In this document: positions 1-64,000 of the stretch, piece after piece
Layout of the letters: each line of letters starts with the position of its first letter
How positions within the stretch are numbered: the stretch's first letter is position 1
From: Aliiglaciecola sp. LCG003
Lineage (GTDB): Bacteria > Pseudomonadota > Gammaproteobacteria > Enterobacterales > Alteromonadaceae
DNA length: 64,000 bases
Assembly (NCBI RefSeq): GCF_030316135.1
Contig: NZ_CP128185.1
Location: 2,852,001-2,916,000, forward strand
Direction: 5' to 3'
The notes under the pieces: generated by a model
Database searches by the model: none
Told to the model about the DNA's origin: nothing
What the model saw: only the letters and a program-made list of their open reading frames with translations
Made by a program: the position numbers and the translations under genes

Positions 1-901
1 CAATTAATAAATTCAACCTGTCGGTACTGCTGTTAAGTAAGGACAAAACTTCTTTTTGTTGATCGTTTAGCGGCCCCACTACACATTCAGTTAATAGTGA
101 ACAGCCTTCTTTAATGCTTGCCAACGGGGTCTTAAGTTCATGGGAGGCGTGACGCAATAATGCATGACGTAAATGTTCAAGTTGATTTAACCGGTCAGCC
201 AACCAATGTAGTTTATATTCAACCTCAATCAGCTCTTTAGGGCCGGATTTGGAAATGCCAGGGAGGACTTCCGACTGCTTCGCAATTTCGCCAATGATGC
301 GTTCAATCTTAGCCACCGGTGACAGAATTAACTGACTGGCAAACACGATCAAAAGCAGTGAAAAGGTCGCCAATATACCGGTGGACCATGCTTGGGTTTG
401 TTGCACCGAATTAACGTATTCTTGTTGTTGCTCAATACGTTCGTCCAGCAGTGCATCCACCTGCTGATGGAGCTCAGCTATCGCACGGCGAAACTCCGCA
501 AGTTGCGCGTCGAGTAATAAAGGGTCTTCTATGTTTGGATTAGTTTTGAACCATTGAACCCGATTTTCCACCGATTGGCAGGGAAACTGATCCGGCAGCT
601 CAAAACAGACATTTTGTAATTTTTCCAGTAGCCGTTGGATGTAACTTTCTGTTAATTGCTGCAACTCTGGTTTTTTCAACACATGATACTGACGAATCAA
701 CCTTTCTACATCAATAGCAATATTTTCCATCGCACCGATTTGGCGAGCCATATCCACAGAAAATTGCGCTTCGCTGGCGGCTATTTTGGCCATTTTGGTG
801 AGTGAACTCTGGCTATGCCACAATAATACGGCCAACGGAATCAGGGCGACAAGAAAACTCAACAGTGTAAGTTGGCGTAGAGAGCCAAATTGCATCTTCA
901 T
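1..901 (-). CDS. glrK: GlrK/QseE-like sensor histidine kinase, N-terminal part (gene runs off the window)
   Basis: The start codon at 901 opens a frame of 300 residues that continues past base 1. It has an N-terminal membrane helix (about 10-28), a periplasmic sensor part, a second helix (about 172-193), a HAMP-like linker and the H-box RHASHELKTP with the phospho-accepting His at about 254. The segment after the H-box (VVGPLNDQQKEVLSLL) closely follows E. coli GlrK as I remember it. GlrK phosphorylates GlrR, a sigma54-dependent response regulator of envelope-stress and small-RNA genes. The ATPase domain and any glrR partner lie outside the window. The family call is firm; the exact orthology is inferred from resemblance. 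Confidence 0.85.
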   Translation of the reverse strand, partial: MKMQFGSLRQLTLLSFLVALIPLAVLLWHSQSSLTKMAKIAASEAQFSVDMARQIGAMENIAIDVERLIRQYHVLKKPELQQLTESYIQRLLEKLQNVCFELPDQFPCQSVENRVQWFKTNPNIEDPLLLDAQLAEFRRAIAELHQQVDALLDERIEQQQEYVNSVQQTQAWSTGILATFSLLLIVFASQLILSPVAKIERIIGEIAKQSEVLPGISKSGPKELIEVEYKLHWLADRLNQLEHLRHALLRHASHELKTPLASIKEGCSLLTECVVGPLNDQQKEVLSLLNSSTDRLNLLI

Positions 902-1018
902 ACCTTTTAAGACTACAAGCAAGTTGGCAGTATCCTACGATAATCTACTAATTGGAACTGTTGAACCAGACAAAAAGTACAAATAAAACCGGCAAAACAA
1001 GGCATCCGCTAGTTGGAC

Positions 1019-1282
1019 TTAATGCTCAAGTTCAACTTGAGTTAATAAAGTTGATTGAGACAATTCCTGATGGCTAATCTTGCCATCGCCATCGGTGTCT
1101 ATTTTACCAAAAGATGCTAATAAAGTTGGATTTGCAACGGCTTCTCGAATGCTGATCATGCCATCTTCATCCTGATCCATTTCAGCGATTATATCGGATT
1201 GAGCCATCGCTCGGATGCTAACCACAAATTGAAGTAATCCTACGATTAGTACAAGTAATCCCATTGCCAGTGAACGTTGCAT
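1019..1282 (-). CDS. small secreted or membrane-anchored EF-hand protein
   Basis: An 87-residue protein. The start at 1282 is chosen because AGGAGAG lies about 8 bases upstream; a longer frame to 1393 has no such site. Residues 4-27 form a hydrophobic signal or anchor ending in AMAQ, so export is likely. Two canonical EF-hand loops follow: D36-Q-D38-E-D40 to E47, and D62-T-D64-G-D66 to E73, each with acidic residues at positions 1, 3, 5 and 12. It probably binds Ca2+ outside the cytoplasm as a small calmodulin-like protein. The partner is unknown and the neighbours give no clue. Confidence 0.75.
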   Translation of the reverse strand: MQRSLAMGLLVLIVGLLQFVVSIRAMAQSDIIAEMDQDEDGMISIREAVANPTLLASFGKIDTDGDGKISHQELSQSTLLTQVELEH

Positions 1283-1695
1283 ATTATTCTCTCCTTGAGT
1301 ACTGAATATCATAAAATATAAAAATGGTGGCATCCTTGCCCCGTAGCACGACTTAAAGTGCTCAAAGTACTTAACCTGAAGTTGCAACGCCATCGCAGCT
1401 TATAACAAGAAGTTACGGTAAGTACTCATCATTGTGCAGTCCTTTACATAGCTGTAGGAACCAGTTACAGCTAAATCACAATTACTAACAGGATATATCA
1501 GGAACTATGCCACTTAAATATTTTATATATTTATCAATAGGTTGAGCTTGGCATACAATTTATCAAGCAGAGCACCAATAGTAATATGTACCTTTTTAGC
1601 AACATGGACTGCAGGCACTTGTATTTATCTATTGGGATCAAGGTGTTAGCCTGTATTGAAAAAACAACACCGGCCCTCAATCCCGTGTATTGCGG
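1283..1695. other. 413-bp intergenic stretch, no gene seen
   Basis: No frame with a convincing start and ribosome binding site was found on either strand. The stretch is AT-rich and must hold the EF-hand gene promoter. Near 1640-1670 a GGTGTT and an AACACC face each other over an AT-rich loop, too weak to call a terminator. Confidence 0.4.
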
Positions 1696-2154
1696 TTAAT
1701 TAGCTTGGTTGGCGTCGATGATGGTTAGCTTAGTTTGGATAAATTCACTATGGGGAATATGTAGTAAATCTGAAATTCGGCGTATCAGATGACTTTCATG
1801 TACATCGATATGTCTATCTGCATAAGCTAGCCGCCACAACATGTGCAGTATTTTGCGTTTTTCATCGACATTGCACTGCTGATTAATAACACGAGTATAT
1901 GTTTGAAAATCGACTGCATGCTTAGCTTCATGTTTAGACGCTTCTACCAGCAATTGTACAGCGTCTGGCTGCAACGAAAAGTGCCCTTCGAGCAACGCAT
2001 TAAAGGCCAATTGCTCAGCTTCTTCAAATTTTTCATCTGCCCGCATAATTTCATACAGCAGTACAGCTGTGGCTAATTCAACTGTACTTTGCTGATCGTG
2101 TTGCTGTGATTGTCCAATTTGTTCCTGAAACCATTCACTAATCGCTTTTAACAT
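1696..2154 (-). CDS. TerB-family (TerB/DjlA-like) protein
   Basis: A 152-residue cytoplasmic, all-helical protein. The start at 2154 is preferred to a GTG at 2163 because AGGTG sits at normal spacing upstream of the ATG. Residues 25-140 carry the TerB fold pattern: an acidic first repeat (LLYEIMRADEKFEEAE) and its counterpart (LWRLAYADRHIDVHE), whose conserved acidic residues bind metal in the tellurite-resistance protein TerB. Stand-alone TerB proteins of this size are common in Alteromonadales and their role is undefined. No other ter genes are nearby, so tellurite resistance should not be assumed. Confidence 0.8.
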   Translation of the reverse strand: MLKAISEWFQEQIGQSQQHDQQSTVELATAVLLYEIMRADEKFEEAEQLAFNALLEGHFSLQPDAVQLLVEASKHEAKHAVDFQTYTRVINQQCNVDEKRKILHMLWRLAYADRHIDVHESHLIRRISDLLHIPHSEFIQTKLTIIDANQAN

Positions 2155-2296
2155 GGATAGCACCTATTCGAATTAAAATACTTGTCTACTAGTAATACCG
2201 CTATGCATAGCAGAAGTTCAGTTGGCTCCGTCGGAGCGCGGAAAAAATAGGTTAAAATAGCATTTAGCTTCGCCATTTAGTTATTTTTGAATGACA

Positions 2297-3364
2297 CTAA
2301 ACAATTGAAAGATTTGAATTTTCATCGGCTGAAAACAAAATGATATGTTCTAAATCTAGACGTATTCCAATTTTCTCGCCTACTTGATGATCATGGTGAC
2401 TCAGGGCTAAGCACTGCACTTGACTAAAAGGGGCGTTAGGTAATTGCAACTGGTACATGATATGTGCGCCACGGAATGATTTTGCTATCACTTCTACGCA
2501 TATCGGACTGTTATCATCATGTACTATATCGTCCGGTCTGACTAACACATCCACTATGGTGTCCACCGGAGTATCATCGCCTTGGGTTAATGAAAACGTC
2601 CCCAACTCGGTTTCTAATTGGTGCAAACCTATCACCTTCCCCTTAAGAAACACCCCTTCGCCAATGAAACCTGCAACGAATTTAGTGGCCGGTCGATGAT
2701 ATAAATCATAGGCACTGCCCCACTGGTGCAACTCACCTTGTTGCATAACGCCTATGGCATCGGCTATTGCAAATGCTTCATGTTGGTCGTGGGTAACCAT
2801 AAGCGCTGTCGTATGCTCATGCTTTAAAATATTACGTACTTGCCTCGCCAAATCTTCACGTAAATCAGCATCCAAATTGGCAAAGGGTTCATCCAATAGT
2901 AACAAGTCTGGTTTTGGCGCCATCGCTCTGGCAAGTGCAACCCGTTGCTGTTGGCCTCCGGATAGCTGATGTGGGAACTGTGATCTATGTTGAGTGAGTT
3001 CAACCAATTCTAGTAGTTCTTCAACTCGGGCAATACGCTGTTTAGGAACTAAATGACTCAAACCGAATGCCACGTTTTGCTCAACATTTAGGTGAGGAAA
3101 CAATGCAAAATCTTGAAAAACAACGGCAATTTTACGTTTCTCAGGCGCGACAAAATCACTGTTACTACTCATCAACTTTTGCCTGACGTTGATCTTCCCT
3201 TGCTGAATTTTTTCAAAACCGGCGATTGCTCGTAATATGGTAGTTTTGCCACATCCAGAAGGCCCCAGCAGACAACCTATTTGTCCTTTTTCGAGTGTCA
3301 AAGACACGCTTTTTACCGCTTGGGTTTGCTTGTAAAAGACATCTATATTTTGCAGGCTTAACAT
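2297..3364 (-). CDS. fbpC: ferric iron ABC importer, ATP-binding subunit
   Basis: A 355-residue ABC ATPase: Walker A GPSGCGKT (34-41), Q-loop at about 84, signature LSGGQ (134-138), Walker B LLLLDEP (154-160), switch His at about 192, and a C-terminal TOBE-like regulatory region (about 240-345). It powers Fe3+ uptake from the periplasm with FbpA and FbpB, which lie immediately upstream in the order fbpA-fbpB-fbpC with gaps of only 5 bases. The FbpC/AfuC subclass is chosen from this gene order and from its resemblance to iron/thiamine-type ATPases. Regulation is presumably by Fur from the promoter of fbpA. Confidence 0.92.
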   Translation of the reverse strand: MLSLQNIDVFYKQTQAVKSVSLTLEKGQIGCLLGPSGCGKTTILRAIAGFEKIQQGKINVRQKLMSSNSDFVAPEKRKIAVVFQDFALFPHLNVEQNVAFGLSHLVPKQRIARVEELLELVELTQHRSQFPHQLSGGQQQRVALARAMAPKPDLLLLDEPFANLDADLREDLARQVRNILKHEHTTALMVTHDQHEAFAIADAIGVMQQGELHQWGSAYDLYHRPATKFVAGFIGEGVFLKGKVIGLHQLETELGTFSLTQGDDTPVDTIVDVLVRPDDIVHDDNSPICVEVIAKSFRGAHIMYQLQLPNAPFSQVQCLALSHHDHQVGEKIGIRLDLEHIILFSADENSNLSIV

Positions 3365-3369
3365 GATCT

Positions 3370-5031
3370 CTAATGTTCTCTATTTTTATCTAACGCTCTG
3401 GATAACATAATAACCGGAATTAAGCCGGCAGCGACAATTGCCAGTGCCGGCGCTGCGGCATCCACCAGACGTTCATCTGATGCGTACTGAAATGCACTGA
3501 CAGCCAGGGTATTGTAATTGAATGGACGTAAAATTAGAGTGGCGGGTAATTCCTTAAGTACATCAACAAAGACTAATAACAAGGCGCTGATGATGCTTGC
3601 GCGCATAATGGGTATATGCACCCGAAACAGAACTTTAGGGGAGGAAAGACCCATAGAGCGCGCAGCTTCATCCATACTAGGCGTGATCCTAGCCAATCCA
3701 GAGTCGACATTTTGCAAGGCCACTGAGAGAAACCGAACGGTGTAAGCCAATAATAAAGCAACTAAGGTACCGGAAAGAATTAAACCGACTGAGGTATCAT
3801 AAAAGGTTTCGCTCAGGTAATTAATACCGTGATCTGCCCAACTTAACGGTAACAAGACACCCACCGCAATAACAGTCCCGGGAATAGCGTAACCTAAACT
3901 TACCGTTTGTATTTGAATACTCATAAGGGGATGACGACTTAACCGCTTCCCATAGGCAAAGACTATGGCAAGGCCAACGATCAAAACTGCTGCCACACCC
4001 GCTAAAAAGAATGAGTTCCATAGCAATTGCCAGAAGTCGTCAGAGATATAACCGTTGGAATTGGCTAACGCCCAGATCAACAATTGATAAACCGGAACAA
4101 AAAAACCTAACAGCGGCACCAGCGCACAAAGGAGCAATAGGGTTAGACCCGCGCTGGGGTTCAACTTGATCCGCGGGATAGTATCAGCCACATTGCCCCG
4201 TTGATAATAGCGTACTTTATTCCGTGACCAGCGTTCTAGCAGCAGCAAAACTAACACAAAGGTGCACAGCAGTGCGGCTAATTGTGAGGCGGCAATTTGA
4301 TTACCAAGCCCAAACCAGGTGCGAAAAATTCCGGTAGTAAAGGTACTGACACCAAAATATTGCACAGTGCCATAGTCGGCGAACGCCTCCATCATGGTGA
4401 GCGCTGTGCCTGCTAATAAGGCAGGTCTTGCCATCGGCAGTGCGACTTGAATGAAATAACGCCAAGATGAGATACCCAAACTTAAACTAGCTTCTCGTAG
4501 GCTCTTGGATTGTTCCGCGAATGCGGTACGAGCCAAAATATAAACATAGGGATATAGCACTAATATCAGCATGGCTATAGCGCCTGAAAGCGAGCGGATT
4601 TCGGGAAACCAATACTCACCATAAGACCAACCAAAGTGTTCGCGTAAAGCACTTTGCAATGGCCCGGCAAAATCTAACAACCCCGTGTAAGTGTAAGCGA
4701 TGATATAGGCGGGCATGGCTAGTGGCAGGACCAAAACCCATTGCAGGGTTTTTCGCCCCCAGAATTCAAACCTCACCACGCACCAAGCCAGACTGCCGCC
4801 AAGCAACAGACAACCCAGACCAACGCTAAATGCGAGCAGTAGAGAATTGACTATATAATCAGCTAGAACGGTGTCAGCGAGGTGTTTCCAGATCTCTGGT
4901 TGTGGGTCAACCAGACTGGTAAACACAACTAATACCGGAAGTCCTAACAGCCCACTCACAATGAGTAGGCTGGTGTTGAATCTATCTGGAATTATGTTTT
5001 TAAACCATTTAGATGTGAATTTTTGACCCAA
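3370..5031 (-). CDS. fbpB: ferric iron ABC importer, fused permease
   Basis: A 553-residue inner membrane protein with about twelve hydrophobic segments. Two binding-protein-dependent transport domains lie in tandem, each with an EAA-type loop (EASLSLGISSWRYF at about 180 and EAARSMGLSSPKVLF at about 457) that docks onto the ATPase. This duplicated layout and length are typical of FbpB/SfuB/HitB. The only start I find is TTG at 5031, five bases after the fbpA stop and without a strong ribosome binding site, which suggests translational coupling. Confidence 0.92.
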   Translation of the reverse strand: MGQKFTSKWFKNIIPDRFNTSLLIVSGLLGLPVLVVFTSLVDPQPEIWKHLADTVLADYIVNSLLLAFSVGLGCLLLGGSLAWCVVRFEFWGRKTLQWVLVLPLAMPAYIIAYTYTGLLDFAGPLQSALREHFGWSYGEYWFPEIRSLSGAIAMLILVLYPYVYILARTAFAEQSKSLREASLSLGISSWRYFIQVALPMARPALLAGTALTMMEAFADYGTVQYFGVSTFTTGIFRTWFGLGNQIAASQLAALLCTFVLVLLLLERWSRNKVRYYQRGNVADTIPRIKLNPSAGLTLLLLCALVPLLGFFVPVYQLLIWALANSNGYISDDFWQLLWNSFFLAGVAAVLIVGLAIVFAYGKRLSRHPLMSIQIQTVSLGYAIPGTVIAVGVLLPLSWADHGINYLSETFYDTSVGLILSGTLVALLLAYTVRFLSVALQNVDSGLARITPSMDEAARSMGLSSPKVLFRVHIPIMRASIISALLLVFVDVLKELPATLILRPFNYNTLAVSAFQYASDERLVDAAAPALAIVAAGLIPVIMLSRALDKNREH

Positions 5032-5036
5032 GTAGG

Positions 5037-6053
5037 TTATTTCCAGCCTGCTTTATCCATGACTTTTAATGCTTCAGCGTTAAGCTCACCTACACGTTCT
5101 AGGGGAACGCTTTCGGCTTTAAACTCACCAAAACCTTTTAACGTTTTGCTCCACTGGACGTCTTCGCGTACCGGATATTCAAAATTAGCCTCGGCATACC
5201 AAGCTTGAGACTTCTCATTCAATAAATAGTCTAACAGTTGCTTCGCTTCTTCAGGGTTAGGAGCATTCTTGATCAACGCCGCGCCAGATATATTCACGTG
5301 AGCCCCACGACCTTGTTGATTAGGCCAAATAACCCTAACCTGTTCTGCCACACTTACCTCTGCTGGGTCGCTACTTTTCAACATACCCGCTAGATAATAG
5401 GTATTTGCAATCGCAACACTACATTGACCAGCAACCATGGCTTTAATTTGGTCTCTATCACCACCTTTAGGCGGACGAGCGAAATTCTTAACCAGCCCAG
5501 TCGCATATTTAGACGCTGCCGCCTCTCCCTCTAAATGAATCAAGGCAGCTAACATTGATTGATTGTATATATTACTAGAAGATCGGATACAAATTTGGCC
5601 CTTAAATTCAGGGTTAGTTAAATCTTCATAGCTGCTGAGGCCCTCTAAAGTAGAGTTACTCTTGGCAACCATGATAGGACGAGCACGTTTGGTTAACGCA
5701 AACCAATGGCCTTCTTGGTCTCTTAAAGCAGGCGCAACCTGTTTATCAATGGTTTCAGATGTAAACGCTTGGGTCAGACCTTGCTGTTTTGCTCTAACTA
5801 AGCGACCAGCATCTGTTGTGAGTAGAATATCAGCAGGGCTATATTTACCTTCGCTGTCAATCCGGCTAATCAGCGCATCGGCACTGCCAGTGATCAAATT
5901 CACTTTGATCCCCGTTTCTTGGCTAAAATTGTCCAACACGGGTTTTATCAAGGCTTCTTTACGTGCGGAGTATACGTTAACCTCAGCGCTGTAAGCAGAA
6001 CTGCTAACAAAAGCTGCAATTGCAATAACACAATATCCAAATAACTTTCGCAT
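5037..6053 (-). CDS. fbpA: periplasmic Fe3+-binding protein of an ABC importer
   Basis: A 338-residue protein with a signal peptide (cleavage expected after AYSA, residue about 23) followed by EVNVYSARKE, the usual start of mature FbpA/FutA proteins. The adjacent tyrosines Y219-Y220 (ANTYYLAGM) correspond to the iron-ligating tyrosine pair of this family. It captures Fe3+ in the periplasm and delivers it to FbpB. It is the first gene of the fbpABC operon and has a near-perfect Fur box 45 bases upstream, so iron repression is expected. Confidence 0.93.
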   Translation of the reverse strand: MRKLFGYCVIAIAAFVSSSAYSAEVNVYSARKEALIKPVLDNFSQETGIKVNLITGSADALISRIDSEGKYSPADILLTTDAGRLVRAKQQGLTQAFTSETIDKQVAPALRDQEGHWFALTKRARPIMVAKSNSTLEGLSSYEDLTNPEFKGQICIRSSSNIYNQSMLAALIHLEGEAAASKYATGLVKNFARPPKGGDRDQIKAMVAGQCSVAIANTYYLAGMLKSSDPAEVSVAEQVRVIWPNQQGRGAHVNISGAALIKNAPNPEEAKQLLDYLLNEKSQAWYAEANFEYPVREDVQWSKTLKGFGEFKAESVPLERVGELNAEALKVMDKAGWK

Positions 6054-6097
6054 AATTTCCCATAGGGTTAGTTAAGATAAGGCGATCTTACCGTTAT

Positions 6098-6112
6098 TGA
6101 TAATAATTCTCA
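6098..6112 (-). promoter_or_regulatory. Fur box in front of fbpA
   Basis: On the minus strand the site reads TGAGAATTATTATCA, matching the 7-1-7 Fur consensus TGATAATNATTATCA at all but one position. It lies 45-59 bases upstream of the fbpA start, where a repressor would cover the promoter. Iron-bound Fur should repress fbpABC here. Confidence 0.75.
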
Positions 6113-6139
6113 ATAGCAATTAGAAATTGAACAATCGCT

Positions 6140-6586
6140 CTATTTTGATTCATACATAAAGTAATGGCTCTGGCCCATACCAAGCTTTTCATAGGTTGCT
6201 TGAGCTATAACATTTTCTTTTTCAACATAGAGCCTGTAGCCACACACACCATCGGTTTGTTCAGCCAACTCTTGAACTTTTTGATAAAGCATGGAGTAAA
6301 TCCCTGTGCGACGATTTTCCGGGCGAACGTATACGCTTTGCACCCACCAAAATTGACTGTTGCGCCAATCGCTCCACTCATAGGTGACCATCAGGCTTCC
6401 TGCAATCTCGCCATCTTGTTGTTCTGCAACTAAATAAAAACCTTTATTGCTATCACTCAACATCGCAGAAACGCCGGAAGTTAATATGTCTGTATCCAAG
6501 GCTTTACCTTCGGTCTCTTGTGCCATAGCTTGATTAAAGCCCACTAAGGCTTGTAAGTCGTTTGGTTGGGCTTGTCTTATTATCAC
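6140..6586 (-). CDS. GNAT-family N-acetyltransferase
   Basis: A 148-residue protein starting at GTG 6586 behind GAGAGA. It shows the GNAT fold order: N-terminal substrate region, strands ending in WWVQSVYVRPENRRTGIYSMLY, whose R-R-x-G-I-Y is the acetyl-CoA pyrophosphate loop (about 92-100), then ENVIAQATYEKLGM (about 124-137). The substrate cannot be read from the sequence. It starts 15 bases after the HsbR-like gene ends, so it is probably the last gene of the STAS, phosphatase, acetyltransferase unit. A link between acetylation and that signalling pair would be inference only. Confidence 0.85.
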   Translation of the reverse strand: MIIRQAQPNDLQALVGFNQAMAQETEGKALDTDILTSGVSAMLSDSNKGFYLVAEQQDGEIAGSLMVTYEWSDWRNSQFWWVQSVYVRPENRRTGIYSMLYQKVQELAEQTDGVCGYRLYVEKENVIAQATYEKLGMGQSHYFMYESK

Positions 6587-6601
6587 AATTTGTCTCTCTT
6601 A

Positions 6602-8251
6602 CTAGATTAAAAAGGTGGCGGTAACTTGGCTACCATCGGGACTATATTCCAGATTATCGCAGAGTTCTTTGACTAATGGGATCCCTCGACCATAAGTAAA
6701 ATCATCATTGAAAATATGGGATTGATGAATGTCAAACCCATTCCCTGTATCGCTTACTTTAGCAATCAAGGTTTTACCATTGGGCTGAAATGAAACTGAA
6801 ATAGAAATAGAAATACTGCCATTTTTCAGTTCTGCCAGGCGTTGAAAACGCATTTCATAGAACTCAAAAAATCCATCGGTACTATTTTTTAAGTTTGAAT
6901 CTAGCTCCAATAAGCCATGATCAAGTGAATTGTTGAATAATTCTCCCAAAACAGTACTCAGGTCTGAACGGATCCCGTACATTCCCAATTGAGAGGCAAC
7001 CATAGCCACCAGATCATAAACCGGATCAAACTCTCTTAACTGATCAGGTAATAGCTCAACACTAACATTAAAAGGCAATTGAGTTACCAAATGGTCAGGC
7101 TTTAGCTTATCCAAATTCTGGCAGGTGTAACTGATGAAGGTAATATCATCTAGTTGCTCTGCCTTACCTCGGAAGCTTTCTATCTTGTGAATAATATCCT
7201 CAACCGTCATATCGGGCGTTTCGGACAACCAACCTAACACTACTTTTTCACCTAACATTTGTGAATCAATATTCATCAGTTCGATAACGCCATCCGAATA
7301 GCCTACAAGTCGTTCATCACTTTTGGCCTCATAATATTCGACATTATTCTCGAACTCGTGCTCTTCAAGGATCCCCAACGCCATGTGCTTAGAAGCAAGT
7401 GTTTTAGCTATTTCACCGTCAGCTTTAATCACCCATAAATCAGGCATGCCTCCATTCCAGATGGTAAAATGCTGTCCGGTATTTGATATTTCAACCAATG
7501 CGGCTGCAAAAAACATATCGCCAGGCAACAATGACAGCAAGGTTTTATTTAGCGCAGCTACCATGTCTGACACTGCCATACCTTTGCTCGCCATAGCTTG
7601 AAAGCTTCGAGCAACAGGTAAGGCACCAATAGAAGAGGCCAAACCGTGCCCCGTAAAGTCACCAACTAAAAAGAAAATTCCGCCGGATGGGCTTATTTCA
7701 GCCAGAAACAGGTCACCGTTAAAACGACTGGCTGGCGTCAGTCTGTAATCAAAAAAACAAGCTAATTTTTTGTCCAGCGCTAAGGCATTATTAAAAATAT
7801 GTTCAACAATATCATGTTCTCGTTGCACCCCATTACGAAAGTAATTGAGCTCTTGATTCTGTTCAAAGGCTCGTCGGCTGAGTAACCGAGTACGTTGGTG
7901 AGCACGAATTTTAGCGGTTAAAATAAGCTTATCAAACGGTTTGGCCGCAAAGTCATCACCACCAACCTCTAGACACTTAGCAAGAGCGGTTTGATCATCC
8001 AAGGCTGTAATAAAAATAATTGGCAGATATATTTCGTCAGACATACTTTTCAAGATAGGAGCGACCTGATAACCGTCCATATCTGGCATCATTACATCTA
8101 AAAGTACCAAATCAGGGTCAATCTGAGCCGCGAGTTCAATGGCCTGCTGCCCACTGCCAGCTTCATAGCAGTCAGGAAATCCAGCCTCTTCGAGCATGAA
8201 CCTAAGCAAAGAGCGATTTAATGACTCATCATCAACTATCAAAATCCGCAT
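6602..8251 (-). CDS. response regulator with PP2C phosphatase and anti-sigma-type kinase domains (HsbR/CrsR-like)
   Basis: A 549-residue three-domain protein. Residues 1-120 are a receiver with phospho-accepting D52. A SpoIIE/RsbU-type PP2C phosphatase follows (about 165-385, metal-binding VGDFTGHG and YSDGVIE). The C-terminus is a GHKL serine-kinase-like domain (about 415-549; ELFNNSLDHGL and VSDTGNGFD). The layout matches HsbR of Pseudomonas and CrsR of Shewanella, which switch between dephosphorylating and phosphorylating a STAS partner under control of the receiver. The probable partner is encoded 15 bases upstream. The downstream target (anti-sigma factor or diguanylate cyclase) is not visible here. 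Confidence 0.88.
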   Translation of the reverse strand: MRILIVDDESLNRSLLRFMLEEAGFPDCYEAGSGQQAIELAAQIDPDLVLLDVMMPDMDGYQVAPILKSMSDEIYLPIIFITALDDQTALAKCLEVGGDDFAAKPFDKLILTAKIRAHQRTRLLSRRAFEQNQELNYFRNGVQREHDIVEHIFNNALALDKKLACFFDYRLTPASRFNGDLFLAEISPSGGIFFLVGDFTGHGLASSIGALPVARSFQAMASKGMAVSDMVAALNKTLLSLLPGDMFFAAALVEISNTGQHFTIWNGGMPDLWVIKADGEIAKTLASKHMALGILEEHEFENNVEYYEAKSDERLVGYSDGVIELMNIDSQMLGEKVVLGWLSETPDMTVEDIIHKIESFRGKAEQLDDITFISYTCQNLDKLKPDHLVTQLPFNVSVELLPDQLREFDPVYDLVAMVASQLGMYGIRSDLSTVLGELFNNSLDHGLLELDSNLKNSTDGFFEFYEMRFQRLAELKNGSISISISVSFQPNGKTLIAKVSDTGNGFDIHQSHIFNDDFTYGRGIPLVKELCDNLEYSPDGSQVTATFLI

Positions 8252-8266
8252 GAGACCGTCTACTAT

Positions 8267-8572
8267 TTAACTTAATTGAAATTTTTTATCAAAGCGGGAG
8301 ATTTTTAATATTTTCGAAACTTGGGGACGAGAATTCACAATCCGAAAGGTCTTCACTTGGCTAACCATAGTTTTTTGCATGTTAAGTAACATACCAAGCG
8401 CAGAACTATCCATATATTCGGTCTGTTCTAGGTCGACTATGATTGTATGAATAGTACTAGGTGCTGATGTAAAGGCGATTCTAAATTCTTGTACTTTGCC
8501 GAAATCAAATTTCTCATCCATGTGGATAGTCAACGTTTTTTGGTCTTCCGATAGCTGAGACTCTACGCTCAT
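8267..8572 (-). CDS. STAS-domain anti-sigma factor antagonist (HsbA/CrsA-like)
   Basis: A 101-residue single STAS domain with a GGAG ribosome binding site. The segment TEYMDSSALGMLL carries Ser56/Ser57 at the place where SpoIIAA, RsbV and HsbA are phosphorylated. It is first in the unit and 15 bases ahead of the phosphatase/kinase gene, so it is the obvious substrate. In the unphosphorylated form such proteins sequester an anti-sigma partner (FlgM in the HsbA case). Confidence 0.88.
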   Translation of the reverse strand: MSVESQLSEDQKTLTIHMDEKFDFGKVQEFRIAFTSAPSTIHTIIVDLEQTEYMDSSALGMLLNMQKTMVSQVKTFRIVNSRPQVSKILKISRFDKKFQLS

Positions 8573-8780
8573 TTTTATCTCCTCAATTACTCAAACATGA
8601 ATTTCTTCCCAGATTTGCCTTGAACACAACCGACACAACAATTTTAAACCGTTAATCGAATAAATATAGGTGTTTTAAAATAATAAGTTAAATTAAGTCC
8701 GCTTGTTTGAATAATTGATGTTTATGTCCATCCAATATTTGTCTAAACTGAGCGTTATTCTATTCACAACTTAAAGTATT

Positions 8781-9104
8781 ATGTCTGAAAATAATCTTGT
8801 CTATAGTACCGACGGTGGTCGTATTGAAAGACAAAGCACTACGCCTGTTCAATCACTCTCTAAAGACGGAATTGTCAGGATCCGACGAGAAACCAAGGGT
8901 CGCAAGGGCAAAGGAGTGACCACAATTGAAGGCCTCGGATTATCGCCAGAACCACTCAAAACCCTGTGCACAGAGCTTAAAAAGCACTGTGGGACGGGCG
9001 GAGCGATCAAGCAAGGTATTATCGAAATTCAAGGGGATAATCGAGATAAAATCAAATCGATTCTCGAAAAAAAAGGCATGACCGTAAAACTTGTCGGTGG
9101 CTAG
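8781..9104 (+). CDS. yciH: SUI1/YciH-family translation initiation factor
   Basis: A 107-residue protein with a disordered N-terminus (about 1-30) and a full SUI1/eIF1-like domain: the basic RRETKGRKGKGVTTIEGL, then CGTGGAIKQGIIEIQGD and the C-terminal helix. Bacterial YciH resembles eIF1 and has been proposed to proof-read start codon selection. It faces the STAS unit divergently and sits 32 bases ahead of a double-receiver regulator, with which it may be cotranscribed. Confidence 0.93.
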   Translation: MSENNLVYSTDGGRIERQSTTPVQSLSKDGIVRIRRETKGRKGKGVTTIEGLGLSPEPLKTLCTELKKHCGTGGAIKQGIIEIQGDNRDKIKSILEKKGMTVKLVGG

Positions 9105-9136
9105 CCAATCCTCTCGTCAAATAACAGGAATCCATT

Positions 9137-9937
9137 ATGGAAAATATCTCATTATCTGAAGTCAATATCTTATTGATTGAGCCCTCAGATACTCAACGTA
9201 AAATCATTACCTCACTACTGATTAAAGAAAATGTCGGTGAGATAGATTCTGTCTCGACGATAGCAGAAGCTAAAAGTGCTTTGAAAGCCCATGGCAGTGA
9301 CGTGGTAGTGAGTTCTATGTATTTCGAAGACGGTACAGGTTTAGATTTGCTAAAGCATATAAAGGGTAATGATGAAACGGCCTCAATTCCGTTTATGCTA
9401 GTAAGCAGTGAAAACCGCGTGGCTAAATTAGATGAATTTAAACAAGCAGGCGTAGCAGCAATATTACCAAAACCTTTTAAACCTGTGCATTTATCACGAG
9501 CATTGAAGGCTACGTTAGAGTTGATCAACACTTCTGAACTAGAACTGGATTTATTTGATGTTGAAGAAGTACGAGTTTTATTGGTTGACGACAGTAGATT
9601 AGCTAGAAACCACATTCGCCGTGTACTAGAAGGCATGGGGTTGAAAAAAATCCAAGAAGCTGAAAATGGTGCAATGGCCCTAACCTACATTAAAGACAAT
9701 ACCTATGACTTAGTTGTAACAGACTACAATATGCCTGAAATGGATGGACGTGAACTTTCAGAATTTATTCGTTTTAATCCGCAGACATCACATATTCCTA
9801 TCATAATGGTAACATCAGAAGCTGCTGACAGCGCGCATATGGCTAACATCCAGCAAACTGGAGTAAACGCGCTATGTGACAAGCCTTTTGAGGCAGATGA
9901 AGTGCGCAGAATGTTAGTCACCTTACTCAGCGACTAA
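9137..9937 (+). CDS. response regulator with two receiver domains, the first lacking its phospho-accepting Asp
   Basis: A 266-residue protein made only of two CheY-like receivers (about 8-128 and 145-264). The second has the acidic pair D151/D152, phospho-acceptor D196 (VVTDYNMPEMDG), the Thr/Ser site and the switch Lys. In the first, the Asp position is Ser (VVVSSMYFEDG, S60) and one acidic residue is lost, so it is likely an unphosphorylatable pseudo-receiver, although its Lys (LPKPF) remains. No output domain is present, so it should signal by protein-protein contact, as CheY-like proteins do. The repeat array begins 21 bases after its stop. Confidence 0.88.
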   Translation: MENISLSEVNILLIEPSDTQRKIITSLLIKENVGEIDSVSTIAEAKSALKAHGSDVVVSSMYFEDGTGLDLLKHIKGNDETASIPFMLVSSENRVAKLDEFKQAGVAAILPKPFKPVHLSRALKATLELINTSELELDLFDVEEVRVLLVDDSRLARNHIRRVLEGMGLKKIQEAENGAMALTYIKDNTYDLVVTDYNMPEMDGRELSEFIRFNPQTSHIPIIMVTSEAADSAHMANIQQTGVNALCDKPFEADEVRRMLVTLLSD

Positions 9938-9958
9938 TTCGCTGAATAGTCTATCGTT

Positions 9959-10556
9959 ATCTGACAGCGGAACACCACCGCTGTCCCCCCTTTCCTTTCA
10001 AATTCAGACTTCCAATCACTTTCGACTTCTCAGCATATAAATCAAACACTGGTTAAATCGCGGTCAAAAACCATGTTTCTGATGAAAGCATTTACGATGG
10101 CTGTCCATGTAATGTTTAATGAAAGCATTTACGATGGCTGTCCATGTAATGATGATCTGACAGCGGAACACCACCGCTGTCTCCCTTTCCTTTCAAATTC
10201 AGACTTCCAATCACTTTCGACTTCTCAGCATAAAAATCAAACACTGGTTAAATCGCGGTCAAAAACCATGTTTCTGATGGAAGCATTTACGATGGCTGTC
10301 CATGCAATGATGATGGGTGTCCATGCAATGATGATGTATTTACGATGGCTGTCCATGTAATGGCGATCTGACAGCGGAACACCACCGCTGTCCCCCTTTC
10401 CTTTCAAATTCAGACTTCCAATCACTTTCGACTTCTCAGCATAAAAATCAAACACTGGTTAAATCGCGGTCAAAAACCATGTTTCTGATGGAAGCATTTA
10501 CGATGGCTGTCCATGTAATGTTTACGATGGCTGTCCATGTAATGGTCCATGTAATG
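9959..10556 (+). repeat. hierarchical tandem repeat array (three ~155-bp units plus a 24-bp minisatellite)
   Basis: A unit beginning ATCTGACAGCGG starts at 9959, 10155 and 10366, and the three copies are nearly identical over about 155 bp. Each unit ends in a 24-bp motif beginning TTTACGATGGC and ending CCATGTAATG. Full copies lie at 10091-10114, 10128-10151, 10286-10309, 10339-10362, 10497-10520 and 10521-10544, with partial ones at 10312-10330 and 10545-10556. Each large unit starts with an 8-bp hairpin (GACAGCGG/CCGCTGTC). Open frames across the array are by-products of the repetition. No mobile gene lies inside the array; the IS element begins 14 bp after it. Confidence 0.9.
9963..9985 (+). 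terminator. hairpin after the double-receiver gene, repeated in the array
   Basis: GACAGCGG and CCGCTGTC form a perfect 8-bp stem around a 7-base loop, followed by a C/T-rich tract (CCCCCTTTCCTTT). It could end transcription of the regulator gene, although the tract is not a clean run of T. The same hairpin recurs at about 10159 and 10370. Confidence 0.4.
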
Positions 10557-10648
10557 AATGGGTGATGAGATGGACGCTCCCCAATACGGCGTCAATGCGC
10601 CAAAATAGTAGTTCTTAAACAAGACTATTTACATAGGGAACGTCCAAT

Positions 10649-11674
10649 ATGAAGCTTAAAACAATTACCATCGATTTGGCAAAGACTGTATTTCAAGTGT
10701 GCGGAGTAAATGAACATATTAAACCGCAATTTAATAAGAAATTAAAACGGACTGAGCTACTTGATTTTATGCGCCAACAACCACCTACGTTGGTGGTGAT
10801 GGAAGCCTGTTATTCATCGCATTACTGGGGGCGTGAAATTGCTAAATTAGGTCATGATACCAAGCTTATACCAGCCCAACATGTCACGCCTTTTGTGCGA
10901 GGCAACAAGAATGACCATAACGATGCTTTTGCCATAGCAGAAGCCAGCCAGCGCTCACATATCCGCTTTGTCCCCGTAAAATCTGAGCAACAGCAAGAAA
11001 TTAATTGCTTGCATCGAATTCGAGAGCGCTTAATTAGAAACAAAACGGCCCTGAGTAACCAGATACGCGGGTTGTTAAGTGAATTTGGGGTAATATTTCC
11101 TTGTGGCCACGTGGCCTTGTGTGCAGGATTAGCCCAAGTAATTGATAGCGAACAACGCAGTAACCAGTTGAGAACCATGATGCGCGCGTTAAAGGCAGAA
11201 TATGAAGACACACGCTCTCGCATCAAGGCCATTGAGCAGCAATTGCATCACTTTGTTAATAACAGTGAAAGTGGCAAAATATTGCTCAGCATCCCAGGGA
11301 TTGGTTTCATTAATGCCTCAGCGTTTTTAGCCGCCATTGATAAAGGCCAGGCGTTTAATAATCCCAAAGAATTTGCCGTGTGGTTAGGGCTGACGCCTAA
11401 ACAACACGCCTCAGGCAATATCAGTAAGATGGGCGGCATTACCAAACGCGGAGACCGTTATTTACGTAAACAACTGGTACATGGTGCGCGGTCTGTCGTG
11501 AGTCGTGCCGCGCAAAGAACTGATCCGTTATCACTGTGGGCCACTAAACTTCGCGTTACCAAGCCGTTTAATAAAGTGGCAGTCGCCGTCGCCCATCGTT
11601 TAGCACGTTTAATCTGGATATTGCTCACACGTCAGGAGCACTATCGCGTTACGTCCTCACAAGTGAGCGCATAA
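10649..11674 (+). CDS. IS110/IS1111-family transposase (DEDD recombinase)
   Basis: A 341-residue intact transposase. The N-terminal RuvC-like DEDD domain contains IDLAKTVFQV (Asp at about 9), the conserved Glu in VVMEACYSSHYW (about 52), and KNDHNDAFAIAEA (about 92-104). After a coiled-coil linker the C-terminal domain (about 210-310) has LLSIPGIGFINASAFLAAI and the Ser-containing GITKRGDRYLRKQL, the region of the catalytic serine. These enzymes insert circular intermediates at sites chosen by an element-encoded guide RNA. The gene looks functional. Confidence 0.95.
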   Translation: MKLKTITIDLAKTVFQVCGVNEHIKPQFNKKLKRTELLDFMRQQPPTLVVMEACYSSHYWGREIAKLGHDTKLIPAQHVTPFVRGNKNDHNDAFAIAEASQRSHIRFVPVKSEQQQEINCLHRIRERLIRNKTALSNQIRGLLSEFGVIFPCGHVALCAGLAQVIDSEQRSNQLRTMMRALKAEYEDTRSRIKAIEQQLHHFVNNSESGKILLSIPGIGFINASAFLAAIDKGQAFNNPKEFAVWLGLTPKQHASGNISKMGGITKRGDRYLRKQLVHGARSVVSRAAQRTDPLSLWATKLRVTKPFNKVAVAVAHRLARLIWILLTRQEHYRVTSSQVSA

Positions 11675-11689
11675 CATGAATCACTTTAC

Positions 11690-12060
11690 GTTATCCCTGT
11701 CGAGCTCAATTCCGTGTAGGACAAAGGCACCAAGCCTGTGTGGGTGTTGTGGAAGGCAAGACACGGGATAACACTTACTTTACCTACCCCGCTTAGTCAT
11801 AAAATGATGAAGAAAACGGTCTACCTACCTCATCAAAGCCAGACTTAGACACGGATAACAATCCGACTGGGTGTTTTTAGGCGATAAGGTTCGGAGTTCA
11901 TCAGAGGCCAGCGTTGATTAAACCAACGCTAATAAAGAGCCTGAATATATGTCAGAACTAAGCCATTTTAGACTGCCTTCAAGACAACAGACTAGCGGTA
12001 ATAGAATAGTAAAAACGTAATTCGTGCAGAAAATCAGCACGAAGGGGCAATTAGTACGTT
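11690..12060 (+). ncRNA. candidate guide (bridge/seek) RNA region of the IS1111-type element
   Basis: About 390 bases between the transposase stop and the right inverted repeat have no credible gene but several stem-loops. GTTATCCC at 11690-11697 pairs with GGGATAAC at 11765-11772. AGCGTTG/CAACGCT pair at 11910-11930. A two-part stem at 12014-12060 pairs AACGTA with TACGTT outside and CGTGC with GCACG inside, leaving an asymmetric internal loop of 3 against 13 bases. IS1111-group elements encode their guide RNA in this downstream region. The exact transcript limits are not known; pairing was judged by eye. Confidence 0.5.
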
Positions 12061-12201
12061 GACATCAGGGGAGCGTCCATATATGTCTTTATAAAGATTT
12101 GGATTAATCGGGAGTCTTTATATATGTCAAGGTAACGCAGGGATATATTGCTAGAGATTCACGATTATGAATAAGATATGCAAACATAATCGAACTATTG
12201 A

Positions 12202-12230
12202 TTGACAAGTGAGGGGTGAATTAATAGATT
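12202..12230 (+). promoter_or_regulatory. probable pheA promoter
   Basis: A perfect -35 box TTGACA (12202-12207), a 17-base spacer and TAGATT (12225-12230) make a good sigma70 promoter about 146 bases upstream of pheA. Transcription would begin near 12237, ahead of the terminator-like hairpin. It lies outside the IS element, so pheA expression need not depend on the insertion. Confidence 0.6.
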
Positions 12231-12236
12231 CGAGGT

Positions 12237-12284
12237 ATGAAAAAAATCCACTTCACAAAACGGTTGTTTTATACGCCCCCCTAG
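12237..12284 (+). CDS. candidate pheA leader peptide (uncertain)
   Basis: A 15-codon frame, MKKIHFTKRLFYTPP, lies between the promoter and the attenuator-like hairpin. Its Phe-Tyr pair and further Phe would suit a Phe-sensing leader such as pheL, but it has fewer Phe codons than E. coli pheL. Its ATG falls at the predicted transcription start, with no proper ribosome binding site. It may be leaderless or simply chance. Confidence 0.25.
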   Translation: MKKIHFTKRLFYTPP

Positions 12285-12322
12285 CCTTAGGTGAGTGTTT
12301 GTTGTGAATTTACGAGTCCACA

Positions 12323-12355
12323 CAAAACCTCCAAAGCATGGAGGTTTTGCATTTT
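12323..12355 (+). terminator. attenuator-like terminator upstream of pheA
   Basis: CAAAACCTCC (12323-12332) and GGAGGTTTTG (12340-12349) form a perfect 10-bp stem with a 7-base loop, followed by CATTTT. It lies between the promoter and pheA, only 20 bases before the start. An upstream segment GTTTGTTGTG could pair with the CACACAAAAC at the left arm (8 of 10 pairs) as an antiterminator, which supports attenuation control. Confidence 0.6.
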
Positions 12356-12375
12356 AAAAGCAGGTGAAGAGTCAA

Positions 12376-13557
12376 ATGTCTACACAGGAACTAGAACAGC
12401 TAAGAGAGAAGATTACGACTCTCGATAGCAACCTTTTAAAATTACTCGCCCAACGCCAGCAATATACCAATAGTGTTGCAGAAACTAAGATCCGTAACCA
12501 AATTCCGGTTCGAGATCATCAACGTGAAGAGCAGCTATTGATCCGCTTAATTAAACAAGGCAAAGAGTTTGGTTTAGATGCGCATTACGTCACCCAAATT
12601 TTTCATGTTGTGATAGAAGATTCGGTGTTGAATCAACAAGCTTTACTGGCGGAAAGAGCCAACCCTGGCAGCAGCCTGCCGCTAAACCGAGTGGCATTTC
12701 TAGGTGACCGCGGCTCATACAGTTATTTAGCCACCCAAAAGTATTTTTCCCGTCGCCCTGGTGAGCTAATGGAAATTGGCTGTAAAAGTTTTGCAGAAAT
12801 CGTCAAAAAGGTAGAAACCAATGAGGCTGACTATGCGGTATTGCCGATTGAAAATACTTCATCCGGCAGTATCAACGAAGTCTACGACCAACTACAGCAC
12901 ACCAGTTTATCTATTATTGGCGAATTAACCCATCCAATAAAACATGCGATGTTAGTAGCAAAAGATATCGAAATGAGCAAGATTCGTACACTTTACGCCC
13001 ACCCTCAAGTGTTCGCTCAGTGCAGTCACTTTCTTGCTGAATTGGGTAATGTCGAAGTTAAACCCTGTGACAGCACCTCAGCAGCCATGCTTAAAGTAAA
13101 TGAACTAGGTAGCGATTGCGCCGCAGCCATAGGTAGTGAAGCAGGTGGCGCACTCTATGGGCTAACTGCAATAAAGTCTAATCTAGCTAATCAGAAAGAG
13201 AACCACAGTCGATTTATCGTAGTCGCGCGTAAAGCAGTGAAAGTCCCATTACAGGTTCCGGCAAAGACCACCTTAGTCATGTCGACTGTGCAAAAATCAG
13301 GGGCGCTAGTAGAAGCCCTGACCGTTTTGCGTGACAACAATATCAATATGACCAAGCTGGAATCTCGCCCGATTACCGGAAATCCATGGGAAGAGATGTT
13401 CTATATTGATGTTGAAGGAAATGTACAAGATGGTCCGATGCAAACAGCATTGGATAAACTCAAGGGAACAACACGATATTTTAAAGTGTTGGGCTGTTAC
13501 CCAAGTGAAGAAATTAGTCCCACCAAGGTTGCAGCAGTCCATGCTTTAGCAGATTAA
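12376..13557 (+). CDS. pheA: bifunctional chorismate mutase/prephenate dehydratase (P-protein)
   Basis: A 393-residue protein with three domains: AroQ-type chorismate mutase (about 1-90), prephenate dehydratase (about 103-280; FLGDRGSYSYLA, PIENTSSGSINEVYD) and a C-terminal ACT domain (about 297-380) with the Phe-binding ESRPITGNPWE motif. It converts chorismate through prephenate to phenylpyruvate and should be feedback-inhibited by phenylalanine. ATG 12376 is preferred; a GTG at 12364 in the same frame is possible. tyrA and aroF lie nearby on the other strand, separated by a broken MCP gene. Confidence 0.96.
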   Translation: MSTQELEQLREKITTLDSNLLKLLAQRQQYTNSVAETKIRNQIPVRDHQREEQLLIRLIKQGKEFGLDAHYVTQIFHVVIEDSVLNQQALLAERANPGSSLPLNRVAFLGDRGSYSYLATQKYFSRRPGELMEIGCKSFAEIVKKVETNEADYAVLPIENTSSGSINEVYDQLQHTSLSIIGELTHPIKHAMLVAKDIEMSKIRTLYAHPQVFAQCSHFLAELGNVEVKPCDSTSAAMLKVNELGSDCAAAIGSEAGGALYGLTAIKSNLANQKENHSRFIVVARKAVKVPLQVPAKTTLVMSTVQKSGALVEALTVLRDNNINMTKLESRPITGNPWEEMFYIDVEGNVQDGPMQTALDKLKGTTRYFKVLGCYPSEEISPTKVAAVHALAD

Positions 13558-13591
13558 CAAACGGCAGCTTCACCTAGATGAGTAACTAAAC

Positions 13592-13626
13592 AAAATCCGT
13601 TAGTAAACCAGACTAACGGATTTTTT
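13592..13626 (+). terminator. Rho-independent terminator of pheA, possibly bidirectional
   Basis: AATCCGTTAG and CTAACGGATT form a perfect 10-bp stem with a 9-base loop, followed by TTTTT on the plus strand and preceded by AAA. It lies between the convergent pheA and MCP pseudogene and could serve both. Confidence 0.85.
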
Positions 13627-13639
13627 AGTTTATAGTTAT

Positions 13640-15961
13640 TTATACTTTGAACCGAGACACCAGCTCTCGGGTCTTTTCAGCAATTTTAGCTAGTTCCTCT
13701 GCAGCCTGTCGGGTTTGATTTGAACCATCCATGACTTCACTAGCCATATCGTTAATTTTTTGTACACTTTCCGCAACCGAAGCTGACGTTGCATTTTGTT
13801 CAACTGTGGTTGCAACCACCGTATCCGTCAAAGCTAATAGCGCTTTAAGCGACACAGATAATTCATCCATTGCCACTGTAACTAAATCGACTAAATGAAT
13901 ACCGCCGCTGGCCGCAGCGCCTGCCCTTTCCATACGTTCAACTGATTTTTGAGAAGAAATATTCATCACTTCTACGAGTTTTGATATTTCAACTGTGCTT
14001 TGTTGTGAGCGTGTAGCAAGGGCGCGCACTTCATCTGCAACTACAGAAAACCCCCGACCTGCCTCTCCAGCCCGAGCAGCCTCAATTGCCGCATTTAAGG
14101 CCAGCAAGTTAGTCTGATCTGCAATACTGGTGATTACAGTTAAGGCTGCTGTTATTTGTTGTACTTCATTTTTTAAACTCGATATCACTTCGCTTGAATC
14201 ATTAATCAATTGCACCAGAAGTTTAATGTTCTGAGCTGCCATATCAGCACGCTCCATATTCTCTTTTAAACTCTCTTGTGCTTGTAAACTTTTGGTACTG
14301 GTATCTACGGTAGAGCGCGAAACCTCTTCGATTGAGGCCGCCAGCTCAACCATAGAAGATGAGACTATTTCGGTTTGCTCTCCTTGAATCGAAGTAATAT
14401 TATAGCTTTGGCTAGTTACAGCACTAAGTTGTTGAGAGGCTGACGCCAAGGTATCAGCATCCAACTTTATCTGCGCAATAATTTCACGAATCTGCCCAAT
14501 AAAGGTATTAAAACTTTGAGTCACTCGATTTATTTCTGGAATATTAGAGGACTTTAAGCGGCTAGTAAGATCACCGTTCCCAGAGGTTACTTCCTCAAAC
14601 GCATCCCCCAATTCATTTAAAGGCTTCACCATCCGATTAGAAATAAACCATGAAATAACGCCGGCGATAAAGACCAAAATAATCATCTCTAAGATCATGG
14701 TCCAAATTAATTCATTGCGGAGACTTTTAGATGCTTGGACGGCCTCATCTACTTTAATTTCCGCTAAAATCGCCATTTGAATATTGCCAACTTTAAGGGG
14801 GGAATATGCAGAAAAAACCTCTATACCATTGTAGTCTTCTACTTTCATAAACCCTGACTGCCCGCTCAATGCGGCCTTTGCACTTGCGGTATCAACAGGT
14901 TGAACACCGATAGACGTGTTTCGAGCACGCATTTCTTTGGCTTGATTGGGGTGTACTTCACTGATCTCTTTAATATATGAGTCCATGTCTTCTAAAAAAT
15001 AGCGACTTTCTGTTATCAGTACGCCAGCGGAGCTGACTAGATAAGATTCTCCGGTATCACCAAAGCCATAGTCCTTCCACTTTCCAGAATGAGTTAATAG
15101 ACTGTTCAAATGTTTCATCGGCATTTTATAGATCAATACAGCAGCTTTGTTGCCGTCAACATAAATAGGTGAAGAAGCGAAGCCAGACAAGGCATCATAT
15201 GAGGGACGATAGTTTCTAAAGTGAGTGAAAAACACCTCATCTTCTGAGCTTGATTTAGCCGCCATTTGATAGGCAAGACCAATCTCAGAGTTTGCGTAGG
15301 GACCGGTTTTTAAGTTGGTGGCAAAATCGACCTTTTTAAAAACACTGTACACAATATCGCCGGTTTTTATGTCTACAATATAAATATCGCTATAGTTAAA
15401 CTCTTCAGAAAAGTGACGTATTGAAGGGTGATGCTTCGCATGTGCAGTGGCATAATCAGTATTATTTCTAAGTTGGGTTAGCTCTGCCTTCTCTGCTAAT
15501 GGATAATCTGACCCTGCGATAAAGTCATATTATAAAGCTAAACCATTGGCACCTATACTGGTTAAGACTTCTGATGCTTTTTGAATTTTATGTGGATTTA
15601 ACTCATTGAAGTGCTACACAAAATCTTTGTCATAGAACTCCTCAGTTTTGCTAATTTCAGTTGAATTAATATTACCCCGCTGACTATGGTATTGATTGAA
15701 AGCAGGAATAAATTCGCGCGCAGCTTCAATGGTAGATAGCGAAAAAGATTGAACTCTCAGCTGTGACTCAATGATATGGAAGTACTCTTCAACGGCTTCC
15801 CTGCTTTGAGCACTTTGACTAATGAGCTTTTGTTTAGCTGACTCAGTTAGGGCTTCTGAGGCTCTATTGGCAGCGATATTAACCGAAATCACACCCAACA
15901 CAATAATTGAAAGTGCGACTAAACTCAAAGTGGCAATAATTAACCGTAATCGTAAACTCAT
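13640..15961 (-). pseudogene. methyl-accepting chemotaxis protein gene broken by two in-frame stop codons
   Basis: One uninterrupted frame reads as a complete MCP of about 774 codons from ATG 15961, except for TAG at 15614-15616 and TAA at 15530-15532. The parts are: a membrane helix (about residues 4-30), a periplasmic Cache-like sensor, a second helix, a HAMP segment and a full signalling domain with the tip sequence [25 protein letters not shown]. The reading frame is unchanged across both stops, so there is no frameshift. From a GTG at 15352 a 570-residue product lacking the first membrane helix could still be made. An alternative TTG start lies at 16003. Confidence 0.8.
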
Positions 15962-16074
15962 GGAACAGATACTTAGCGCAAGGCGAACAAATAGTTGAAA
16001 CAAAATCCTAGACCAAATTTTTAACCAGTACCACTAGTAATGTGATTTAGGGCTAAATAACCCGCTACTAGCTT

Positions 16075-17208
16075 TTATAGAACCCTATCGTCATCAGCTT
16101 TGAGCAATAATTTTTTACTGCTTACTAAGCATTCTTTAGCATATGGGCCAAACCAGTTACCAATGGCAAAAAACTGTTTTACAAATTCGCCTTTGTTATT
16201 CCCTTCCAACAATGACAGTGCGGCATCGAAGCGGTCACGAAAACGCTTCAATAATCCTATACTCTCAACGTTGTTAAAGATTATATCTGCATAAAGCTCT
16301 GGATCTTGAGCAAATAAACGACCGACCATCGCCAACTCAAGGCGGTAGATCGGCGAGCTAAATGCGACCAACTGTTGAAGATCTGGATTCTCCCCAGCTA
16401 AATGAGCACCGTAAACAAAACTACTAAAATGGCGCATAACTTGTATAAACGCCATAGCATCATCATGTTCTTGGGCCGTGCTCAAATGCACAATTGCTCC
16501 CCACATTTGGATTTGTTCGACTAGCCACTGATAGGCTTCCGGCTGACGCCCCTCACAAACCACCACAACTTGCTTAACTAAGCTTTGAACATCTGGACCA
16601 AACATTGGATGTAAGCCCACCACAGGTCCACTGTGATTGTCTAACATAGTTTGCAGGGGTTTTTGCTTTGTGCTGGTAATATCAGCCAAGATACTTTTTT
16701 TCGGTATGAACTGAGCCACTTGGGCAATAACCGTTTCCGTCAACGCAATAGGCACAGCAATTAAGACCAAATCTGCGCCTGTCAATATCTGCTCGGCCTT
16801 AGGCCAATCTTTATACTCAAGAATCTCAACCTGATAACCGCTTCTTTTAAACATATCGACAAAAATACGCCCTAAAGCCCCTCGCCCACCCACTATCACT
16901 ATTTTATTTACCTTTGCTGCTACGCATAAATATTGATTGCTTTGGGTTTGATAAGACTCGCGCATAATACGGCGTAATAAATCTTCGATTAAGCTTGCTG
17001 AAACCCCTTTAGATTCACCCTCAGCGCGACGTTTGCTAATCAGCTCGGCCTCTCTGCTAGGAACATATACCGGCAAGCCTCTGCGACTTTTGTATTCTCC
17101 AACCTTAGTGGTTAAGCGTGCGCGCTGCGCAAGCAAATCGACCAGTTGGCTATCCAACTGGTCGATTTTCAGACGTAAATTATCGAGTGATTCTGGATTG
17201 TCTGACAT
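16075..17208 (-). CDS. tyrA: bifunctional chorismate mutase/prephenate dehydrogenase (T-protein)
   Basis: A 377-residue protein: AroQ chorismate mutase (about 1-90), then an NAD-binding domain with [12 protein letters not shown] (about 106-117) and a helical prephenate dehydrogenase domain ([13 protein letters not shown] at about 197-209; the following H-rich part binds substrate). It makes 4-hydroxyphenylpyruvate for tyrosine. It starts 12 bases after aroF ends, giving the aroF-tyrA operon known from enterics. TyrR control is likely from a box upstream of aroF. Confidence 0.96.
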
Positions 17209-17220
17209 GATAAATTTCGC

Positions 17221-18312
17221 TTATGCCGATTCCCGTAGTTTGTTTAAACGCATGGGTAATACTGTGATTAGTTTTTCTCTAGAATGATCGAGCAAATCCT
17301 CTGTCGCCTTCCAATCAATGCAGCCATCAGTGATAGACACACCATACTCTAGATCTTTTAGGGTTTTGCCGTCACTACTTTGATTGCCTGCTTTAAGATG
17401 GCTTTCGAGCATTACACCAATTATAGACTGATTCCCTTCAAGGATCTGATTAACCACATTTTGCGCCACTAAAGGCTGACGGCGGTAATCTTTGCTAGAA
17501 TTAGCATGACTACAATCAACAACTAAACCTGCAAAAAGATTAGCGTTGCTCATTTCAGTTTCGCAATCAGACACACAAACTGAATCATAGTTTGGCTGTT
17601 TACCACCCCGTAAGATTATATGCCCATCTGGGTTGCCTTGGGTTTTGATAACACTGACCTGGCCTTGCTTATTGATCCCCATAAAACGGTGACCCGATGC
17701 GGCTGATTGCAAGGCATTAATAGCGATACCTAAACTGCCATCCGTACCATTTTTAAAGCCTACTGGCATGGATAAACCACTGGCCATTTCACGGTGAGTT
17801 TGTGACTCCGAGGTTCTTGCACCAATAGCAGACCAACTAAATAATTCTGCGAGATATTGGGGGCTAATGGGATCTAAGGCTTCAGTAGCCACAGGCAGTT
17901 CAAGCTCAGCCAACCAAATCAATAGCTCGCGAGCTTTACGTAAACCACACTCAATATCAAAGGAGCCGTCAAGATGAGGATCATTTATCATCCCTTTCCA
18001 GCCAACGGTAGTACGCGGCTTTTCAAAGTACACTCGCATAACGATATACAACGTATCTTTACTGGATTCATGTAGCTCTTTGAGTTTTATCGCATACTCT
18101 TTAGCCGACTCAATATCGTGGATTGAACATGGTCCGCTGATAACCAATAAACGGTGGTCACGACGGTGAATAATATCGGAGATGATGGCACGAGAATCTT
18201 CAATTCCTTTCAGTGCTTTGTCGCTAATGGGTAGTTCTGCGGCCAATTGCTCAGGAGTTACAATAACGTCCTCAGATGAAATATGGACATTATTGACGGG
18301 ATCTTTAATCAT
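17221..18312 (-). CDS. aroF: 3-deoxy-7-phosphoheptulonate synthase (DAHP synthase), class I
   Basis: A 363-residue type I DAHP synthase. Visible family motifs are LLVISGPCSIHD (about 52-63), MRVYFEKPRTTVGWKGMIND (about 91-110), GARTSESQTHREMASGLSMP (about 160-180), FKNGTDGS and VDCSHANSSKD (metal and phosphate binding). It condenses phosphoenolpyruvate and erythrose 4-phosphate, the entry step of the shikimate pathway. The tyrosine-sensitive isoenzyme name is inferred from the operon with tyrA, not from allosteric residues. Confidence 0.93.
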   Translation of the reverse strand: MIKDPVNNVHISSEDVIVTPEQLAAELPISDKALKGIEDSRAIISDIIHRRDHRLLVISGPCSIHDIESAKEYAIKLKELHESSKDTLYIVMRVYFEKPRTTVGWKGMINDPHLDGSFDIECGLRKARELLIWLAELELPVATEALDPISPQYLAELFSWSAIGARTSESQTHREMASGLSMPVGFKNGTDGSLGIAINALQSAASGHRFMGINKQGQVSVIKTQGNPDGHIILRGGKQPNYDSVCVSDCETEMSNANLFAGLVVDCSHANSSKDYRRQPLVAQNVVNQILEGNQSIIGVMLESHLKAGNQSSDGKTLKDLEYGVSITDGCIDWKATEDLLDHSREKLITVLPMRLNKLRESA

Positions 18313-18376
18313 AGTTCGATTTTTACCTTATAATTCGGTGTAGGTGTAGATGTAGATAGAGTAGTCACAACAGAGC

Positions 18377-18394
18377 TGTAAACCAAACGATACA
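18377..18394. promoter_or_regulatory. candidate TyrR box upstream of aroF
   Basis: TGTAAA, six bases, then GATACA: 10 of 12 positions of the TyrR consensus TGTAAA-N6-TTTACA, including the invariant G and C at positions 2 and 17. It is 65-82 bases upstream of the aroF start. Repression by TyrR with tyrosine is the expected effect. A single weak-to-medium box; a TyrR gene is not in the window. Confidence 0.45.
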
Positions 18395-18573
18395 CTAAAC
18401 TTGCATTTTAATTACAGAAGCAGGGTTGACTTTTTACCAGCCTTTGCATTCTAGCACAACCTGTAATTTAAAAAGTGCTTTTATTTTAGAAATTTACGCC
18501 ATAACTCGACTGTTAGACACTAATGGTTTATTTTTAAAATGATAGATTTAACACGGAATATGGAATTGCCTAC

Positions 18574-20829
18574 ATGAAGGAGAATTCTCCAAGGAAACTT
18601 TTAAGCAAATTTAACATTGGTTTTGTCATAATGTTTGTTTTTGCTATTGGTATTTCAGCTATGTTATTGGTGGCGAATTATCATCTCCAACACTCTTCCC
18701 TTTTATTAGGAACCAGTTCACAAGCACAAGTACAGCAGATCCAGCAGAATCTAACTCTTCAGAAAAGTTTATTAGATTCATATTCGAACGCTTTTAATAT
18801 TGACCATTTTCAACAGACATTTACCATTAGTTCTCAGCAAACAGTCGCGAGTATTACAGAGCTTAGCCATCAACTTGGGCCGAGCCAGCCTTTAGCAAAA
18901 CTAGCGCAGATCCAACAAAGTATACACTTACAAGCAATTGAATTGAGCGCAAATATCCCACAGGCTCAAAGCAACCAACTAGCCCCACCATTGGGTATCA
19001 GCCAGATAGTGCAAATCCAACAGGAAATATCAAGTGCCAAGAAATTGCTAAACTCGATAGGAATCGATAAGCAGCAACTGTCAGGGGATATTGGATTGCT
19101 CCAGTACGCCATTTTCTTAATCCTAATATTCATCTTGGCTGCAGTATTATTGGGATGGTTTTTTAAGCGTACATTAAGTACTTGCTTATTATCCGCACAG
19201 CAAAATACTGATGTATCTATGTTTCAACATCGCACGCCAAACCCAATTATTAGTCTGAATGAACAAGGTGAGGTTATATATTCTAATCCGGCAACATATC
19301 GATTACTAACCACTCTAGATCTTGGCCCAAATGATGTCAGGTCGTTACTTTGCATGGATTTGAGTCGATACCAGAGAGCTGCTTTACAAAACAACAAAAA
19401 ATTCACTCGATTTGAGTATCAACTAAAACAATATACGTACGAGTGCGAATTACATTGGTTAACCGATCAACGTCGCTGGGATCTGCATTTACTCGACGTG
19501 TCGGCCAAAAAAGTCGCTGAGCAAAGGTTGCAATCTCAAGCCTATCATCATCCGGAAACAGAGCTTGCTAATCAATATCGTTTTCGCGAAGTCATCGAGT
19601 ATATGGTCATTGAGCACAAGCCTTTTACCTTAGGGCAGATTGAAATCCGTTCCTTTAGTAAATTATTGGCGGATGTGTCCCATACCAGAAGCCAAATGGT
19701 CATTATTGAACTGGCCAAAGTTCTGCAGCAAGCTTGCTTAGACGTTGAGCCGCACATTAGATGTTTTCATATTGGTGATAAAAACTTCGCCATCATTATA
19801 GACTCTACACCTGATCCAACACTGGCCGAGCATTTTGTAAAGCATCTTAATCAGCAAATGAAAGCAACCCAGTTCTCAGGGCAGTATCGCTTGGAGTTGG
19901 ATTTTGGCTTCGCCACATTTCCTGGCGATGGTGCTAGCGTCGAAGCTGTGATCCGTAATGCCCGTATTGCTCTTGATGCATCCGCCAGTCAACAACACAC
20001 AGATTACATCCTCTACAGTGAGGAGCTGGGTGACGCCATTGCACGTAAAAATGAACTACAAGTTGCCATGCGAGACGCTTTGCTAGCACAGCAGTTCCAA
20101 TTGTACTTTCAACCTCAACTTAATTTACAGACTAACAAAATCACTGGCGCCGAAGCCCTGATAAGGTGGCATAGAGAGGATCAATGGATTTCCCCAGCAG
20201 AATTTATTCCATTGGCTGAGCAATCAGACTTAATTTTAGCGTTGGGTGAATGGGCGCTGAATACAGCCTGCCAAAAAGCAAAAGACATAGTTAATGCCGG
20301 CTACACTGATTTTGTAATCGCAGTGAATATCTCCCCTAAACAATTTACCGCCCCAGGATTTGTTAGCACCATCACCTCAGCGTTGACGAAACACACCCTA
20401 CCCGGCAGCAATCTAGAATTGGAAATAACTGAAGGTGTACTATTCAACAATGATACCAATACATTGGACACCCTTCGTCAACTCAAACAAATGGGTGTTA
20501 AGTTAGCTATCGACGACTTCGGCACCGGATATTCCTCGCTAAGCTATTTGAAAGACTTTCCTATAGATAAATTGAAGATTGACCAATCATTTATAAAAAA
20601 CATGCACAATAGTAAAGAAGACCAATCTATTGCCAGAACCGTGGTCGATCTGGCAAAGAACTTGAATTTAAGCATAATCGCCGAGGGAGTCGAAGAAAGG
20701 GATCAAGTCAACATCTTACGACAAATGGGCTGCAATCATATTCAAGGTAATTGGTTTAGCAAGCCACTCGAAGAAGGCTACTTCAGTTATTTTTTACAAA
20801 ATTCAACTACGCCTAAAAACATTGTTTGA
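18574..20829 (+). CDS. membrane-bound EAL phosphodiesterase with degenerate GGDEF domain
   Basis: A 751-residue protein. Two membrane helices (about 15-34 and 180-200) enclose a Gln-rich periplasmic region. A PAS-like segment (about 213-320) follows, then a GGDEF-fold domain (about 325-480) whose active motif is replaced by HIGDKNF, so it cannot be a cyclase. The EAL domain (about 495-745) is complete: EALIRW, the metal-binding E in LEITEG, DDFGTGYSSL and KIDQSFI. It should hydrolyse cyclic di-GMP to pGpG, with the dead GGDEF perhaps sensing GTP. Its 3' end overlaps the convergent J-domain gene by 17 bases. Confidence 0.9.
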   Translation: MKENSPRKLLSKFNIGFVIMFVFAIGISAMLLVANYHLQHSSLLLGTSSQAQVQQIQQNLTLQKSLLDSYSNAFNIDHFQQTFTISSQQTVASITELSHQLGPSQPLAKLAQIQQSIHLQAIELSANIPQAQSNQLAPPLGISQIVQIQQEISSAKKLLNSIGIDKQQLSGDIGLLQYAIFLILIFILAAVLLGWFFKRTLSTCLLSAQQNTDVSMFQHRTPNPIISLNEQGEVIYSNPATYRLLTTLDLGPNDVRSLLCMDLSRYQRAALQNNKKFTRFEYQLKQYTYECELHWLTDQRRWDLHLLDVSAKKVAEQRLQSQAYHHPETELANQYRFREVIEYMVIEHKPFTLGQIEIRSFSKLLADVSHTRSQMVIIELAKVLQQACLDVEPHIRCFHIGDKNFAIIIDSTPDPTLAEHFVKHLNQQMKATQFSGQYRLELDFGFATFPGDGASVEAVIRNARIALDASASQQHTDYILYSEELGDAIARKNELQVAMRDALLAQQFQLYFQPQLNLQTNKITGAEALIRWHREDQWISPAEFIPLAEQSDLILALGEWALNTACQKAKDIVNAGYTDFVIAVNISPKQFTAPGFVSTITSALTKHTLPGSNLELEITEGVLFNNDTNTLDTLRQLKQMGVKLAIDDFGTGYSSLSYLKDFPIDKLKIDQSFIKNMHNSKEDQSIARTVVDLAKNLNLSIIAEGVEERDQVNILRQMGCNHIQGNWFSKPLEEGYFSYFLQNSTTPKNIV

Positions 20830-21412
20830 GTAAGGAGTAAGCGTGTTCCAAACGCTTACTCTTATCCCCGCTGCCGCCTTTGTCTGGATGATGTTGATGT
20901 TGCAGTTTACGATATAGGCGTTTCAACTGTTCTGGAGTGGTTAATGTTGCGATACCAAATTCTGCCAAGGCGGCTTGTTTATTTTGCGGGGTGATATCTA
21001 GCCTCTCAGACCGCTGCATGTTTTGCCAGAAACTCTCCAGTAGTTGCTCGACCGCCTGTTGGTCCGTTTTTTGGAAATGACTCCAATCTAAATAATATTG
21101 TCTTAACGGGTCCTTTTCGCTGAGCTTATTTGAGCCGACTGCCCATGGGCGTAATTCAATACAGGTAGTGTGAATATTAAGTTGTCCCAATTGCTGATAG
21201 TTGAAACTATCTGCCAAGCGATATAAATGATGGAACAGAATGAAATGACAGCGGAACAAATTTAATGGGTCACGCAACGCTTCAGGGTCGAAAAGTGTAA
21301 AAGGCTCGTTTTGCAGTGTCACTATCAATTGATATTCAGTTATCGAGCTAGTTTGGTTCAACAAGATAGAGGTCAATGCCTCTTCCAATTCTGCCGAATG
21401 AAAGTCGTTCAT
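20813..21412 (-). CDS. J-domain protein with an uncharacterised N-terminal domain
   Basis: A 199-residue protein; ATG 21412 is chosen because GGAG lies 6 bases upstream. The C-terminal 60 residues form a J domain of unusual place, with the essential HPD tripeptide (QHHPDKGG, about residue 175). The N-terminal 130 residues have the look of the DNA-J related domain found in gammaproteobacteria (SITEYQLIVTLQNEP; FLFHHLYRL-like helix). It should stimulate DnaK ATPase on unknown clients. The stop codon region overlaps the end of the convergent EAL gene. Confidence 0.82.
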   Translation of the reverse strand: MNDFHSAELEEALTSILLNQTSSITEYQLIVTLQNEPFTLFDPEALRDPLNLFRCHFILFHHLYRLADSFNYQQLGQLNIHTTCIELRPWAVGSNKLSEKDPLRQYYLDWSHFQKTDQQAVEQLLESFWQNMQRSERLDITPQNKQAALAEFGIATLTTPEQLKRLYRKLQHQHHPDKGGSGDKSKRLEHAYSLLKQCF

Positions 21413-21464
21413 CGATAACTCCAATTATCTATTTTCAAAATAGTTACTCCAACCTAGTAGATCA

Positions 21465-22037
21465 TCATACCTCAATATTGCTAATCATTTTAGCCGGTAC
21501 ACCCGCATTCACTGTGTTGGCAAGCACATCTTTATTCACAACCGCGCCGGCAGCAATAACGGCATTATCGCCTATAGTCACACCGGGCAATATTTTGGCA
21601 CCCATGCCGATCCACACATTATTGCCGATGCGAATTGGATGCGCCGTTTCAATGCCTTTTTTACGTTTTTGCGGATCAACAGGATGGGTGGCGGTGGAAA
21701 TCAACACCCCAGGTGCTAACAGCACATTGTCACCGATACTCACAGGTGCGGCGTCAAGTATCACCAAACCATGATTGGCGTAAAAGTGTTTGCCTAAAGA
21801 AATATTATAACCATAGTCACAATAAAATTGAGGTTCGATCCAAAATCCAGCACTTTTTGCAAATAAGTCTTTTAACAGTAGCATGCCTTTTTTATAGTCC
21901 GACGGCGGCAGTAAATTAAATTGATGACACTGGGTTTTAGCATGCATACGCTGCTGGTGCAGCGCCTTATCACTGGGAAAATATTCAACTTGGGTCAGCA
22001 TCTTTTGCTGTTCTGAAATCTTTTCATGGTCGCTCAT
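21465..22037 (-). CDS. hexapeptide-repeat sugar O-acetyltransferase (Maa/LacA type)
   Basis: A 190-residue left-handed beta-helix acetyltransferase. It starts behind GAGAGT. The N-terminal MAC domain (about 10-60) includes the KGMLLLKDLF segment, and hexapeptide repeats follow (about 75-185). The catalytic His lies in ISTATHPVDPQKR (about 115), and the C-terminal repeats include PIRIGNNVWIGMGAKILPGV. The family acetylates maltose, galactosides or Nod-factor sugars with acetyl-CoA; the true sugar is unknown. The short gap to the J-domain gene suggests cotranscription but no shared function. Confidence 0.9.
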   Translation of the reverse strand: MSDHEKISEQQKMLTQVEYFPSDKALHQQRMHAKTQCHQFNLLPPSDYKKGMLLLKDLFAKSAGFWIEPQFYCDYGYNISLGKHFYANHGLVILDAAPVSIGDNVLLAPGVLISTATHPVDPQKRKKGIETAHPIRIGNNVWIGMGAKILPGVTIGDNAVIAAGAVVNKDVLANTVNAGVPAKMISNIEV

Positions 22038-22172
22038 AGATTTACTCTCAATTTAGCATTTGATGATTAGTTTGTTCACACACAGTAGTTCTTACAAAGA
22101 TGGCGGAACGTCAAATTGTCAGAATAATATCATGGTTCTCAAACGAACCTTAGTCGCGGTCTAGTGTGCTTT

Positions 22173-22964
22173 TTAGACTTTCATCTTGATGTAGTCCTGC
22201 CACTTAGTTTCATAATTCAATTTGCGCAGGTGGCTTTTGGATAGTTGGTGCGCTGCTAAAGATTGCTCTGTTAATAGTGGACCCGTTCCACACAGCTTAC
22301 AGTAGCCCAGCAGGGATTTACTGGAGGGCCGCAAATCCAGCATTGGATATTGCAAGCCTTTGTAGCCCCAAACATAGGTTTTCCCGGCGGTGTCTTTAAT
22401 CTGCTTATCTCGGTCTACATTACGTACTTTATAGCGAGGGAAATTCTGGCTATCAAAAGGCTGCCATCCCAAAAAATGGGCTGCACCGGGCACCGGCGTT
22501 AGGTTTTCGATGTTCCAGTCAGCGTAGGGCTTCACATCTTTAGATGTGATATAACATAGCCCCTGCCCAGCAGGGTCGAGCAGCACCTCAAAACAGTTTT
22601 GAATAAAGCTAAGCAGTAGATGTCGATTCAAAATATTACTGTCCATTTGCGGCGCAGTAGTTGAGGTTGGATCACGGCCAAAATTGGGTATCAGTGGGAA
22701 CTGAAAAATCACTAGGTCAAATTGCTGGATTAACTGGGCTGGTATGCTTTGGGTTTGAGTGATATCAAGCTGGTAAAATATCTTCTTGTCACGATCCAAT
22801 AATGCATCAATTGCATGTTCACGATACTTGGCTCTTAATATAACTTCAGGATCCAGTACTGAGCCATAAACGTTTTCCACCTTGCGATCTTTTAGCAACG
22901 AGTAGGTAAATGATAGATCTCCATCCCCTATGGTCAGAATTCGCCAAGACGGATCTATGAACAT
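22173..22964 (-). CDS. BMT5-like (DUF2431) Rossmann methyltransferase with C-terminal zinc-finger-like motif
   Basis: A 263-residue protein with a strong AGGAG site. The N-terminal ILTIGDGDLSFTYSLLK (about 9-25) and VIFQFPLIPNFGRD (about 89-102) are the signatures of the family named after yeast Bmt5, which methylates N3 of a uridine in 25S rRNA. The last 45 residues contain C-K-L-C and, 14-20 residues on, H and H (YCKLCGTG, LAAHQLSKSH), a C2H2-like zinc finger layout. Bacterial members are uncommon and their substrate is unknown. An RNA target is inferred from the family. Confidence 0.75.
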   Translation of the reverse strand: MFIDPSWRILTIGDGDLSFTYSLLKDRKVENVYGSVLDPEVILRAKYREHAIDALLDRDKKIFYQLDITQTQSIPAQLIQQFDLVIFQFPLIPNFGRDPTSTTAPQMDSNILNRHLLLSFIQNCFEVLLDPAGQGLCYITSKDVKPYADWNIENLTPVPGAAHFLGWQPFDSQNFPRYKVRNVDRDKQIKDTAGKTYVWGYKGLQYPMLDLRPSSKSLLGYCKLCGTGPLLTEQSLAAHQLSKSHLRKLNYETKWQDYIKMKV

Positions 22965-22990
22965 TATTACTCCTACAATAACTCAGCCAC

Positions 22991-23017
22991 AAAAAAACGG
23001 TAACCTAGGTTACCGTT
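22991..23017 (-). terminator. Rho-independent terminator after the OmpA-like lipoprotein gene
   Basis: On the minus strand AACGGTAACC pairs with GGTTACCGTT (a palindrome centred on CTAG) and is followed by a run of T. It ends the lipoprotein transcript 125 bases after its stop. Confidence 0.8.
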
Positions 23018-23142
23018 AGTTCAATCAGTTTGGATAGTTTGCGTCACAAATAAATTTTGCGCAATTCCTACTAAGTATATTTCTGAAATCATTACAGCGG
23101 CCGCTTAAAAAGCAATCAACATGCAGCCTTGCTGCTAAATGT

Positions 23143-23772
23143 CTATCCAGTTATCGGGATAACCCGTAGTTCTACCCGGCGATTTTTTTGTCGACCTTGA
23201 GCATTATCATTTGACGCTACGGGTTGTGACTCTCCATACCCTATTGTTTGTAGTCGACTCGACATAACATTCTTACTTTCTAAGTAAGCTGCAACACTGT
23301 TGGCTCGTTGTATAGAAAGCTGCTGATTGTAAGTGGCGTCGCCAACTGAATCAGTATGACCTTCAATGCTCAGCTTGGTTTTCTCATAGCGAGTTAACAC
23401 CTTAGCCACATCGTTAAGAACAGGATAAAAGCCAGTCACAATATTCGCCTGGGCCGTTTCAAAGGTAATATTTCCTGGAATCGACAGTCTTATACTGTCG
23501 CCTTCTCGATACACTTCAACGCCACTGCCCTTCAATTCTTCCCTAAACTCTTCTTCTTGGTTGTCCATATAGTTACCAATAGCGCCACCCGCTAACGCAC
23601 CTAGCGCAGCGCCCCAAACGTAGCGACTCTTATCGTTGTCGCCCGTGCCTTTACCCGCCAATGCGCCTAGTACAGCACCGATGCCGGCCCCCTTTTGTGC
23701 ATTGCTAGCATTAGAGGCACAACCTGAGATCAGCAAGCTGGATAAGGTAATAGCTAGAAGTGTTTTTTTCAT
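23143..23772 (-). CDS. yiaD: OmpA-family lipoprotein with glycine zipper (YiaD-like)
   Basis: A 209-residue lipoprotein: signal peptide with lipobox LISGC (Cys at about 18), two glycine-zipper segments (GAGIGAVLGALAGKG and GAALGALAGGAIGNY, about 29-70), and a C-terminal OmpA peptidoglycan-binding domain (about 100-207) with the GHTDSVGDATYNQQLSIQRA and NRRVELRV motifs. It probably anchors the outer membrane to peptidoglycan. YiaD is the closest named relative I know; orthology is not proven. Confidence 0.87.
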   Translation of the reverse strand: MKKTLLAITLSSLLISGCASNASNAQKGAGIGAVLGALAGKGTGDNDKSRYVWGAALGALAGGAIGNYMDNQEEEFREELKGSGVEVYREGDSIRLSIPGNITFETAQANIVTGFYPVLNDVAKVLTRYEKTKLSIEGHTDSVGDATYNQQLSIQRANSVAAYLESKNVMSSRLQTIGYGESQPVASNDNAQGRQKNRRVELRVIPITG

Positions 23773-24014
23773 TCTTGTCTCCTTGGGTGAAAATATAAAT
23801 TGTTCATTGCTTATTTGTTTTATGCTTGTATTAAAAGCAGAAACTATACCAACTCTTTTAAGTGAATCCGTTTTACCAAAAATATGTAATTAAATCTTAT
23901 AATTAGAAGAATAACTGAAATAAACTGAAGGTTAGCTGAATAGCAAATTAAAGCTGATATTGATAGGTATGAGCCAATGCTACTCAATGGATTGTAGATA
24001 TTTCCCCTCGCCAT

Positions 24015-24038
24015 AAAAAAACCCGCTTTCGCGGGTTT
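24015..24038 (-). terminator. terminator of the rpsP-rimM-trmD-rplS operon
   Basis: AAACCCGC and GCGGGTTT form a perfect 8-bp stem with a TTTC/GAAA loop. On the minus strand it is followed by further T residues. It lies 34 bases after the rplS stop. Confidence 0.9.
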
Positions 24039-24071
24039 TCACAAGTTAACAATAACGCATTAATTAAAATC

Positions 24072-24431
24072 TTAGTTAAGCTTTTCTCTGATACGTGCAG
24101 ATTTACCTGAACGTTCACGAAGATAATAAAGCTTAGCACGACGTACCGCACCACGGCGTTTAACTTCAATAGAAGCTATAGCAGGGCTGTGTGTTTGGAA
24201 AACACGTTCAACACCTTCACCATTGGAGATCTTACGTACAGTGAATGCAGAGTGTAGGCCACGGTTACGCTTAGCGATTACAACGCCTTCGTAAGCCTGA
24301 AGACGCTCTTTTTCGCCTTCTTTAACTCGTACTTTAACAACAACTGTGTCACCCGGGCCGAAGCTCGGAAGATCAGTCTTTAACTGTTCTTCTTCAATTT
24401 TCTTGATGATATCTTGATTGACTTTGCTCAT
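24072..24431 (-). CDS. rplS: 50S ribosomal protein L19
   Basis: A 119-residue protein nearly identical in its core to E. coli L19 ([49 protein letters not shown]). Two adjacent ATG codons are available; the second (24431) has better spacing from GAGG. L19 sits at the 30S-50S interface. Last gene of the operon, followed by a terminator. Confidence 0.98.
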
Positions 24432-24450
24432 CATAACCTCTCATCCTAGA

Positions 24451-25248
24451 TTAACTGTCATCATGCTGCGCCAACGATGTTTGGAACAAATCCAACAATC
24501 GTTTTTGCTCCTCAGTCAGAGCTAGGTCATTTAACAATTCAGGGCGTCGTAGCCAGGTTCTCCCTAGCGACTGTTGCATCCGCCACTGCCTGATTTTTTG
24601 GTGATTACCGCTTAATAAAACCTCAGGTACACTGCGTCCATCAAGATTTTCAGGCCGGGTGTAATGGGGACAATCTAGTAAACCTTCAGTAAACGAATCC
24701 TGCTGGGCTGACTGATCGTGTCCTAACACTCCCGGTACAAATCGAGATATAGCATCCATTAGAACCATGGCCGGTAGTTCACCACCACTAAGTACATAAT
24801 CGCCAATAGACCATTCTTCATCGATCTCGGCTTCTATTACTCGTTCATCGATACCTTCGTATCGACCGGCGACAAATATTAAACTGTCATTCTCAGACAA
24901 TTCCTTCACACCAGCTTGGTCTAACTTCTTTCCCTGAGGTGACAAGTAAATCACCTTAGTTTTTTTCCCCGCAGCTAATTTAGCTGCGTGAATAGCGTCA
25001 GTTAATGGCTGAACCATCATCAGCATGCCGGGTCCGCCGCCATAAGGGCGGTCATCAACTGTTCGATGCTTGTCATGAGTAAAGTCTCTTGGATTAAAAA
25101 ACTCTACTGACAACAAGTGGTTTTTCACCGCTCGTCCAGTGACACCTTGCTGAGTAAAACTGTCAAACATCTCTGGAAACAGACTTACCACACCAAACCA
25201 ACGTTGTGTTGTTGAGGTATCCTCAACATCGGACATTGGTGGGTTCAT
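24451..25248 (-). CDS. trmD: tRNA (guanine37-N1)-methyltransferase
   Basis: A 265-residue SPOUT methyltransferase. [27 protein letters not shown] and [26 protein letters not shown] form the deep trefoil knot that binds S-adenosylmethionine. It methylates G37 of tRNAs reading CNN codons and prevents +1 frameshifting. An N-terminal extension of about 12 residues relative to E. coli precedes [12 protein letters not shown]. Its start directly follows the rimM stop. Confidence 0.98.
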
Positions 25249-25773
25249 TTAAAACCCGGGATCCCAATCTACTGTGATTGTTTTCGCCTGTACGTTGACC
25301 TCTTTAATCACTTGTTCGCGAATAAAAGGCAACATACGTTCTTTTTGACCAAAAGCGTCATTTGAATTAGCTTTTACTAACATTACATCGTTAGCACCGG
25401 TTTCAAATAACTCTTTCACTACACCCAGACCGTAACCGTTTAAAGTCACTACCTGCATGCCGACTAGGTCTCGCCAATAATAATCATCGTCGGCCAATTG
25501 AGGTAGCTGTTCAGCTTTGATTGAAATATCGAGATTTTTGATACTTTCAGCATCATCTCGCGTTTCAACCCCAATTAGTTTCGCGACAACGCCTTTACCG
25601 TGCGTTCGCCAGCTGTCAACGGTATATTCTTTTGCTGCTTCGCCCAAAAGCCAAGGAGCGTAATCAAATACACCTGTAGTCTCATCAGTATAGGTAGTGA
25701 TTTTAACCCAACCTTTCACACCGTAAGGTGCACCGATTTTGCCAATCACTATTGTGTCAGACGCTTGACTCAT
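25249..25773 (-). CDS. rimM: 16S rRNA processing protein RimM
   Basis: A 174-residue protein with the N-terminal RimM domain (IVIGKIGAPYGVKGWVKI) and a C-terminal PRC-barrel (YYWRDLVGMQV, LGVVKELFETGANDVMLV). It assists maturation of the 30S head with S19. Second gene of the classic operon, 27 bases after rpsP and directly abutting trmD. Confidence 0.98.
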   Translation of the reverse strand: MSQASDTIVIGKIGAPYGVKGWVKITTYTDETTGVFDYAPWLLGEAAKEYTVDSWRTHGKGVVAKLIGVETRDDAESIKNLDISIKAEQLPQLADDDYYWRDLVGMQVVTLNGYGLGVVKELFETGANDVMLVKANSNDAFGQKERMLPFIREQVIKEVNVQAKTITVDWDPGF

Positions 25774-25800
25774 CTATACCTCAATTTTATTAAACAATGC

Positions 25801-26052
25801 TTACGCAGTTGCTTTTCTTGCATCTTTAACCAAGCGAGCAACGCGCTCAGACAGGCTTGCGCCGTGTCCTACCCAATGCTCAACACGCTCAAGATCTAAG
25901 CGTAAGCGCTCTGATTGACCTTGTGCAGTTGGGTTGAAAAAGCCAATGTTCTCAATGAACTTACCGTCACGTGAACGACGACTGTCAGCAACCACTACTT
26001 GATAAAATGGACGCTTTTTTGCGCCACCACGCTGTAAACGAATAGTAACCAT
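25801..26052 (-). CDS. rpsP: 30S ribosomal protein S16
   Basis: An 83-residue protein of standard length with the S16 start [19 protein letters not shown] and the [14 protein letters not shown] signature. First gene of rpsP-rimM-trmD-rplS. Confidence 0.98.
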
Positions 26053-26140
26053 ATAAATGCCTCAAACTCGTAATAGCGTTACTGTTAACTTGTTTGCCCT
26101 GCTCCCCTGTGCCCTAGAGCACGAAAATCAAGGCCGCCGA

Positions 26141-26168
26141 ATTATACTGATTTAGACGACTTATGCAA
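26141..26168 (-). promoter_or_regulatory. promoter of the rpsP operon
   Basis: On the minus strand TTGCAT (26163-26168), a 16-base spacer and a perfect TATAAT (26141-26146) lie about 90 bases upstream of rpsP. Transcription would begin near 26134. A GC-rich discriminator follows, as in stringently controlled ribosomal promoters. Confidence 0.65.
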
Positions 26169-26562
26169 GGGAAACTGTAGACTAAGTCACTTAATTTGCT
26201 TAATTTTGTCCCTTAGTACCCCAAGGCACTTTTGAGGCCTGCGAGCGGGTCAAGGTATTCATCGGCTAATTCACATTACTTTGTGTGCGTTTTACCCTCT
26301 TTTATTTGCCCGCACTACTCAATAATATAATCCTATGGGCTGTTTAAGCAGTATAAGTTAGCTGTGCTGATGTGTTTACACGCAATTTTTCGATAATTTA
26401 TCCCGAAAATGTGTCAATTCATCGAAGAGTTCACTAAGGTAGCGCACGAAATAGTTACCGCCAACAGCCAGCAATTAAACTATTAACAAGACAGATGTGT
26501 AGCAAATCAACTGATTTCCTGCACATTAGCAAGGCACCGACTTAGAGAGAGCCAGAGGAATT
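26169..26562. other. 394-bp divergent intergenic stretch
   Basis: Lies between the rpsP promoter and the M13 peptidase gene. It is AT-rich and has no convincing open frame. It must carry the peptidase promoter, which I cannot place with confidence. Confidence 0.4.
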
Positions 26563-28647
26563 ATGAACAAAACACTTATTGCATCAAGCATCGCTTGCGT
26601 ATTTTTATTAAGTGCTTGTGGCGAGCCCACAGACACCCTCTCAGCTATCCAGACTGAAACGGCTAAAGCCGATAGTGGCAAAGTTACCCGCGCTGAGTTG
26701 GGCAGTTTTGGAGTTGAATTAGATGCCCGAGACGAATCAGTAAAACCCGGTGACAACTTTTTCCAATATGCCGGTGGTACTTGGTATAAGAATTTTGAAA
26801 TGCCCAGTGATAAGACTCGCTACGGCGCGTTTGATAAGTTAGCCGAGCGCAGCGAAACAGAAATAAAACAAATTATCGAAGAAATCACTACTGCGACACA
26901 ATTGAACGAAGAGCAACAACTGATTGCTGACTTCTATGCTGCCTATATGGATACCGATGCGGCCAACACTAAAGGTATTTCGCCAATCGCGCCGGTTTTA
27001 AAGGGTATCGCGGATATTCAAGATAAGACTCAGTTAACGGCTGCCTTTGGTCGGTCTTGGCTTGAGGGCACCAGCACCCCCATTGATGGTGGTATGTGGT
27101 TCAACCGTTTGAACCCAGATCAGTATCAATTGAGCCTAGGTGTGGCAGGCTTAGGCTTACCTGACCGTTCTTACTATTTAGAAGAATCAGAGCGCTTTGT
27201 TACTATTCGTAAGGCTTATGTGACGCATATTGAACAAATGTTGAACTTTGCAGAAGTAGAGAATGCCGCCGAAAAGGCACAACAAATTCTCGCTCTTGAA
27301 ACAAAAATTGCAGAACTACAATGGCCTCGTGAAAAGCGCCGTAACCGTGATTTAACCCTTAATCAAGTTGAGCGTAAAAATCTGGCAACCGAATATCCTG
27401 GCTTTGATTGGGACACCTATTTTGCAGAAACCGAATATCAGGTTCCTCAGCTAAATATGAGCCAGCCTGAGCCAATTAAAGCCGTGATAGAGTTGGTAAA
27501 TAGCCAGCCGTTGTCGGTTTGGAAGGACTATATGAGCTACCACACCATCAGCAATCATGCTCGTTTTTTGTCTGATGATATCTTTAACGCCAACTTTGAT
27601 TTTTACGGTAAAACCTTGAACGGTCAACAAGAGCCTCGTCCTCGTTGGAAACGAGCAATTGCTGACATGTCAGGAACCCAGTCTCTAGGTTTTGCATTAG
27701 GTAAGACCTATGTAGAAAAACACTTCCCTGCCAGTTCTAAACAGCAAATGGCAGAGTTGGTTGAAAACTTACGAAAAGCCTTAGGCGAGCGTATCGAAAA
27801 CCTAGATTGGATGGGGGCCGAGACCAAGATCAATGCGCAAGCAAAACTAGCCGCATTTAACCCCAAAATTGGTTACCCAGATGTTTGGCAAAGCTTCGAT
27901 GGACTGAAAATCAGCGATGATGATTTGCTTGGCAATGTTGTGCGCTTACGTCAATTCTTTAGAGCCGATAGTGCAGCCAAAGAACTGCAAAAAACGGATC
28001 GGGAACGCTGGGGTATGGCGCCGCAAAGAGTGAATGCGTATTACAATAGTTCGTTCAATGAAATCGTCTTCCCTGCCGCCATTCTACAACCACCTTTTTT
28101 CGATCCGAATGCAGATGCTGCGGTAAATTATGGTGCGATAGGCGCAGTCATTGGACATGAGATGGGCCATGGTTTTGATGATCAAGGTTCAAAATCAGAT
28201 GCTAATGGTATTCAGCAAAATTGGTGGACAGATGAAGATCGAGCCGCCTTTGATGCCAAAGCCGATGCACTAGCTGCCCAATATAGCGCTTATGAGCCAA
28301 TCCCAGACAATTTCGTTAATGGTCGTAACAGTTTAGGCGAGAATATCGGAGACGTTGGCGGGCTATCCATGGCTTATCATGCTTATAAATTAAGCCTAAA
28401 TGGTAAAGAAGCCCCGATTATTGACGGCACCACCGGCGATCAACGATTCTTCTTAGCTTGGGCCCAAGTGTGGCGTGAAAAACGCACAGAAGAGAGCATG
28501 TTGTCTCAGCTTCGTGCTGGCACTCATGCTCCAGGTCAATTCCGCGCACTAGCCCCACGAAATCATGATGCTTGGTATAAAGCATTCGATGTAAAACCAG
28601 ATGATGCTCTATATCTGGCGCCAGAAGACCGTGTGCGTATTTGGTAA
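26563..28647 (+). CDS. M13-family (neprilysin/PepO-like) zinc metallopeptidase, lipoprotein
   Basis: A 694-residue protein behind AGAGGAA. A lipoprotein signal ends in LLSAC (Cys at about 19), so it is membrane-anchored in the periplasm or outer membrane. The N-terminal M13 domain (about 55-430) precedes the catalytic domain (about 485-690) with the zinc site VIGHEMGHGFDDQG, the third ligand Glu in NSLGENIGDVGG, and the substrate-binding NAYYNSSFNEIVFPAAIL. It cleaves small peptides. It stands alone with its own terminator. Confidence 0.95.
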   Translation: MNKTLIASSIACVFLLSACGEPTDTLSAIQTETAKADSGKVTRAELGSFGVELDARDESVKPGDNFFQYAGGTWYKNFEMPSDKTRYGAFDKLAERSETEIKQIIEEITTATQLNEEQQLIADFYAAYMDTDAANTKGISPIAPVLKGIADIQDKTQLTAAFGRSWLEGTSTPIDGGMWFNRLNPDQYQLSLGVAGLGLPDRSYYLEESERFVTIRKAYVTHIEQMLNFAEVENAAEKAQQILALETKIAELQWPREKRRNRDLTLNQVERKNLATEYPGFDWDTYFAETEYQVPQLNMSQPEPIKAVIELVNSQPLSVWKDYMSYHTISNHARFLSDDIFNANFDFYGKTLNGQQEPRPRWKRAIADMSGTQSLGFALGKTYVEKHFPASSKQQMAELVENLRKALGERIENLDWMGAETKINAQAKLAAFNPKIGYPDVWQSFDGLKISDDDLLGNVVRLRQFFRADSAAKELQKTDRERWGMAPQRVNAYYNSSFNEIVFPAAILQPPFFDPNADAAVNYGAIGAVIGHEMGHGFDDQGSKSDANGIQQNWWTDEDRAAFDAKADALAAQYSAYEPIPDNFVNGRNSLGENIGDVGGLSMAYHAYKLSLNGKEAPIIDGTTGDQRFFLAWAQVWREKRTEESMLSQLRAGTHAPGQFRALAPRNHDAWYKAFDVKPDDALYLAPEDRVRIW

Positions 28648-28661
28648 AGATTTTTAATTTT

Positions 28662-28687
28662 AAAAAGCACCTTAGGGTGCTTTTTTT
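28662..28687 (+). terminator. terminator of the M13 peptidase gene
   Basis: AAAAAGCACC and GGTGCTTTTT form a 10-bp stem with a 4-base loop, followed by T residues, 14 bases after the stop. It could also act for the convergent miaE transcript. Confidence 0.9.
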
Positions 28688-28765
28688 GCGTAAGAAAATA
28701 AGTGACTGTGAGTTTTTAAAACGGCAACAACCTAGTGCTTTGAGCTACCTAGCAAGTTTCATTAG

Positions 28766-29521
28766 TTATATGGGTGTGCCGCTATGGAACTTAAAATCAT
28801 CGTCAGCTTTTGCTATTAGCTCTGCCTCTTTCTCAGCAAAGAAATTAACTCGCTGGTCGATACTTTGTCCACTTACCGTTTGCGCGAGGGTTAAATAATC
28901 CTGGAAATGGCGAGCTTCAGAACGAAGCAATGACACATAGAACGACTCTAACTCTGGGTCTAAATAAGGTGCAAGTTTGGCAAAACGTTCGCAAGAGCGG
29001 GCTTCGATGTATGCACCACAAATAAGCGTATCGGTTAGCTTTGCTGGTTCATGGGTGCGCACATGACGCATCATGCCGCGAGCATAACGACCGGCTTTGA
29101 TGTTTTGATATTCGATTCCGCGACTGTGGAGGATCTCGAGCACTTGCTGAAAATGATGTAATTCTTCTTTGATCAACATTACCATTTTAGCAATCAATTC
29201 ATCACCATGAGAAAAATCTGATTTACTGATCAATTTTTTAGATAAGCTAACATGTTGACTAAAGTCACCGCTGCCTATTTGGCGATAAACATAATCTTCA
29301 AACGGTTTAAGCCAAGCCAGCAAAGCGTCACCGCTTTCCTTGTCGACCGCATAACGCCGTAATAACAGCATGGCGGTTTGAGCGGCTTTCAGCTCACAAT
29401 TCGCATGATCGACTAACAGTGTTGACAAGTTTTCAGGCTTGATAGCCTCGTCAATCCAGCTTTGTGGGGTTGAGCATTGCAGAAAACTGTTTATCGGAGA
29501 AAGTAGCTCTGAAATATTCAA
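28766..29521 (-). CDS. miaE: tRNA-(2-methylthio-N6-isopentenyladenosine37) hydroxylase
   Basis: A 251-residue ferritin-like di-iron enzyme. The iron ligands are in LLVDHANCELKAA (first Glu-x-x-His half), MLIKEELHHFQQVLEI (EExxH), and the second pair AYIEARSCERF and RSEARHFQDY. It hydroxylates the isopentenyl group of ms2i6A at tRNA position 37 using O2. The only start is TTG 29521 behind AGGA. The downstream end is intact; decayed pieces homologous to its 5' end lie at 30164 and 32555. Confidence 0.93.
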   Translation of the reverse strand: MNISELLSPINSFLQCSTPQSWIDEAIKPENLSTLLVDHANCELKAAQTAMLLLRRYAVDKESGDALLAWLKPFEDYVYRQIGSGDFSQHVSLSKKLISKSDFSHGDELIAKMVMLIKEELHHFQQVLEILHSRGIEYQNIKAGRYARGMMRHVRTHEPAKLTDTLICGAYIEARSCERFAKLAPYLDPELESFYVSLLRSEARHFQDYLTLAQTVSGQSIDQRVNFFAEKEAELIAKADDDFKFHSGTPI

Positions 29522-29542
29522 TCAAGGGTATCCTGTGAAAAG

Positions 29543-29833
29543 TTAAAGAAAGAGACTGGGTGACATTCGCTCATGCAGTATTCTTATAACCGCCACACCA
29601 TAATCGGTTGTTTTAAAATAAATCAAGTGCTTGCCTTGGCGATAAAATTTATAGCCTACCCGAACATTGTCACAGGATACCCCCAAACAAGGAGACTCTG
29701 CCAAACCTTCAAAAGCTAAAACAAGTTCATCAGCATAATAGTTAGCTTGATTGATACCCCATTGTTCAAAAGAGTATTCCCCAATTGCTTCCATATCCAG
29801 CTCGGCCAATGGAGCAAGACGGTAACTAGCCAT
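29543..29833 (-). CDS. parE: ParE-family toxin of a type II toxin-antitoxin module
   Basis: A 96-residue RelE/ParE-fold protein with the family pattern YRLAPLAELDMEAIGEYSFEQWG at the start and NVRVGYKFYRQGKHLIYFK, VIRILHERM at the end. ParE toxins poison DNA gyrase. It overlaps the antitoxin gene by 8 bases and ends 21 bases before miaE, on the same strand, so the module probably forms the upstream part of the miaE transcript now. Confidence 0.9.
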   Translation of the reverse strand: MASYRLAPLAELDMEAIGEYSFEQWGINQANYYADELVLAFEGLAESPCLGVSCDNVRVGYKFYRQGKHLIYFKTTDYGVAVIRILHERMSPSLFL

Positions 29834-30071
29834 GTTTAGCCATCATTCTTGCTTTAAAAGCACCTACCTCGAATGGCTGTGGCTTTCCACTTGCCTCACC
29901 TTCAATTAAGGCTTTTCTTATAGCGCCATCATGGCTATTTTGCTCCTGATCGTTACGTACCAGAGCACGGATATATTCGCTATCGTTGGTGTATCGGCCA
30001 GCAACAATTTGGGCTTTTATCCATTCGTCTTGTTGATCTGTAACAGTAATAGTTTTTCGGATTGTTGACAT
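29826..30071 (-). CDS. parD: ParD-family antitoxin
   Basis: An 81-residue protein; ATG 30071 is chosen because GGGGAAG precedes it, whereas a longer frame to 30101 lacks such a site. The N-terminal ribbon-helix-helix (STIRKTITVTDQQDEWIKAQI, then NDSEYIRALVRND) binds the operator, and the acidic-basic tail (about 45-81) wraps ParE. It autorepresses the parDE operon. Confidence 0.9.
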   Translation of the reverse strand: MSTIRKTITVTDQQDEWIKAQIVAGRYTNDSEYIRALVRNDQEQNSHDGAIRKALIEGEASGKPQPFEVGAFKARMMAKHG

Positions 30072-30163
30072 TACACTTCCCCAAAGATATGAAATATTCA
30101 TACTATTGATGAGATTATAGTGTTTTATGACACTTATACCAGTAGAAGTTTATAGTTGCACAG

Positions 30164-30307
30164 CTATGCTTTTAACTCTCAATTAGCATGATCGACTAAC
30201 AGTGTTGACACGTTTTCAGGCTTGATAGACTCGTCAATCCAGCTCTGTGGGGTTGGGCAGTTAAGACCTATGTTAATCGGTTTCAGTAAGTCTTTGGTAC
30301 TCGTTGT
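30164..30307 (-). pseudogene. decayed 5' fragment of a miaE-like gene
   Basis: Read on the minus strand, this stretch gives CPTPQSWIDESIKPEN and VSTLLVDHAN, then a stop in place of the conserved Cys, ELKA and a second stop. The intact miaE reads CSTPQSWIDEAIKPEN, LSTLLVDHAN, CELKAA. The similarity covers the first 45-50 codons and then ceases. With the intact gene at 28766-29521, the fragment brackets the parDE module. Confidence 0.85.
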
Positions 30308-30739
30308 TCAATAATCATTACTTTTATTATCATGATCTTATTCGTCATCGTTACGACATTGATACAGCGAAACATTATTTTTCAATGAAAGATGTGCCAA
30401 AGCCTGTTCTACTTTAAAAAATACCGGTTAATTACGTAAGCTTGTCACCTAGGAGCTAAGGCAAAAAGAATTTCAGCGGATCAGATTATTTATTAACAAT
30501 GACTGCTTTTGTTAAATAAATTCAATTAAAATATTCATCAAAATCAAATGATTATTTTTTCCCCGAGTAAAATAATCAAGAAACTCATCCCTTCTATCTC
30601 ACCCCAAGCAAAAACGTCATCCCTGAGTTATTCAAAATTGTCTTCAGTTATTTTTCGGGGGGATTACCCTCCTAACTTTTGCAACAAATAATTTCAAAGT
30701 GACTAATGAAATCAGTTAAACAAGCTAGTTTGCTCCTTA
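30308..30739. other. 432-bp AT-rich non-coding stretch
   Basis: No gene seen. Very AT-rich with many short T and A runs. It separates the miaE fragment from the PAS-MCP gene and looks like decayed accessory DNA. Confidence 0.4.
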
Positions 30740-32344
30740 CTAGTTACCTAAATAGGTTGACAGGCCATCCACATGGGTTTGAGTTTCATTGATCAATTCA
30801 CCTATTTGTGTTGCTGCATCGGTGGAACTCTGAGCCAACGTTCTTACCTCATCAGCGACAACTGCGAAACCACGCCCTGCTTCTCCTGCTCTTGCAGCCT
30901 CTATAGCTGCGTTTAAGGCCAACAGATTGGTTTGATTTGATACTGAGTTAATAGTGGTAACAATCTCTTGGATACGATCAAGGACTTGTGACATTGCTTC
31001 ATGAGTATCTTCAATAACTCGGTTACGCTCTGATATATTTTCACCAAAAACTAAATACCTATTCACAGCACCATTTAAGTCTTTAACTGGACTAATGATA
31101 CAATTAAACTTAATTTCACGGTTATCATAATGAACAGCGATAACAACGTCCGCGCTGTCCCCCTCTTTAATGCGAGTGGATTGTTCCACTGACACGTGCT
31201 CAAATAGCCCTTTGACGATCTTTTTGAATTCTGTCTCAGTAATATTATTAAACTGTTGAATACAATACGGATTAGCTGATATCAATTTACCTTGCAGATC
31301 AAATTCCATGACTGCAGAATGCTGACTCATTGCTTCTTTTTGACTCAATTGCGCTAAAACCTGCTGTTTGGTCTCGCGAATATCCGAGCTAACCCCTACA
31401 AAACCTGTATGTTGACGATTTTCATCGAATGTAGGATTAACCGAAAGAACTATCCAATACGGCTCCCCATCTTTTGTATAATTAAGGATTTCTTCATAAA
31501 AAGGTTCACGGGCCTTTAACTTTTGAGAAATTCGATTAACAGTCTCCTTATCGGTATGTTTCCCTTGTAACATTTTACCGGGTTTCTTTCCCAAAGCCTC
31601 TGCGGCTGTGTATTTAGTAAGTTTCTCAAATCCGGGATTAACATATACAAGATTCCCCTTTGTATCGGTAATCAAACACGATGCCCTGGTAGAACTAACA
31701 ACTCGGCTCAGCATCTCTAATTGCTGTTTAGTTTCCGCCGATTGTGTTTCAGGTATTAGCTTTATCGCTTTGAAAACTTGATCGCAATGCTCAAACCAAC
31801 TCTCGCTTATTAATACCTCATTACCGCCATCGACGAGCGAAAAGGATACTTTTAGTTCACTGATTGCTTGAGCCAATAACTTGCCACCTTGATGTTCGGT
31901 GAATTTTCTTCCCAAATCCCGTTCACTTAATTTCAGCTGTTGGGCTGCAGTATGATTAAAATGTACTATCTCGCCCGATTCGTTAACGATCAGCAAACCC
32001 TCGCTCAGTTTGTCACAAAGTTTACTAAAAAACCCCGCGTCAATAGGATTGTTATCAACAAGTTCAACAGCATGCAGAGAAAAAACTTCACCTAAAATGT
32101 CTATGCTAGTGGTATGCAAAATAACCTCAACGCCGTTTTTCAAAAACGTTTGTAAACCTTTTTGATCGAACAAAGTTGCAAAGTTACGATTGTCGAATTT
32201 GGCCTCACCCATAACCTCACAAAATGCGAGGTTGACACAAACGACTAGGTTTTCTTTATTGGTAATAATAGTTGGAGTTCGCATGGCTTTAACAACACTA
32301 CTGCACAGCTTGTGCTTTTGCGTTTTCGATTTAAATAGCAACAT
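30740..32344 (-). CDS. soluble PAS-containing chemotaxis-type protein with a minimal signalling domain
   Basis: A 534-residue protein; ATG 32344 follows GGAG at good spacing (a GTG at 32356 is less likely). No membrane helices. Several PAS segments (about 15-100, 105-180, 215-320, 335-445), one with the flavin/heme-type repeat [18 protein letters not shown] and a PAC motif [13 protein letters not shown]. The signalling domain is very short (about 450-534): it contains the conserved tip [25 protein letters not shown] but lacks the long methylation helices. It may couple to CheA/CheW as a cytoplasmic sensor without adaptation. Confidence 0.85.
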
Positions 32345-32554
32345 TTGCGTCTCCACGGTGACTTTGATTATTGTGATAAGTTAACGATTAGCGTGTTTAG
32401 TGTAAGCTTACTTATTAATAAATTAAAAAGATCAAGAATATTAAAATAAACATTATATATCTCAGAGATTTAGCCCTGCCGCTAGGTATGAAGAGTTATT
32501 TACCGCAATATGTAACTAATACTAAGGCAAATTATGACTAATTGGTCTGCGCAC

Positions 32555-32655
32555 CTAAGTTTTCATCTCGCAATTAGCATCGCCCACCAGCACAGTTGGG
32601 GGATTCTCTGGCGTGATAACTTCATCAATCTTAATTTGTTTGGTCGCACAGCTTC
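32555..32655 (-). pseudogene. second, more diverged miaE-like 5' fragment
   Basis: On the minus strand it reads IDEVITPENPPTVLVGDANCEMKT followed by a stop, aligned with miaE IDEAIKPENLSTLLVDHANCELKA. Preceding codons (C-x-T-x-Q) still match miaE. It ends at the same codon as the fragment at 30164, and the DNA just beyond is also similar. The identity is clear for about 27-33 codons only. Confidence 0.7.
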
Positions 32656-32877
32656 AAACATCCTGACGGCGAATAAGCGCATAAGTCAGCGTAGTGCCAA
32701 ATGGTCGTGAAAAAATACAGAGTCTTAAGATAACAGACTCAGTAAAAATATTTACAGTTATTGGACATGAAGCTTTAATATTTCATATACTCGACGTAGG
32801 GTAAATCTTAAGTGCGCTTGCTTATGAGATATCGGCGACTAGAAAGAATGCAATTTATATTGGATTCTTGGAGGATC

Positions 32878-33318
32878 ATGAAGAAGCATAGTTCATATAA
32901 TATCAGTTGGAATGGCAATATCCTTATCACCACCGTTGTCGGCACTATCAATATAGACGATACACGCCGGGTTTTTAACCAATTAAAGTTGCAGGTAAAA
33001 ACACTAAATGGAGCCCCTTGGGGAAATTTGGTTGATGTCCGTCAATGGGGATTGAGCTCAACCGACATTGTTCAAATTTTAAGCGAAATGGAAGATTGGG
33101 TGAGGCAGAATGGACGCACTCATTTAGTCTTTGTTCTTGGCGATGAATACGTTGAAATAAAGAAATTCACCCTAACAAAATATTTGGGCAATAATTTGAA
33201 GAAAAAGGAGGTCGTTTTAGTTGAAAGCATAGCTGAGGGCTTAGCCTGGTTGGAGCAACATGGATTTGTTCTAAATAGTGAAAATCAAGCCACGCCGTCA
33301 TTACCAACTCAAACGTAA
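32878..33318 (+). CDS. uncharacterised small cytoplasmic protein, related to the convergent neighbour
   Basis: A 146-residue protein. ATG 32878 is chosen because GGAGG lies 4 bases upstream; the frame is open to 32812. It has no signal peptide or membrane helix. The alternating strand-helix pattern (GNILITTVVGTINIDDTRRVFNQL, NLVDVRQWGLSS, LVFVLGD, then VESIAEGLAWLEQHGF) resembles a STAS/SpoIIAA-like fold. Its last third and its ending W/L-x-x-HGF match the protein encoded convergently at 33431. Function unknown. Confidence 0.65.
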   Translation: MKKHSSYNISWNGNILITTVVGTINIDDTRRVFNQLKLQVKTLNGAPWGNLVDVRQWGLSSTDIVQILSEMEDWVRQNGRTHLVFVLGDEYVEIKKFTLTKYLGNNLKKKEVVLVESIAEGLAWLEQHGFVLNSENQATPSLPTQT

Positions 33319-33430
33319 AAGCTGTCCCTGGTGATCTGATAAATAATGCTAAATTGATTTATCAGAGTGTGACGTCAGGCAATATGAAATTTCTGCTAAA
33401 AAGGAGAGCCTGCCTGCTATAACATTCAGT

Positions 33431-33883
33431 TTAGACGTCAATACGCTCAGAAAAAAGCTGGATTTGTGTATCAAAGCCATGCTCTTTTAAGCAGTTAAAT
33501 GCTTCGACTTCCTCTATAAAACTCATTCTGAAATAACTTTTTGGTATATTTTCGGTGATTTTTTTCATCTGAAACTGAGCGAGGGCATTTTCACTGACAA
33601 TTCGGATTGATACCACTAATCCGTCATTGTCTTCTGGTTTAGCCAATTTACCCAATATTGGTTCAATCTCTGGTGTTCCTAAGACCCAATTTTTACTGTG
33701 ATTGATAACTGACCATGGTTTGCCGACCAGCGGCTCGCGCATTTTGGTATAATCTCTACTGAATCGTTCGGCAGTTGATTTCCCCCATAACCCAACAGAA
33801 TAAATAAAAATAACATTATCTTCTTGCCAAATGCTGTATCCATTGCATTTAATCAGATTACTTTTATAACCAGCTATTATCAT
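33431..33883 (-). CDS. uncharacterised small protein, paralogue-like to the convergent neighbour
   Basis: A 150-residue protein with the same order of elements as its neighbour: NVIFIYSVGLWGKSTAERFSRDY, WSVINHSKNW, VVSIRIVSENALAQFQMKKI, and SFIEEVEAFNCLKEHGF at the end. No signal peptide or known catalytic motif is visible. No strong ribosome binding site precedes ATG 33883. The intergenic region at 33336-33365 holds a 9-bp inverted repeat (CTGATAAAT/ATTTATCAG). A STAS-like fold is a guess from pattern only. Confidence 0.6.
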   Translation of the reverse strand: MIIAGYKSNLIKCNGYSIWQEDNVIFIYSVGLWGKSTAERFSRDYTKMREPLVGKPWSVINHSKNWVLGTPEIEPILGKLAKPEDNDGLVVSIRIVSENALAQFQMKKITENIPKSYFRMSFIEEVEAFNCLKEHGFDTQIQLFSERIDV

Positions 33884-34069
33884 TTAAATTAGCTATTTGA
33901 ATTGGGTATCCATCGATTGAGTATAGGTTGTTCCATCCGATGAAAGCAACCTAACAGCCAACTATCAGGGCAATTTTTCTCCCAACAATATCGACTTCAA
34001 CCGGCAGAATTACTGAGATTTAGGCATAAGGAATTAGTCTCTCTTGATGGGCAGGTTAATAGCTTCACC

Positions 34070-34747
34070 CTATGCTTTTCTAGCTAGAAAAATAGTGTGT
34101 CGACTGCCCTTGCCTATGCGTGCCCTTACTATCCGTGTATCTACCTCAAACCCTGCTTTTTTCAAGCGTACAGAAAATAAATAATCCGGCCCGGCCGACC
34201 ATATTGCTAGCATCCCTTTAGGGCGCAGAGTGTTATAAATACTTTGCAGTCCTGGCAAGGAATAAATCCAATTGTTATCCGAATGAGTAAGTCCTTCAGG
34301 GCCATTATCCACATCGAGTAATATCGCATCATATGTAGGTTTGTTAGTGCTTAATAATGCTTGCACATCTCCGATATGTACTTTCGCGCGAGGATCTTTT
34401 AATGGATTTTTAGCGCAGTTACCCAATGGCCCTTGATTCCAAGCCACCACTTCAGGAATTAACTCTGCAACTGTCACTTGGGAGCTTGGGGTGACGATCT
34501 TGAGCGCCTCAGCCAAGGTATATCCCATACCTAACCCACCCACTAGTACCTGGGCATTTTCTGTTGATTTTAAATATGCACAGCCTAGTTTAGAAAGCTC
34601 TTTTTCTGAATTGTATACACGGCTATTCATCAGTTCGCCGCGTATGCCAGATAAACGAATTGAAAATTCATCACCTCGCTGGGAAAATGTTAACGTGCCG
34701 CCATTATTGAGAATTTGCGCAGTGCCTAGTTGGATCCATGGGATCAT
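34070..34747 (-). CDS. spermidine-synthase-like S-adenosylmethionine-dependent transferase
   Basis: A 225-residue Rossmann protein. VLVGGLGMGYTLAEAL (about 67-82) is the nucleotide-binding loop, VTVAELIPEVVAWN the acidic strand that binds the ribose, and YDAILLDVDNGPEGL (about 138-152) the catalytic-region motif of spermidine synthase relatives. The N-terminal tetramerisation domain of true spermidine synthases is missing. It is best called a SpeE-like methyltransferase or aminopropyltransferase of unknown substrate. It stands alone. Confidence 0.75.
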   Translation of the reverse strand: MIPWIQLGTAQILNNGGTLTFSQRGDEFSIRLSGIRGELMNSRVYNSEKELSKLGCAYLKSTENAQVLVGGLGMGYTLAEALKIVTPSSQVTVAELIPEVVAWNQGPLGNCAKNPLKDPRAKVHIGDVQALLSTNKPTYDAILLDVDNGPEGLTHSDNNWIYSLPGLQSIYNTLRPKGMLAIWSAGPDYLFSVRLKKAGFEVDTRIVRARIGKGSRHTIFLARKA

Positions 34748-34935
34748 AATACGACCTAATTAAAAATTTTATATGAAATTAAGAAATGGCGCGCACATTA
34801 GCATATTTGCCGCTGTAGCGTAGCAAACATCTATTCTAGACAGGTAAACGCCATGCCCGAGCGGCAAAATGGTCAATTATTTCTGAGTTAAGCCTTACTT
34901 CTTTAAGCTATGTGGGATCTGGCCCACAGAATTCA

Positions 34936-35985
34936 TCACTCTTTTTTGCTTTGTAGGTCAAGGGACTTATACAAACCAATGCCCTTGAGCAATCGACCAA
35001 GAATGTCGGCGCCGGTGACAATACGTTTCTCCTCAGCCCAAAGCAATATCAAATCTTGCTTCAAGGGTGTGTCTGAATGCTGATCTGCTTCCGACTTCAT
35101 CAAAATGAGTACTGCGCCGAGCCGAGTTTTTGGATCATTCAAAATCATTGGTTTATGACAGTAGTCGAAAGGCTCAACAACCTCATCAACGGCACAATAT
35201 ACACGACGTAGATAAGCATCTGAATCTAGAGCAAAGGCAGGAAAATCATTGTTGTCGGTCAGTATAATCCATTGATGAGGAGTAGATGACAATCGATGTG
35301 CGAATTGTTTTTGTTCCTGTTCGGGGGAGAGTTTACCGGCAAAAAATACCGGCCTATTATCAATAATATCAACTTGAATAATGCTCTCATCTGAGACTAT
35401 CTCGCCTTCCTCGGATACTGGCACATCATCAATGGCGAGAAAGTTGAGCGCACCGATCCCCTCGGTAGCGTCAACGTCTGAACCCTCGGCGTCGATATGC
35501 TTATGCAATAATTGGCGCAGATCACGCTCACGAAAATACTGCACGCTCTCTTTGCCCAGCCACAAATCAAGGGCCAGCGCACTGGGCTTAGCGATGACAA
35601 ATAAGATAACCTGATAAAAACGTAGAACAGGCGTCAACATTGACGCCATCCGCAATGCATTTCTGGAGAAATAAGCTTGGGGCGATATCTCTCCACCGAT
35701 GGTTATCACCACGGTCGAAAAAAGGAATGCTGTCAGACCGACCATTACCGAATTAGACAATAATGTAAGCAACACGTTTATTCCTACATTTCCCCACAAA
35801 ACGGTGGTGAGTAGAAAATTAGAATCCTTGCGTAACGCCAAAATAGTGGCCGCAGCGGCATTGCCGTTCGCCACCTCAATTTCTAGCCGCAAACGACTGA
35901 TACTGAAATAAGCCAGATTTAATCCTGAAAAAATAGCCGACTGAGTCAAGCAAAAAACAATACCAATCCAGATCAAATAATCCAT
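34936..35985 (-). CDS. DUF21/CNNM-type membrane protein
   Basis: A 349-residue protein; ATG 35985 is chosen because AAGG precedes it and the first membrane helix starts at once (YLIWIGIVFCLTQSAIFSGLNLAYFSISRLRLE). About four membrane helices form the CNNM/DUF21 domain (about 1-180), with the family motif SGLNLAYFSI and an EISPQAYFSRNAL segment; the remainder is cytoplasmic with weak CBS-like pattern. CNNM/CorC relatives are linked to Mg2+ and Na+ transport. The CorC_HlyC tail appears absent. Confidence 0.8.
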   Translation of the reverse strand: MDYLIWIGIVFCLTQSAIFSGLNLAYFSISRLRLEIEVANGNAAAATILALRKDSNFLLTTVLWGNVGINVLLTLLSNSVMVGLTAFLFSTVVITIGGEISPQAYFSRNALRMASMLTPVLRFYQVILFVIAKPSALALDLWLGKESVQYFRERDLRQLLHKHIDAEGSDVDATEGIGALNFLAIDDVPVSEEGEIVSDESIIQVDIIDNRPVFFAGKLSPEQEQKQFAHRLSSTPHQWIILTDNNDFPAFALDSDAYLRRVYCAVDEVVEPFDYCHKPMILNDPKTRLGAVLILMKSEADQHSDTPLKQDLILLWAEEKRIVTGADILGRLLKGIGLYKSLDLQSKKE

Positions 35986-36214
35986 CTTGCGCTGCCTTGT
36001 GGTAATAAACGTTGCAGACCGAACTGGCCTTATCAATGTTTAGTTGATTGCTATCATACTGCCAGCCATTTTTGCCGCGGTAAAGATACATTGTAGTTCA
36101 ATAGGCGACTGTCTAAGGCTTAGTGCCTAACCTCCTGTTTTTCTTCTTATATGAGTTGTTTTTAACATTGTTCAAATAGTGAAATTTCTTTTTACCCAGC
36201 GCTTTTATTTACCT

Positions 36215-36264
36215 TTGACATATCTCCACAGACTGCTTAAATAGAGTCCTAAATGAAATAGGAC
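36215..36264 (+). promoter_or_regulatory. lactate permease promoter and adjoining inverted repeat
   Basis: TTGACA (36215-36220), a 17-base spacer and TAAATA (36238-36243) are followed at once by an inverted repeat GTCCTA, 7 bases, TAGGAC (36246-36264). The repeat lies at the expected transcription start, a classic repressor position, and 18 bases before the gene. The regulator is not identified. Confidence 0.45.
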
Positions 36265-36282
36265 AAATAAGAAGGTAAATAC

Positions 36283-37866
36283 ATGTTGTTACTGGGCTTT
36301 GCCTATTTACCTATTGTTGTTCTGATCTACTTGATGAGTAGAAAGAACAGTCTTCCCGCTAATCAGGCGCTCCCCTTTTCTGCCCTACTAGTCTATTTGG
36401 TAGTATTGCTGGTATTTAACCGTGAGCCAAATTTGGTTCATGCCAGCGTGATCGCAGGTTTATTAAAGGCTTGGACGCCAATACTTATAATAGCCGGTGC
36501 GATTTTCCTGTTTCGATGCATGGAAGTCAGTGGCGCGTTAGACATAATACGCAGTTGGGTAAATCAAATCAGTATCAATCCGGTGGCACAACTTATGATT
36601 GTGGCATGGGCCTTTGCCTTTTTAATTGAGGGGGCAAGTGGATTTGGTACCCCTGCGGCGATTGCTGCCCCTATTTTAGTCAGTTTAGGTTTTCCTGCTT
36701 TGCGGGTAGCAGTGTGTTGCCTGATATTAAATTCTATCCCAGTTACCTTCGGCGCGGTGGGGACACCAATTTGGTTTGGATTATCGGTGCTCGAGTTATT
36801 CCCCCAACAACTGGGCGATATTGCTTGGAAGTCTGCATTAATTAATACTGCCGTTGCCCCTTTAGTGGTGCTCTGCGCTTTGGCTTTCGTGCTCACTGAC
36901 AACCGCTTACTTAAACAGAACATCGTATTTATTCTGCTATCAACCTTTTCGTGCACCTTGCCCTATCTTGCACTAAGTAGCGTGAGCGTGGAGTTTCCGT
37001 CCTTAATTGGTGGCTCAATCGGATTATTGCTAACACTTTTATTGGCAAAGTTTGGAATTGGCTTGAGCCCCTCTGCAGGGGCACCGTCGTCTTCAGCAGA
37101 AAGTCAGATATCACTGAGGGTTTTATGTAAGGCTAGCTTTCCTTTATGGGGCACCGTACTGTTATTAATAGTGACCAGAGTGCCAGAGTTGGGCCTTAAA
37201 TCATTATTGCAGCTTAGTGAGCCAGCATGGCATCTCAATTTGGGACTACTGGGAGATTTTAGTATCAGTGCTGCGTTGGTATTAAATTTACAGCAAATTT
37301 TGCAAACCAACACCTCATGGCAACACAGTGTTTTGTATGTTCCATCAGTATTACCTTTTTTACTCATTGGCTTAATTACCCTGTGGACGTTTCGCCAGGG
37401 CTCACTAGCAGAAGTGTTAAGACATACCCAATCCATAATGCATAAACCTGTAGTGGCCTTAATGGGCGCGCTGGTATTTGTTAATTTGATGATGTTAGGC
37501 GCTGAACAATCTGCTGTTAGCCTAATCGGTCAACATCTAGCCACGTTAAGCGGTCAATACTGGGGATTTTTTGCCCCCTTTCTTGGCGCACTGGGTTCAT
37601 TTTTTTCTGGTTCAGCCACGGTCTCAAATCTGACTTTTTCGGGGATACAACAATCCATCGCAACCGGACTAAGCTTAGATCTAACGACGATATTAGCCCT
37701 GCAATCAGTAGGGGCTGCCATGGGAAATATGGTCTGTATCAATAACATTGTAGCGGTTACCGCCATTCTTTCATTGCAGAAACAAGAGGGCTATATTCTT
37801 AAACGTACGGTACTGGTATTAATTTTATATGGCGTGCTCGCTGGGTTAGTTGGCCTGATACTCTAA
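36283..37866 (+). CDS. L-lactate permease family transporter (LldP/LutP)
   Basis: A 527-residue inner membrane protein with about 13 hydrophobic segments, behind AAGAAGG. It shows family motifs FLIEGASGFGTPAAIAAPIL (about 108-127), NSIPVTFGAVGTPIWFGL, and FLGALGSFFSGSATVSNLTF near the C-terminus. The family imports lactate or glycolate with protons. No lactate dehydrogenase genes are adjacent, so the substrate is inferred from the family. Confidence 0.9.
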   Translation: MLLLGFAYLPIVVLIYLMSRKNSLPANQALPFSALLVYLVVLLVFNREPNLVHASVIAGLLKAWTPILIIAGAIFLFRCMEVSGALDIIRSWVNQISINPVAQLMIVAWAFAFLIEGASGFGTPAAIAAPILVSLGFPALRVAVCCLILNSIPVTFGAVGTPIWFGLSVLELFPQQLGDIAWKSALINTAVAPLVVLCALAFVLTDNRLLKQNIVFILLSTFSCTLPYLALSSVSVEFPSLIGGSIGLLLTLLLAKFGIGLSPSAGAPSSSAESQISLRVLCKASFPLWGTVLLLIVTRVPELGLKSLLQLSEPAWHLNLGLLGDFSISAALVLNLQQILQTNTSWQHSVLYVPSVLPFLLIGLITLWTFRQGSLAEVLRHTQSIMHKPVVALMGALVFVNLMMLGAEQSAVSLIGQHLATLSGQYWGFFAPFLGALGSFFSGSATVSNLTFSGIQQSIATGLSLDLTTILALQSVGAAMGNMVCINNIVAVTAILSLQKQEGYILKRTVLVLILYGVLAGLVGLIL

Positions 37867-38199
37867 GGGTAATTACTAGGGAGATTTAGCATTTGTTAAT
37901 TAAAGTCGCACTAAATGGGTTTGAACAATCCGTTGCCGAGCCAGCCATACAATCAACTGTCACTCGACAGGGATAAACGCTTATTAATTTGCCATAGAAC
38001 CAACTATTATCCGGAAGCGCTCGCCTGCAGTTAACAGGCGACTCCCGGCGCAGAAAATTAGTTTTTATTAGTTAATTCAGAACGGGTACTAAATACACGG
38101 GTGACAGAGATGGATTGGCTGAAAAAGCCCTAGTTAACTGAACAGCCCTGATATGAATTGAAGCAAAAAACAACAATCCTATTACGCTGATGAAATAAG
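37867..38199. other. 333-bp intergenic stretch between convergent genes
   Basis: No gene seen. It contains a 7-bp hairpin TCGCCTG/CAGGCGA at 38021-38041 without a following T run, so terminator function is doubtful. Confidence 0.4.
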
Positions 38200-38907
38200 C
38201 TAAGGCCACATAGCCAATATTTCCTGATACTCACCGGATTCAATCATTTCTTTGAGCGCTTTATCGAACAGTTGCTGAATACCTTGTTCCTTCGCAATCG
38301 CTCCATAACTTACGCTGGCGAAGATTGGATGGATAACGATTTCATCCTGTGGATAAAGATTATTTTGGATGTATTCTAGTAAGCGCCTTTCGCCTATCAC
38401 TACATCACTGCGGTCATGAACCAACAACGTCATCGGAACTTCCCTTTCTGCGAATTCAAGGTAGTTAGTACTTTCAACAGTTTTGGCGTACTCCGCGCCT
38501 AATACAACGGTAGCATGTTGATAAGCTGCGATGCTTTTACCCGTTAAGTCTGACAACTTTGCTACTGTGAGACCGCGGCGTTTAAGTGAAACGACAACAT
38601 CTTTGAAAGGGAGATACTTGCTGGTGAGATAACCGTTGTCGGGCGCAAACGCAGCGGGACTGGCGAAATCAAATTTTCCTTGATTAAATTCTTTTATAAG
38701 GCGGCTATAGGCTAATAAATGGAACTCAGTAGTGAAACCATGCTTGGCAAAAATACGCCTTATAATTTCCACATCGATGCCTGTCACACCTTTATTTTTA
38801 TCGAAATACGCCCAAGGCGGGCCAATATTAACTGCCACATTGAGAATTTTTTCGTTGCCATTCACTTGTAATGAGACTAGTAGAAAAAGGAATAACAATG
38901 GGCGCAT
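38200..38907 (-). CDS. periplasmic amino-acid-type solute-binding protein (SBP_bac_3)
   Basis: A 235-residue protein with a signal peptide (about 1-17) and a single type II periplasmic binding fold: VAVNIGPPWAYFDKNKGVTGIDVEIIRRIF at the start, EFNQGKFDFASPAAF, and a C-terminal FDKALKEMIESGEYQEIL. No permease or ATPase gene is adjacent. Such orphan binding proteins in Alteromonadales often serve as sensors or are remnants of transporters. Ligand unknown. Confidence 0.82.
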   Translation of the reverse strand: MRPLLFLFLLVSLQVNGNEKILNVAVNIGPPWAYFDKNKGVTGIDVEIIRRIFAKHGFTTEFHLLAYSRLIKEFNQGKFDFASPAAFAPDNGYLTSKYLPFKDVVVSLKRRGLTVAKLSDLTGKSIAAYQHATVVLGAEYAKTVESTNYLEFAEREVPMTLLVHDRSDVVIGERRLLEYIQNNLYPQDEIVIHPIFASVSYGAIAKEQGIQQLFDKALKEMIESGEYQEILAMWP

Positions 38908-39337
38908 AAAGTTTTGCCAGATAGTATTATTAATATGTCGCTATTCTAATACATTGTTATTGAGGATTGAAAGATTCATCTATCAAATGCGATTTCCCAC
39001 TACTTTGATACTGCCGTTAGTCAGACTTACTTACAAACCAGATTCGAATCTAACTTTTCAGCTTTGCACAAAATTGAACTATAACCTTTATGAAGATCAA
39101 AAAGTTATGGGTTATTGTAGCAATACTCTAGCGAGTGAGAAAAAATAGTAGCCAATTAGATACGTTATGTTTAGAATCTTTCGCTGGATATTGAGCAATA
39201 AATGGAAGTTGAATGCGCTTGCTTAGACCCTCCTTTTTATTCCACGATCCTCCCACACAATTAGCTTTTGCAGTTTCGAGCTGCCAAAGATCCAGTTGTG
39301 TGAAAAATACTAATAAAACTAAAAATTAGGAATCGAA
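38908..39337. other. 430-bp divergent intergenic stretch with a nested stem-loop
   Basis: No convincing gene. Directly upstream of the lipoprotein gene a two-stem structure spans 39254-39302: CACACAA pairs with TTGTGTG outside, and CTTTTGCAG with CTGCCAAAG (one mismatch) inside. It lies 36 bases before the start codon and would be in the leader RNA or act as a DNA operator. Confidence 0.45.
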
Positions 39338-40039
39338 ATGAACAAATATGGAAGCAAAGTTAAATTTATTGTGGTTTTAAGTTTAACTATGTTGTTAGCT
39401 GCGTGCGGCAGCACACCGCAACCAACAGTGGCAATGACAAGTAATATCTTTGCAAAACCGGACGTCAAGGTAGGCTATGTTTATGTAGCTCCAGAAGACA
39501 AAGCAACTACTCATATTTATGGCGCCAGTTGCCTACTGTGTTACGGTGTAGCATCTACTCTAACGAGCAAATTGGACAGGCATCTTGAAACACAAGTAGA
39601 TGCAAACGAACTGGAGAACATTAAGGCACTTGTGTTAGAAGAATATGGTCAGAAAACACCCAATATAAAAATTGTCAGCCTTTCTAAGCCTATCGCTAAA
39701 ATGAATAAATTTAAGGGTGAGCTGGGATTTGCTAAAAAGGATTTTCGAGCACTTAAACAAGAGCTAGATATTGACGTCCTAGTTGTCCTTGAGTTGCACA
39801 GACATGGAGCTTTCCGAAGCTTTAGCCAGTACATCCCAAACGGTGATCCACAAGGCCACATCGCGGGTTTATTGTACGCCGTTGATTTAGAATCAAACGC
39901 CTACGTACAATATCTTTCGTTAGATGAAAAAGTTCAACCCGAAGGTGAATGGGATGAGCCGCCTACATTCCCAAGTGTAACAACCTCATATTACCAAGCG
40001 ATAGAGAACTTTAAAGCCAAAGTTCGTGATGCAATTTAA
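39338..40039 (+). CDS. lipoprotein of unknown function
   Basis: A 233-residue lipoprotein with signal peptide and lipobox LLAAC (Cys at about 24). The mature part has a C-L-L-C pair (ASCLLCYGVA, about 65-74) which could form a disulfide or bind metal, an alpha/beta region LDIDVLVVLELHRHG (about 147-161), and ends in a helix. I do not recognise the family. It is followed after 25 bases by a second lipoprotein gene, so the two are probably cotranscribed and act together in the envelope. Confidence 0.75.
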   Translation: MNKYGSKVKFIVVLSLTMLLAACGSTPQPTVAMTSNIFAKPDVKVGYVYVAPEDKATTHIYGASCLLCYGVASTLTSKLDRHLETQVDANELENIKALVLEEYGQKTPNIKIVSLSKPIAKMNKFKGELGFAKKDFRALKQELDIDVLVVLELHRHGAFRSFSQYIPNGDPQGHIAGLLYAVDLESNAYVQYLSLDEKVQPEGEWDEPPTFPSVTTSYYQAIENFKAKVRDAI

Positions 40040-40064
40040 TTTATAATATAAAGAGCTCAATATT

Positions 40065-40937
40065 ATGCGCTGTTTAATAATTGCAATCACATTATTCTTT
40101 GTTGGGTGTGCCAGCACACCCAATCGAGATGATTATGCCAAGCATGTAAATAAAGTGGGTGGAACTTTCTATAACGAAGACAGTTTCGCCTTTAGTTTTG
40201 CTGAAAATGACAATGTCGAGTTGCGGGGAATTCATGTTCGCGATGACACCGCAGCAGAGTCCCCTATCTTGTATCAAGGAGGAGCAGGGTTAATAGGTTT
40301 ATTTGCCCAAATTGGAGCTCATGCCGCTATAGTCAATTCATCTCGTAATAGCATGTTGTCTCAGGCACAGGAGCAAGCCAACAACCAAGTACAACCATTA
40401 ATTGAAATGGTTGATGGGGTTTCCATTAGCAGTTTAGTTGAACAATACCGAACTAATATAGTTGCTACAGACAGTATTACTGCTGACACTTTAATGGTAA
40501 AGCCGATTTTTTTGAGTAATACAGAAATGAATCAATTGGCGTTAAAGTTGGTTGTTTGGTTACCAGATGAAAATGGTGGTGAGAAACACCTTCGTTACCA
40601 AAATATGATTCAGATATTCGGCCCAAAACTGACTAGTGAAGAGCGTGATTTAATGCTCCAAGGAGATAATAGCGATATTGTTAATGCACTCTCTGAGTTG
40701 TTAAACACGGCCCTCCACGTTGTTAAAAAAGATTTAACTGGTGAGTACTCAGAAATCGATAACCCTGACCAAACTTTTTTTATCAAGCAAAACAATAAAA
40801 TCAAAGTTGTTCGTGGCAGTCTTGTGGATGAAAAATGTGGATTTCAAATAGTCCAAGATTTACATTCTTGGTACATTGGCTACCCGCCAGAACAAATAAA
40901 CACCCCAATCAAGTTTGACCCAATATCACAATGTTGA
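40065..40937 (+). CDS. second lipoprotein of unknown function
   Basis: A 290-residue protein with a short signal and lipobox FFVGC (Cys at about 15). A Gly-rich segment (LYQGGAGLIGLFAQIGAHAAIV, in part hydrophobic, about 69-90) could insert into the membrane. Two late cysteines (KCGFQIV and the C-terminal SQC) may bridge. No known domain recognised. A terminator follows 12 bases after the stop, closing a two-gene operon. Confidence 0.72.
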   Translation: MRCLIIAITLFFVGCASTPNRDDYAKHVNKVGGTFYNEDSFAFSFAENDNVELRGIHVRDDTAAESPILYQGGAGLIGLFAQIGAHAAIVNSSRNSMLSQAQEQANNQVQPLIEMVDGVSISSLVEQYRTNIVATDSITADTLMVKPIFLSNTEMNQLALKLVVWLPDENGGEKHLRYQNMIQIFGPKLTSEERDLMLQGDNSDIVNALSELLNTALHVVKKDLTGEYSEIDNPDQTFFIKQNNKIKVVRGSLVDEKCGFQIVQDLHSWYIGYPPEQINTPIKFDPISQC

Positions 40938-40948
40938 AGCTATAATTG

Positions 40949-40974
40949 AAAGGGGGCTAAGTCGCTCCCTTTTT
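40949..40974 (+). terminator. terminator of the two-lipoprotein operon
   Basis: AAAGGGGGC and GCTCCCTTT pair over 9 bp (one G-T pair) with a 6-base loop, followed by TTTTA. Confidence 0.75.
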
Positions 40975-41046
40975 ACTTTAGACTGTATTTGCTACTCCAT
41001 AACACACCAAATTTATCCTTTTAAATAGGATGTTTCTCCTAACAAC

Positions 41047-42285
41047 TTACTCAATAGCTAACCAATGTCTTATCGCAACGTAAATATCAGGGTCGCTGAG
41101 TAACTGCATGTGACTAATATCTCGTCCTATCCATTGATGAGTTCGAGGAAATTGCAGGGTGAAGGTTTTGTTCTCATGCTTACCCAAGGCGCTGTCTAGT
41201 GGTACTAAACCGTCACCAACCATTTGTTCCGTTATGCGACTTGAGTTGGCTGAAATAGTGGTAGCCACTGCATAACATTTGACGTTATCAGGTAGCGCCA
41301 TTGGCGTGCGTTTATCAGAAGAGAAATCAAATCGGGTGCGCGCTTGCCAATCCGTCTCGACAATATTACCGTGGCGTAAATCATTAATTCCCGCGCTGCG
41401 GATTTTGGTTAAACGGCTAAGAGGAGATGCATAGGCATGGATGTCGAGTAACATATCCAGCCAGCTCCCAGCTTTTTCAAGTGGTGCCCCGTGATGGGGT
41501 GTGCCAAGAAAAATCAAATTTTTAAAATAGTCTGGCCAAGCATGACCCAATATTTTTGCGTGGTGATAGGCGCTCCTAGAAACCAAGCCTCCCATACTGT
41601 GGGCCACAATCGAAATATCTAGTTGTAAAGATGCGTCCATCGCATTTGCTTGAAGCACAATTTTTTCAAGCATATGACTAAACGTTTTGCCATTTTCAGA
41701 TACATGTTGACCACTATTGTAATGTAAATACACTGCGGCATGCCCTAAGTCATCTGCAAGTGCTTTACCGTGATTATGCTCCCCTTGCTGCCACTGTAAG
41801 TCATTCATGCATAGACCATGCACCATGATGACAAGTTTACCCTTTGATTTGTTGATAGCATCCATTAATGCCGATTGGTCTAATTGCTTACCGTCTTGCT
41901 TAAACATCATTGGAATAGCCAATGGACTCTGACGCTCAGCTAAATGGTCACCTAACACGCCGTTCAAAGCTGAGACTAAGGCAGCCCCGCTAGGTGCTAA
42001 TTCTTTTTGGCCTAACGATTGGCTGATGACGCCCAGTGGCACATCAATTCCCTTACCAACAAGTTCAGTCAAACCTCGAATACTTTTGTAAACTAGACCG
42101 GTAACTCCACTAGTGCGCTCTTTAGCAGGGGATTGAGTTATTCTGGACATGGGGCTGATACGATGATGCATGGATTCCACAATGTCAGTCATGCTAACAA
42201 TAGCATCGACCAATAAGCGGTTTGCACTTTGAAGGTTTGACATCGGCTTTTGAACTTTTTGATCTTGTTGATATAAATCTGACAA
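41047..42285 (-). CDS. PGAP1-like alpha/beta hydrolase (esterase/lipase)
   Basis: A 412-residue alpha/beta hydrolase. LVIMVHGLCMNDLQW (about 150-164) is the oxyanion-hole strand, IVAHSMGGLVSRSAYHH (about 226-242) carries the nucleophilic Ser, and FLGTPHHGAPLEKAGSW resembles PGAP1/lipase proteins. The catalytic Asp and His are probably in GDGLVPLDSAL and SHMQLLSD near the C-terminus. No signal peptide is visible; about 120 N-terminal residues form an additional helical domain. The substrate is unknown. Confidence 0.83.
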   Translation of the reverse strand: MSDLYQQDQKVQKPMSNLQSANRLLVDAIVSMTDIVESMHHRISPMSRITQSPAKERTSGVTGLVYKSIRGLTELVGKGIDVPLGVISQSLGQKELAPSGAALVSALNGVLGDHLAERQSPLAIPMMFKQDGKQLDQSALMDAINKSKGKLVIMVHGLCMNDLQWQQGEHNHGKALADDLGHAAVYLHYNSGQHVSENGKTFSHMLEKIVLQANAMDASLQLDISIVAHSMGGLVSRSAYHHAKILGHAWPDYFKNLIFLGTPHHGAPLEKAGSWLDMLLDIHAYASPLSRLTKIRSAGINDLRHGNIVETDWQARTRFDFSSDKRTPMALPDNVKCYAVATTISANSSRITEQMVGDGLVPLDSALGKHENKTFTLQFPRTHQWIGRDISHMQLLSDPDIYVAIRHWLAIE

Positions 42286-42396
42286 AGGATTCGCTTTTTT
42301 TGCTTAGACGGACACCAGCATAACAGTGTTTAGCCCTTTGTAGGAAAATTAATCAACTTCGGCTTGCCATCGGGAATCTTCAAACCTGTCCATTAT

Positions 42397-42894
42397 CTAC
42401 TTAAAGTTCAGAAAATCTTCTAAAAACCAGGCAGAGAACTCGTGGCGACCGACCAGGTTACTTTTTGCATATAAGCTGGAAGCTTGTTGCCGCACAGTTG
42501 TCTCTTTAGTGTCCCGGACGCTGGCTATCTCTTTCAAGCTTAATCCCTTTAAAATCAAAATAGCCACTTGCTGCTCACCCATTGTCAGCCCCCAATCTTC
42601 AAACTGAGCTTTAATAACTTGTCCATAATGTTTGCGCTCGGTTTCAATCTTGCCACTTAGCGATTGAATTTGTGTATCAGCTTCTTTGAGTTGTGTGGAT
42701 AGGCGATTTAATGACGTTGTACGTTTGCGCAAATCGTAAATCAGAAACATGGCTGCGATGCCTGAGATGAATACGATGGCCGACTCCTGAAGCACATGCC
42801 AAATTGGCACATTCAAGTCGATATCGACGAACACATCGATTCCGTTTAGAAGCATAATAACAATCAGTACTGCAATGATAATTTTATCTTTCAT
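42397..42894 (-). CDS. membrane-anchored LuxR-type (FixJ/NarL) transcriptional regulator
   Basis: A 165-residue protein with two membrane helices (about 4-21 and 33-53), a coiled-coil linker (about 60-90) and a C-terminal LuxR helix-turn-helix (about 98-160: LTMGEQQVAILILKGLSLKEIASVRDTKETTVRQQASSLYAKSNL). DNA binding tethered to the inner membrane suggests it senses envelope state directly. It is divergent from the RND efflux operon, with a perfect palindrome between them, so it is the likely regulator of that operon. Confidence 0.85.
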   Translation of the reverse strand: MKDKIIIAVLIVIMLLNGIDVFVDIDLNVPIWHVLQESAIVFISGIAAMFLIYDLRKRTTSLNRLSTQLKEADTQIQSLSGKIETERKHYGQVIKAQFEDWGLTMGEQQVAILILKGLSLKEIASVRDTKETTVRQQASSLYAKSNLVGRHEFSAWFLEDFLNFK

Positions 42895-42934
42895 CTAACC
42901 TAAACCTAATAAAAATACGTTATCTTACACTCTG

Positions 42935-42950
42935 TCGAACATATGTTCGA
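42935..42950. promoter_or_regulatory. 16-bp perfect palindrome, candidate operator of the LuxR-type regulator
   Basis: TCGAACATATGTTCGA is a perfect palindrome 41 bases upstream of the LuxR-type gene and 87 bases before the TolC-like gene. Its length and symmetry suit a dimeric helix-turn-helix protein. Binding by the neighbouring regulator is inference. Confidence 0.55.
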
Positions 42951-43036
42951 TGGCTCTCTAACATGTGTTTATTGTCAGAAAATGTTGTTTCAAGCAACAT
43001 TGCGCGAATACCTACACCAGTGAGCTTATCGTGAAA

Positions 43037-44233
43037 ATGTTTCATTTGTTGAAGAATCGAAAACTATTTTTGTTATTGTTACTTATTTGGCATTCCAACC
43101 TTTGGGCAATGCAATTGAGCCTAGAGGATGTGTTAGACGCTGCGATAGAGAAACACCAACAGCTTAATCGCCTATCACTTTCATCGGGTTCCATTGACAA
43201 ACCGACAAATTCTTGGATCGCCAGTTCACCAACCGTATCCCTATTATACCTGCATAATCAGCAAACTGAGGGCGCAAAAGAAGCAGAAATAAGCCTAAAC
43301 CTACCTATGAAATCTAGTTTGCAACATGACCTAGAACAGCAGTTACATCAGTCTGCACCACTCATTCGACATCATGCATCGCAGCAGCAAGCCCTGCTTC
43401 TTTCCGGCCTTATCCGTTTTAATATATGGGAATACCAACTTCAACAAGTCTACAGTCATCAAGCGCAGCAAAAACTTAAGGTGTTACAAACCCTGTTAGA
43501 GCATTACCAGAAACTTTCCAAAGCAGGAAACACCCCTTCTTATCTGACCATGTTAGTTAAACAAGAAACCATTCAAATTCGTATTGCCCTGCTAGAGTAT
43601 CAAAATCAAGTACAAAAACTCCTATCTGAATATCGTACGCTTACAGGTTTAAATAACCTACCGGACAACATTGTTGAAGCATTTGATGGCCAGGACCCAA
43701 ATGCTGCCACCCAGCATCCAGACATACAGGCACTAGATGCGTCTTGGCAGTTGTTTACATCCCAATTAAAACTATCAGCTAATAACGCGCGCCCCTGGAA
43801 TCTGTCTGTCACTGCGAAACGAATTGAAACAAGCGGAATAACAGAAAATCAAATAGGTTTGGGAGTTGAAATGCCCTTTTCAGTTGGTAATGACTTTAGC
43901 CAGTCTCAGTACACTGAATTTGTGCAAGCTCAATCTCAATACTTACTGCAAAGAATCACGTTGCAACAACAAATACAGCAATCAATCAATACCGCTAGTG
44001 CTGAGCTAACCCTAAGCCAGCAACGTCATAATCTGTTGGAGGAAGCATTGGAAATCACCCAGCAACTGCAACCTACCTTGGATAACTTATTGACATCAAA
44101 CATTGCCGACCAAGAATGGATCCTGCGTAGAAGCCTAGAAATTGTGGATACTCAAGCTCAATTCGCAGTGAACCAAATTAATCTACACCGACAAGTAGCC
44201 ACCCTTAATCAAGCCTTAGGAAAATCGTTATGA
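43037..44233 (+). CDS. TolC-family outer membrane efflux protein
   Basis: A 398-residue protein from ATG 43037 (GTG 43031 and a longer frame from 42965 are alternatives; the signal peptide follows 43037 directly and ends after LWAMQLS). Two long helical repeats with heptad Gln/Leu pattern (about 100-200 and 290-395) form the periplasmic tunnel. It is shorter than typical CzcC/CusC. First gene of a four-gene efflux operon; its stop overlaps the adaptor start (ATGA). Confidence 0.82.
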   Translation: MFHLLKNRKLFLLLLLIWHSNLWAMQLSLEDVLDAAIEKHQQLNRLSLSSGSIDKPTNSWIASSPTVSLLYLHNQQTEGAKEAEISLNLPMKSSLQHDLEQQLHQSAPLIRHHASQQQALLLSGLIRFNIWEYQLQQVYSHQAQQKLKVLQTLLEHYQKLSKAGNTPSYLTMLVKQETIQIRIALLEYQNQVQKLLSEYRTLTGLNNLPDNIVEAFDGQDPNAATQHPDIQALDASWQLFTSQLKLSANNARPWNLSVTAKRIETSGITENQIGLGVEMPFSVGNDFSQSQYTEFVQAQSQYLLQRITLQQQIQQSINTASAELTLSQQRHNLLEEALEITQQLQPTLDNLLTSNIADQEWILRRSLEIVDTQAQFAVNQINLHRQVATLNQALGKSL

Positions 44234-45270
44234 ATGGTATAGCACGAGTGCTCGGTATTCTCGCTAGTTTGGTATTAGCACCCAATGGATTTGCCGAGCA
44301 GGACAAACTAGCCATCCAGGATCTCAAAAATTTGAAACTGCTGACACAGCAGGTGGAATCTGTACTTGTTTACCCGGGCCGCCCCACCCTTGGAAGTATT
44401 CAGCAAGAGCCAGGCAAGGCTTATAGTATTCGCTCTCCACTATCGGCACAGCAAGTTACTTTTATGTATCCGGTGGGCACTCGACTGAAGTCTGGCGAGG
44501 ATTTTGTCAAACTGTCTGGACCGGAAGTACACCATTATTTCAGTCAGTACAACGTAAAGAAAACCATGTTTGAACTCGCCGCACAGCAATACAAGCGAAA
44601 TTCACCACTGTATGCACAATCAGCAATTTCACAGCAAAGTTGGATAGATATAAACAGCGCTTATTTTAGCGCTAAATTAGATTACGACGAAATGCAGCAC
44701 TTTTTTGAGCTTGTTTCCCATTTCGATGACGATAGTGAAACGCTGACCTTGAAAACGCCGATAGACGGTATTGTGCAATTTAACACTAACCTTTTATCCC
44801 TTGCAGAAGAAGACATAATTGCTAGTATCATCCCCCTTGAAAGTATAAAATTGACTCTCAATGTGGCAAACAAAAATGCCCATAACATCGCGTATCTCTC
44901 TACGCCAGAACGGGATTGCCAGTTAACCGTGAGCGCAGTTGAGTCAATTGTCTCTGGACTTTCCAGCAAAGTTTGGTCCTCTCCCTTAACGGCCCAATGC
45001 CCTTACCTCCTCGGCCAAAGTTTTTCAGTTGTAGCGCATTTTAATCAACCGGCCTATTCCATACCTCGTAAGTCAGTTTTTTCAATTGGAGGCGAACAGT
45101 TTGTGTTTGTAAAAATAGACAATCAGTTTCATGCCACGGCAATCACGTTAGTTAGCAGTATTGAGCAAAATTATATTGCCACCAGTGACACACCCCTGAC
45201 AAATGCTGAAGTACTAACAAGCTCAGTGAGTGCAGTACAGGGTATTATGCTTGGATTAGGGAGCGAATAA
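44230..45270 (+). CDS. periplasmic adaptor subunit of RND efflux pump
   Basis: A 346-residue protein with a signal peptide (about 1-22). The expected lipoyl/hairpin part is seen around residues 60-190 (PGRPTLGSIQQEPGKAYSIR; LKTPIDGIVQFN), then a beta-barrel domain (SIIPLESIKLTLNV) and a membrane-proximal domain (PRKSVFSIGGEQFVFV). No metal-binding N-terminal extension is present. It links the TolC-like protein and the RND pump. Its start overlaps the first gene by 4 bases and its stop abuts the pump start. Confidence 0.82.
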   Translation: MNGIARVLGILASLVLAPNGFAEQDKLAIQDLKNLKLLTQQVESVLVYPGRPTLGSIQQEPGKAYSIRSPLSAQQVTFMYPVGTRLKSGEDFVKLSGPEVHHYFSQYNVKKTMFELAAQQYKRNSPLYAQSAISQQSWIDINSAYFSAKLDYDEMQHFFELVSHFDDDSETLTLKTPIDGIVQFNTNLLSLAEEDIIASIIPLESIKLTLNVANKNAHNIAYLSTPERDCQLTVSAVESIVSGLSSKVWSSPLTAQCPYLLGQSFSVVAHFNQPAYSIPRKSVFSIGGEQFVFVKIDNQFHATAITLVSSIEQNYIATSDTPLTNAEVLTSSVSAVQGIMLGLGSE

Positions 45271-48200
45271 ATGCTTTCCAATTTGATTCGATTCTCCCTC
45301 ACTCAACGGGTTTTTATCTTACTCATCGCAATAGGGGTTCTGTTGACAGGCGCCGTTTCGTGGATGAACATCCCAATTGATGCTTTCCCAGATATATCTC
45401 CCACCCAAGTAAAAGTTATCCTCAAGGCTCCCGGCATGACGGCTGAAGAGATCGAAGCTCAGGTCACACTTCCACTGGAAACTGAGCTATTGGGGATCCC
45501 CAACCAACAAATACTGCGCTCAACCACAAAATATGCAATAACCGATATCACTCTAGATTTCGTCGAAGGCACTGATATTTATTGGGCTAGACAACAAGTC
45601 GCTGAGCGTTTAAACAATCTTTGGACGAGTTTACCTGAGGGCTTAGAAGGTGGAATAGCGCCCATGAGTACACCGCTCAGTGAGATGTTCATGTTCTCCT
45701 TAGAAAACCCGCACTTAAGCCTGGTCGAACGCAGACAAATACTCGAGTGGGATATCCGGCCGCTACTTAGAACTATCGACGGTGTTGCCGACGTGAATAT
45801 TCTAGGTGGGTTTGCCAAAACCTATCAAATCACCCCTGAACCAGCAAAACTTGCGGTATTGGGCCTAACCTTAGACCAGTTAGCTAAGCATATTCAGGCA
45901 AATAACGTAAATGGCAATATCGGACGTTTGGATGTAGGCAACGATGCACTGATTATTCGTGGCGAAGGTCGTATTGAGAACATCGACCAACTTAGCGAAA
46001 TGGTAATTGCCGTCACTGCCGAACAATCCATACGACTATCCGATGTTGCCACTTTAAGTGTCGGCCATCTAACCCGCTATGGTTCGGTCACCCGTAACGG
46101 TGAGGAAACCACTGAAGCAATCGTTATTTCCCTGAAAAATTCAAACACTGCTAAGGTGATTGAAGGAGTGACAAATAGGTTAAAACAGATTGAAAATACC
46201 CTGCCCGAAGGCACCAGCATAAATGTCTTTTACAATCGCAAAAATCTTATTGATACCGCTATAGGCACCATAGAAGAAGCTTTACTGATAGCGGTAATTT
46301 TGGTGGTAATTGTGCTGGCGTTGTTTTTAGGTAATATTCGTGCGGCCATCGTTGTATCGATGATCTTGCCCCTTTCTGCATTAACTACCTTTTGGTTAAT
46401 GAACACTTTCCAAATGTCAGCCAACTTGATGAGTTTAGGCGGATTGGTGATTGCCATAGGTATGCTGGTAGATGCATCCGTCGTAGTAGTTGAAAATGTG
46501 GTGAACCAACTTAATCGAAAAACACCATTGCCAAAATTACATTTAATTTATCGGGCATGCAAAGATGTGGCTGTTCCGGTCGTTTCAGGCACCATCATTG
46601 TAATGATAGTATTTTCGCCTCTTTTAGCGCTCACTGGTTTGGAAGGAAAGTTATTCAAACCCGTGGCGTTAACTATCGTCTTTGCTATGTTTGCGGCCCT
46701 GTTGTTGTCAATCACTGCCATTCCAGCCCTAGCCTCAATGTTAATTACTGGGCAGGATTCCGGCGAGCCTCGCTTTGTCAGCCTATTAAAAAAATACTAT
46801 CGCAATACCTTATCGAAAACTTTGGGTCGCCCCGCTCCATTAATTATTGGTCTGATGTTGGCACTGGTAATAAGTGGAGTGCAATTTGTCTATTTAGGTA
46901 AAACCTTTATGCCTGTGCTGGATGAAGGCGATATCATTGTGCAGCTTGAGAAATCCCCTAACATTACCTTGGAGGCCTCTACTCAACTGGATATTCAAAT
47001 TGAAAATGCGTTACTTGCGAAGATCCCAGAAATTAAACAAATAGTTGCCAGAGTTGGCGCGGATGAGATCGGCTTGGATCCCATGGGCCTTAATGAAACA
47101 GATGTATTTATGGAGTTGACTCCTCGTGCGCAGTGGCGATTTTCCAGTAAACAAGAATTGGTTGACGCTATCCGTGAGGTGCTGAAACAGTTTCCCGGGA
47201 TTAATTTCGGCTTTACCCAGCCCATTCAAATGCGGGTATCTGAGATGTTAACTGGCAGCACGGGTGATGTCACCATTAAGGTCTTTGGTCAGGATTTGAA
47301 TCAGTTGGCTCATTTAGCTTCACAGATAACTGATATCACCAAAGCAACTCAGGGCAGTGTTGACGTCAACACGGCCGTAACTGAGGGAGGTGAGTTTCTA
47401 AACATTCGCCTGAAAACTGAAATCGCGCAGCATTATCAGATGACCATCACCGAACTTTCCAACTATTTGCGTTCACAGTTCGAAACAGTGGGAGTCTCTG
47501 AAATCATTCAGGGTAAGCGAAAAACACCCATTGTTATAGCTGTTTCTGCTAACTCGCCACTACGTCCATCAACTTTAAACGACATTGAAAATAGCATTAT
47601 TCTCATGCCCGATGCCAGCCTGATTCCATTGTATCAAATCGCTGATATAGAATTTAAACAAGGTCCAATTCTGGTGGAACGGGAGAACAGCAACCGATTT
47701 GCAGTGGTGACTACAAACGTATCCGGACGAGATATAGTCGGGTTTGTAGAAGAGCTAGAACAAAAATTGAATAATACTTTAGTTTTGCCGCCAGGCTACT
47801 CGGTTACTTTTGGTGGAGAATTTGAAAACCAACAGCGTGCGACAAGAAATTTGATGATGGTGGTGCCTATCTCGCTCTTACTGATATTAATCATTTTGTT
47901 TACTACTTTTGGCTCTTTAGCTAAATCGGCGCTAATTTTACTCAACATTCCGTTTGCCGTAATGGGCGGCATTTTTGCGCTTTTCATTACTGGCCAGTAT
48001 TTATCTGTGCCAGCGTCAGTAGGTTTTATCGCATTGCTGGGTATTGCGGTGTTAAATGGTGTGGTAATGGTAAGTTACTTCGAACAAACAAGACTCGAAA
48101 TTAGTGACATTCTTACCCGAACTATTGACGGAGCGACGCGAAGATTAAGGCCCGTATTAATGACAGCGACCACAGCCATGTTTGGTCTCGCGCCTTTAGC

Positions 48201-48342
48201 CATTGCTACCGGACCAGGTGCGGAAATACAAAAACCCCTTGCTATAGTAGTTATTGGAGGGTTATTCACTTCAACATTAACCACCTTGTATCTACTGCCC
48301 GTATTGTATAAATGGATGGAGGTCCGCAATGCAAAAAACTAA
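45271..48342 (+). CDS. RND efflux pump, CusA/CzcA (heavy-metal) clade
   Basis: A 1023-residue inner membrane protein of standard RND size with twelve predicted membrane helices. Helix 4 reads AIGMLVDASVVVVENV, keeping the Asp and Glu of the proton relay; the extra Asp that CzcA has at the start of this motif is Ala, as in CusA. Of the Met ladder of CusA, only a Met in VSEMLTG (about 657) is clearly conserved. Substrate is therefore uncertain: a metal ion or an organic compound. Its 3' end overlaps the DUF3240 gene by 14 bases. Confidence 0.9.
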   Translation: MLSNLIRFSLTQRVFILLIAIGVLLTGAVSWMNIPIDAFPDISPTQVKVILKAPGMTAEEIEAQVTLPLETELLGIPNQQILRSTTKYAITDITLDFVEGTDIYWARQQVAERLNNLWTSLPEGLEGGIAPMSTPLSEMFMFSLENPHLSLVERRQILEWDIRPLLRTIDGVADVNILGGFAKTYQITPEPAKLAVLGLTLDQLAKHIQANNVNGNIGRLDVGNDALIIRGEGRIENIDQLSEMVIAVTAEQSIRLSDVATLSVGHLTRYGSVTRNGEETTEAIVISLKNSNTAKVIEGVTNRLKQIENTLPEGTSINVFYNRKNLIDTAIGTIEEALLIAVILVVIVLALFLGNIRAAIVVSMILPLSALTTFWLMNTFQMSANLMSLGGLVIAIGMLVDASVVVVENVVNQLNRKTPLPKLHLIYRACKDVAVPVVSGTIIVMIVFSPLLALTGLEGKLFKPVALTIVFAMFAALLLSITAIPALASMLITGQDSGEPRFVSLLKKYYRNTLSKTLGRPAPLIIGLMLALVISGVQFVYLGKTFMPVLDEGDIIVQLEKSPNITLEASTQLDIQIENALLAKIPEIKQIVARVGADEIGLDPMGLNETDVFMELTPRAQWRFSSKQELVDAIREVLKQFPGINFGFTQPIQMRVSEMLTGSTGDVTIKVFGQDLNQLAHLASQITDITKATQGSVDVNTAVTEGGEFLNIRLKTEIAQHYQMTITELSNYLRSQFETVGVSEIIQGKRKTPIVIAVSANSPLRPSTLNDIENSIILMPDASLIPLYQIADIEFKQGPILVERENSNRFAVVTTNVSGRDIVGFVEELEQKLNNTLVLPPGYSVTFGGEFENQQRATRNLMMVVPISLLLILIILFTTFGSLAKSALILLNIPFAVMGGIFALFITGQYLSVPASVGFIALLGIAVLNGVVMVSYFEQTRLEISDILTRTIDGATRRLRPVLMTATTAMFGLAPLAIATGPGAEIQKPLAIVVIGGLFTSTLTTLYLLPVLYKWMEVRNAKN

Positions 48343-48640
48343 CCACAGCCAGCTACTAATTATTATTGTTCCTCAAGAATTCAAAGATAATCTGGTTGAT
48401 AGTTTAATTGAAGCAGATAGCCTTTCAGGCTTTAGCTTGAGTAAGATTCAGGGTTATAGTCGGCAGCATCATCATTATAATATTCAGGAACAAGTGGAGG
48501 GCTATCGGGATTTCTATCGATTCGAGTTGCTGCATGAACAACCGCAGTATGAGCAACTATTAACGCATATAAGACTAGCATGTCCAAACGGTAAATTGCG
48601 TTTTTGGTGTGTACCCGTTATTGCTACCGGAACAGTGTGA
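48329..48640 (+). CDS. DUF3240-family protein linked to the RND pump
   Basis: A 103-residue cytoplasmic protein with the PII-like alpha/beta pattern of DUF3240: LIIIVPQEFKDNLVDSLIEAD, SKIQGYSRQHHHYNIQEQVEGYRDFYRFEL, LRFWCVPVIATGTV. The His-rich loop (QHHHY, about 46-50) could bind metal. DUF3240 genes regularly follow CzcA-type pumps, which supports a metal role for this operon. It is the last gene, followed by a terminator. Confidence 0.82.
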   Translation: MQKTNHSQLLIIIVPQEFKDNLVDSLIEADSLSGFSLSKIQGYSRQHHHYNIQEQVEGYRDFYRFELLHEQPQYEQLLTHIRLACPNGKLRFWCVPVIATGTV

Positions 48641-48656
48641 GGGAGTAGGCCTGCCT

Positions 48657-48684
48657 GAGCACAGCCTTAAAGCGGTGCTCTTTT
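48657..48684 (+). terminator. terminator of the RND efflux operon
   Basis: GAGCAC and GTGCTC pair around a 12-base loop and are followed by TTTT, 17 bases after the DUF3240 stop. A second hairpin (GTTCTGGG/CCCAGAAC, 48708-48733) lies between this and the convergent VOC gene. Confidence 0.65.
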
Positions 48685-48740
48685 AGCTTTGCCCCCTGCC
48701 TCGCTTCGTTCTGGGTGTTTACGCCCCCAGAACATTCAAA

Positions 48741-49241
48741 TTAATAAGCACCTGCTGCATAAGTTAATTCGTAGCTATGGCTGTATATTTCCAAAATATT
48801 ACCGAATGGGTCTTCCATATAGATCATTCGGTAAGGCTTTTCTCCAGGATAATAATAACGTGGCGCCTTCATACGTTTTTTGCCCCCTGCGGCAACTATC
48901 TTTTCGGCCAACTCTTCAACATTAGGATCTTGCACGCAAAAGTGAAACACGCCTGTTTTCCAGTATTCGAAATTGTCTTCAGGGTTTTGCTGATTTTTGA
49001 ATTCAAACAGTTCGACCCCTACTCTATCCCCAGTGGACAGGTGAGCGATCCTGAAATGCTCCCAGCCTGCACCAAACACATCAGTGCACATTTCACCTAT
49101 TGGTGAGTCATCTTCGCTTATTTCAGTTGGCTGCATAATAAGATACCAACCTAACACTTCAGTATAAAACTTAACTGCCGCATCCAAATCAGGTACAGAT
49201 ATACCAATATGGGAAAAGGTTCTTGGATATACATTGCTCAT
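48741..49241 (-). CDS. VOC-superfamily (glyoxalase/extradiol dioxygenase-like) protein
   Basis: A 166-residue two-module VOC protein. Ligand candidates are His in FSHIGISVPDLDAAVKFY (about 11), Glu in GVELFEF (about 77), His in GVFHFCVQD (about 95) and Glu in FGNILEIYSH (about 152), giving a full metal site. The C-terminal region YYPGEKPYRMIYMEDPFGNILE is typical of VOC enzymes in catabolic clusters. Lyase, dioxygenase or dehalogenase activity cannot be distinguished. It is divergent from a LysR regulator that probably controls it. Confidence 0.82.
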   Translation of the reverse strand: MSNVYPRTFSHIGISVPDLDAAVKFYTEVLGWYLIMQPTEISEDDSPIGEMCTDVFGAGWEHFRIAHLSTGDRVGVELFEFKNQQNPEDNFEYWKTGVFHFCVQDPNVEELAEKIVAAGGKKRMKAPRYYYPGEKPYRMIYMEDPFGNILEIYSHSYELTYAAGAY

Positions 49242-49334
49242 TTTATCGCCCTCTTTGTAAAGTAGTAAAAAGTATAGTCCCTATGTTAAAGTACATAAAA
49301 TTATCAATTATTATTATTTTGAGTATTTTTTATA

Positions 49335-50249
49335 ATGATTAACCCAACCTGGTTAAACACCTTTTGCACGCTTGTGGATGTTGGACATTTTACCCAAACG
49401 GCGACAAAGCTATTTATGACTCAATCGGGTGTGAGCCAACATATTAAAAAGTTGGAGAACCAACTCGCAAGCCAATTACTAATTAGACAGGGGAAATCAT
49501 TCTCACTCACAAGCGCTGGTCAGCAATTATATACCAAAGGGCGAGAACTGCTGCATTCAGCCGCAGAGTTAGAGGCATCAATTAAACAAGATGACGCATA
49601 CAGTGGCAGAGTAAAAATTGCCTCGCCGGGGAGTATTGGCTTAAATCTTTATCCACGTTTACTTACCTTGCAATTAACGCATCCTGCACTTTCTATCGAT
49701 TATCGTTTTGCACCCAATAAAAGCATTGAACAGGACTTAAACAGCAGAGAATTAGATTTGGGTTTGATAACCGAGTTAACTGATAGCAGTAGCCTTGTTA
49801 GCCAGAAGATAGGAGAAGAACCGCTCGTTCTAGTCACATCAAACAAAGTTAATTCAATTGACTGGGGTGCATTAGTTAAAATCGGATTTATCTCCCACCC
49901 TGACGCAGCACATCATGGCAGACTGTTATTGAGTAAAAACTTTGGTCAATTTGAGCATATAGAACAATTTCCATATCGGGGTTTCTCAAACCAAATCAGC
50001 TTGATCCTGGAGCCTGTCAGTATGGGATTGGGGTTTACTGTACTTCCGTTACATGCAGCACAAGCCTTTAAACCGCAAAAAACAATCAACATACATAGAC
50101 TAGAGAAGGCTATCAGTGAAAACCTGTATTTGTGCTTCAACAGACACGCTATTTTGGCAAACCGAGTGAAATTCATTAGATCAATGATCATCGACTATTT
50201 AGCTCAACCACTCTTGCCTTCAAACAAATTAGATGGCGATGACAACTAA
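49335..50249 (+). CDS. LysR-family transcriptional regulator
   Basis: A 304-residue LysR protein: winged helix at the N-terminus (TFCTLVDVGHFTQTATKLFMTQSGVSQHIKKLE, about 10-42) and a periplasmic-binding-like effector domain (about 90-295). It faces the VOC gene with a 93-base AT-rich divergent promoter region, the usual LysR arrangement. The effector is unknown. Confidence 0.9.
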   Translation: MINPTWLNTFCTLVDVGHFTQTATKLFMTQSGVSQHIKKLENQLASQLLIRQGKSFSLTSAGQQLYTKGRELLHSAAELEASIKQDDAYSGRVKIASPGSIGLNLYPRLLTLQLTHPALSIDYRFAPNKSIEQDLNSRELDLGLITELTDSSSLVSQKIGEEPLVLVTSNKVNSIDWGALVKIGFISHPDAAHHGRLLLSKNFGQFEHIEQFPYRGFSNQISLILEPVSMGLGFTVLPLHAAQAFKPQKTINIHRLEKAISENLYLCFNRHAILANRVKFIRSMIIDYLAQPLLPSNKLDGDDN

Positions 50250-50320
50250 ATTCAATCTGCAGCCTGTTATAATGTTGCAACACTTCATAGCTCTTTTGGC
50301 TGATTCAGATAACATAAAAA

Positions 50321-51148
50321 TTATACTGTTAGCACAAATTTTGCTAATTCATTATTAAAACGATTGGGGGAACTTAGGAAAGGTATATGCCCATCATTTT
50401 TATACCAAGATGTAGATGCTTTAGGTAGGTGAACTTCTAATAGCTCGGCTAAGAGCGGCAGTGAATATAAATCTTTCTTGCCATGCGTTAATAACACAGG
50501 TAAGTCTAGTTTTGCTAATACGTCTTCGTAGTCCATCCGTCTATTGCGCATAAAAATGCGCACATTCAGTGGTACCGCAGATAAATCGTTAAGCATCTGA
50601 TTTGCAATATAATCATCTGCCACATTTTGAGTTAGATCAGTTACAAACCGCTTTTCGGCATTTTCACGCACGGTTTGACTTTCGTCATAAAGCGCAGATA
50701 ACACTGCGTAACCCGGCCCCTTAACTGATTCTGTCGCTAATGTACCTGCTGCGATAAAATTGATTCCGCTAAGCATCGACTTCCCAAATACTTTTAAATA
50801 GTCATTCACGACCCGACCACCATAAGACCAAGCAACGATAAATACTTTACGTAGATTGAAATACTCAAAAATTGAAAAGAGATCTCCAGCCCATCGCTCA
50901 CCTTCAGTATAGAATTCAGCTACCTTTGGCTTTTCTGAATGTCCATGACCACGAAGATCGAATGCTATGAGATGAAAATGTTCATTTAACTTAGAATCGT
51001 TAAATTGTTGGTGCCAAATTTTATAACTAGAACAGGTTCCATGAACAAAAATTATCGGTGGTAAGTCGGTTTTACCATTGGAGATTACAGCAAGTTCAGT
51101 TCCATCTAAACTTGCGATACGTAATTCATGCAATTTCGTAACTCCCAT
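50321..51148 (-). CDS. alpha/beta hydrolase, possibly of ring-cleavage products
   Basis: A 275-residue hydrolase whose ATG overlaps the stop of the VOC gene upstream (TAATG), so the two are translationally coupled. IIFVHGTCSSYKIWHQQF is the oxyanion region, IVAWSYGGRV (Ser at about 105) the nucleophile elbow, LLTHGKKDLYS the Asp and NDGHIPFLSSP the His. The pairing of an extradiol-type VOC protein with such a hydrolase is the arrangement of meta-cleavage pathways, but hydrolysis of another ester or C-C bond is equally possible. Confidence 0.85.
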   Translation of the reverse strand: MGVTKLHELRIASLDGTELAVISNGKTDLPPIIFVHGTCSSYKIWHQQFNDSKLNEHFHLIAFDLRGHGHSEKPKVAEFYTEGERWAGDLFSIFEYFNLRKVFIVAWSYGGRVVNDYLKVFGKSMLSGINFIAAGTLATESVKGPGYAVLSALYDESQTVRENAEKRFVTDLTQNVADDYIANQMLNDLSAVPLNVRIFMRNRRMDYEDVLAKLDLPVLLTHGKKDLYSLPLLAELLEVHLPKASTSWYKNDGHIPFLSSPNRFNNELAKFVLTV

Positions 51149-51744
51149 TAAGTAGCATCGGGGTAGTGTTCTGCTCTCACTCGCATCCACTCCTGGGTGT
51201 CTTTTTTAACGTCACGAGCTTTATCGTGAAAATATCGCTCGGTATCATCGACGTTATGCGTGAACTCTACCACTAACCCGTTTGGATCATGGAAATAAAT
51301 AGAATTACAGTACTCATGATCGATATTCATGTACTCGATTCCAGCTGCATCAAGGTTTTTTCGATGTTCGTTTAATATATCTTCATCAGTAACTTCAAGT
51401 GCTATGTGATGAGTCCACACATCGGTCTTTTCAAAACCACAATTCAGATCCTGATACTTTTGCGGAAAATCAAAAAAAGCTAACCAACTTCCGTCACCAA
51501 GTTCAAAATACATATGTGCATATGGTGTTTCTTTTCCTGTTATAGGATCAACTGGCTCAATAATCGTACACACTAAAGGAATATGAAGAACATCTTCATA
51601 GAACTTCCTAGTTTCTTCAGCATTTTTGCATTTGAAAGCGTGATGATGCAGCGCATTGATAGACGTCGAACGTTGACGGTTAATCCGTTGTGACCGAAGT
51701 TTCTGAATTGGTGTATCAGATTTATCCCAATGTGCTAATGACAT
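51148..51744 (-). CDS. VOC-superfamily protein, extradiol dioxygenase-like
   Basis: A 198-residue protein; ATG 51744 is chosen because GGAG lies 6 bases upstream. Metal ligands are His in ALHHHAFKC (about 32-34), His in WTHHIALEV (about 107) and Glu in GLVVEFTHN (about 157): a 2-His-1-carboxylate pattern. The length exceeds a single glyoxalase. It is coupled to the alpha/beta hydrolase and lies 50 bases downstream of the TonB receptor gene on the same strand, so all three may form one transcript. Confidence 0.83.
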   Translation of the reverse strand: MSLAHWDKSDTPIQKLRSQRINRQRSTSINALHHHAFKCKNAEETRKFYEDVLHIPLVCTIIEPVDPITGKETPYAHMYFELGDGSWLAFFDFPQKYQDLNCGFEKTDVWTHHIALEVTDEDILNEHRKNLDAAGIEYMNIDHEYCNSIYFHDPNGLVVEFTHNVDDTERYFHDKARDVKKDTQEWMRVRAEHYPDAT

Positions 51745-51794
51745 AAATTTCTCCAAAAGTTGATTAATTAGCGTTTTAACTGAACTTATATATT

Positions 51795-54014
51795 CTACAT
51801 TTCAAAATTGTAAGTATAGGTTAGCCCATAAATTCTTGGGCGAGCACGATATATAAAGCCTCCAGGCGACCATTCAGCATTGTATTGTTTGTCAGTTAAG
51901 TTTTTAGCCCACAACGCCAGTGACCAGTTTTCTGCTTCGTAGGTCACCCTAGCATCCAATAGATTAATAGGATCACGAGTCGTTGATTCATAAATGTCAA
52001 AGTTCGTCTCACCTAGTCTTTGGTAATCTAGTCGCCAAACTAAACTCGATATTCCATCATTCAAATCCTGGGTATATTGTGCACCTAAATTTAGAGTCGT
52101 TTTTGAAACTGCGGGGGTCTGATTGCCAATCGCAGAAGGGTCTCCGTACTCTTTAATCTCACTATCAACGTAACCAAAACCTGCTACCAATCGTAATCCG
52201 GGAAGAGGCGTTGCGTTAATATCAAATTCAAACCCCTGTAAACGTGCTTCAGGTATAACACCAATATTTTGTGTTGAATTTTGCTGTAAGAAAACGAAGA
52301 AAGGTGTGTTTTCGCTTTCGGTCGAATATAATGCGAAACCACCTCTTACGTTCATATCGGGTAGGGTAAACTTGCCTCCAACCTCAAAAGTTTTCGCTGT
52401 CTCTGCATCGTAAAACTCTTTTATACCGAAAATTCCTGCACTACCCGCTATAGCATCTGATCCCGTTTGATTAAATCCACCAGACCTAAAGCCTACACTG
52501 TAGCCGCCATAAGCGGTAAATTCATCAACGGGCTTATAGGTGAAAGTTAGTTTGGGTTGCCATTGACCAAAATCCCGCTTTTTAACTTCACCTTCAACGC
52601 CCACTTCAAATCCGGGCACATTGGGGATGAATGCCTGAGGCGTTTGCGTCAAGTTTTCCCGTTCATCTTTATCGTAACGTAGTGATGTATCAACCGACCA
52701 CTGTTCATTAAATTCGTATGATGCATTAGCGAAAAACGCCCAAGCAAAATTGTTTCGTACATCAGATAAAAAGTTTAACTGTGGATTGGCTGGGTCTAAA
52801 CTAATCCAGTCAAGAGGTGCGGAAAAACCAACACCAGTATCTATGCGAGCCCCATTTTGTTGCAACTGCTCGGTGTCAACTACATAAGCACCATAGATGT
52901 ATTTAAATTTTTCATCATCTGAAGAGGTATAGCGAATTTCTTGGCTCCATGATTTAGATCCAAAATTGGAAATTTGACTTTGATCAAAACCAGCCAAATT
53001 AAATAGAAAAGATTCTTCAATAGGTAAGTAGTCAAACGCATCTCCCGCTATTAACTCTTTGCTACGGTCATAAGCGGTTATTGAAGTCCAGAATCCACCA
53101 TCTTCCTCTGTATAGGTTATTTTCACCGAGCCTCCATATAAGTCCCGGTCGTTAATTCCAGCATTGTTGGTTCTAGGAGATAGTATTGTATTTACGTCAG
53201 AAGCGATTCGGTAGTTAAATGGTTGAGTTTCCAATGCACTGTAGTAACCTCTGAAATCAACTTCAAGTTTATCATTCACATACCAAACAACTTTCCCTCG
53301 AAGTGAAATATCTCTCAGTGGGTCAGAATCTTCGCCCAAATAAGTGTTTTCTATGTAACCATCCGTATCATAAAATGATCCCGATAAACGATAAGCCCAG
53401 TTTTCTCCACCCGGTCCGCTCACCCCTACTTGCGCCCTGAAGCCAGGTCCATTATCCACACCAAGTTTAATTCGCCCCTCTGCATACTCGGCTGGATCCT
53501 TGGTTGATATTACAATAGCACCACCAATTGCATTTCTGCCGTAGAGCCCTCCTTGCGGACCTTTTAGCACTTCGATTTGTTCTATATCAAACAACTCCTG
53601 CTGAAATTGCCCCGCATCAGTTTGCTGTACACCATCTATTATCACGGCGACTGATGGTTGTGTATCTCTGTTCTGAGAAATCCCTCTAATAGTAATAAAC
53701 GCCATGCCTGCATTTTGTGTTTCTATTAAGGTTACATTTGGCGTTAGACTGATAAAATCCGCTGGACGCTCAATCCCTGCTCCCTGAATATCAAAATCTG
53801 TAAACGCAGTTACCGCCACAGGCGCATCCTGAAGGCTTTGGGTTCGCCTCGTACCTTTCACCATAATGACTTCGACATCACTAGTTTGATCAGCCTGCTC
53901 ACCAATATCTTGCTGCTCTTGTGCGAAAGCTGTTGTGGTACCGAACAAACCAATAGCAACCAAAGTGCTTAGTAAAGTTTTATTTGAAATATACTCAAAT
54001 GCGGATTCAGGCAT
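51795..54014 (-). CDS. TonB-dependent outer membrane receptor
   Basis: A 739-residue receptor behind AGGAG. Signal peptide (about 1-32, ending AFAQ), plug domain (about 50-165: VEVIMVKGTRRTQSLQDAPVAVTAF, IEVLKGPQGGLYGRNAIGGAIVI), then a 22-strand barrel ending in the family-typical aromatic stretch (YGLTYTYNFEM). The plug and NSTQNIGVIPEARLQGFEFDI segments resemble receptors of Alteromonadales and sphingomonads for organic compounds, not siderophore receptors specifically. An IclR-type operator lies 89 bases upstream. It should import the substrate of the island. Confidence 0.92.
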   Translation of the reverse strand: MPESAFEYISNKTLLSTLVAIGLFGTTTAFAQEQQDIGEQADQTSDVEVIMVKGTRRTQSLQDAPVAVTAFTDFDIQGAGIERPADFISLTPNVTLIETQNAGMAFITIRGISQNRDTQPSVAVIIDGVQQTDAGQFQQELFDIEQIEVLKGPQGGLYGRNAIGGAIVISTKDPAEYAEGRIKLGVDNGPGFRAQVGVSGPGGENWAYRLSGSFYDTDGYIENTYLGEDSDPLRDISLRGKVVWYVNDKLEVDFRGYYSALETQPFNYRIASDVNTILSPRTNNAGINDRDLYGGSVKITYTEEDGGFWTSITAYDRSKELIAGDAFDYLPIEESFLFNLAGFDQSQISNFGSKSWSQEIRYTSSDDEKFKYIYGAYVVDTEQLQQNGARIDTGVGFSAPLDWISLDPANPQLNFLSDVRNNFAWAFFANASYEFNEQWSVDTSLRYDKDERENLTQTPQAFIPNVPGFEVGVEGEVKKRDFGQWQPKLTFTYKPVDEFTAYGGYSVGFRSGGFNQTGSDAIAGSAGIFGIKEFYDAETAKTFEVGGKFTLPDMNVRGGFALYSTESENTPFFVFLQQNSTQNIGVIPEARLQGFEFDINATPLPGLRLVAGFGYVDSEIKEYGDPSAIGNQTPAVSKTTLNLGAQYTQDLNDGISSLVWRLDYQRLGETNFDIYESTTRDPINLLDARVTYEAENWSLALWAKNLTDKQYNAEWSPGGFIYRARPRIYGLTYTYNFEM

Positions 54015-54102
54015 GATTTTCTCCTAGCGAGTGACCTGGATTAGTAGTTAAAAAAGCACACAAAACGTTACTTTTTTTTAACCTTTCCTTTACATTACTA
54101 TC

Positions 54103-54134
54103 TTCGATTAGCGAATACAAGTTCGTTAATCGAA
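54103..54134. promoter_or_regulatory. 32-bp inverted repeat, probable IclR operator at the receptor promoter
   Basis: TTCGATTAGCGAA, 6 bases (TACAAG), then TTCGTTAATCGAA: the half-sites match as inverted repeats at 12 of 13 positions. An almost identical site lies at 56311-56342. It is 89 bases upstream of the TonB receptor and about 80 bases beyond the end of the iclR gene. Confidence 0.8.
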
Positions 54135-54170
54135 TTTTATTCATTATTTATATAGCGGTTTGGAGAAGAT

Positions 54171-54198
54171 AAAAAAAAAGCACTCAATGAGTGCTTTA
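54171..54198 (-). terminator. terminator of the iclR gene
   Basis: On the minus strand AGCACTC pairs with GAGTGCT and is followed by nine T. It ends the iclR transcript 18 bases after its stop. Confidence 0.88.
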
Positions 54199-54215
54199 GA
54201 TGATGTATACCGAAC

Positions 54216-55013
54216 TTAATTTTTTAACAATGAATGTAACAATATTGGCCATTTGCTGAGGGCATACTGGATGTCCTTAGCTGCCACTTTAAGCAATGGA
54301 AGACGCGTTCTGACAAGTTCATCTTGCGCGATTCTTGATGCGCCAGTAGAACAATTTATTGCAGCCAAGACATTACCGTTGTCATCGAAAACCGGAACAG
54401 CTACTGAAACCAGGCCATAATCTAATTCATTCAAGACTGAACAATAACCTTTCTTTTTTATGTCAATAAGCTGCTGTTTGAGTGTGTCTTTTGACGTAAC
54501 AGTAAGATCTGTAAAGCGCTTCAATTCAGCACGCTCAAAATATTCGACAGCTCTGGTTTCCGTCATGTAAGCAAGTAACACTTTTCCCATTGATGTTGCG
54601 TGGGCGGGAAATCGAGTGCCCACTCCAGCATTCAATCTTATATGTCGATTTGTTGGAATATGGGCTAAATACAATATGTCTTCGCCAGATAGGACTGAAA
54701 TTGAAGAGCTATCTCCAGTTTCATCCCGAACTCTTTGCAAATGCTCACCTACAACTGAGTCAATACTGGCAGAAGCTAAAAATGCGGAACCAAAAACCAA
54801 TACTTCAGGCGTTAAAAGAAACTTTTTCCCCACCTTTACAACATAACCGAGTTCAACAAAGGTATTTAAGCACCTTCTAGCTACCGCCGGACTCAAATTT
54901 GTAGCAGCCGCCACCTCGCTAAGTTGCATTTCGGGTTGAGACTTATTGAATGAGCGCAGCACAGTCAAGCCTCGTTCTAGTGTTGTTAAGTATTCAGGGT
55001 TTTTCTCTTTCAA
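54216..55013 (-). CDS. IclR-family transcriptional regulator
   Basis: A 265-residue IclR protein: N-terminal winged helix (about 10-70: LERGLTVLRSFNKSQPEMQLSEVAAATNLSPAVARRCLNTFVELGYV) and effector domain (about 85-260: GTRFPAHATSMGKVLLAYM, LDYGLVSVAVPVFDDNGNVLAAINCSTG). IclR regulators of aromatic catabolism (PcaR, PobR, CatR types) have this layout. The start appears to be TTG 55013. It lies 82 bases after the CoA-transferase gene on the same strand, and two operator-like repeats flank the pair. Confidence 0.92.
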   Translation of the reverse strand: MKEKNPEYLTTLERGLTVLRSFNKSQPEMQLSEVAAATNLSPAVARRCLNTFVELGYVVKVGKKFLLTPEVLVFGSAFLASASIDSVVGEHLQRVRDETGDSSSISVLSGEDILYLAHIPTNRHIRLNAGVGTRFPAHATSMGKVLLAYMTETRAVEYFERAELKRFTDLTVTSKDTLKQQLIDIKKKGYCSVLNELDYGLVSVAVPVFDDNGNVLAAINCSTGASRIAQDELVRTRLPLLKVAAKDIQYALSKWPILLHSLLKN

Positions 55014-55095
55014 AATATTGTATTAACCTTTCCAATCATTAATGCACAGCACTATAGCAAAATTGAATTGCAAGGCAATTTATTCAATATTCAAA

Positions 55096-56220
55096 TTAGC
55101 CATTAAACTCCTGGCCATTGTGTTCCCCTAGTACCGGAGGGGCTAAAACGTCTAGATTCGCCTCGCCATTAAAGCGTAAGGGCGATCTAACGGTTTTAAA
55201 AATACCCTTCTGTGGGTGCTCAGTTTGCACACATAGATTCATATGGATTGCTTGTGGTGTTTCCAGCGCTTCCTTGGAATTTAGGACAAGTGAATGAGGT
55301 ACTTCAATTTCTACCAGCCTCTCACACCAATATGACGACGGTTTTGCAAGAAATAATGGCTTGAGAAACTCAACCACTTTATCATAGTTCTCTATACGAG
55401 ACTCTCTACTTGCGAACTCAGACCGACTTAACATATTTGGATGGCCCACAGCCTCTGCTAGACCCGTCCAAAATTTTGTTGGTGATGACATGTGTAAGGC
55501 GATCCAACGTTTATCTTTACATTCAAACACGTAGGATTGGGATACATTAGGTCTACTTTCTGGTCCCATGATTAAATCTGCGGAAAGGTAATGGGTAAAG
55601 TCATCCAAATTAAAGTGGCTCATTGCTTCCAACATCGAAATCTCGACTAAGCAGCTTTCATTTGACTTTTGCCGCGCAAACAATGCTGCCAAAATCCCTT
55701 GTGATGCATAAAAGCCTGTGATTGCGTCAGCAATGGCAGGACCAACAACCCGAGGGTTGGCAGGATTGAGTAATAAACGAAGAAATCCAGTTGCGGCTTG
55801 AGCTACAGTATCAAAAGCAGGTTTCAATGCGTCAGGTCCATCAGGACCAAACCCTGAAATTGAGCAGTAAACTAATTTGGGATTTATTTGTTTTAAGCGT
55901 TCATAGTCAACTCTGAGTTTCTTGGCGACGCCGGGGCGAAAATTTTCGATAAATACATCAGCTTGTCTAATTAGCTTATCGAATTCTTCAAGATCTGAGT
56001 CAGACTTTGTGTTGAGTTCAACACTACGTTTATTGCGGTTATAGGTTTGAAAATGAGGGCTATACAACTCGCCGTTAAAAGCTCTGAAGGGGTCCCCAAT
56101 TTCCGGCCTTTCAACTTTAATTACATCCGCACCAAGGTCTGCTAAAAACATACCAGCGGCAGGCCCAGTGATGAACGTTCCCATTTCAACGACATTTACA
56201 TCCGATAGCATTTTAAACAT
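55096..56220 (-). CDS. family III (CaiB/BaiF) acyl-CoA transferase
   Basis: A 374-residue CoA-transferase behind GAGGA. N-terminal VEMGTFITGPAAGMFLADLGADVIKVE and FIENFRPGVAKKLRVDYE, and the catalytic Asp in GPAIADAITGFYAS (D165), are all present. It transfers CoA from a donor such as succinyl-CoA to a carboxylic acid. The likely acceptor is the di- or tricarboxylate that the divergently encoded lyase later cleaves. Expressed from the operator-bearing region at 56221-56419. Confidence 0.9.
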   Translation of the reverse strand: MFKMLSDVNVVEMGTFITGPAAGMFLADLGADVIKVERPEIGDPFRAFNGELYSPHFQTYNRNKRSVELNTKSDSDLEEFDKLIRQADVFIENFRPGVAKKLRVDYERLKQINPKLVYCSISGFGPDGPDALKPAFDTVAQAATGFLRLLLNPANPRVVGPAIADAITGFYASQGILAALFARQKSNESCLVEISMLEAMSHFNLDDFTHYLSADLIMGPESRPNVSQSYVFECKDKRWIALHMSSPTKFWTGLAEAVGHPNMLSRSEFASRESRIENYDKVVEFLKPLFLAKPSSYWCERLVEIEVPHSLVLNSKEALETPQAIHMNLCVQTEHPQKGIFKTVRSPLRFNGEANLDVLAPPVLGEHNGQEFNG

Positions 56221-56310
56221 GTTTGAGTCCTCAGTGTTATGTTATTCATTAAATAATCTTATTACTTGAAGAGACTACTCCCTTTACTTACTACGGATAA
56301 TGATATATCT

Positions 56311-56342
56311 TTCGATTATCGAAAACAAGTTCGTTAGTCGAA
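56311..56342. promoter_or_regulatory. 32-bp inverted repeat, probable IclR operator between CoA-transferase and lyase genes
   Basis: TTCGATTATCGAA, 6 bases (AACAAG), then TTCGTTAGTCGAA: 11 of 13 inverted matches, and 29 of 32 bases identical to the site at 54103. It lies 91 bases upstream of the CoA-transferase start and 77 bases before the lyase start, able to control both divergent promoters. Confidence 0.82.
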
Positions 56343-56419
56343 TTAACCAAATTAGTGATTTCAACAAATACTAAGCCCAGCAGAAATTAAAGTGAACTTC
56401 AAAATAGCGAGAAGCAGCA

Positions 56420-57208
56420 ATGAGAATTGGAAAGCAAGATAATGCATATACTAGCATTTGTACTTCTACTGCCGAAAATATTACAGTCCGTGGTTATGAT
56501 CTTTGTGACGATATAATTGGGGAAATAGATTTCACCGCATATTTTTGGCTATTAGTTTGTGGAAAGTTACCTGATGAAAATCAAAAATATTTTGCTAATG
56601 TGGTGCTAGCTTCAATAGCTGAACACGGCCTTGTGCCCAGTGTAGTGGCAGCTAGGATGACATTAGCAGCGGCGCCAGAGGCTTTTCAAGGCGCAGTTTC
56701 CGCCGGACTCAATGGCTGCGGCTCAGTAGTGCTTGGTAGCGCAGAAGTTACTGGTCGTTTTCTATCCGAAATTGTTAATGAGGCTCAAACAGATGACCTC
56801 GAAAAGGTTGTACACAAAGCGCTGCTTCAATTAAAGGAGCAGAGCCGTAGAGCTCCAGGGTTTGGTCATCCACTCCACTCTTCTGGGGATCCCCGGGCAA
56901 ACCTTATCCTCAAACTTGCCAAGGAAAAACAGGTAGAAGGCCCTTACATTGAGGCACTTTATGAGATTCATAAGCTTATCCCTAGTGTGTTTGGAAAATC
57001 ACTACCTATAAATGTCAATGGTGCGATTCCTGCAGTTATGCTCGACGTCGGTTTTCCCCTGAGCGCATTGAAAGGTATCTCTTTGCTTGCCAGAACCGCG
57101 AGCTTAGTGGCTCATTTGGAAGAAGAAAATCGTAATCCGATTGGGTTTATCTTATCAGGCAAAGCCGCTGAACATATTCAATACAATGGACAATTAAAGA
57201 AACCCTAA
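56420..57208 (+). CDS. citryl-CoA lyase-like enzyme (citrate synthase fold)
   Basis: A 262-residue protein, far shorter than citrate synthase but the size of citryl-CoA lyases and of the C-terminal domain of ATP-citrate lyase. It has family motifs [16 protein letters not shown] (His at about 150), [16 protein letters not shown] (about 198-213, with the catalytic acidic residue) and [14 protein letters not shown] (about 223-236). It should cleave a citryl-CoA-like or citramalyl-CoA-like thioester to acetyl-CoA and a 2-oxo acid. It heads a probable operon with wrbA and the leuCD-like genes. Confidence 0.85.
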
Positions 57209-57228
57209 CAGCAACTGGAGTATCAATA

Positions 57229-57834
57229 GTGAAAACACTAATTTTATATTATTCAACTTATGGACACATTGAGGCTATGGCCCAGGCAATAGCAGAAGGA
57301 GCTCGCTCAGTACCCGGCTCCGAAGTAATAATAAAAAGAGTGCCTGAGTTAATGCCGGAGGCAGTAGCAAAATCGTCAGGTGCCAAGCTTGATCAAGCAG
57401 CTCCAATTGCCAGCGTAGATGAACTTCCCGAATACGACGCAATTATTATCGGCACTCCTACTCGATATGGAAGAATGGCAGCTCAAATGGCTAACTTTCT
57501 AGATCAAACGGGCGGTTTATGGTTTCAGAATGCTTTAGTCGGAAAAGTTGGTAGTGTATTTACCTCTACAGCAAGCCAACATGGCGGTCAAGAAACGACT
57601 CTGATCTCAACTATAGTTAATCTGCTCCACTTGGGAATGACTATTGTCGGTGCACCATATACAGAAAAAAGACTAACTCAAATAGATGAAGTAATGGGAG
57701 GCACTCCTTATGGTTCATCCACTATAGCAGGTGGCGACGGGAGCAGGATGCCTTCTGAAAATGACCTTGAAATTGCCAAAAGTCATGGCCGCCATGTTGC
57801 GTCAGTTACCATGTCAATTGTAAAAGGTCGCTAG
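57229..57834 (+). CDS. wrbA: NAD(P)H:quinone oxidoreductase, WrbA family
   Basis: A 201-residue flavodoxin-like protein starting at GTG 57229 behind CTGGAG. It has the FMN phosphate loop [13 protein letters not shown] (about 6-18), [13 protein letters not shown] (about 78-90) and [14 protein letters not shown] (about 111-124). It performs two-electron reduction of quinones. In a catabolic island it probably detoxifies or reduces a benzoquinone intermediate, as PnpB-type enzymes do. It lies 20 bases after the lyase gene. Confidence 0.93.
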
Positions 57835-57947
57835 TCTCAATATTCCATTCAAAAAGACGTGACCAGCAACCTGAAATTTATGAATTACCATGACTTCAAA
57901 TCCTGGTCCCTACCTTTATTTCTGGCATTTAATTTGGGATATAATGA

Positions 57948-59363
57948 ATGAATTCAGCAAAAACAATGTATGAAAAAATATGGGACACACACATTGTTGC
58001 ATCCCACAATGCAGAAGCAATACTCTACATAGACCTACACTTAATTCATGAAGTTACTTCACCGCAAGCATTCGAAGGTCTTAGAGATAAAGGCAGATCC
58101 ATTCGAAGGCCTAACTTAACGATTGCAACTATGGATCATAGCATTCCAACTACATCAGCTTCGCTGGAAGATTGCTCACCTGAGAATAAAGCTCAACTAA
58201 CAATGCTAGAGTACAATTGCCAACAGGCAGACGTAACACTATTCCCATTAGGCCACCCTAAACAGGGCATAGTGCATGTAATTGCTCCAGAGCAAGGATT
58301 AATCCTTCCGGGAATGACTGTCGTTTGTGGAGATTCCCACACATCTACTCATGGTGCTTTTGGTGCGCTAGCCTTTGGCATTGGTACCTCTCAAGTTGAA
58401 CATGTTTTGGCCACCCAAAGCATTCGACTTTTAAAGTCCAAAACTTTGAAGATTACATACACTGGTAAAAGAGGAACCTTTATTTCTGCTAAAGACGTGA
58501 TTCTTTATACTTTGGGTATAATTGGTAACAATGGCGCTACCGGATATGTCATTGAGTACTCAGGAGAAATAATTGAACAAATGAGCATGGAAGAACGTTT
58601 GACTATGTGTAACATGTCCATAGAAGCTGGTGCCAAAAGTAGCCTCATCGCGCCGGACTGCAAGACCTTTGCTTACATCAGAAAGGCACTTCCGTTAATA
58701 TCAGATCGTGACTGGGAGCAAAAAATAGCACAATGGTCTTTACTAAAAAGTGACAGCAACGCTGTGTTTGATAGGCACATCAGCATTGATATCAGTGGGG
58801 TCACTCCACAAGTTACTTGGGGCACCAACCCTTCGCAAGTTATTGGGGTTGATGGGTACGTACCGGATCCTTCGGTAAATCAAACTAATGAGAAAATAAA
58901 AGAAGCCAAAGACGCGTTAAACTATATGAATCTTAGTATTGATTCAAAACTAGACCGAACAACCGTCGACCATGTGTTTATTGGTTCATGCACAAACAGT
59001 CGTATCGAAGACTTAAGAGAAGCAGCTAAGATTGCAAGCCTTGGCAAAGTCGTTTCTTCTGTAAAGGCTATTGTTGTACCAGGATCCGTAGCTGTCCGGG
59101 AACAAGCAGAAAAGGAAGGATTAAAGGAGATTTTCGAATCTGCCGGTTTCCAATGGCGCCACCCCGGATGCTCCATGTGTCTAGGTATGAATGATGATGC
59201 CCTGAAGCCGGGAAATCGCTGTGCATCGACAAGCAATAGAAATTTCGAAGGCAGGCAAGGCAGAGGAGCAAGAACACATTTGATGAGCCCCGCAATGGCA
59301 GCTGCAGCAGCAATTACGGGAAAGATTACTGATGTCAGACTACTGGTAGAGGAGAATACTTAA
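57948..59363 (+). CDS. leuC: LeuC-type hydro-lyase large subunit (isopropylmalate dehydratase family)
   Basis: A 471-residue aconitase-superfamily protein colinear with E. coli LeuC over its whole length. The [4Fe-4S] cysteines are in VFIGSCTNSRIEDL and PGCSMCLGMNDD. ASTSNRNFEGRQGRGARTHL binds substrate carboxylates. In leucine biosynthesis it isomerises isopropylmalate, but here leuA and leuB are absent and CoA-transferase and lyase genes are adjacent. A paralogue acting on citramalate, citraconate or another branched acid is plausible. Its last base overlaps the start of the small-subunit gene. Confidence 0.93.
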   Translation: MNSAKTMYEKIWDTHIVASHNAEAILYIDLHLIHEVTSPQAFEGLRDKGRSIRRPNLTIATMDHSIPTTSASLEDCSPENKAQLTMLEYNCQQADVTLFPLGHPKQGIVHVIAPEQGLILPGMTVVCGDSHTSTHGAFGALAFGIGTSQVEHVLATQSIRLLKSKTLKITYTGKRGTFISAKDVILYTLGIIGNNGATGYVIEYSGEIIEQMSMEERLTMCNMSIEAGAKSSLIAPDCKTFAYIRKALPLISDRDWEQKIAQWSLLKSDSNAVFDRHISIDISGVTPQVTWGTNPSQVIGVDGYVPDPSVNQTNEKIKEAKDALNYMNLSIDSKLDRTTVDHVFIGSCTNSRIEDLREAAKIASLGKVVSSVKAIVVPGSVAVREQAEKEGLKEIFESAGFQWRHPGCSMCLGMNDDALKPGNRCASTSNRNFEGRQGRGARTHLMSPAMAAAAAITGKITDVRLLVEENT

Positions 59364-59956
59364 TGGCCTATTTCAATATAGAAAGTACAGCCATTCCCTT
59401 AGATTCATCGAATATCGATACTGACCAAATAATTCCAAAGCAATTTATGTCTAGTACTAGCCGCAGTGGTTACGGAAAAAACTTATTTTTCAATAATCGT
59501 TATATCGATGGCGACTACTCAAAGCCTAACAGCAACTTCATACTTAATTCACCATTTCTTAAAGAGTCACAAATTTTGCTTAGTCGAGAAAATTTCGGCT
59601 GTGGTTCGAGCAGAGAGCATGCACAATGGGCGCTCAGAGGTTTCGGTATAAGAGCAATCATTGCCGTTAGTTTCGCTGATATTTTCTATCAAAACTGTAT
59701 TTATAACCAAATTCTGCCGATTTCATTAAACGCGAGTGACATAGATGTACTTATTCAATACTACAAATCCTATTGTGGAAATGTTTTCGTAAGCTTGCAA
59801 GAACAGTCGGTCAAACTTCCCGTTGGAAATTACGTTCAATTTCAGATATCACCAGAAGATAAAGATATTTTATTAAATAATCTAGATTCAATTTCAATAA
59901 CAGAAAAATACCAAACAGATATATGCCGATTCGAGAAATTAAAACCGGTAGGATAA
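59363..59956 (+). CDS. leuD: LeuD-type hydro-lyase small subunit
   Basis: A 197-residue swivelling-domain subunit with the motifs IDTDQIIPKQFM, ENFGCGSSREHAQWALRGFG and SFADIFYQNCIYNQILPI. The region that in LeuD determines substrate fit (SRSGYGKNLFF, about 32-42) resembles isopropylmalate enzymes. Starts on the last base of the leuC stop (TAATG), so the two are coupled. AT-richer in codon use than the ribosomal genes of the window. Confidence 0.92.
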   Translation: MAYFNIESTAIPLDSSNIDTDQIIPKQFMSSTSRSGYGKNLFFNNRYIDGDYSKPNSNFILNSPFLKESQILLSRENFGCGSSREHAQWALRGFGIRAIIAVSFADIFYQNCIYNQILPISLNASDIDVLIQYYKSYCGNVFVSLQEQSVKLPVGNYVQFQISPEDKDILLNNLDSISITEKYQTDICRFEKLKPVG

Positions 59957-59977
59957 TTAATACTTGACCACTACACA

Positions 59978-60820
59978 ATGAAATTGTTACCCGTTATTGG
60001 ATTTGTAAGTGTCACTCTGACGTCAAGTTTTGTGTTAGCTGATAATATGTCACATTCGAGTGACGAAAACGCAGTTGAAAAACAGCGCGCTATGTTACAA
60101 AAAAACACTCACAACAAAGGATTCGGCCCACAATCGCCAAGAGATATCGACGCTGTTTCTGGTAACAACAAACGCATATTTTCTGCTGCTCCAGACTACA
60201 CTCAAATGAATCTATGTAACATACACTTTCACAAATCTGCTGAGCATAAAGGCGGCGAGTTTAGCAAAGATGCTGGAAATGGAACTCTTGTAGGTTTTGA
60301 CTACAGTGGCCAGCTAAGTCAGGCAGAGATTGCGCCTATTTCACAGCCAGTATGCCAAAAAGGACATAGCAGTTTGTCGCCCGGCGATACTATTGAAGTC
60401 CACTACGTACACAGTTCTGCACAGGTTAAGCCCGGCCATACTTTAAAAGCTTGTTTGAGTGAATCCTTTATCAACCCACAATTACGGGTTGAAACTCAAG
60501 TCTATGTGGTAGTGAATGATCAACAGGCAGGTGATTTTGGCAAGCTTACTGACTTTGAGTTAAAAGATGGTTTATATCAATCTAAGAACATTCCTAACGA
60601 TACCGGTACTCCGATTGAGTATGCTGGCTCGACGACAGGCCCCGATTACAATGAAAAGGCTTCGCCAATTCAAGTCACTTGGAGCGTGCGCCCTCAAGTT
60701 GCAAAGGTAAATATTGAATCAGTTGGAAATTGGTGTGAAGGAAATGAGTTCAAAGAAGATCATGCACATGGTGTGAGAAATCTTGTGATCAACCCTGATC
60801 TTTTATCGGTTATTGAATAA
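59978..60820 (+). CDS. periplasmic delta-class carbonic anhydrase
   Basis: A 280-residue protein with a signal peptide (about 1-21, ending VLA). CNIHFHKSAEHKGGEF (about 80-95) and DTIEVHYVHSSAQV (about 137-150) are the signature blocks of delta-class carbonic anhydrases known from diatoms and some marine bacteria. Candidate zinc ligands are H83, H85 and H142 or H145; C80 and C126 may bridge. It interconverts CO2 and bicarbonate in the periplasm. It lies 21 bases after leuD on the same strand, probably in the same operon. Confidence 0.85.
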   Translation: MKLLPVIGFVSVTLTSSFVLADNMSHSSDENAVEKQRAMLQKNTHNKGFGPQSPRDIDAVSGNNKRIFSAAPDYTQMNLCNIHFHKSAEHKGGEFSKDAGNGTLVGFDYSGQLSQAEIAPISQPVCQKGHSSLSPGDTIEVHYVHSSAQVKPGHTLKACLSESFINPQLRVETQVYVVVNDQQAGDFGKLTDFELKDGLYQSKNIPNDTGTPIEYAGSTTGPDYNEKASPIQVTWSVRPQVAKVNIESVGNWCEGNEFKEDHAHGVRNLVINPDLLSVIE

Positions 60821-60897
60821 TAACTAGCATTCAAGTTGTTCGCAGGGATTAAGTCACTTAAGCATCTGCGATGCTAGCTGTGCATTATTTAGAAAGC

Positions 60898-60934
60898 AAA
60901 AAGCCGCTTTAAATTTAATTTAAGCGGCTTTTTT
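60898..60934. terminator. bidirectional terminator between the carbonic anhydrase and cold-shock genes
   Basis: AAAAAGCCGCTTAAA-type arms pair over about 13 bp around an AT-rich loop: AAAGCCGCTT to the left and AAGCGGCTTT to the right, with A and T runs at both ends. It lies 77 bases after the carbonic anhydrase and 66 bases after the cold-shock gene end. Confidence 0.9.
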
Positions 60935-61000
60935 CATCTGTGAAATGCACATCCGCAGATTAGACTATTGTAATCAGCCAACAGATTGATTAACAGGACA

Positions 61001-61219
61001 CTAATTGGTTTCAATACACACTATATTTTCGGCCTGCGGACCTTTTTTGCCTTCGCCAAGTGTAAACTCAACCTTTTGCCCATCAGCAAGGGTTTTATAA
61101 CCTTCACTGACAATAGCACTAAAATGGGCGAATACATCCGGTCCAGAAGCTTGCTCAATAAAACCAAACCCCATAGACTCGTTAAACCATTTAACCGTAC
61201 CGGTTACAGTATTAGACAT
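61001..61219 (-). CDS. CspA-family cold-shock protein
   Basis: A 72-residue single cold-shock domain: [17 protein letters not shown] (RNP1 GFGFI), DVFAHFSAI (RNP2) and [19 protein letters not shown]. It binds single-stranded nucleic acid. An AGGAT-like site lies ahead of the ATG. The stretch behind it (61220-61692) is long enough for the usual structured cold-shock leader. Confidence 0.95.
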
Positions 61220-61692
61220 AAAAATTATCCTAAAAAAACTAAAAATGCGCCTTATCGACGACCTTTGAGCGGGAAGAAAACGTAGATTTAGATTGAACCG
61301 AACGAAGGATTAAGAATAAAACTGCGAATGCACATAAATAAAACATGACTTTCTCACAAGCCGCCCACCAAAATACCACTGACACTGGCAAATAGCGAAT
61401 TTTTATGTGCACCCATTTAGTGACTAGATAACCGCCAAATCAACTCATAAATTTACTACCATTAGCCTATTTTAACGCGATATATCAAAGTTTTAGCCGG
61501 TTGATATAATTCCTCCCATGGCTATCAAAAAATATAAATTGATACTATACTTTTTCGCTATAAGATTGGGTTGCCCTGTTGGTCGGTTATTAGCTATTGG
61601 TTTAGGGCCAAACTAAACCATTCAGCTTCAGACAATGGCATTTTCTCACCGCCATTTTTATCACCTATTATGTAGGTTGGTACAAGGATTAA
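61220..61692. other. 473-bp divergent intergenic stretch
   Basis: No gene seen. It should contain the long 5' leader of the cold-shock gene on the minus side and the promoter of the sensor kinase on the plus side (TTGATA near 61538 with TATAAG about 20 bases on, weak). No repeat or RNA motif was recognised. Confidence 0.4.
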
Positions 61693-64000
61693 ATGACACA
61701 TAGCTCAGAAATATCAAATCGTTCATCTAAGCAAATCATAGCTTTTCTATTACTGCTTTTTGTACTTCTAATTGTAGGAGTCAGCACTGCCAGTTATGTA
61801 AGTCATTACCAAAATATAGAAAATGAACAACGAATTCAGCAGAGTTTAACCTCACACCTTGAACAAATCAGCCAAGGAGTCGTTTCCCGGGTGACCTTAT
61901 ACCAGTATGGGCTCAGAGGCGTTCGTGGTTCAATCATGTCAGTTGGTCCAGACGGAATCAACTATCAGCAAATGCGTAGATATGCCCTAACCAGAGATTA
62001 CGTAAATGAGTTCCCTGGGGCGCGGGGATTTGGCTTCATCCGTTATATTCAGCCTGAGCAGAAAGAAAACTTTATCGCCCAAGCCCGTGAGGATAGGCCT
62101 GACAATCAGTTCTCCATAAAGCAGCTCACTGCCAATACTGACAGTTTATTTGTTATCCAATATATCTCGCCAGAAGGCCCGAACTTCCAGGCTATTGGAT
62201 TAGATATAGGCTCTGAAAAAATGCGCCGTCAGGCAGCACTAGATGCCGCTCGACTAAACACTTTACGGCTTAGCGGTCCCATCACCCTAATTCAAGCTAA
62301 ACAAAAAGCCTTGCATGGATTCTTAATTTTAATGCCTGTTTACACTACAGAAGTAGTGGCAGAAACCGAACAAGGCCGTTTAGAAAATTTAGTCGGCTGG
62401 AGCTACGCGCCACTATTAATTGATGAAGTATTAGGGTCACTGATCAGTAGCAATGATGATCTCACGTTAACCATCAGCGATAACACCGAGCAAGCATCCA
62501 CTACTTTTTTCTCTTACGATAATAGCGATGCTGAGCGAACTGCCTATACTGCAAGTCAGTCAATAGACATTTTGGGCCGCAACTGGCAACTACAACTGGT
62601 CGCCAAACAACCTTATATTACCTCTTTACTGCTACCCTCTCCTTCTCTGTCTTTTTGGCAAATCATCGGCATTACCCTATTGATAGTATTGGGCTTATTT
62701 ACTTTGCAGTTGAGCATATCTCGCAGTAATCAAATCAAACGCCATCGTATCGAGATGGCAATTGAAAGAGAGACTGCTTTAACGACTGCAAATAAAAACT
62801 TGGAAAATGAGGTTGCCGAAAGAACCAAAGAAATCTCACGGGTTAGTGTGCTGCAGCGCAGTATTTTGCACGGAGCTGGCTATGCCATTATCGCCACTGA
62901 TGAAGAAGGCTTAATCACCATTTTCAACCCTGCTGCAGAAAGACTCCTAGGTTATACTAGCGACGAAGTCGTTGGTAAGCATACAGCCGCACTATTGCAT
63001 TTACCGGAAGAAGTAGTGGCCAGAGCCAAACAGCTATCACTAGAGCTAGGCATGCACATTGAAATTGGTTTTGAGGCTTTTGTGGCAAAGGCCCGTCTTG
63101 GCGAGCCTGATGTAAATCGCTGGACCTATATTGATAAGCTTGGGCGTCATATTCCTGTCAGGTTAAATGTCAGCAGTTTATGCGATGATGATGGTCAGAC
63201 TATCGGATTCTTAGGTATAGCGTTCGATTTAAGTGAGCAAATCAAGCGCGAAAAAGAATTGGCCGATGCGAAGGAACTCGCTGAGCAGGCAAATAGCATA
63301 AAATCTAAATTTCTGGCCAACATGAGTCATGAGATCAGAACGCCAATGAATGGCATTTATGGGACCTTGCAACTGTTAAAAAATGAACAACTCACTAGCC
63401 AAGGCCAAGATTTGCTCGCCAAAGCGACCTATTCAACTGATGTTCTGATCGTAATAATTAACGACATATTAGATTTTTCTAAAATAGAGGCTGGCAAGCT
63501 CACCCTCGAAAATGACACTTTTAAGTTATCGACTATCACAGAGCATTTGATGTCAGACTTATACGTTATTGCGAAACAAAAAGGCATAGCGTTGCGCTTA
63601 CAACGAAATGTAAGCCATGACTACTGGTTAGGGGATTCAGTCAGAGTACAGCAAATCTTGCTAAATATTATGTCCAACGCCATCAAGTTCACACCATCCG
63701 GTGAGGTCACCTGTATTATCGATTACGCACCTGCTAACGACAGCTTAATCTTTACTATAACCGATACCGGCATAGGTATGAGCCAAGGGGTTGTTGACCG
63801 ACTGTTTCAACGATTTGAACAAGCCGATTCATCGACTACCAGAAAATTCGGTGGCACGGGCTTAGGCTTATCGATTACCCAATCCTTAGTTGCGCTAATG
63901 AATGGCGACATTTCGGTGGAGAGTCAGGAAGGAATAGGCTCAACCTTTAAAGTCAGTTTGCCCTTACATAAAGCCCAAGCGAATGAAAATCACGCTCCAG
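61693..64000 (+). CDS. membrane sensor histidine kinase with CHASE and PAS domains (gene runs off the window)
   Basis: The frame is open for 769 codons to the window end. ATG 61693 follows AAGGA. It has a membrane helix (about 15-36), a periplasmic CHASE domain (about 75-290; GARGFGFIRYIQPE), a second helix (about 320-340), a coiled coil, a PAS domain (about 390-520; AIIATDEEGLITIFNPAAERLLGYT), the HisKA H-box FLANMSHEIRTPMN (His at about 545) and an ATPase domain (DTGIGM, FGGTGLGLSI). The class usually continues with receiver or Hpt domains, so a hybrid kinase is expected beyond base 64000. Confidence 0.9.
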   Translation, partial: MTHSSEISNRSSKQIIAFLLLLFVLLIVGVSTASYVSHYQNIENEQRIQQSLTSHLEQISQGVVSRVTLYQYGLRGVRGSIMSVGPDGINYQQMRRYALTRDYVNEFPGARGFGFIRYIQPEQKENFIAQAREDRPDNQFSIKQLTANTDSLFVIQYISPEGPNFQAIGLDIGSEKMRRQAALDAARLNTLRLSGPITLIQAKQKALHGFLILMPVYTTEVVAETEQGRLENLVGWSYAPLLIDEVLGSLISSNDDLTLTISDNTEQASTTFFSYDNSDAERTAYTASQSIDILGRNWQLQLVAKQPYITSLLLPSPSLSFWQIIGITLLIVLGLFTLQLSISRSNQIKRHRIEMAIERETALTTANKNLENEVAERTKEISRVSVLQRSILHGAGYAIIATDEEGLITIFNPAAERLLGYTSDEVVGKHTAALLHLPEEVVARAKQLSLELGMHIEIGFEAFVAKARLGEPDVNRWTYIDKLGRHIPVRLNVSSLCDDDGQTIGFLGIAFDLSEQIKREKELADAKELAEQANSIKSKFLANMSHEIRTPMNGIYGTLQLLKNEQLTSQGQDLLAKATYSTDVLIVIINDILDFSKIEAGKLTLENDTFKLSTITEHLMSDLYVIAKQKGIALRLQRNVSHDYWLGDSVRVQQILLNIMSNAIKFTPSGEVTCIIDYAPANDSLIFTITDTGIGMSQGVVDRLFQRFEQADSSTTRKFGGTGLGLSITQSLVALMNGDISVESQEGIGSTFKVSLPLHKAQANENHAP

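Follow-up and report, generated by a model that had tools for sequence, protein, structure and literature searches.

Two tandem palindromic sites, very likely bound by the adjacent IclR-type regulator, in a catabolic gene cluster of Aliiglaciecola sp. LCG003

Genes of the cluster and form of the two sites

The catabolic cluster analyzed here lies in a stretch of 64,000 nucleotides of Aliiglaciecola sp. LCG003 (contig NZ_CP128185.1, positions 2,852,001 to 2,916,000), referred to below as the window. The genes and the two sites under study are the following, with the basis of each assignment in parentheses.

50321-51190, minus strand: alpha/beta hydrolase, downstream of the VOC gene (ORF, Pfam)
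51148-51756, minus strand: VOC (glyoxalase/dioxygenase superfamily) protein, downstream of the receptor (ORF, Pfam)
51795-54014, minus strand: TonB-dependent receptor (ORF, Pfam)
54103-54134, no strand: putative tandem operator at the receptor promoter, with palindromes 54103-54115 and 54122-54134, spacer 54116-54121 and centers 19 bp apart
54177-54197, minus strand: intrinsic-terminator-like hairpin after iclR
54216-55013, minus strand: iclR, IclR-family regulator (Pfam, NCBIfam, PDB and genome profile searches)
55096-56220, minus strand: family III CoA-transferase, first gene of the CoA-transferase-iclR unit (ORF, Pfam, NCBIfam)
56311-56342, no strand: putative tandem operator in the CoA-transferase/lyase gap, with palindromes 56311-56323 and 56330-56342 and spacer 56324-56329
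56420-57208, plus strand: citryl-CoA-lyase-like protein, divergent from the CoA-transferase (Pfam Citrate_synt)
57229-57834, plus strand: WrbA-like flavodoxin/FMN reductase (Pfam, cluster comparison)
57948-59363, plus strand: leuC-like dehydratase large subunit, optional member (Pfam, NCBIfam)
59363-59956, plus strand: leuD-like dehydratase small subunit, optional member (NCBIfam)

The regulator belongs to the IclR family, with matches to PF09339 HTH_IclR (53.4 bits, cut-off 22) and PF01614 IclR_C (141.6 bits, cut-off 24), and is the sole IclR_C match in a profile search of the genome. Its best NCBIfam model is TIGR02431 (PcaR/PcaU/PobR), where its score of 262.3 bits falls below the cut-off of 284.75 and leaves it outside that subfamily; in the PDB the protein matches 2ia2 and 8eju (Pca-regulon regulator) best. 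The nearest characterized relatives also include PDB 5hpf, which is named as a transcriptional activator and is presumably PobR. The iclR gene follows directly downstream of the CoA-transferase gene on the minus strand, 82 bp away, a point absent from an earlier reading made from the sequence alone (the sequence-only reading). The two genes probably form one unit starting at the 56311-56342 site, which probably puts iclR under its own control; a general scan found a promoter-like pair at 55078-55051 that could give iclR a separate start. The hairpin at 54177-54197 separates the iclR and receptor units and has similar counterparts with T runs 3' of iclR at two related loci (L022 and L023), in a terminator scan that as a whole found 10 structures versus 8.7 in shuffled sequences. 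The lyase scored 301.6 bits against the citryl-CoA lyase subfamily model NF004868 (cut-off 193). Adjoining the cluster is a divergent gene pair, a TIGR03645 "glyox_marine" VOC protein at 48741-49241 (345.7 bits, cut-off 262.05) and a LysR regulator at 49335-50249; no TTCGN5CGAA arm was found at this pair (48741-50249).

As the sequence-only reading had it, the segments at 54103-54134 and 56311-56342 agree at 29 of 32 bases, with three differing positions, and lie at the receptor promoter and in the gap between the divergent CoA-transferase and lyase genes, with iclR encoded between them. A repeat search of the window returned both as one direct-repeat family (D2, 34 nt, 91%). Both fit the pattern TTCGN5CGAA-N6-TTCGN5CGAA without a mismatch at its 16 fixed bases. 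Being palindromic, this pattern yields each site on both strands. Each site had been described as one inverted repeat of 13-bp arms over a 6-base spacer. The outer arms do pair over the spacer (12 of 13 positions at the first site and 11 of 13 at the second), but each 13-bp arm is a palindrome in itself, of the PcaR/IclR group-1 type, which that description had missed, and two tandem palindromes describe the sites better.

This form has close counterparts in the IclR family. According to the main-text parts of Suvorova and Gelfand (2021; PMC8222616), PcaR and PcaU sites share the arm core (WWWRKTCGATWATCGSAYRRW; TTTGTTCGATWATCGMACAMA), the group-1 subgroup has the motif WTTYCRYW3RYGRAAW, which the arm fits, and tandem IclR sites spaced 18 to 22 nt from center to center, predicted in 94 orthologous groups, are interpreted as tetramer sites. 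The sites described here resemble both, having the PcaR and PcaU core in the arm TTCGATTATCGAA and 19 nt between the centers of group-1 palindromes. The main-text parts of that study do not name this cluster, which may already be among its orthologous groups. To judge from its form, the 32-mer is best taken for a pair of tandem operators, an arrangement that would suit an IclR tetramer. TtgV (PDB 2xrn and 2xro, as cited in the same parts of PMC8222616) likewise is an IclR-family protein complexed with its operator DNA as a tetramer, although its similarity to the present regulator is distant (48.7 bits) and its targets are RND efflux pumps. The sites differ from those of PcaU and PobR, described in the sources as one palindrome with an extra half-site, in having two full palindromes 19 bp apart, and from those of PcaR, PcaU and PobR in having A/T rather than GT/AC flanks. 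The targets differ too: in place of beta-ketoadipate genes there are a TonB receptor and a citryl-CoA-lyase-like route. The regulator also scores below the TIGR02431 cut-off that defines those proteins.

Conservation and rarity of the sites

Eight clusters, the window and seven others found by protein similarity and none by the motif, were compared. Those of G010 and G023 were found by the lyase (with matches in 3 of 98 relatives, the own genome among them), that of a Sphingopyxis metagenome-assembled genome by IclR, and that on a Niveispirillum cyanobacteriorum plasmid by the lyase and IclR. Three more (G907, G1003 and G1087) were found by an IclR profile, whose 5 matches among 398 genomes also include the own genome and G010. 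The tandem site is present in the CoA-transferase/lyase gap of all eight clusters and at the receptor promoter of all seven that have a receptor beside iclR, the window included in both counts. Comparison of the same intergenic regions in relatives, a check that the sequence-only reading had proposed, thus found a site at 15 of 15 places, and the operator is kept together with the regulator at the same genes. No site has more than one mismatch in the 16 fixed bases; taken together, the sites agree with the group-1 form (TTCG-N5-CGAA, A/T flanks) at 237 of 240 such bases, and positions -1 and -2 of the arms are A or T except for one G. The 19-nt spacing of the 15 aligned sites lies within the 18 to 22 nt of tandem IclR sites; it was built into the search pattern, and its independent test is a search of the own genome with free spacing, given below.

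The pattern had been recorded on the first five clusters before G907, G1003 and G1087 were fetched. These yielded five sites, all exact, at the five existing places; there is no sixth place because iclR of G1003 lacks a neighboring receptor gene, the stretch containing only a weak match (31%) elsewhere, as was noticed post hoc. The plasmid sample comprised 20 of the 87 records with a lyase match and 6 of the 14 records with a related IclR protein, namely Niveispirillum and five distant ones that are outside the eight-cluster counts. Distant rhizobial clusters whose IclR proteins are 39 to 40% identical have a tandem site with at most two mismatches in four of four cases (one mismatch in Agrobacterium and Neorhizobium, two in Martelella and Rhizobium), placed before the lyase, iclR or an oxidoreductase-lyase unit. 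No tandem site, even with three mismatches allowed, is present at a Cupriavidus locus whose related IclR protein is 42% identical. In Agrobacterium deltaense (L026), an IS66-type insertion element (6996-9451) lies between iclR and the citryl-CoA lyase gene, which keeps a tandem site with one mismatch 19 bp before its start.

The sites are rare as well as conserved. In the genome of 4,411,932 bases, the tandem pattern with up to two mismatches occurs at these two sites only, both with none; a reversed-pattern control at the same tolerance occurs at two places per strand, so the weight rests on the exactness of both genomic sites. With free spacing of 0 to 30 between palindromes, the genome still contains only these two pairs, both at 19, and the control none. 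Among 369 genomes drawn from the class, only the own genome contains the exact pattern (two sites), and two genomes contain the control. A slightly wider pattern matches 2 of 394 genomes of the order, the own and G010, which also has the gene cluster, while its control matches 10 of 394, six of them in one genus. The many scattered genomic copies that the sequence-only reading had named as evidence against a regulon were therefore not found in the genome-wide search. A genome search with the single arm (TTCGNTNANCGAA) returned 15 places versus 11 for its control, no signal beyond the tandem sites.

The same reading had held that two such matches were very unlikely by chance. This applies to the palindromic form, which is unique in the window, and not to a 29/32 pair as such: no 32-mer pair at 29/32 occurred in 20 first-order Markov random sequences modeled on the window, but the real window contains other such pairs in two regions, at about 9.9 to 10.5 kb and 29 to 30 kb. 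The first is an imperfect direct-repeat array at 9950-10520 with a period of about 200 bp, in which the 22-mer GCATTTACGATGGCTGTCCATG occurs five times (four exact, one with one mismatch) and many 32-mer pairs reach at least 29/32. The second holds two direct 126-nt copies (29385-29510 and 30168-30293), which are 83% identical and 783 bp apart.

The surrounding genes vary more than the sites do. A VOC homologue (35 to 76% identity) is present in all eight clusters, whereas hydrolase homologues were found in this comparison only in L022 and L023. The wrbA gene follows the lyase in the window, G023 and G010 and the receptor in Sphingopyxis, Niveispirillum, G1087 and G907, and was not found in the G1003 stretch. 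The VOC gene follows the receptor, directly or after wrbA, in seven clusters and iclR in G1003. Every wrbA or VOC location is thus behind an operator copy, which supports a single regulon whatever the gene order. The sequence-only reading had proposed one IclR regulon of receptor, CoA-transferase and lyase-leuCD operon, and the presence of sites at 15 of 15 places, their operator type and the lone IclR_C match all argue for it. The regulon should also include iclR, wrbA (57229-57834), the VOC gene (51148-51756) and the hydrolase gene (50321-51190). The lyase-leuCD operon stands as a local form: leuC and leuD occur in only two of the eight clusters (the window and G010) and so are not core members, absence of leuCD or of a receptor meaning absence from the 16.8- to 18.8-kb stretches in which gene presence was judged, and no lyase promoter stands out in the window.

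Predicted promoters inside the operator and the probable mode of control

In the receptor/CoA-transferase direction, the aligned sites share a TTG in the spacer (positions 15 to 17) and a T at position 20, the first base of the second arm, in 15 of 15 cases, giving TTGNNT; the sequence-only reading had not noted this -35-like hexamer. The TA of a -10 element follows at positions 38 and 39 in 14 of 15, a 17-nt spacing, and an A stands at position 51, where the start would fall, in 12 of 15. The alignment therefore places a sigma-70 promoter (TTGACA-like, 17 nt, TATAAT-like) at a fixed place in the operator. The mean TATAAT match is equal at spacings of 15 and 17 (3.6 of 6), and the leading TA distinguishes them (14 of 15 at 17, 6 of 15 at 15). 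The predicted elements in the window are the following.

54115-54120, minus strand: predicted -35 element TTGTAT of the receptor promoter, in the operator spacer (alignment of 15 sites)
54092-54097, minus strand: predicted -10 element TAATGT of the receptor promoter, at 17-nt spacing, with a predicted start near 54084
56323-56328, minus strand: predicted -35 element TTGTTT of the CoA-transferase-iclR promoter (alignment)
56300-56305, minus strand: predicted -10 element TATCAT of the CoA-transferase-iclR promoter, with a predicted start near 56292

A general promoter scan of the window listed neither promoter (12 pairs versus 25.9 in shuffles), and the -35 hexamers TTGTAT and TTGTTT match at only 3 of 6 positions, so the promoter assignment rests on the alignment. 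On that basis the operator straddles the predicted promoters of the receptor and of CoA-transferase-iclR, with palindrome centers at about -44 and -25 relative to the predicted start. Toward the lyase, the window shows no conspicuous promoter, its best score being reached by 99% of shuffles. Three clusters (L021, L038 and L039) have TTGACA/T at -18 or -19 before the site and a -10 element inside an arm, with scores equaled by shuffles in 0.5%, 6% and 9.5%, respectively, and the lyase start is 13 to 21 bp from the operator; such a promoter was not seen in the other five of the eight clusters. Operator control of the lyase is plausible in these three, and we infer that it extends to the window.

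The nearby IclR-type regulator very likely binds at the two sites. These probably serve as tandem operators of the protein encoded between them, in a circuit of ligand-relieved repression with autoregulation. Each 13-bp arm (TTCGN5CGAA) would be one dimer site, and the 19 bp between arm centers would allow a tetramer to sit on a single face of the DNA. The -35 element, placed in the 6-bp spacer, would have one dimer site immediately 5' of it and the other filling the gap to the -10 element. Bound there, the protein would deny RNA polymerase access to the receptor-VOC-hydrolase and CoA-transferase-iclR promoters and would limit its own synthesis. The inducer, probably either the imported compound itself or an intermediate formed from it by ring cleavage or linked to CoA, would release the protein, and the uptake and breakdown genes would be switched on together. 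A comparable link is described for PheR of Sphingobium (PMC13273656), an IclR-family repressor through which the breakdown of aromatics is coupled to TonB-linked uptake; the PheR footprint of 44 bp at +23 to -21, with the core GCAACG, differs from the sites described here, and its TonB effect is known from transcriptomes rather than from a conserved operator.

The main rival is that the same protein acts from the same operators as an activator or dual regulator in the manner of PcaR, PcaU and PobR and, with its inducer, aids polymerase at weak hexamers. PcaR is said, in the title of Guo and Houghton 1999, both to activate and to repress while bound over -35 and -10, a position like that of the present sites. 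The nearest characterized relatives thus include activators as well as this dual regulator, so position alone does not settle repression. The best NCBIfam match of the regulator and the 3/6 matches of the -35 hexamers in the window also fit activation. At least four relatives, however, have a -35 element TTGACT with 17 nt to the -10 element, where less help should be needed, and the second dimer site would occupy the gap between -35 and -10, a usual position for repressors. Activation or dual control accordingly seems unlikely, if by no means negligible.

It is improbable that the 32-mer is one long palindrome bound by one dimer, as the earlier wording implied. The outer pairing in the window is what such a site would have, but it drops to 8 or 9 of 13 in 3 of 10 sites (both sites of L021 and the receptor site of L022). 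Each arm is complete and carries the core of known IclR-group sites, and Martelella and Rhizobium keep one arm intact with the other degenerate. The Niveispirillum receptor promoter (L024, 9871-9921) contains three palindromes in 19-bp steps, the third with one mismatch, which speaks against a single palindrome. The variable arm bases do not separate the two symmetries, being complementary at 20 of 40 positions for tandem dimers and 26 of 50 for the whole site, with 39% expected from composition.

Binding by another regulator, for example the LysR protein encoded nearby at 49335-50249, is very improbable, given that the sites have the IclR-group form of the cited sources, iclR accompanies them in eight of eight clusters and the genome contains no second IclR_C match. 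An action of the inverted repeats as RNA hairpins or terminators, prompted by a terminator scan that lists 54103-54134 on the plus strand as terminator-like, is scarcely credible and was rejected, because only the 26 of 50 variable positions pair in ten sites (somewhat above expectation, far from full), no plus-strand ORF of at least 100 aa lies between 50249 and 56420, no T run follows the 56311-56342 site, and a site that precedes the predicted start is hardly transcribed.

Function and distribution of the cluster

Neighboring genes in other genomes bear on the substrate of the cluster. The Niveispirillum cluster directly adjoins genes (L024, 596-6685) for a LigK aldolase, which scored 405.8 bits (cut-off 304.5), and for a class III extradiol dioxygenase subunit, at 544.9 bits against a cut-off of 317. 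The Martelella cluster has genes annotated as an amidohydrolase and an extradiol ring-cleavage dioxygenase next to it. These neighbors point to aromatic ring-cleavage products as substrates, and the cluster probably takes up and breaks down an aromatic compound. A literature search by title and abstract opening returned nothing on this cluster or its lyase route.

The lyase is patchily distributed: it occurs in the 3 of 98 relatives already mentioned and in none of eight other genomes of the same genus. The GC content of the region is not anomalous (41%, compared with 38 to 45% elsewhere in the window). Since G907, G1003 and G1087 belong to the same phylum and not to the same class, the cluster is present in at least two classes. 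It can be suggested, tentatively, that the cluster is a self-contained cassette moving between classes, with a fixed promoter-operator module (at least two palindromes in 19-bp steps, with the -35 element in the spacer) before each unit. Genes would shift between units within the regulon, the number of palindromes (three in Niveispirillum) might tune repression, and the route might combine a CoA-transferase with a citryl-CoA-lyase-like enzyme that cleaves ring-opened aromatic products.

The regulon is well supported and useful, and it is not surprising, as this type of regulation is already known. With one IclR_C match and two operators in the genome, the whole circuit is small. The analysis gives a firm, testable regulon for a patchily spread catabolic cluster, and the conserved operator is a handle for finding further members and the inducer.
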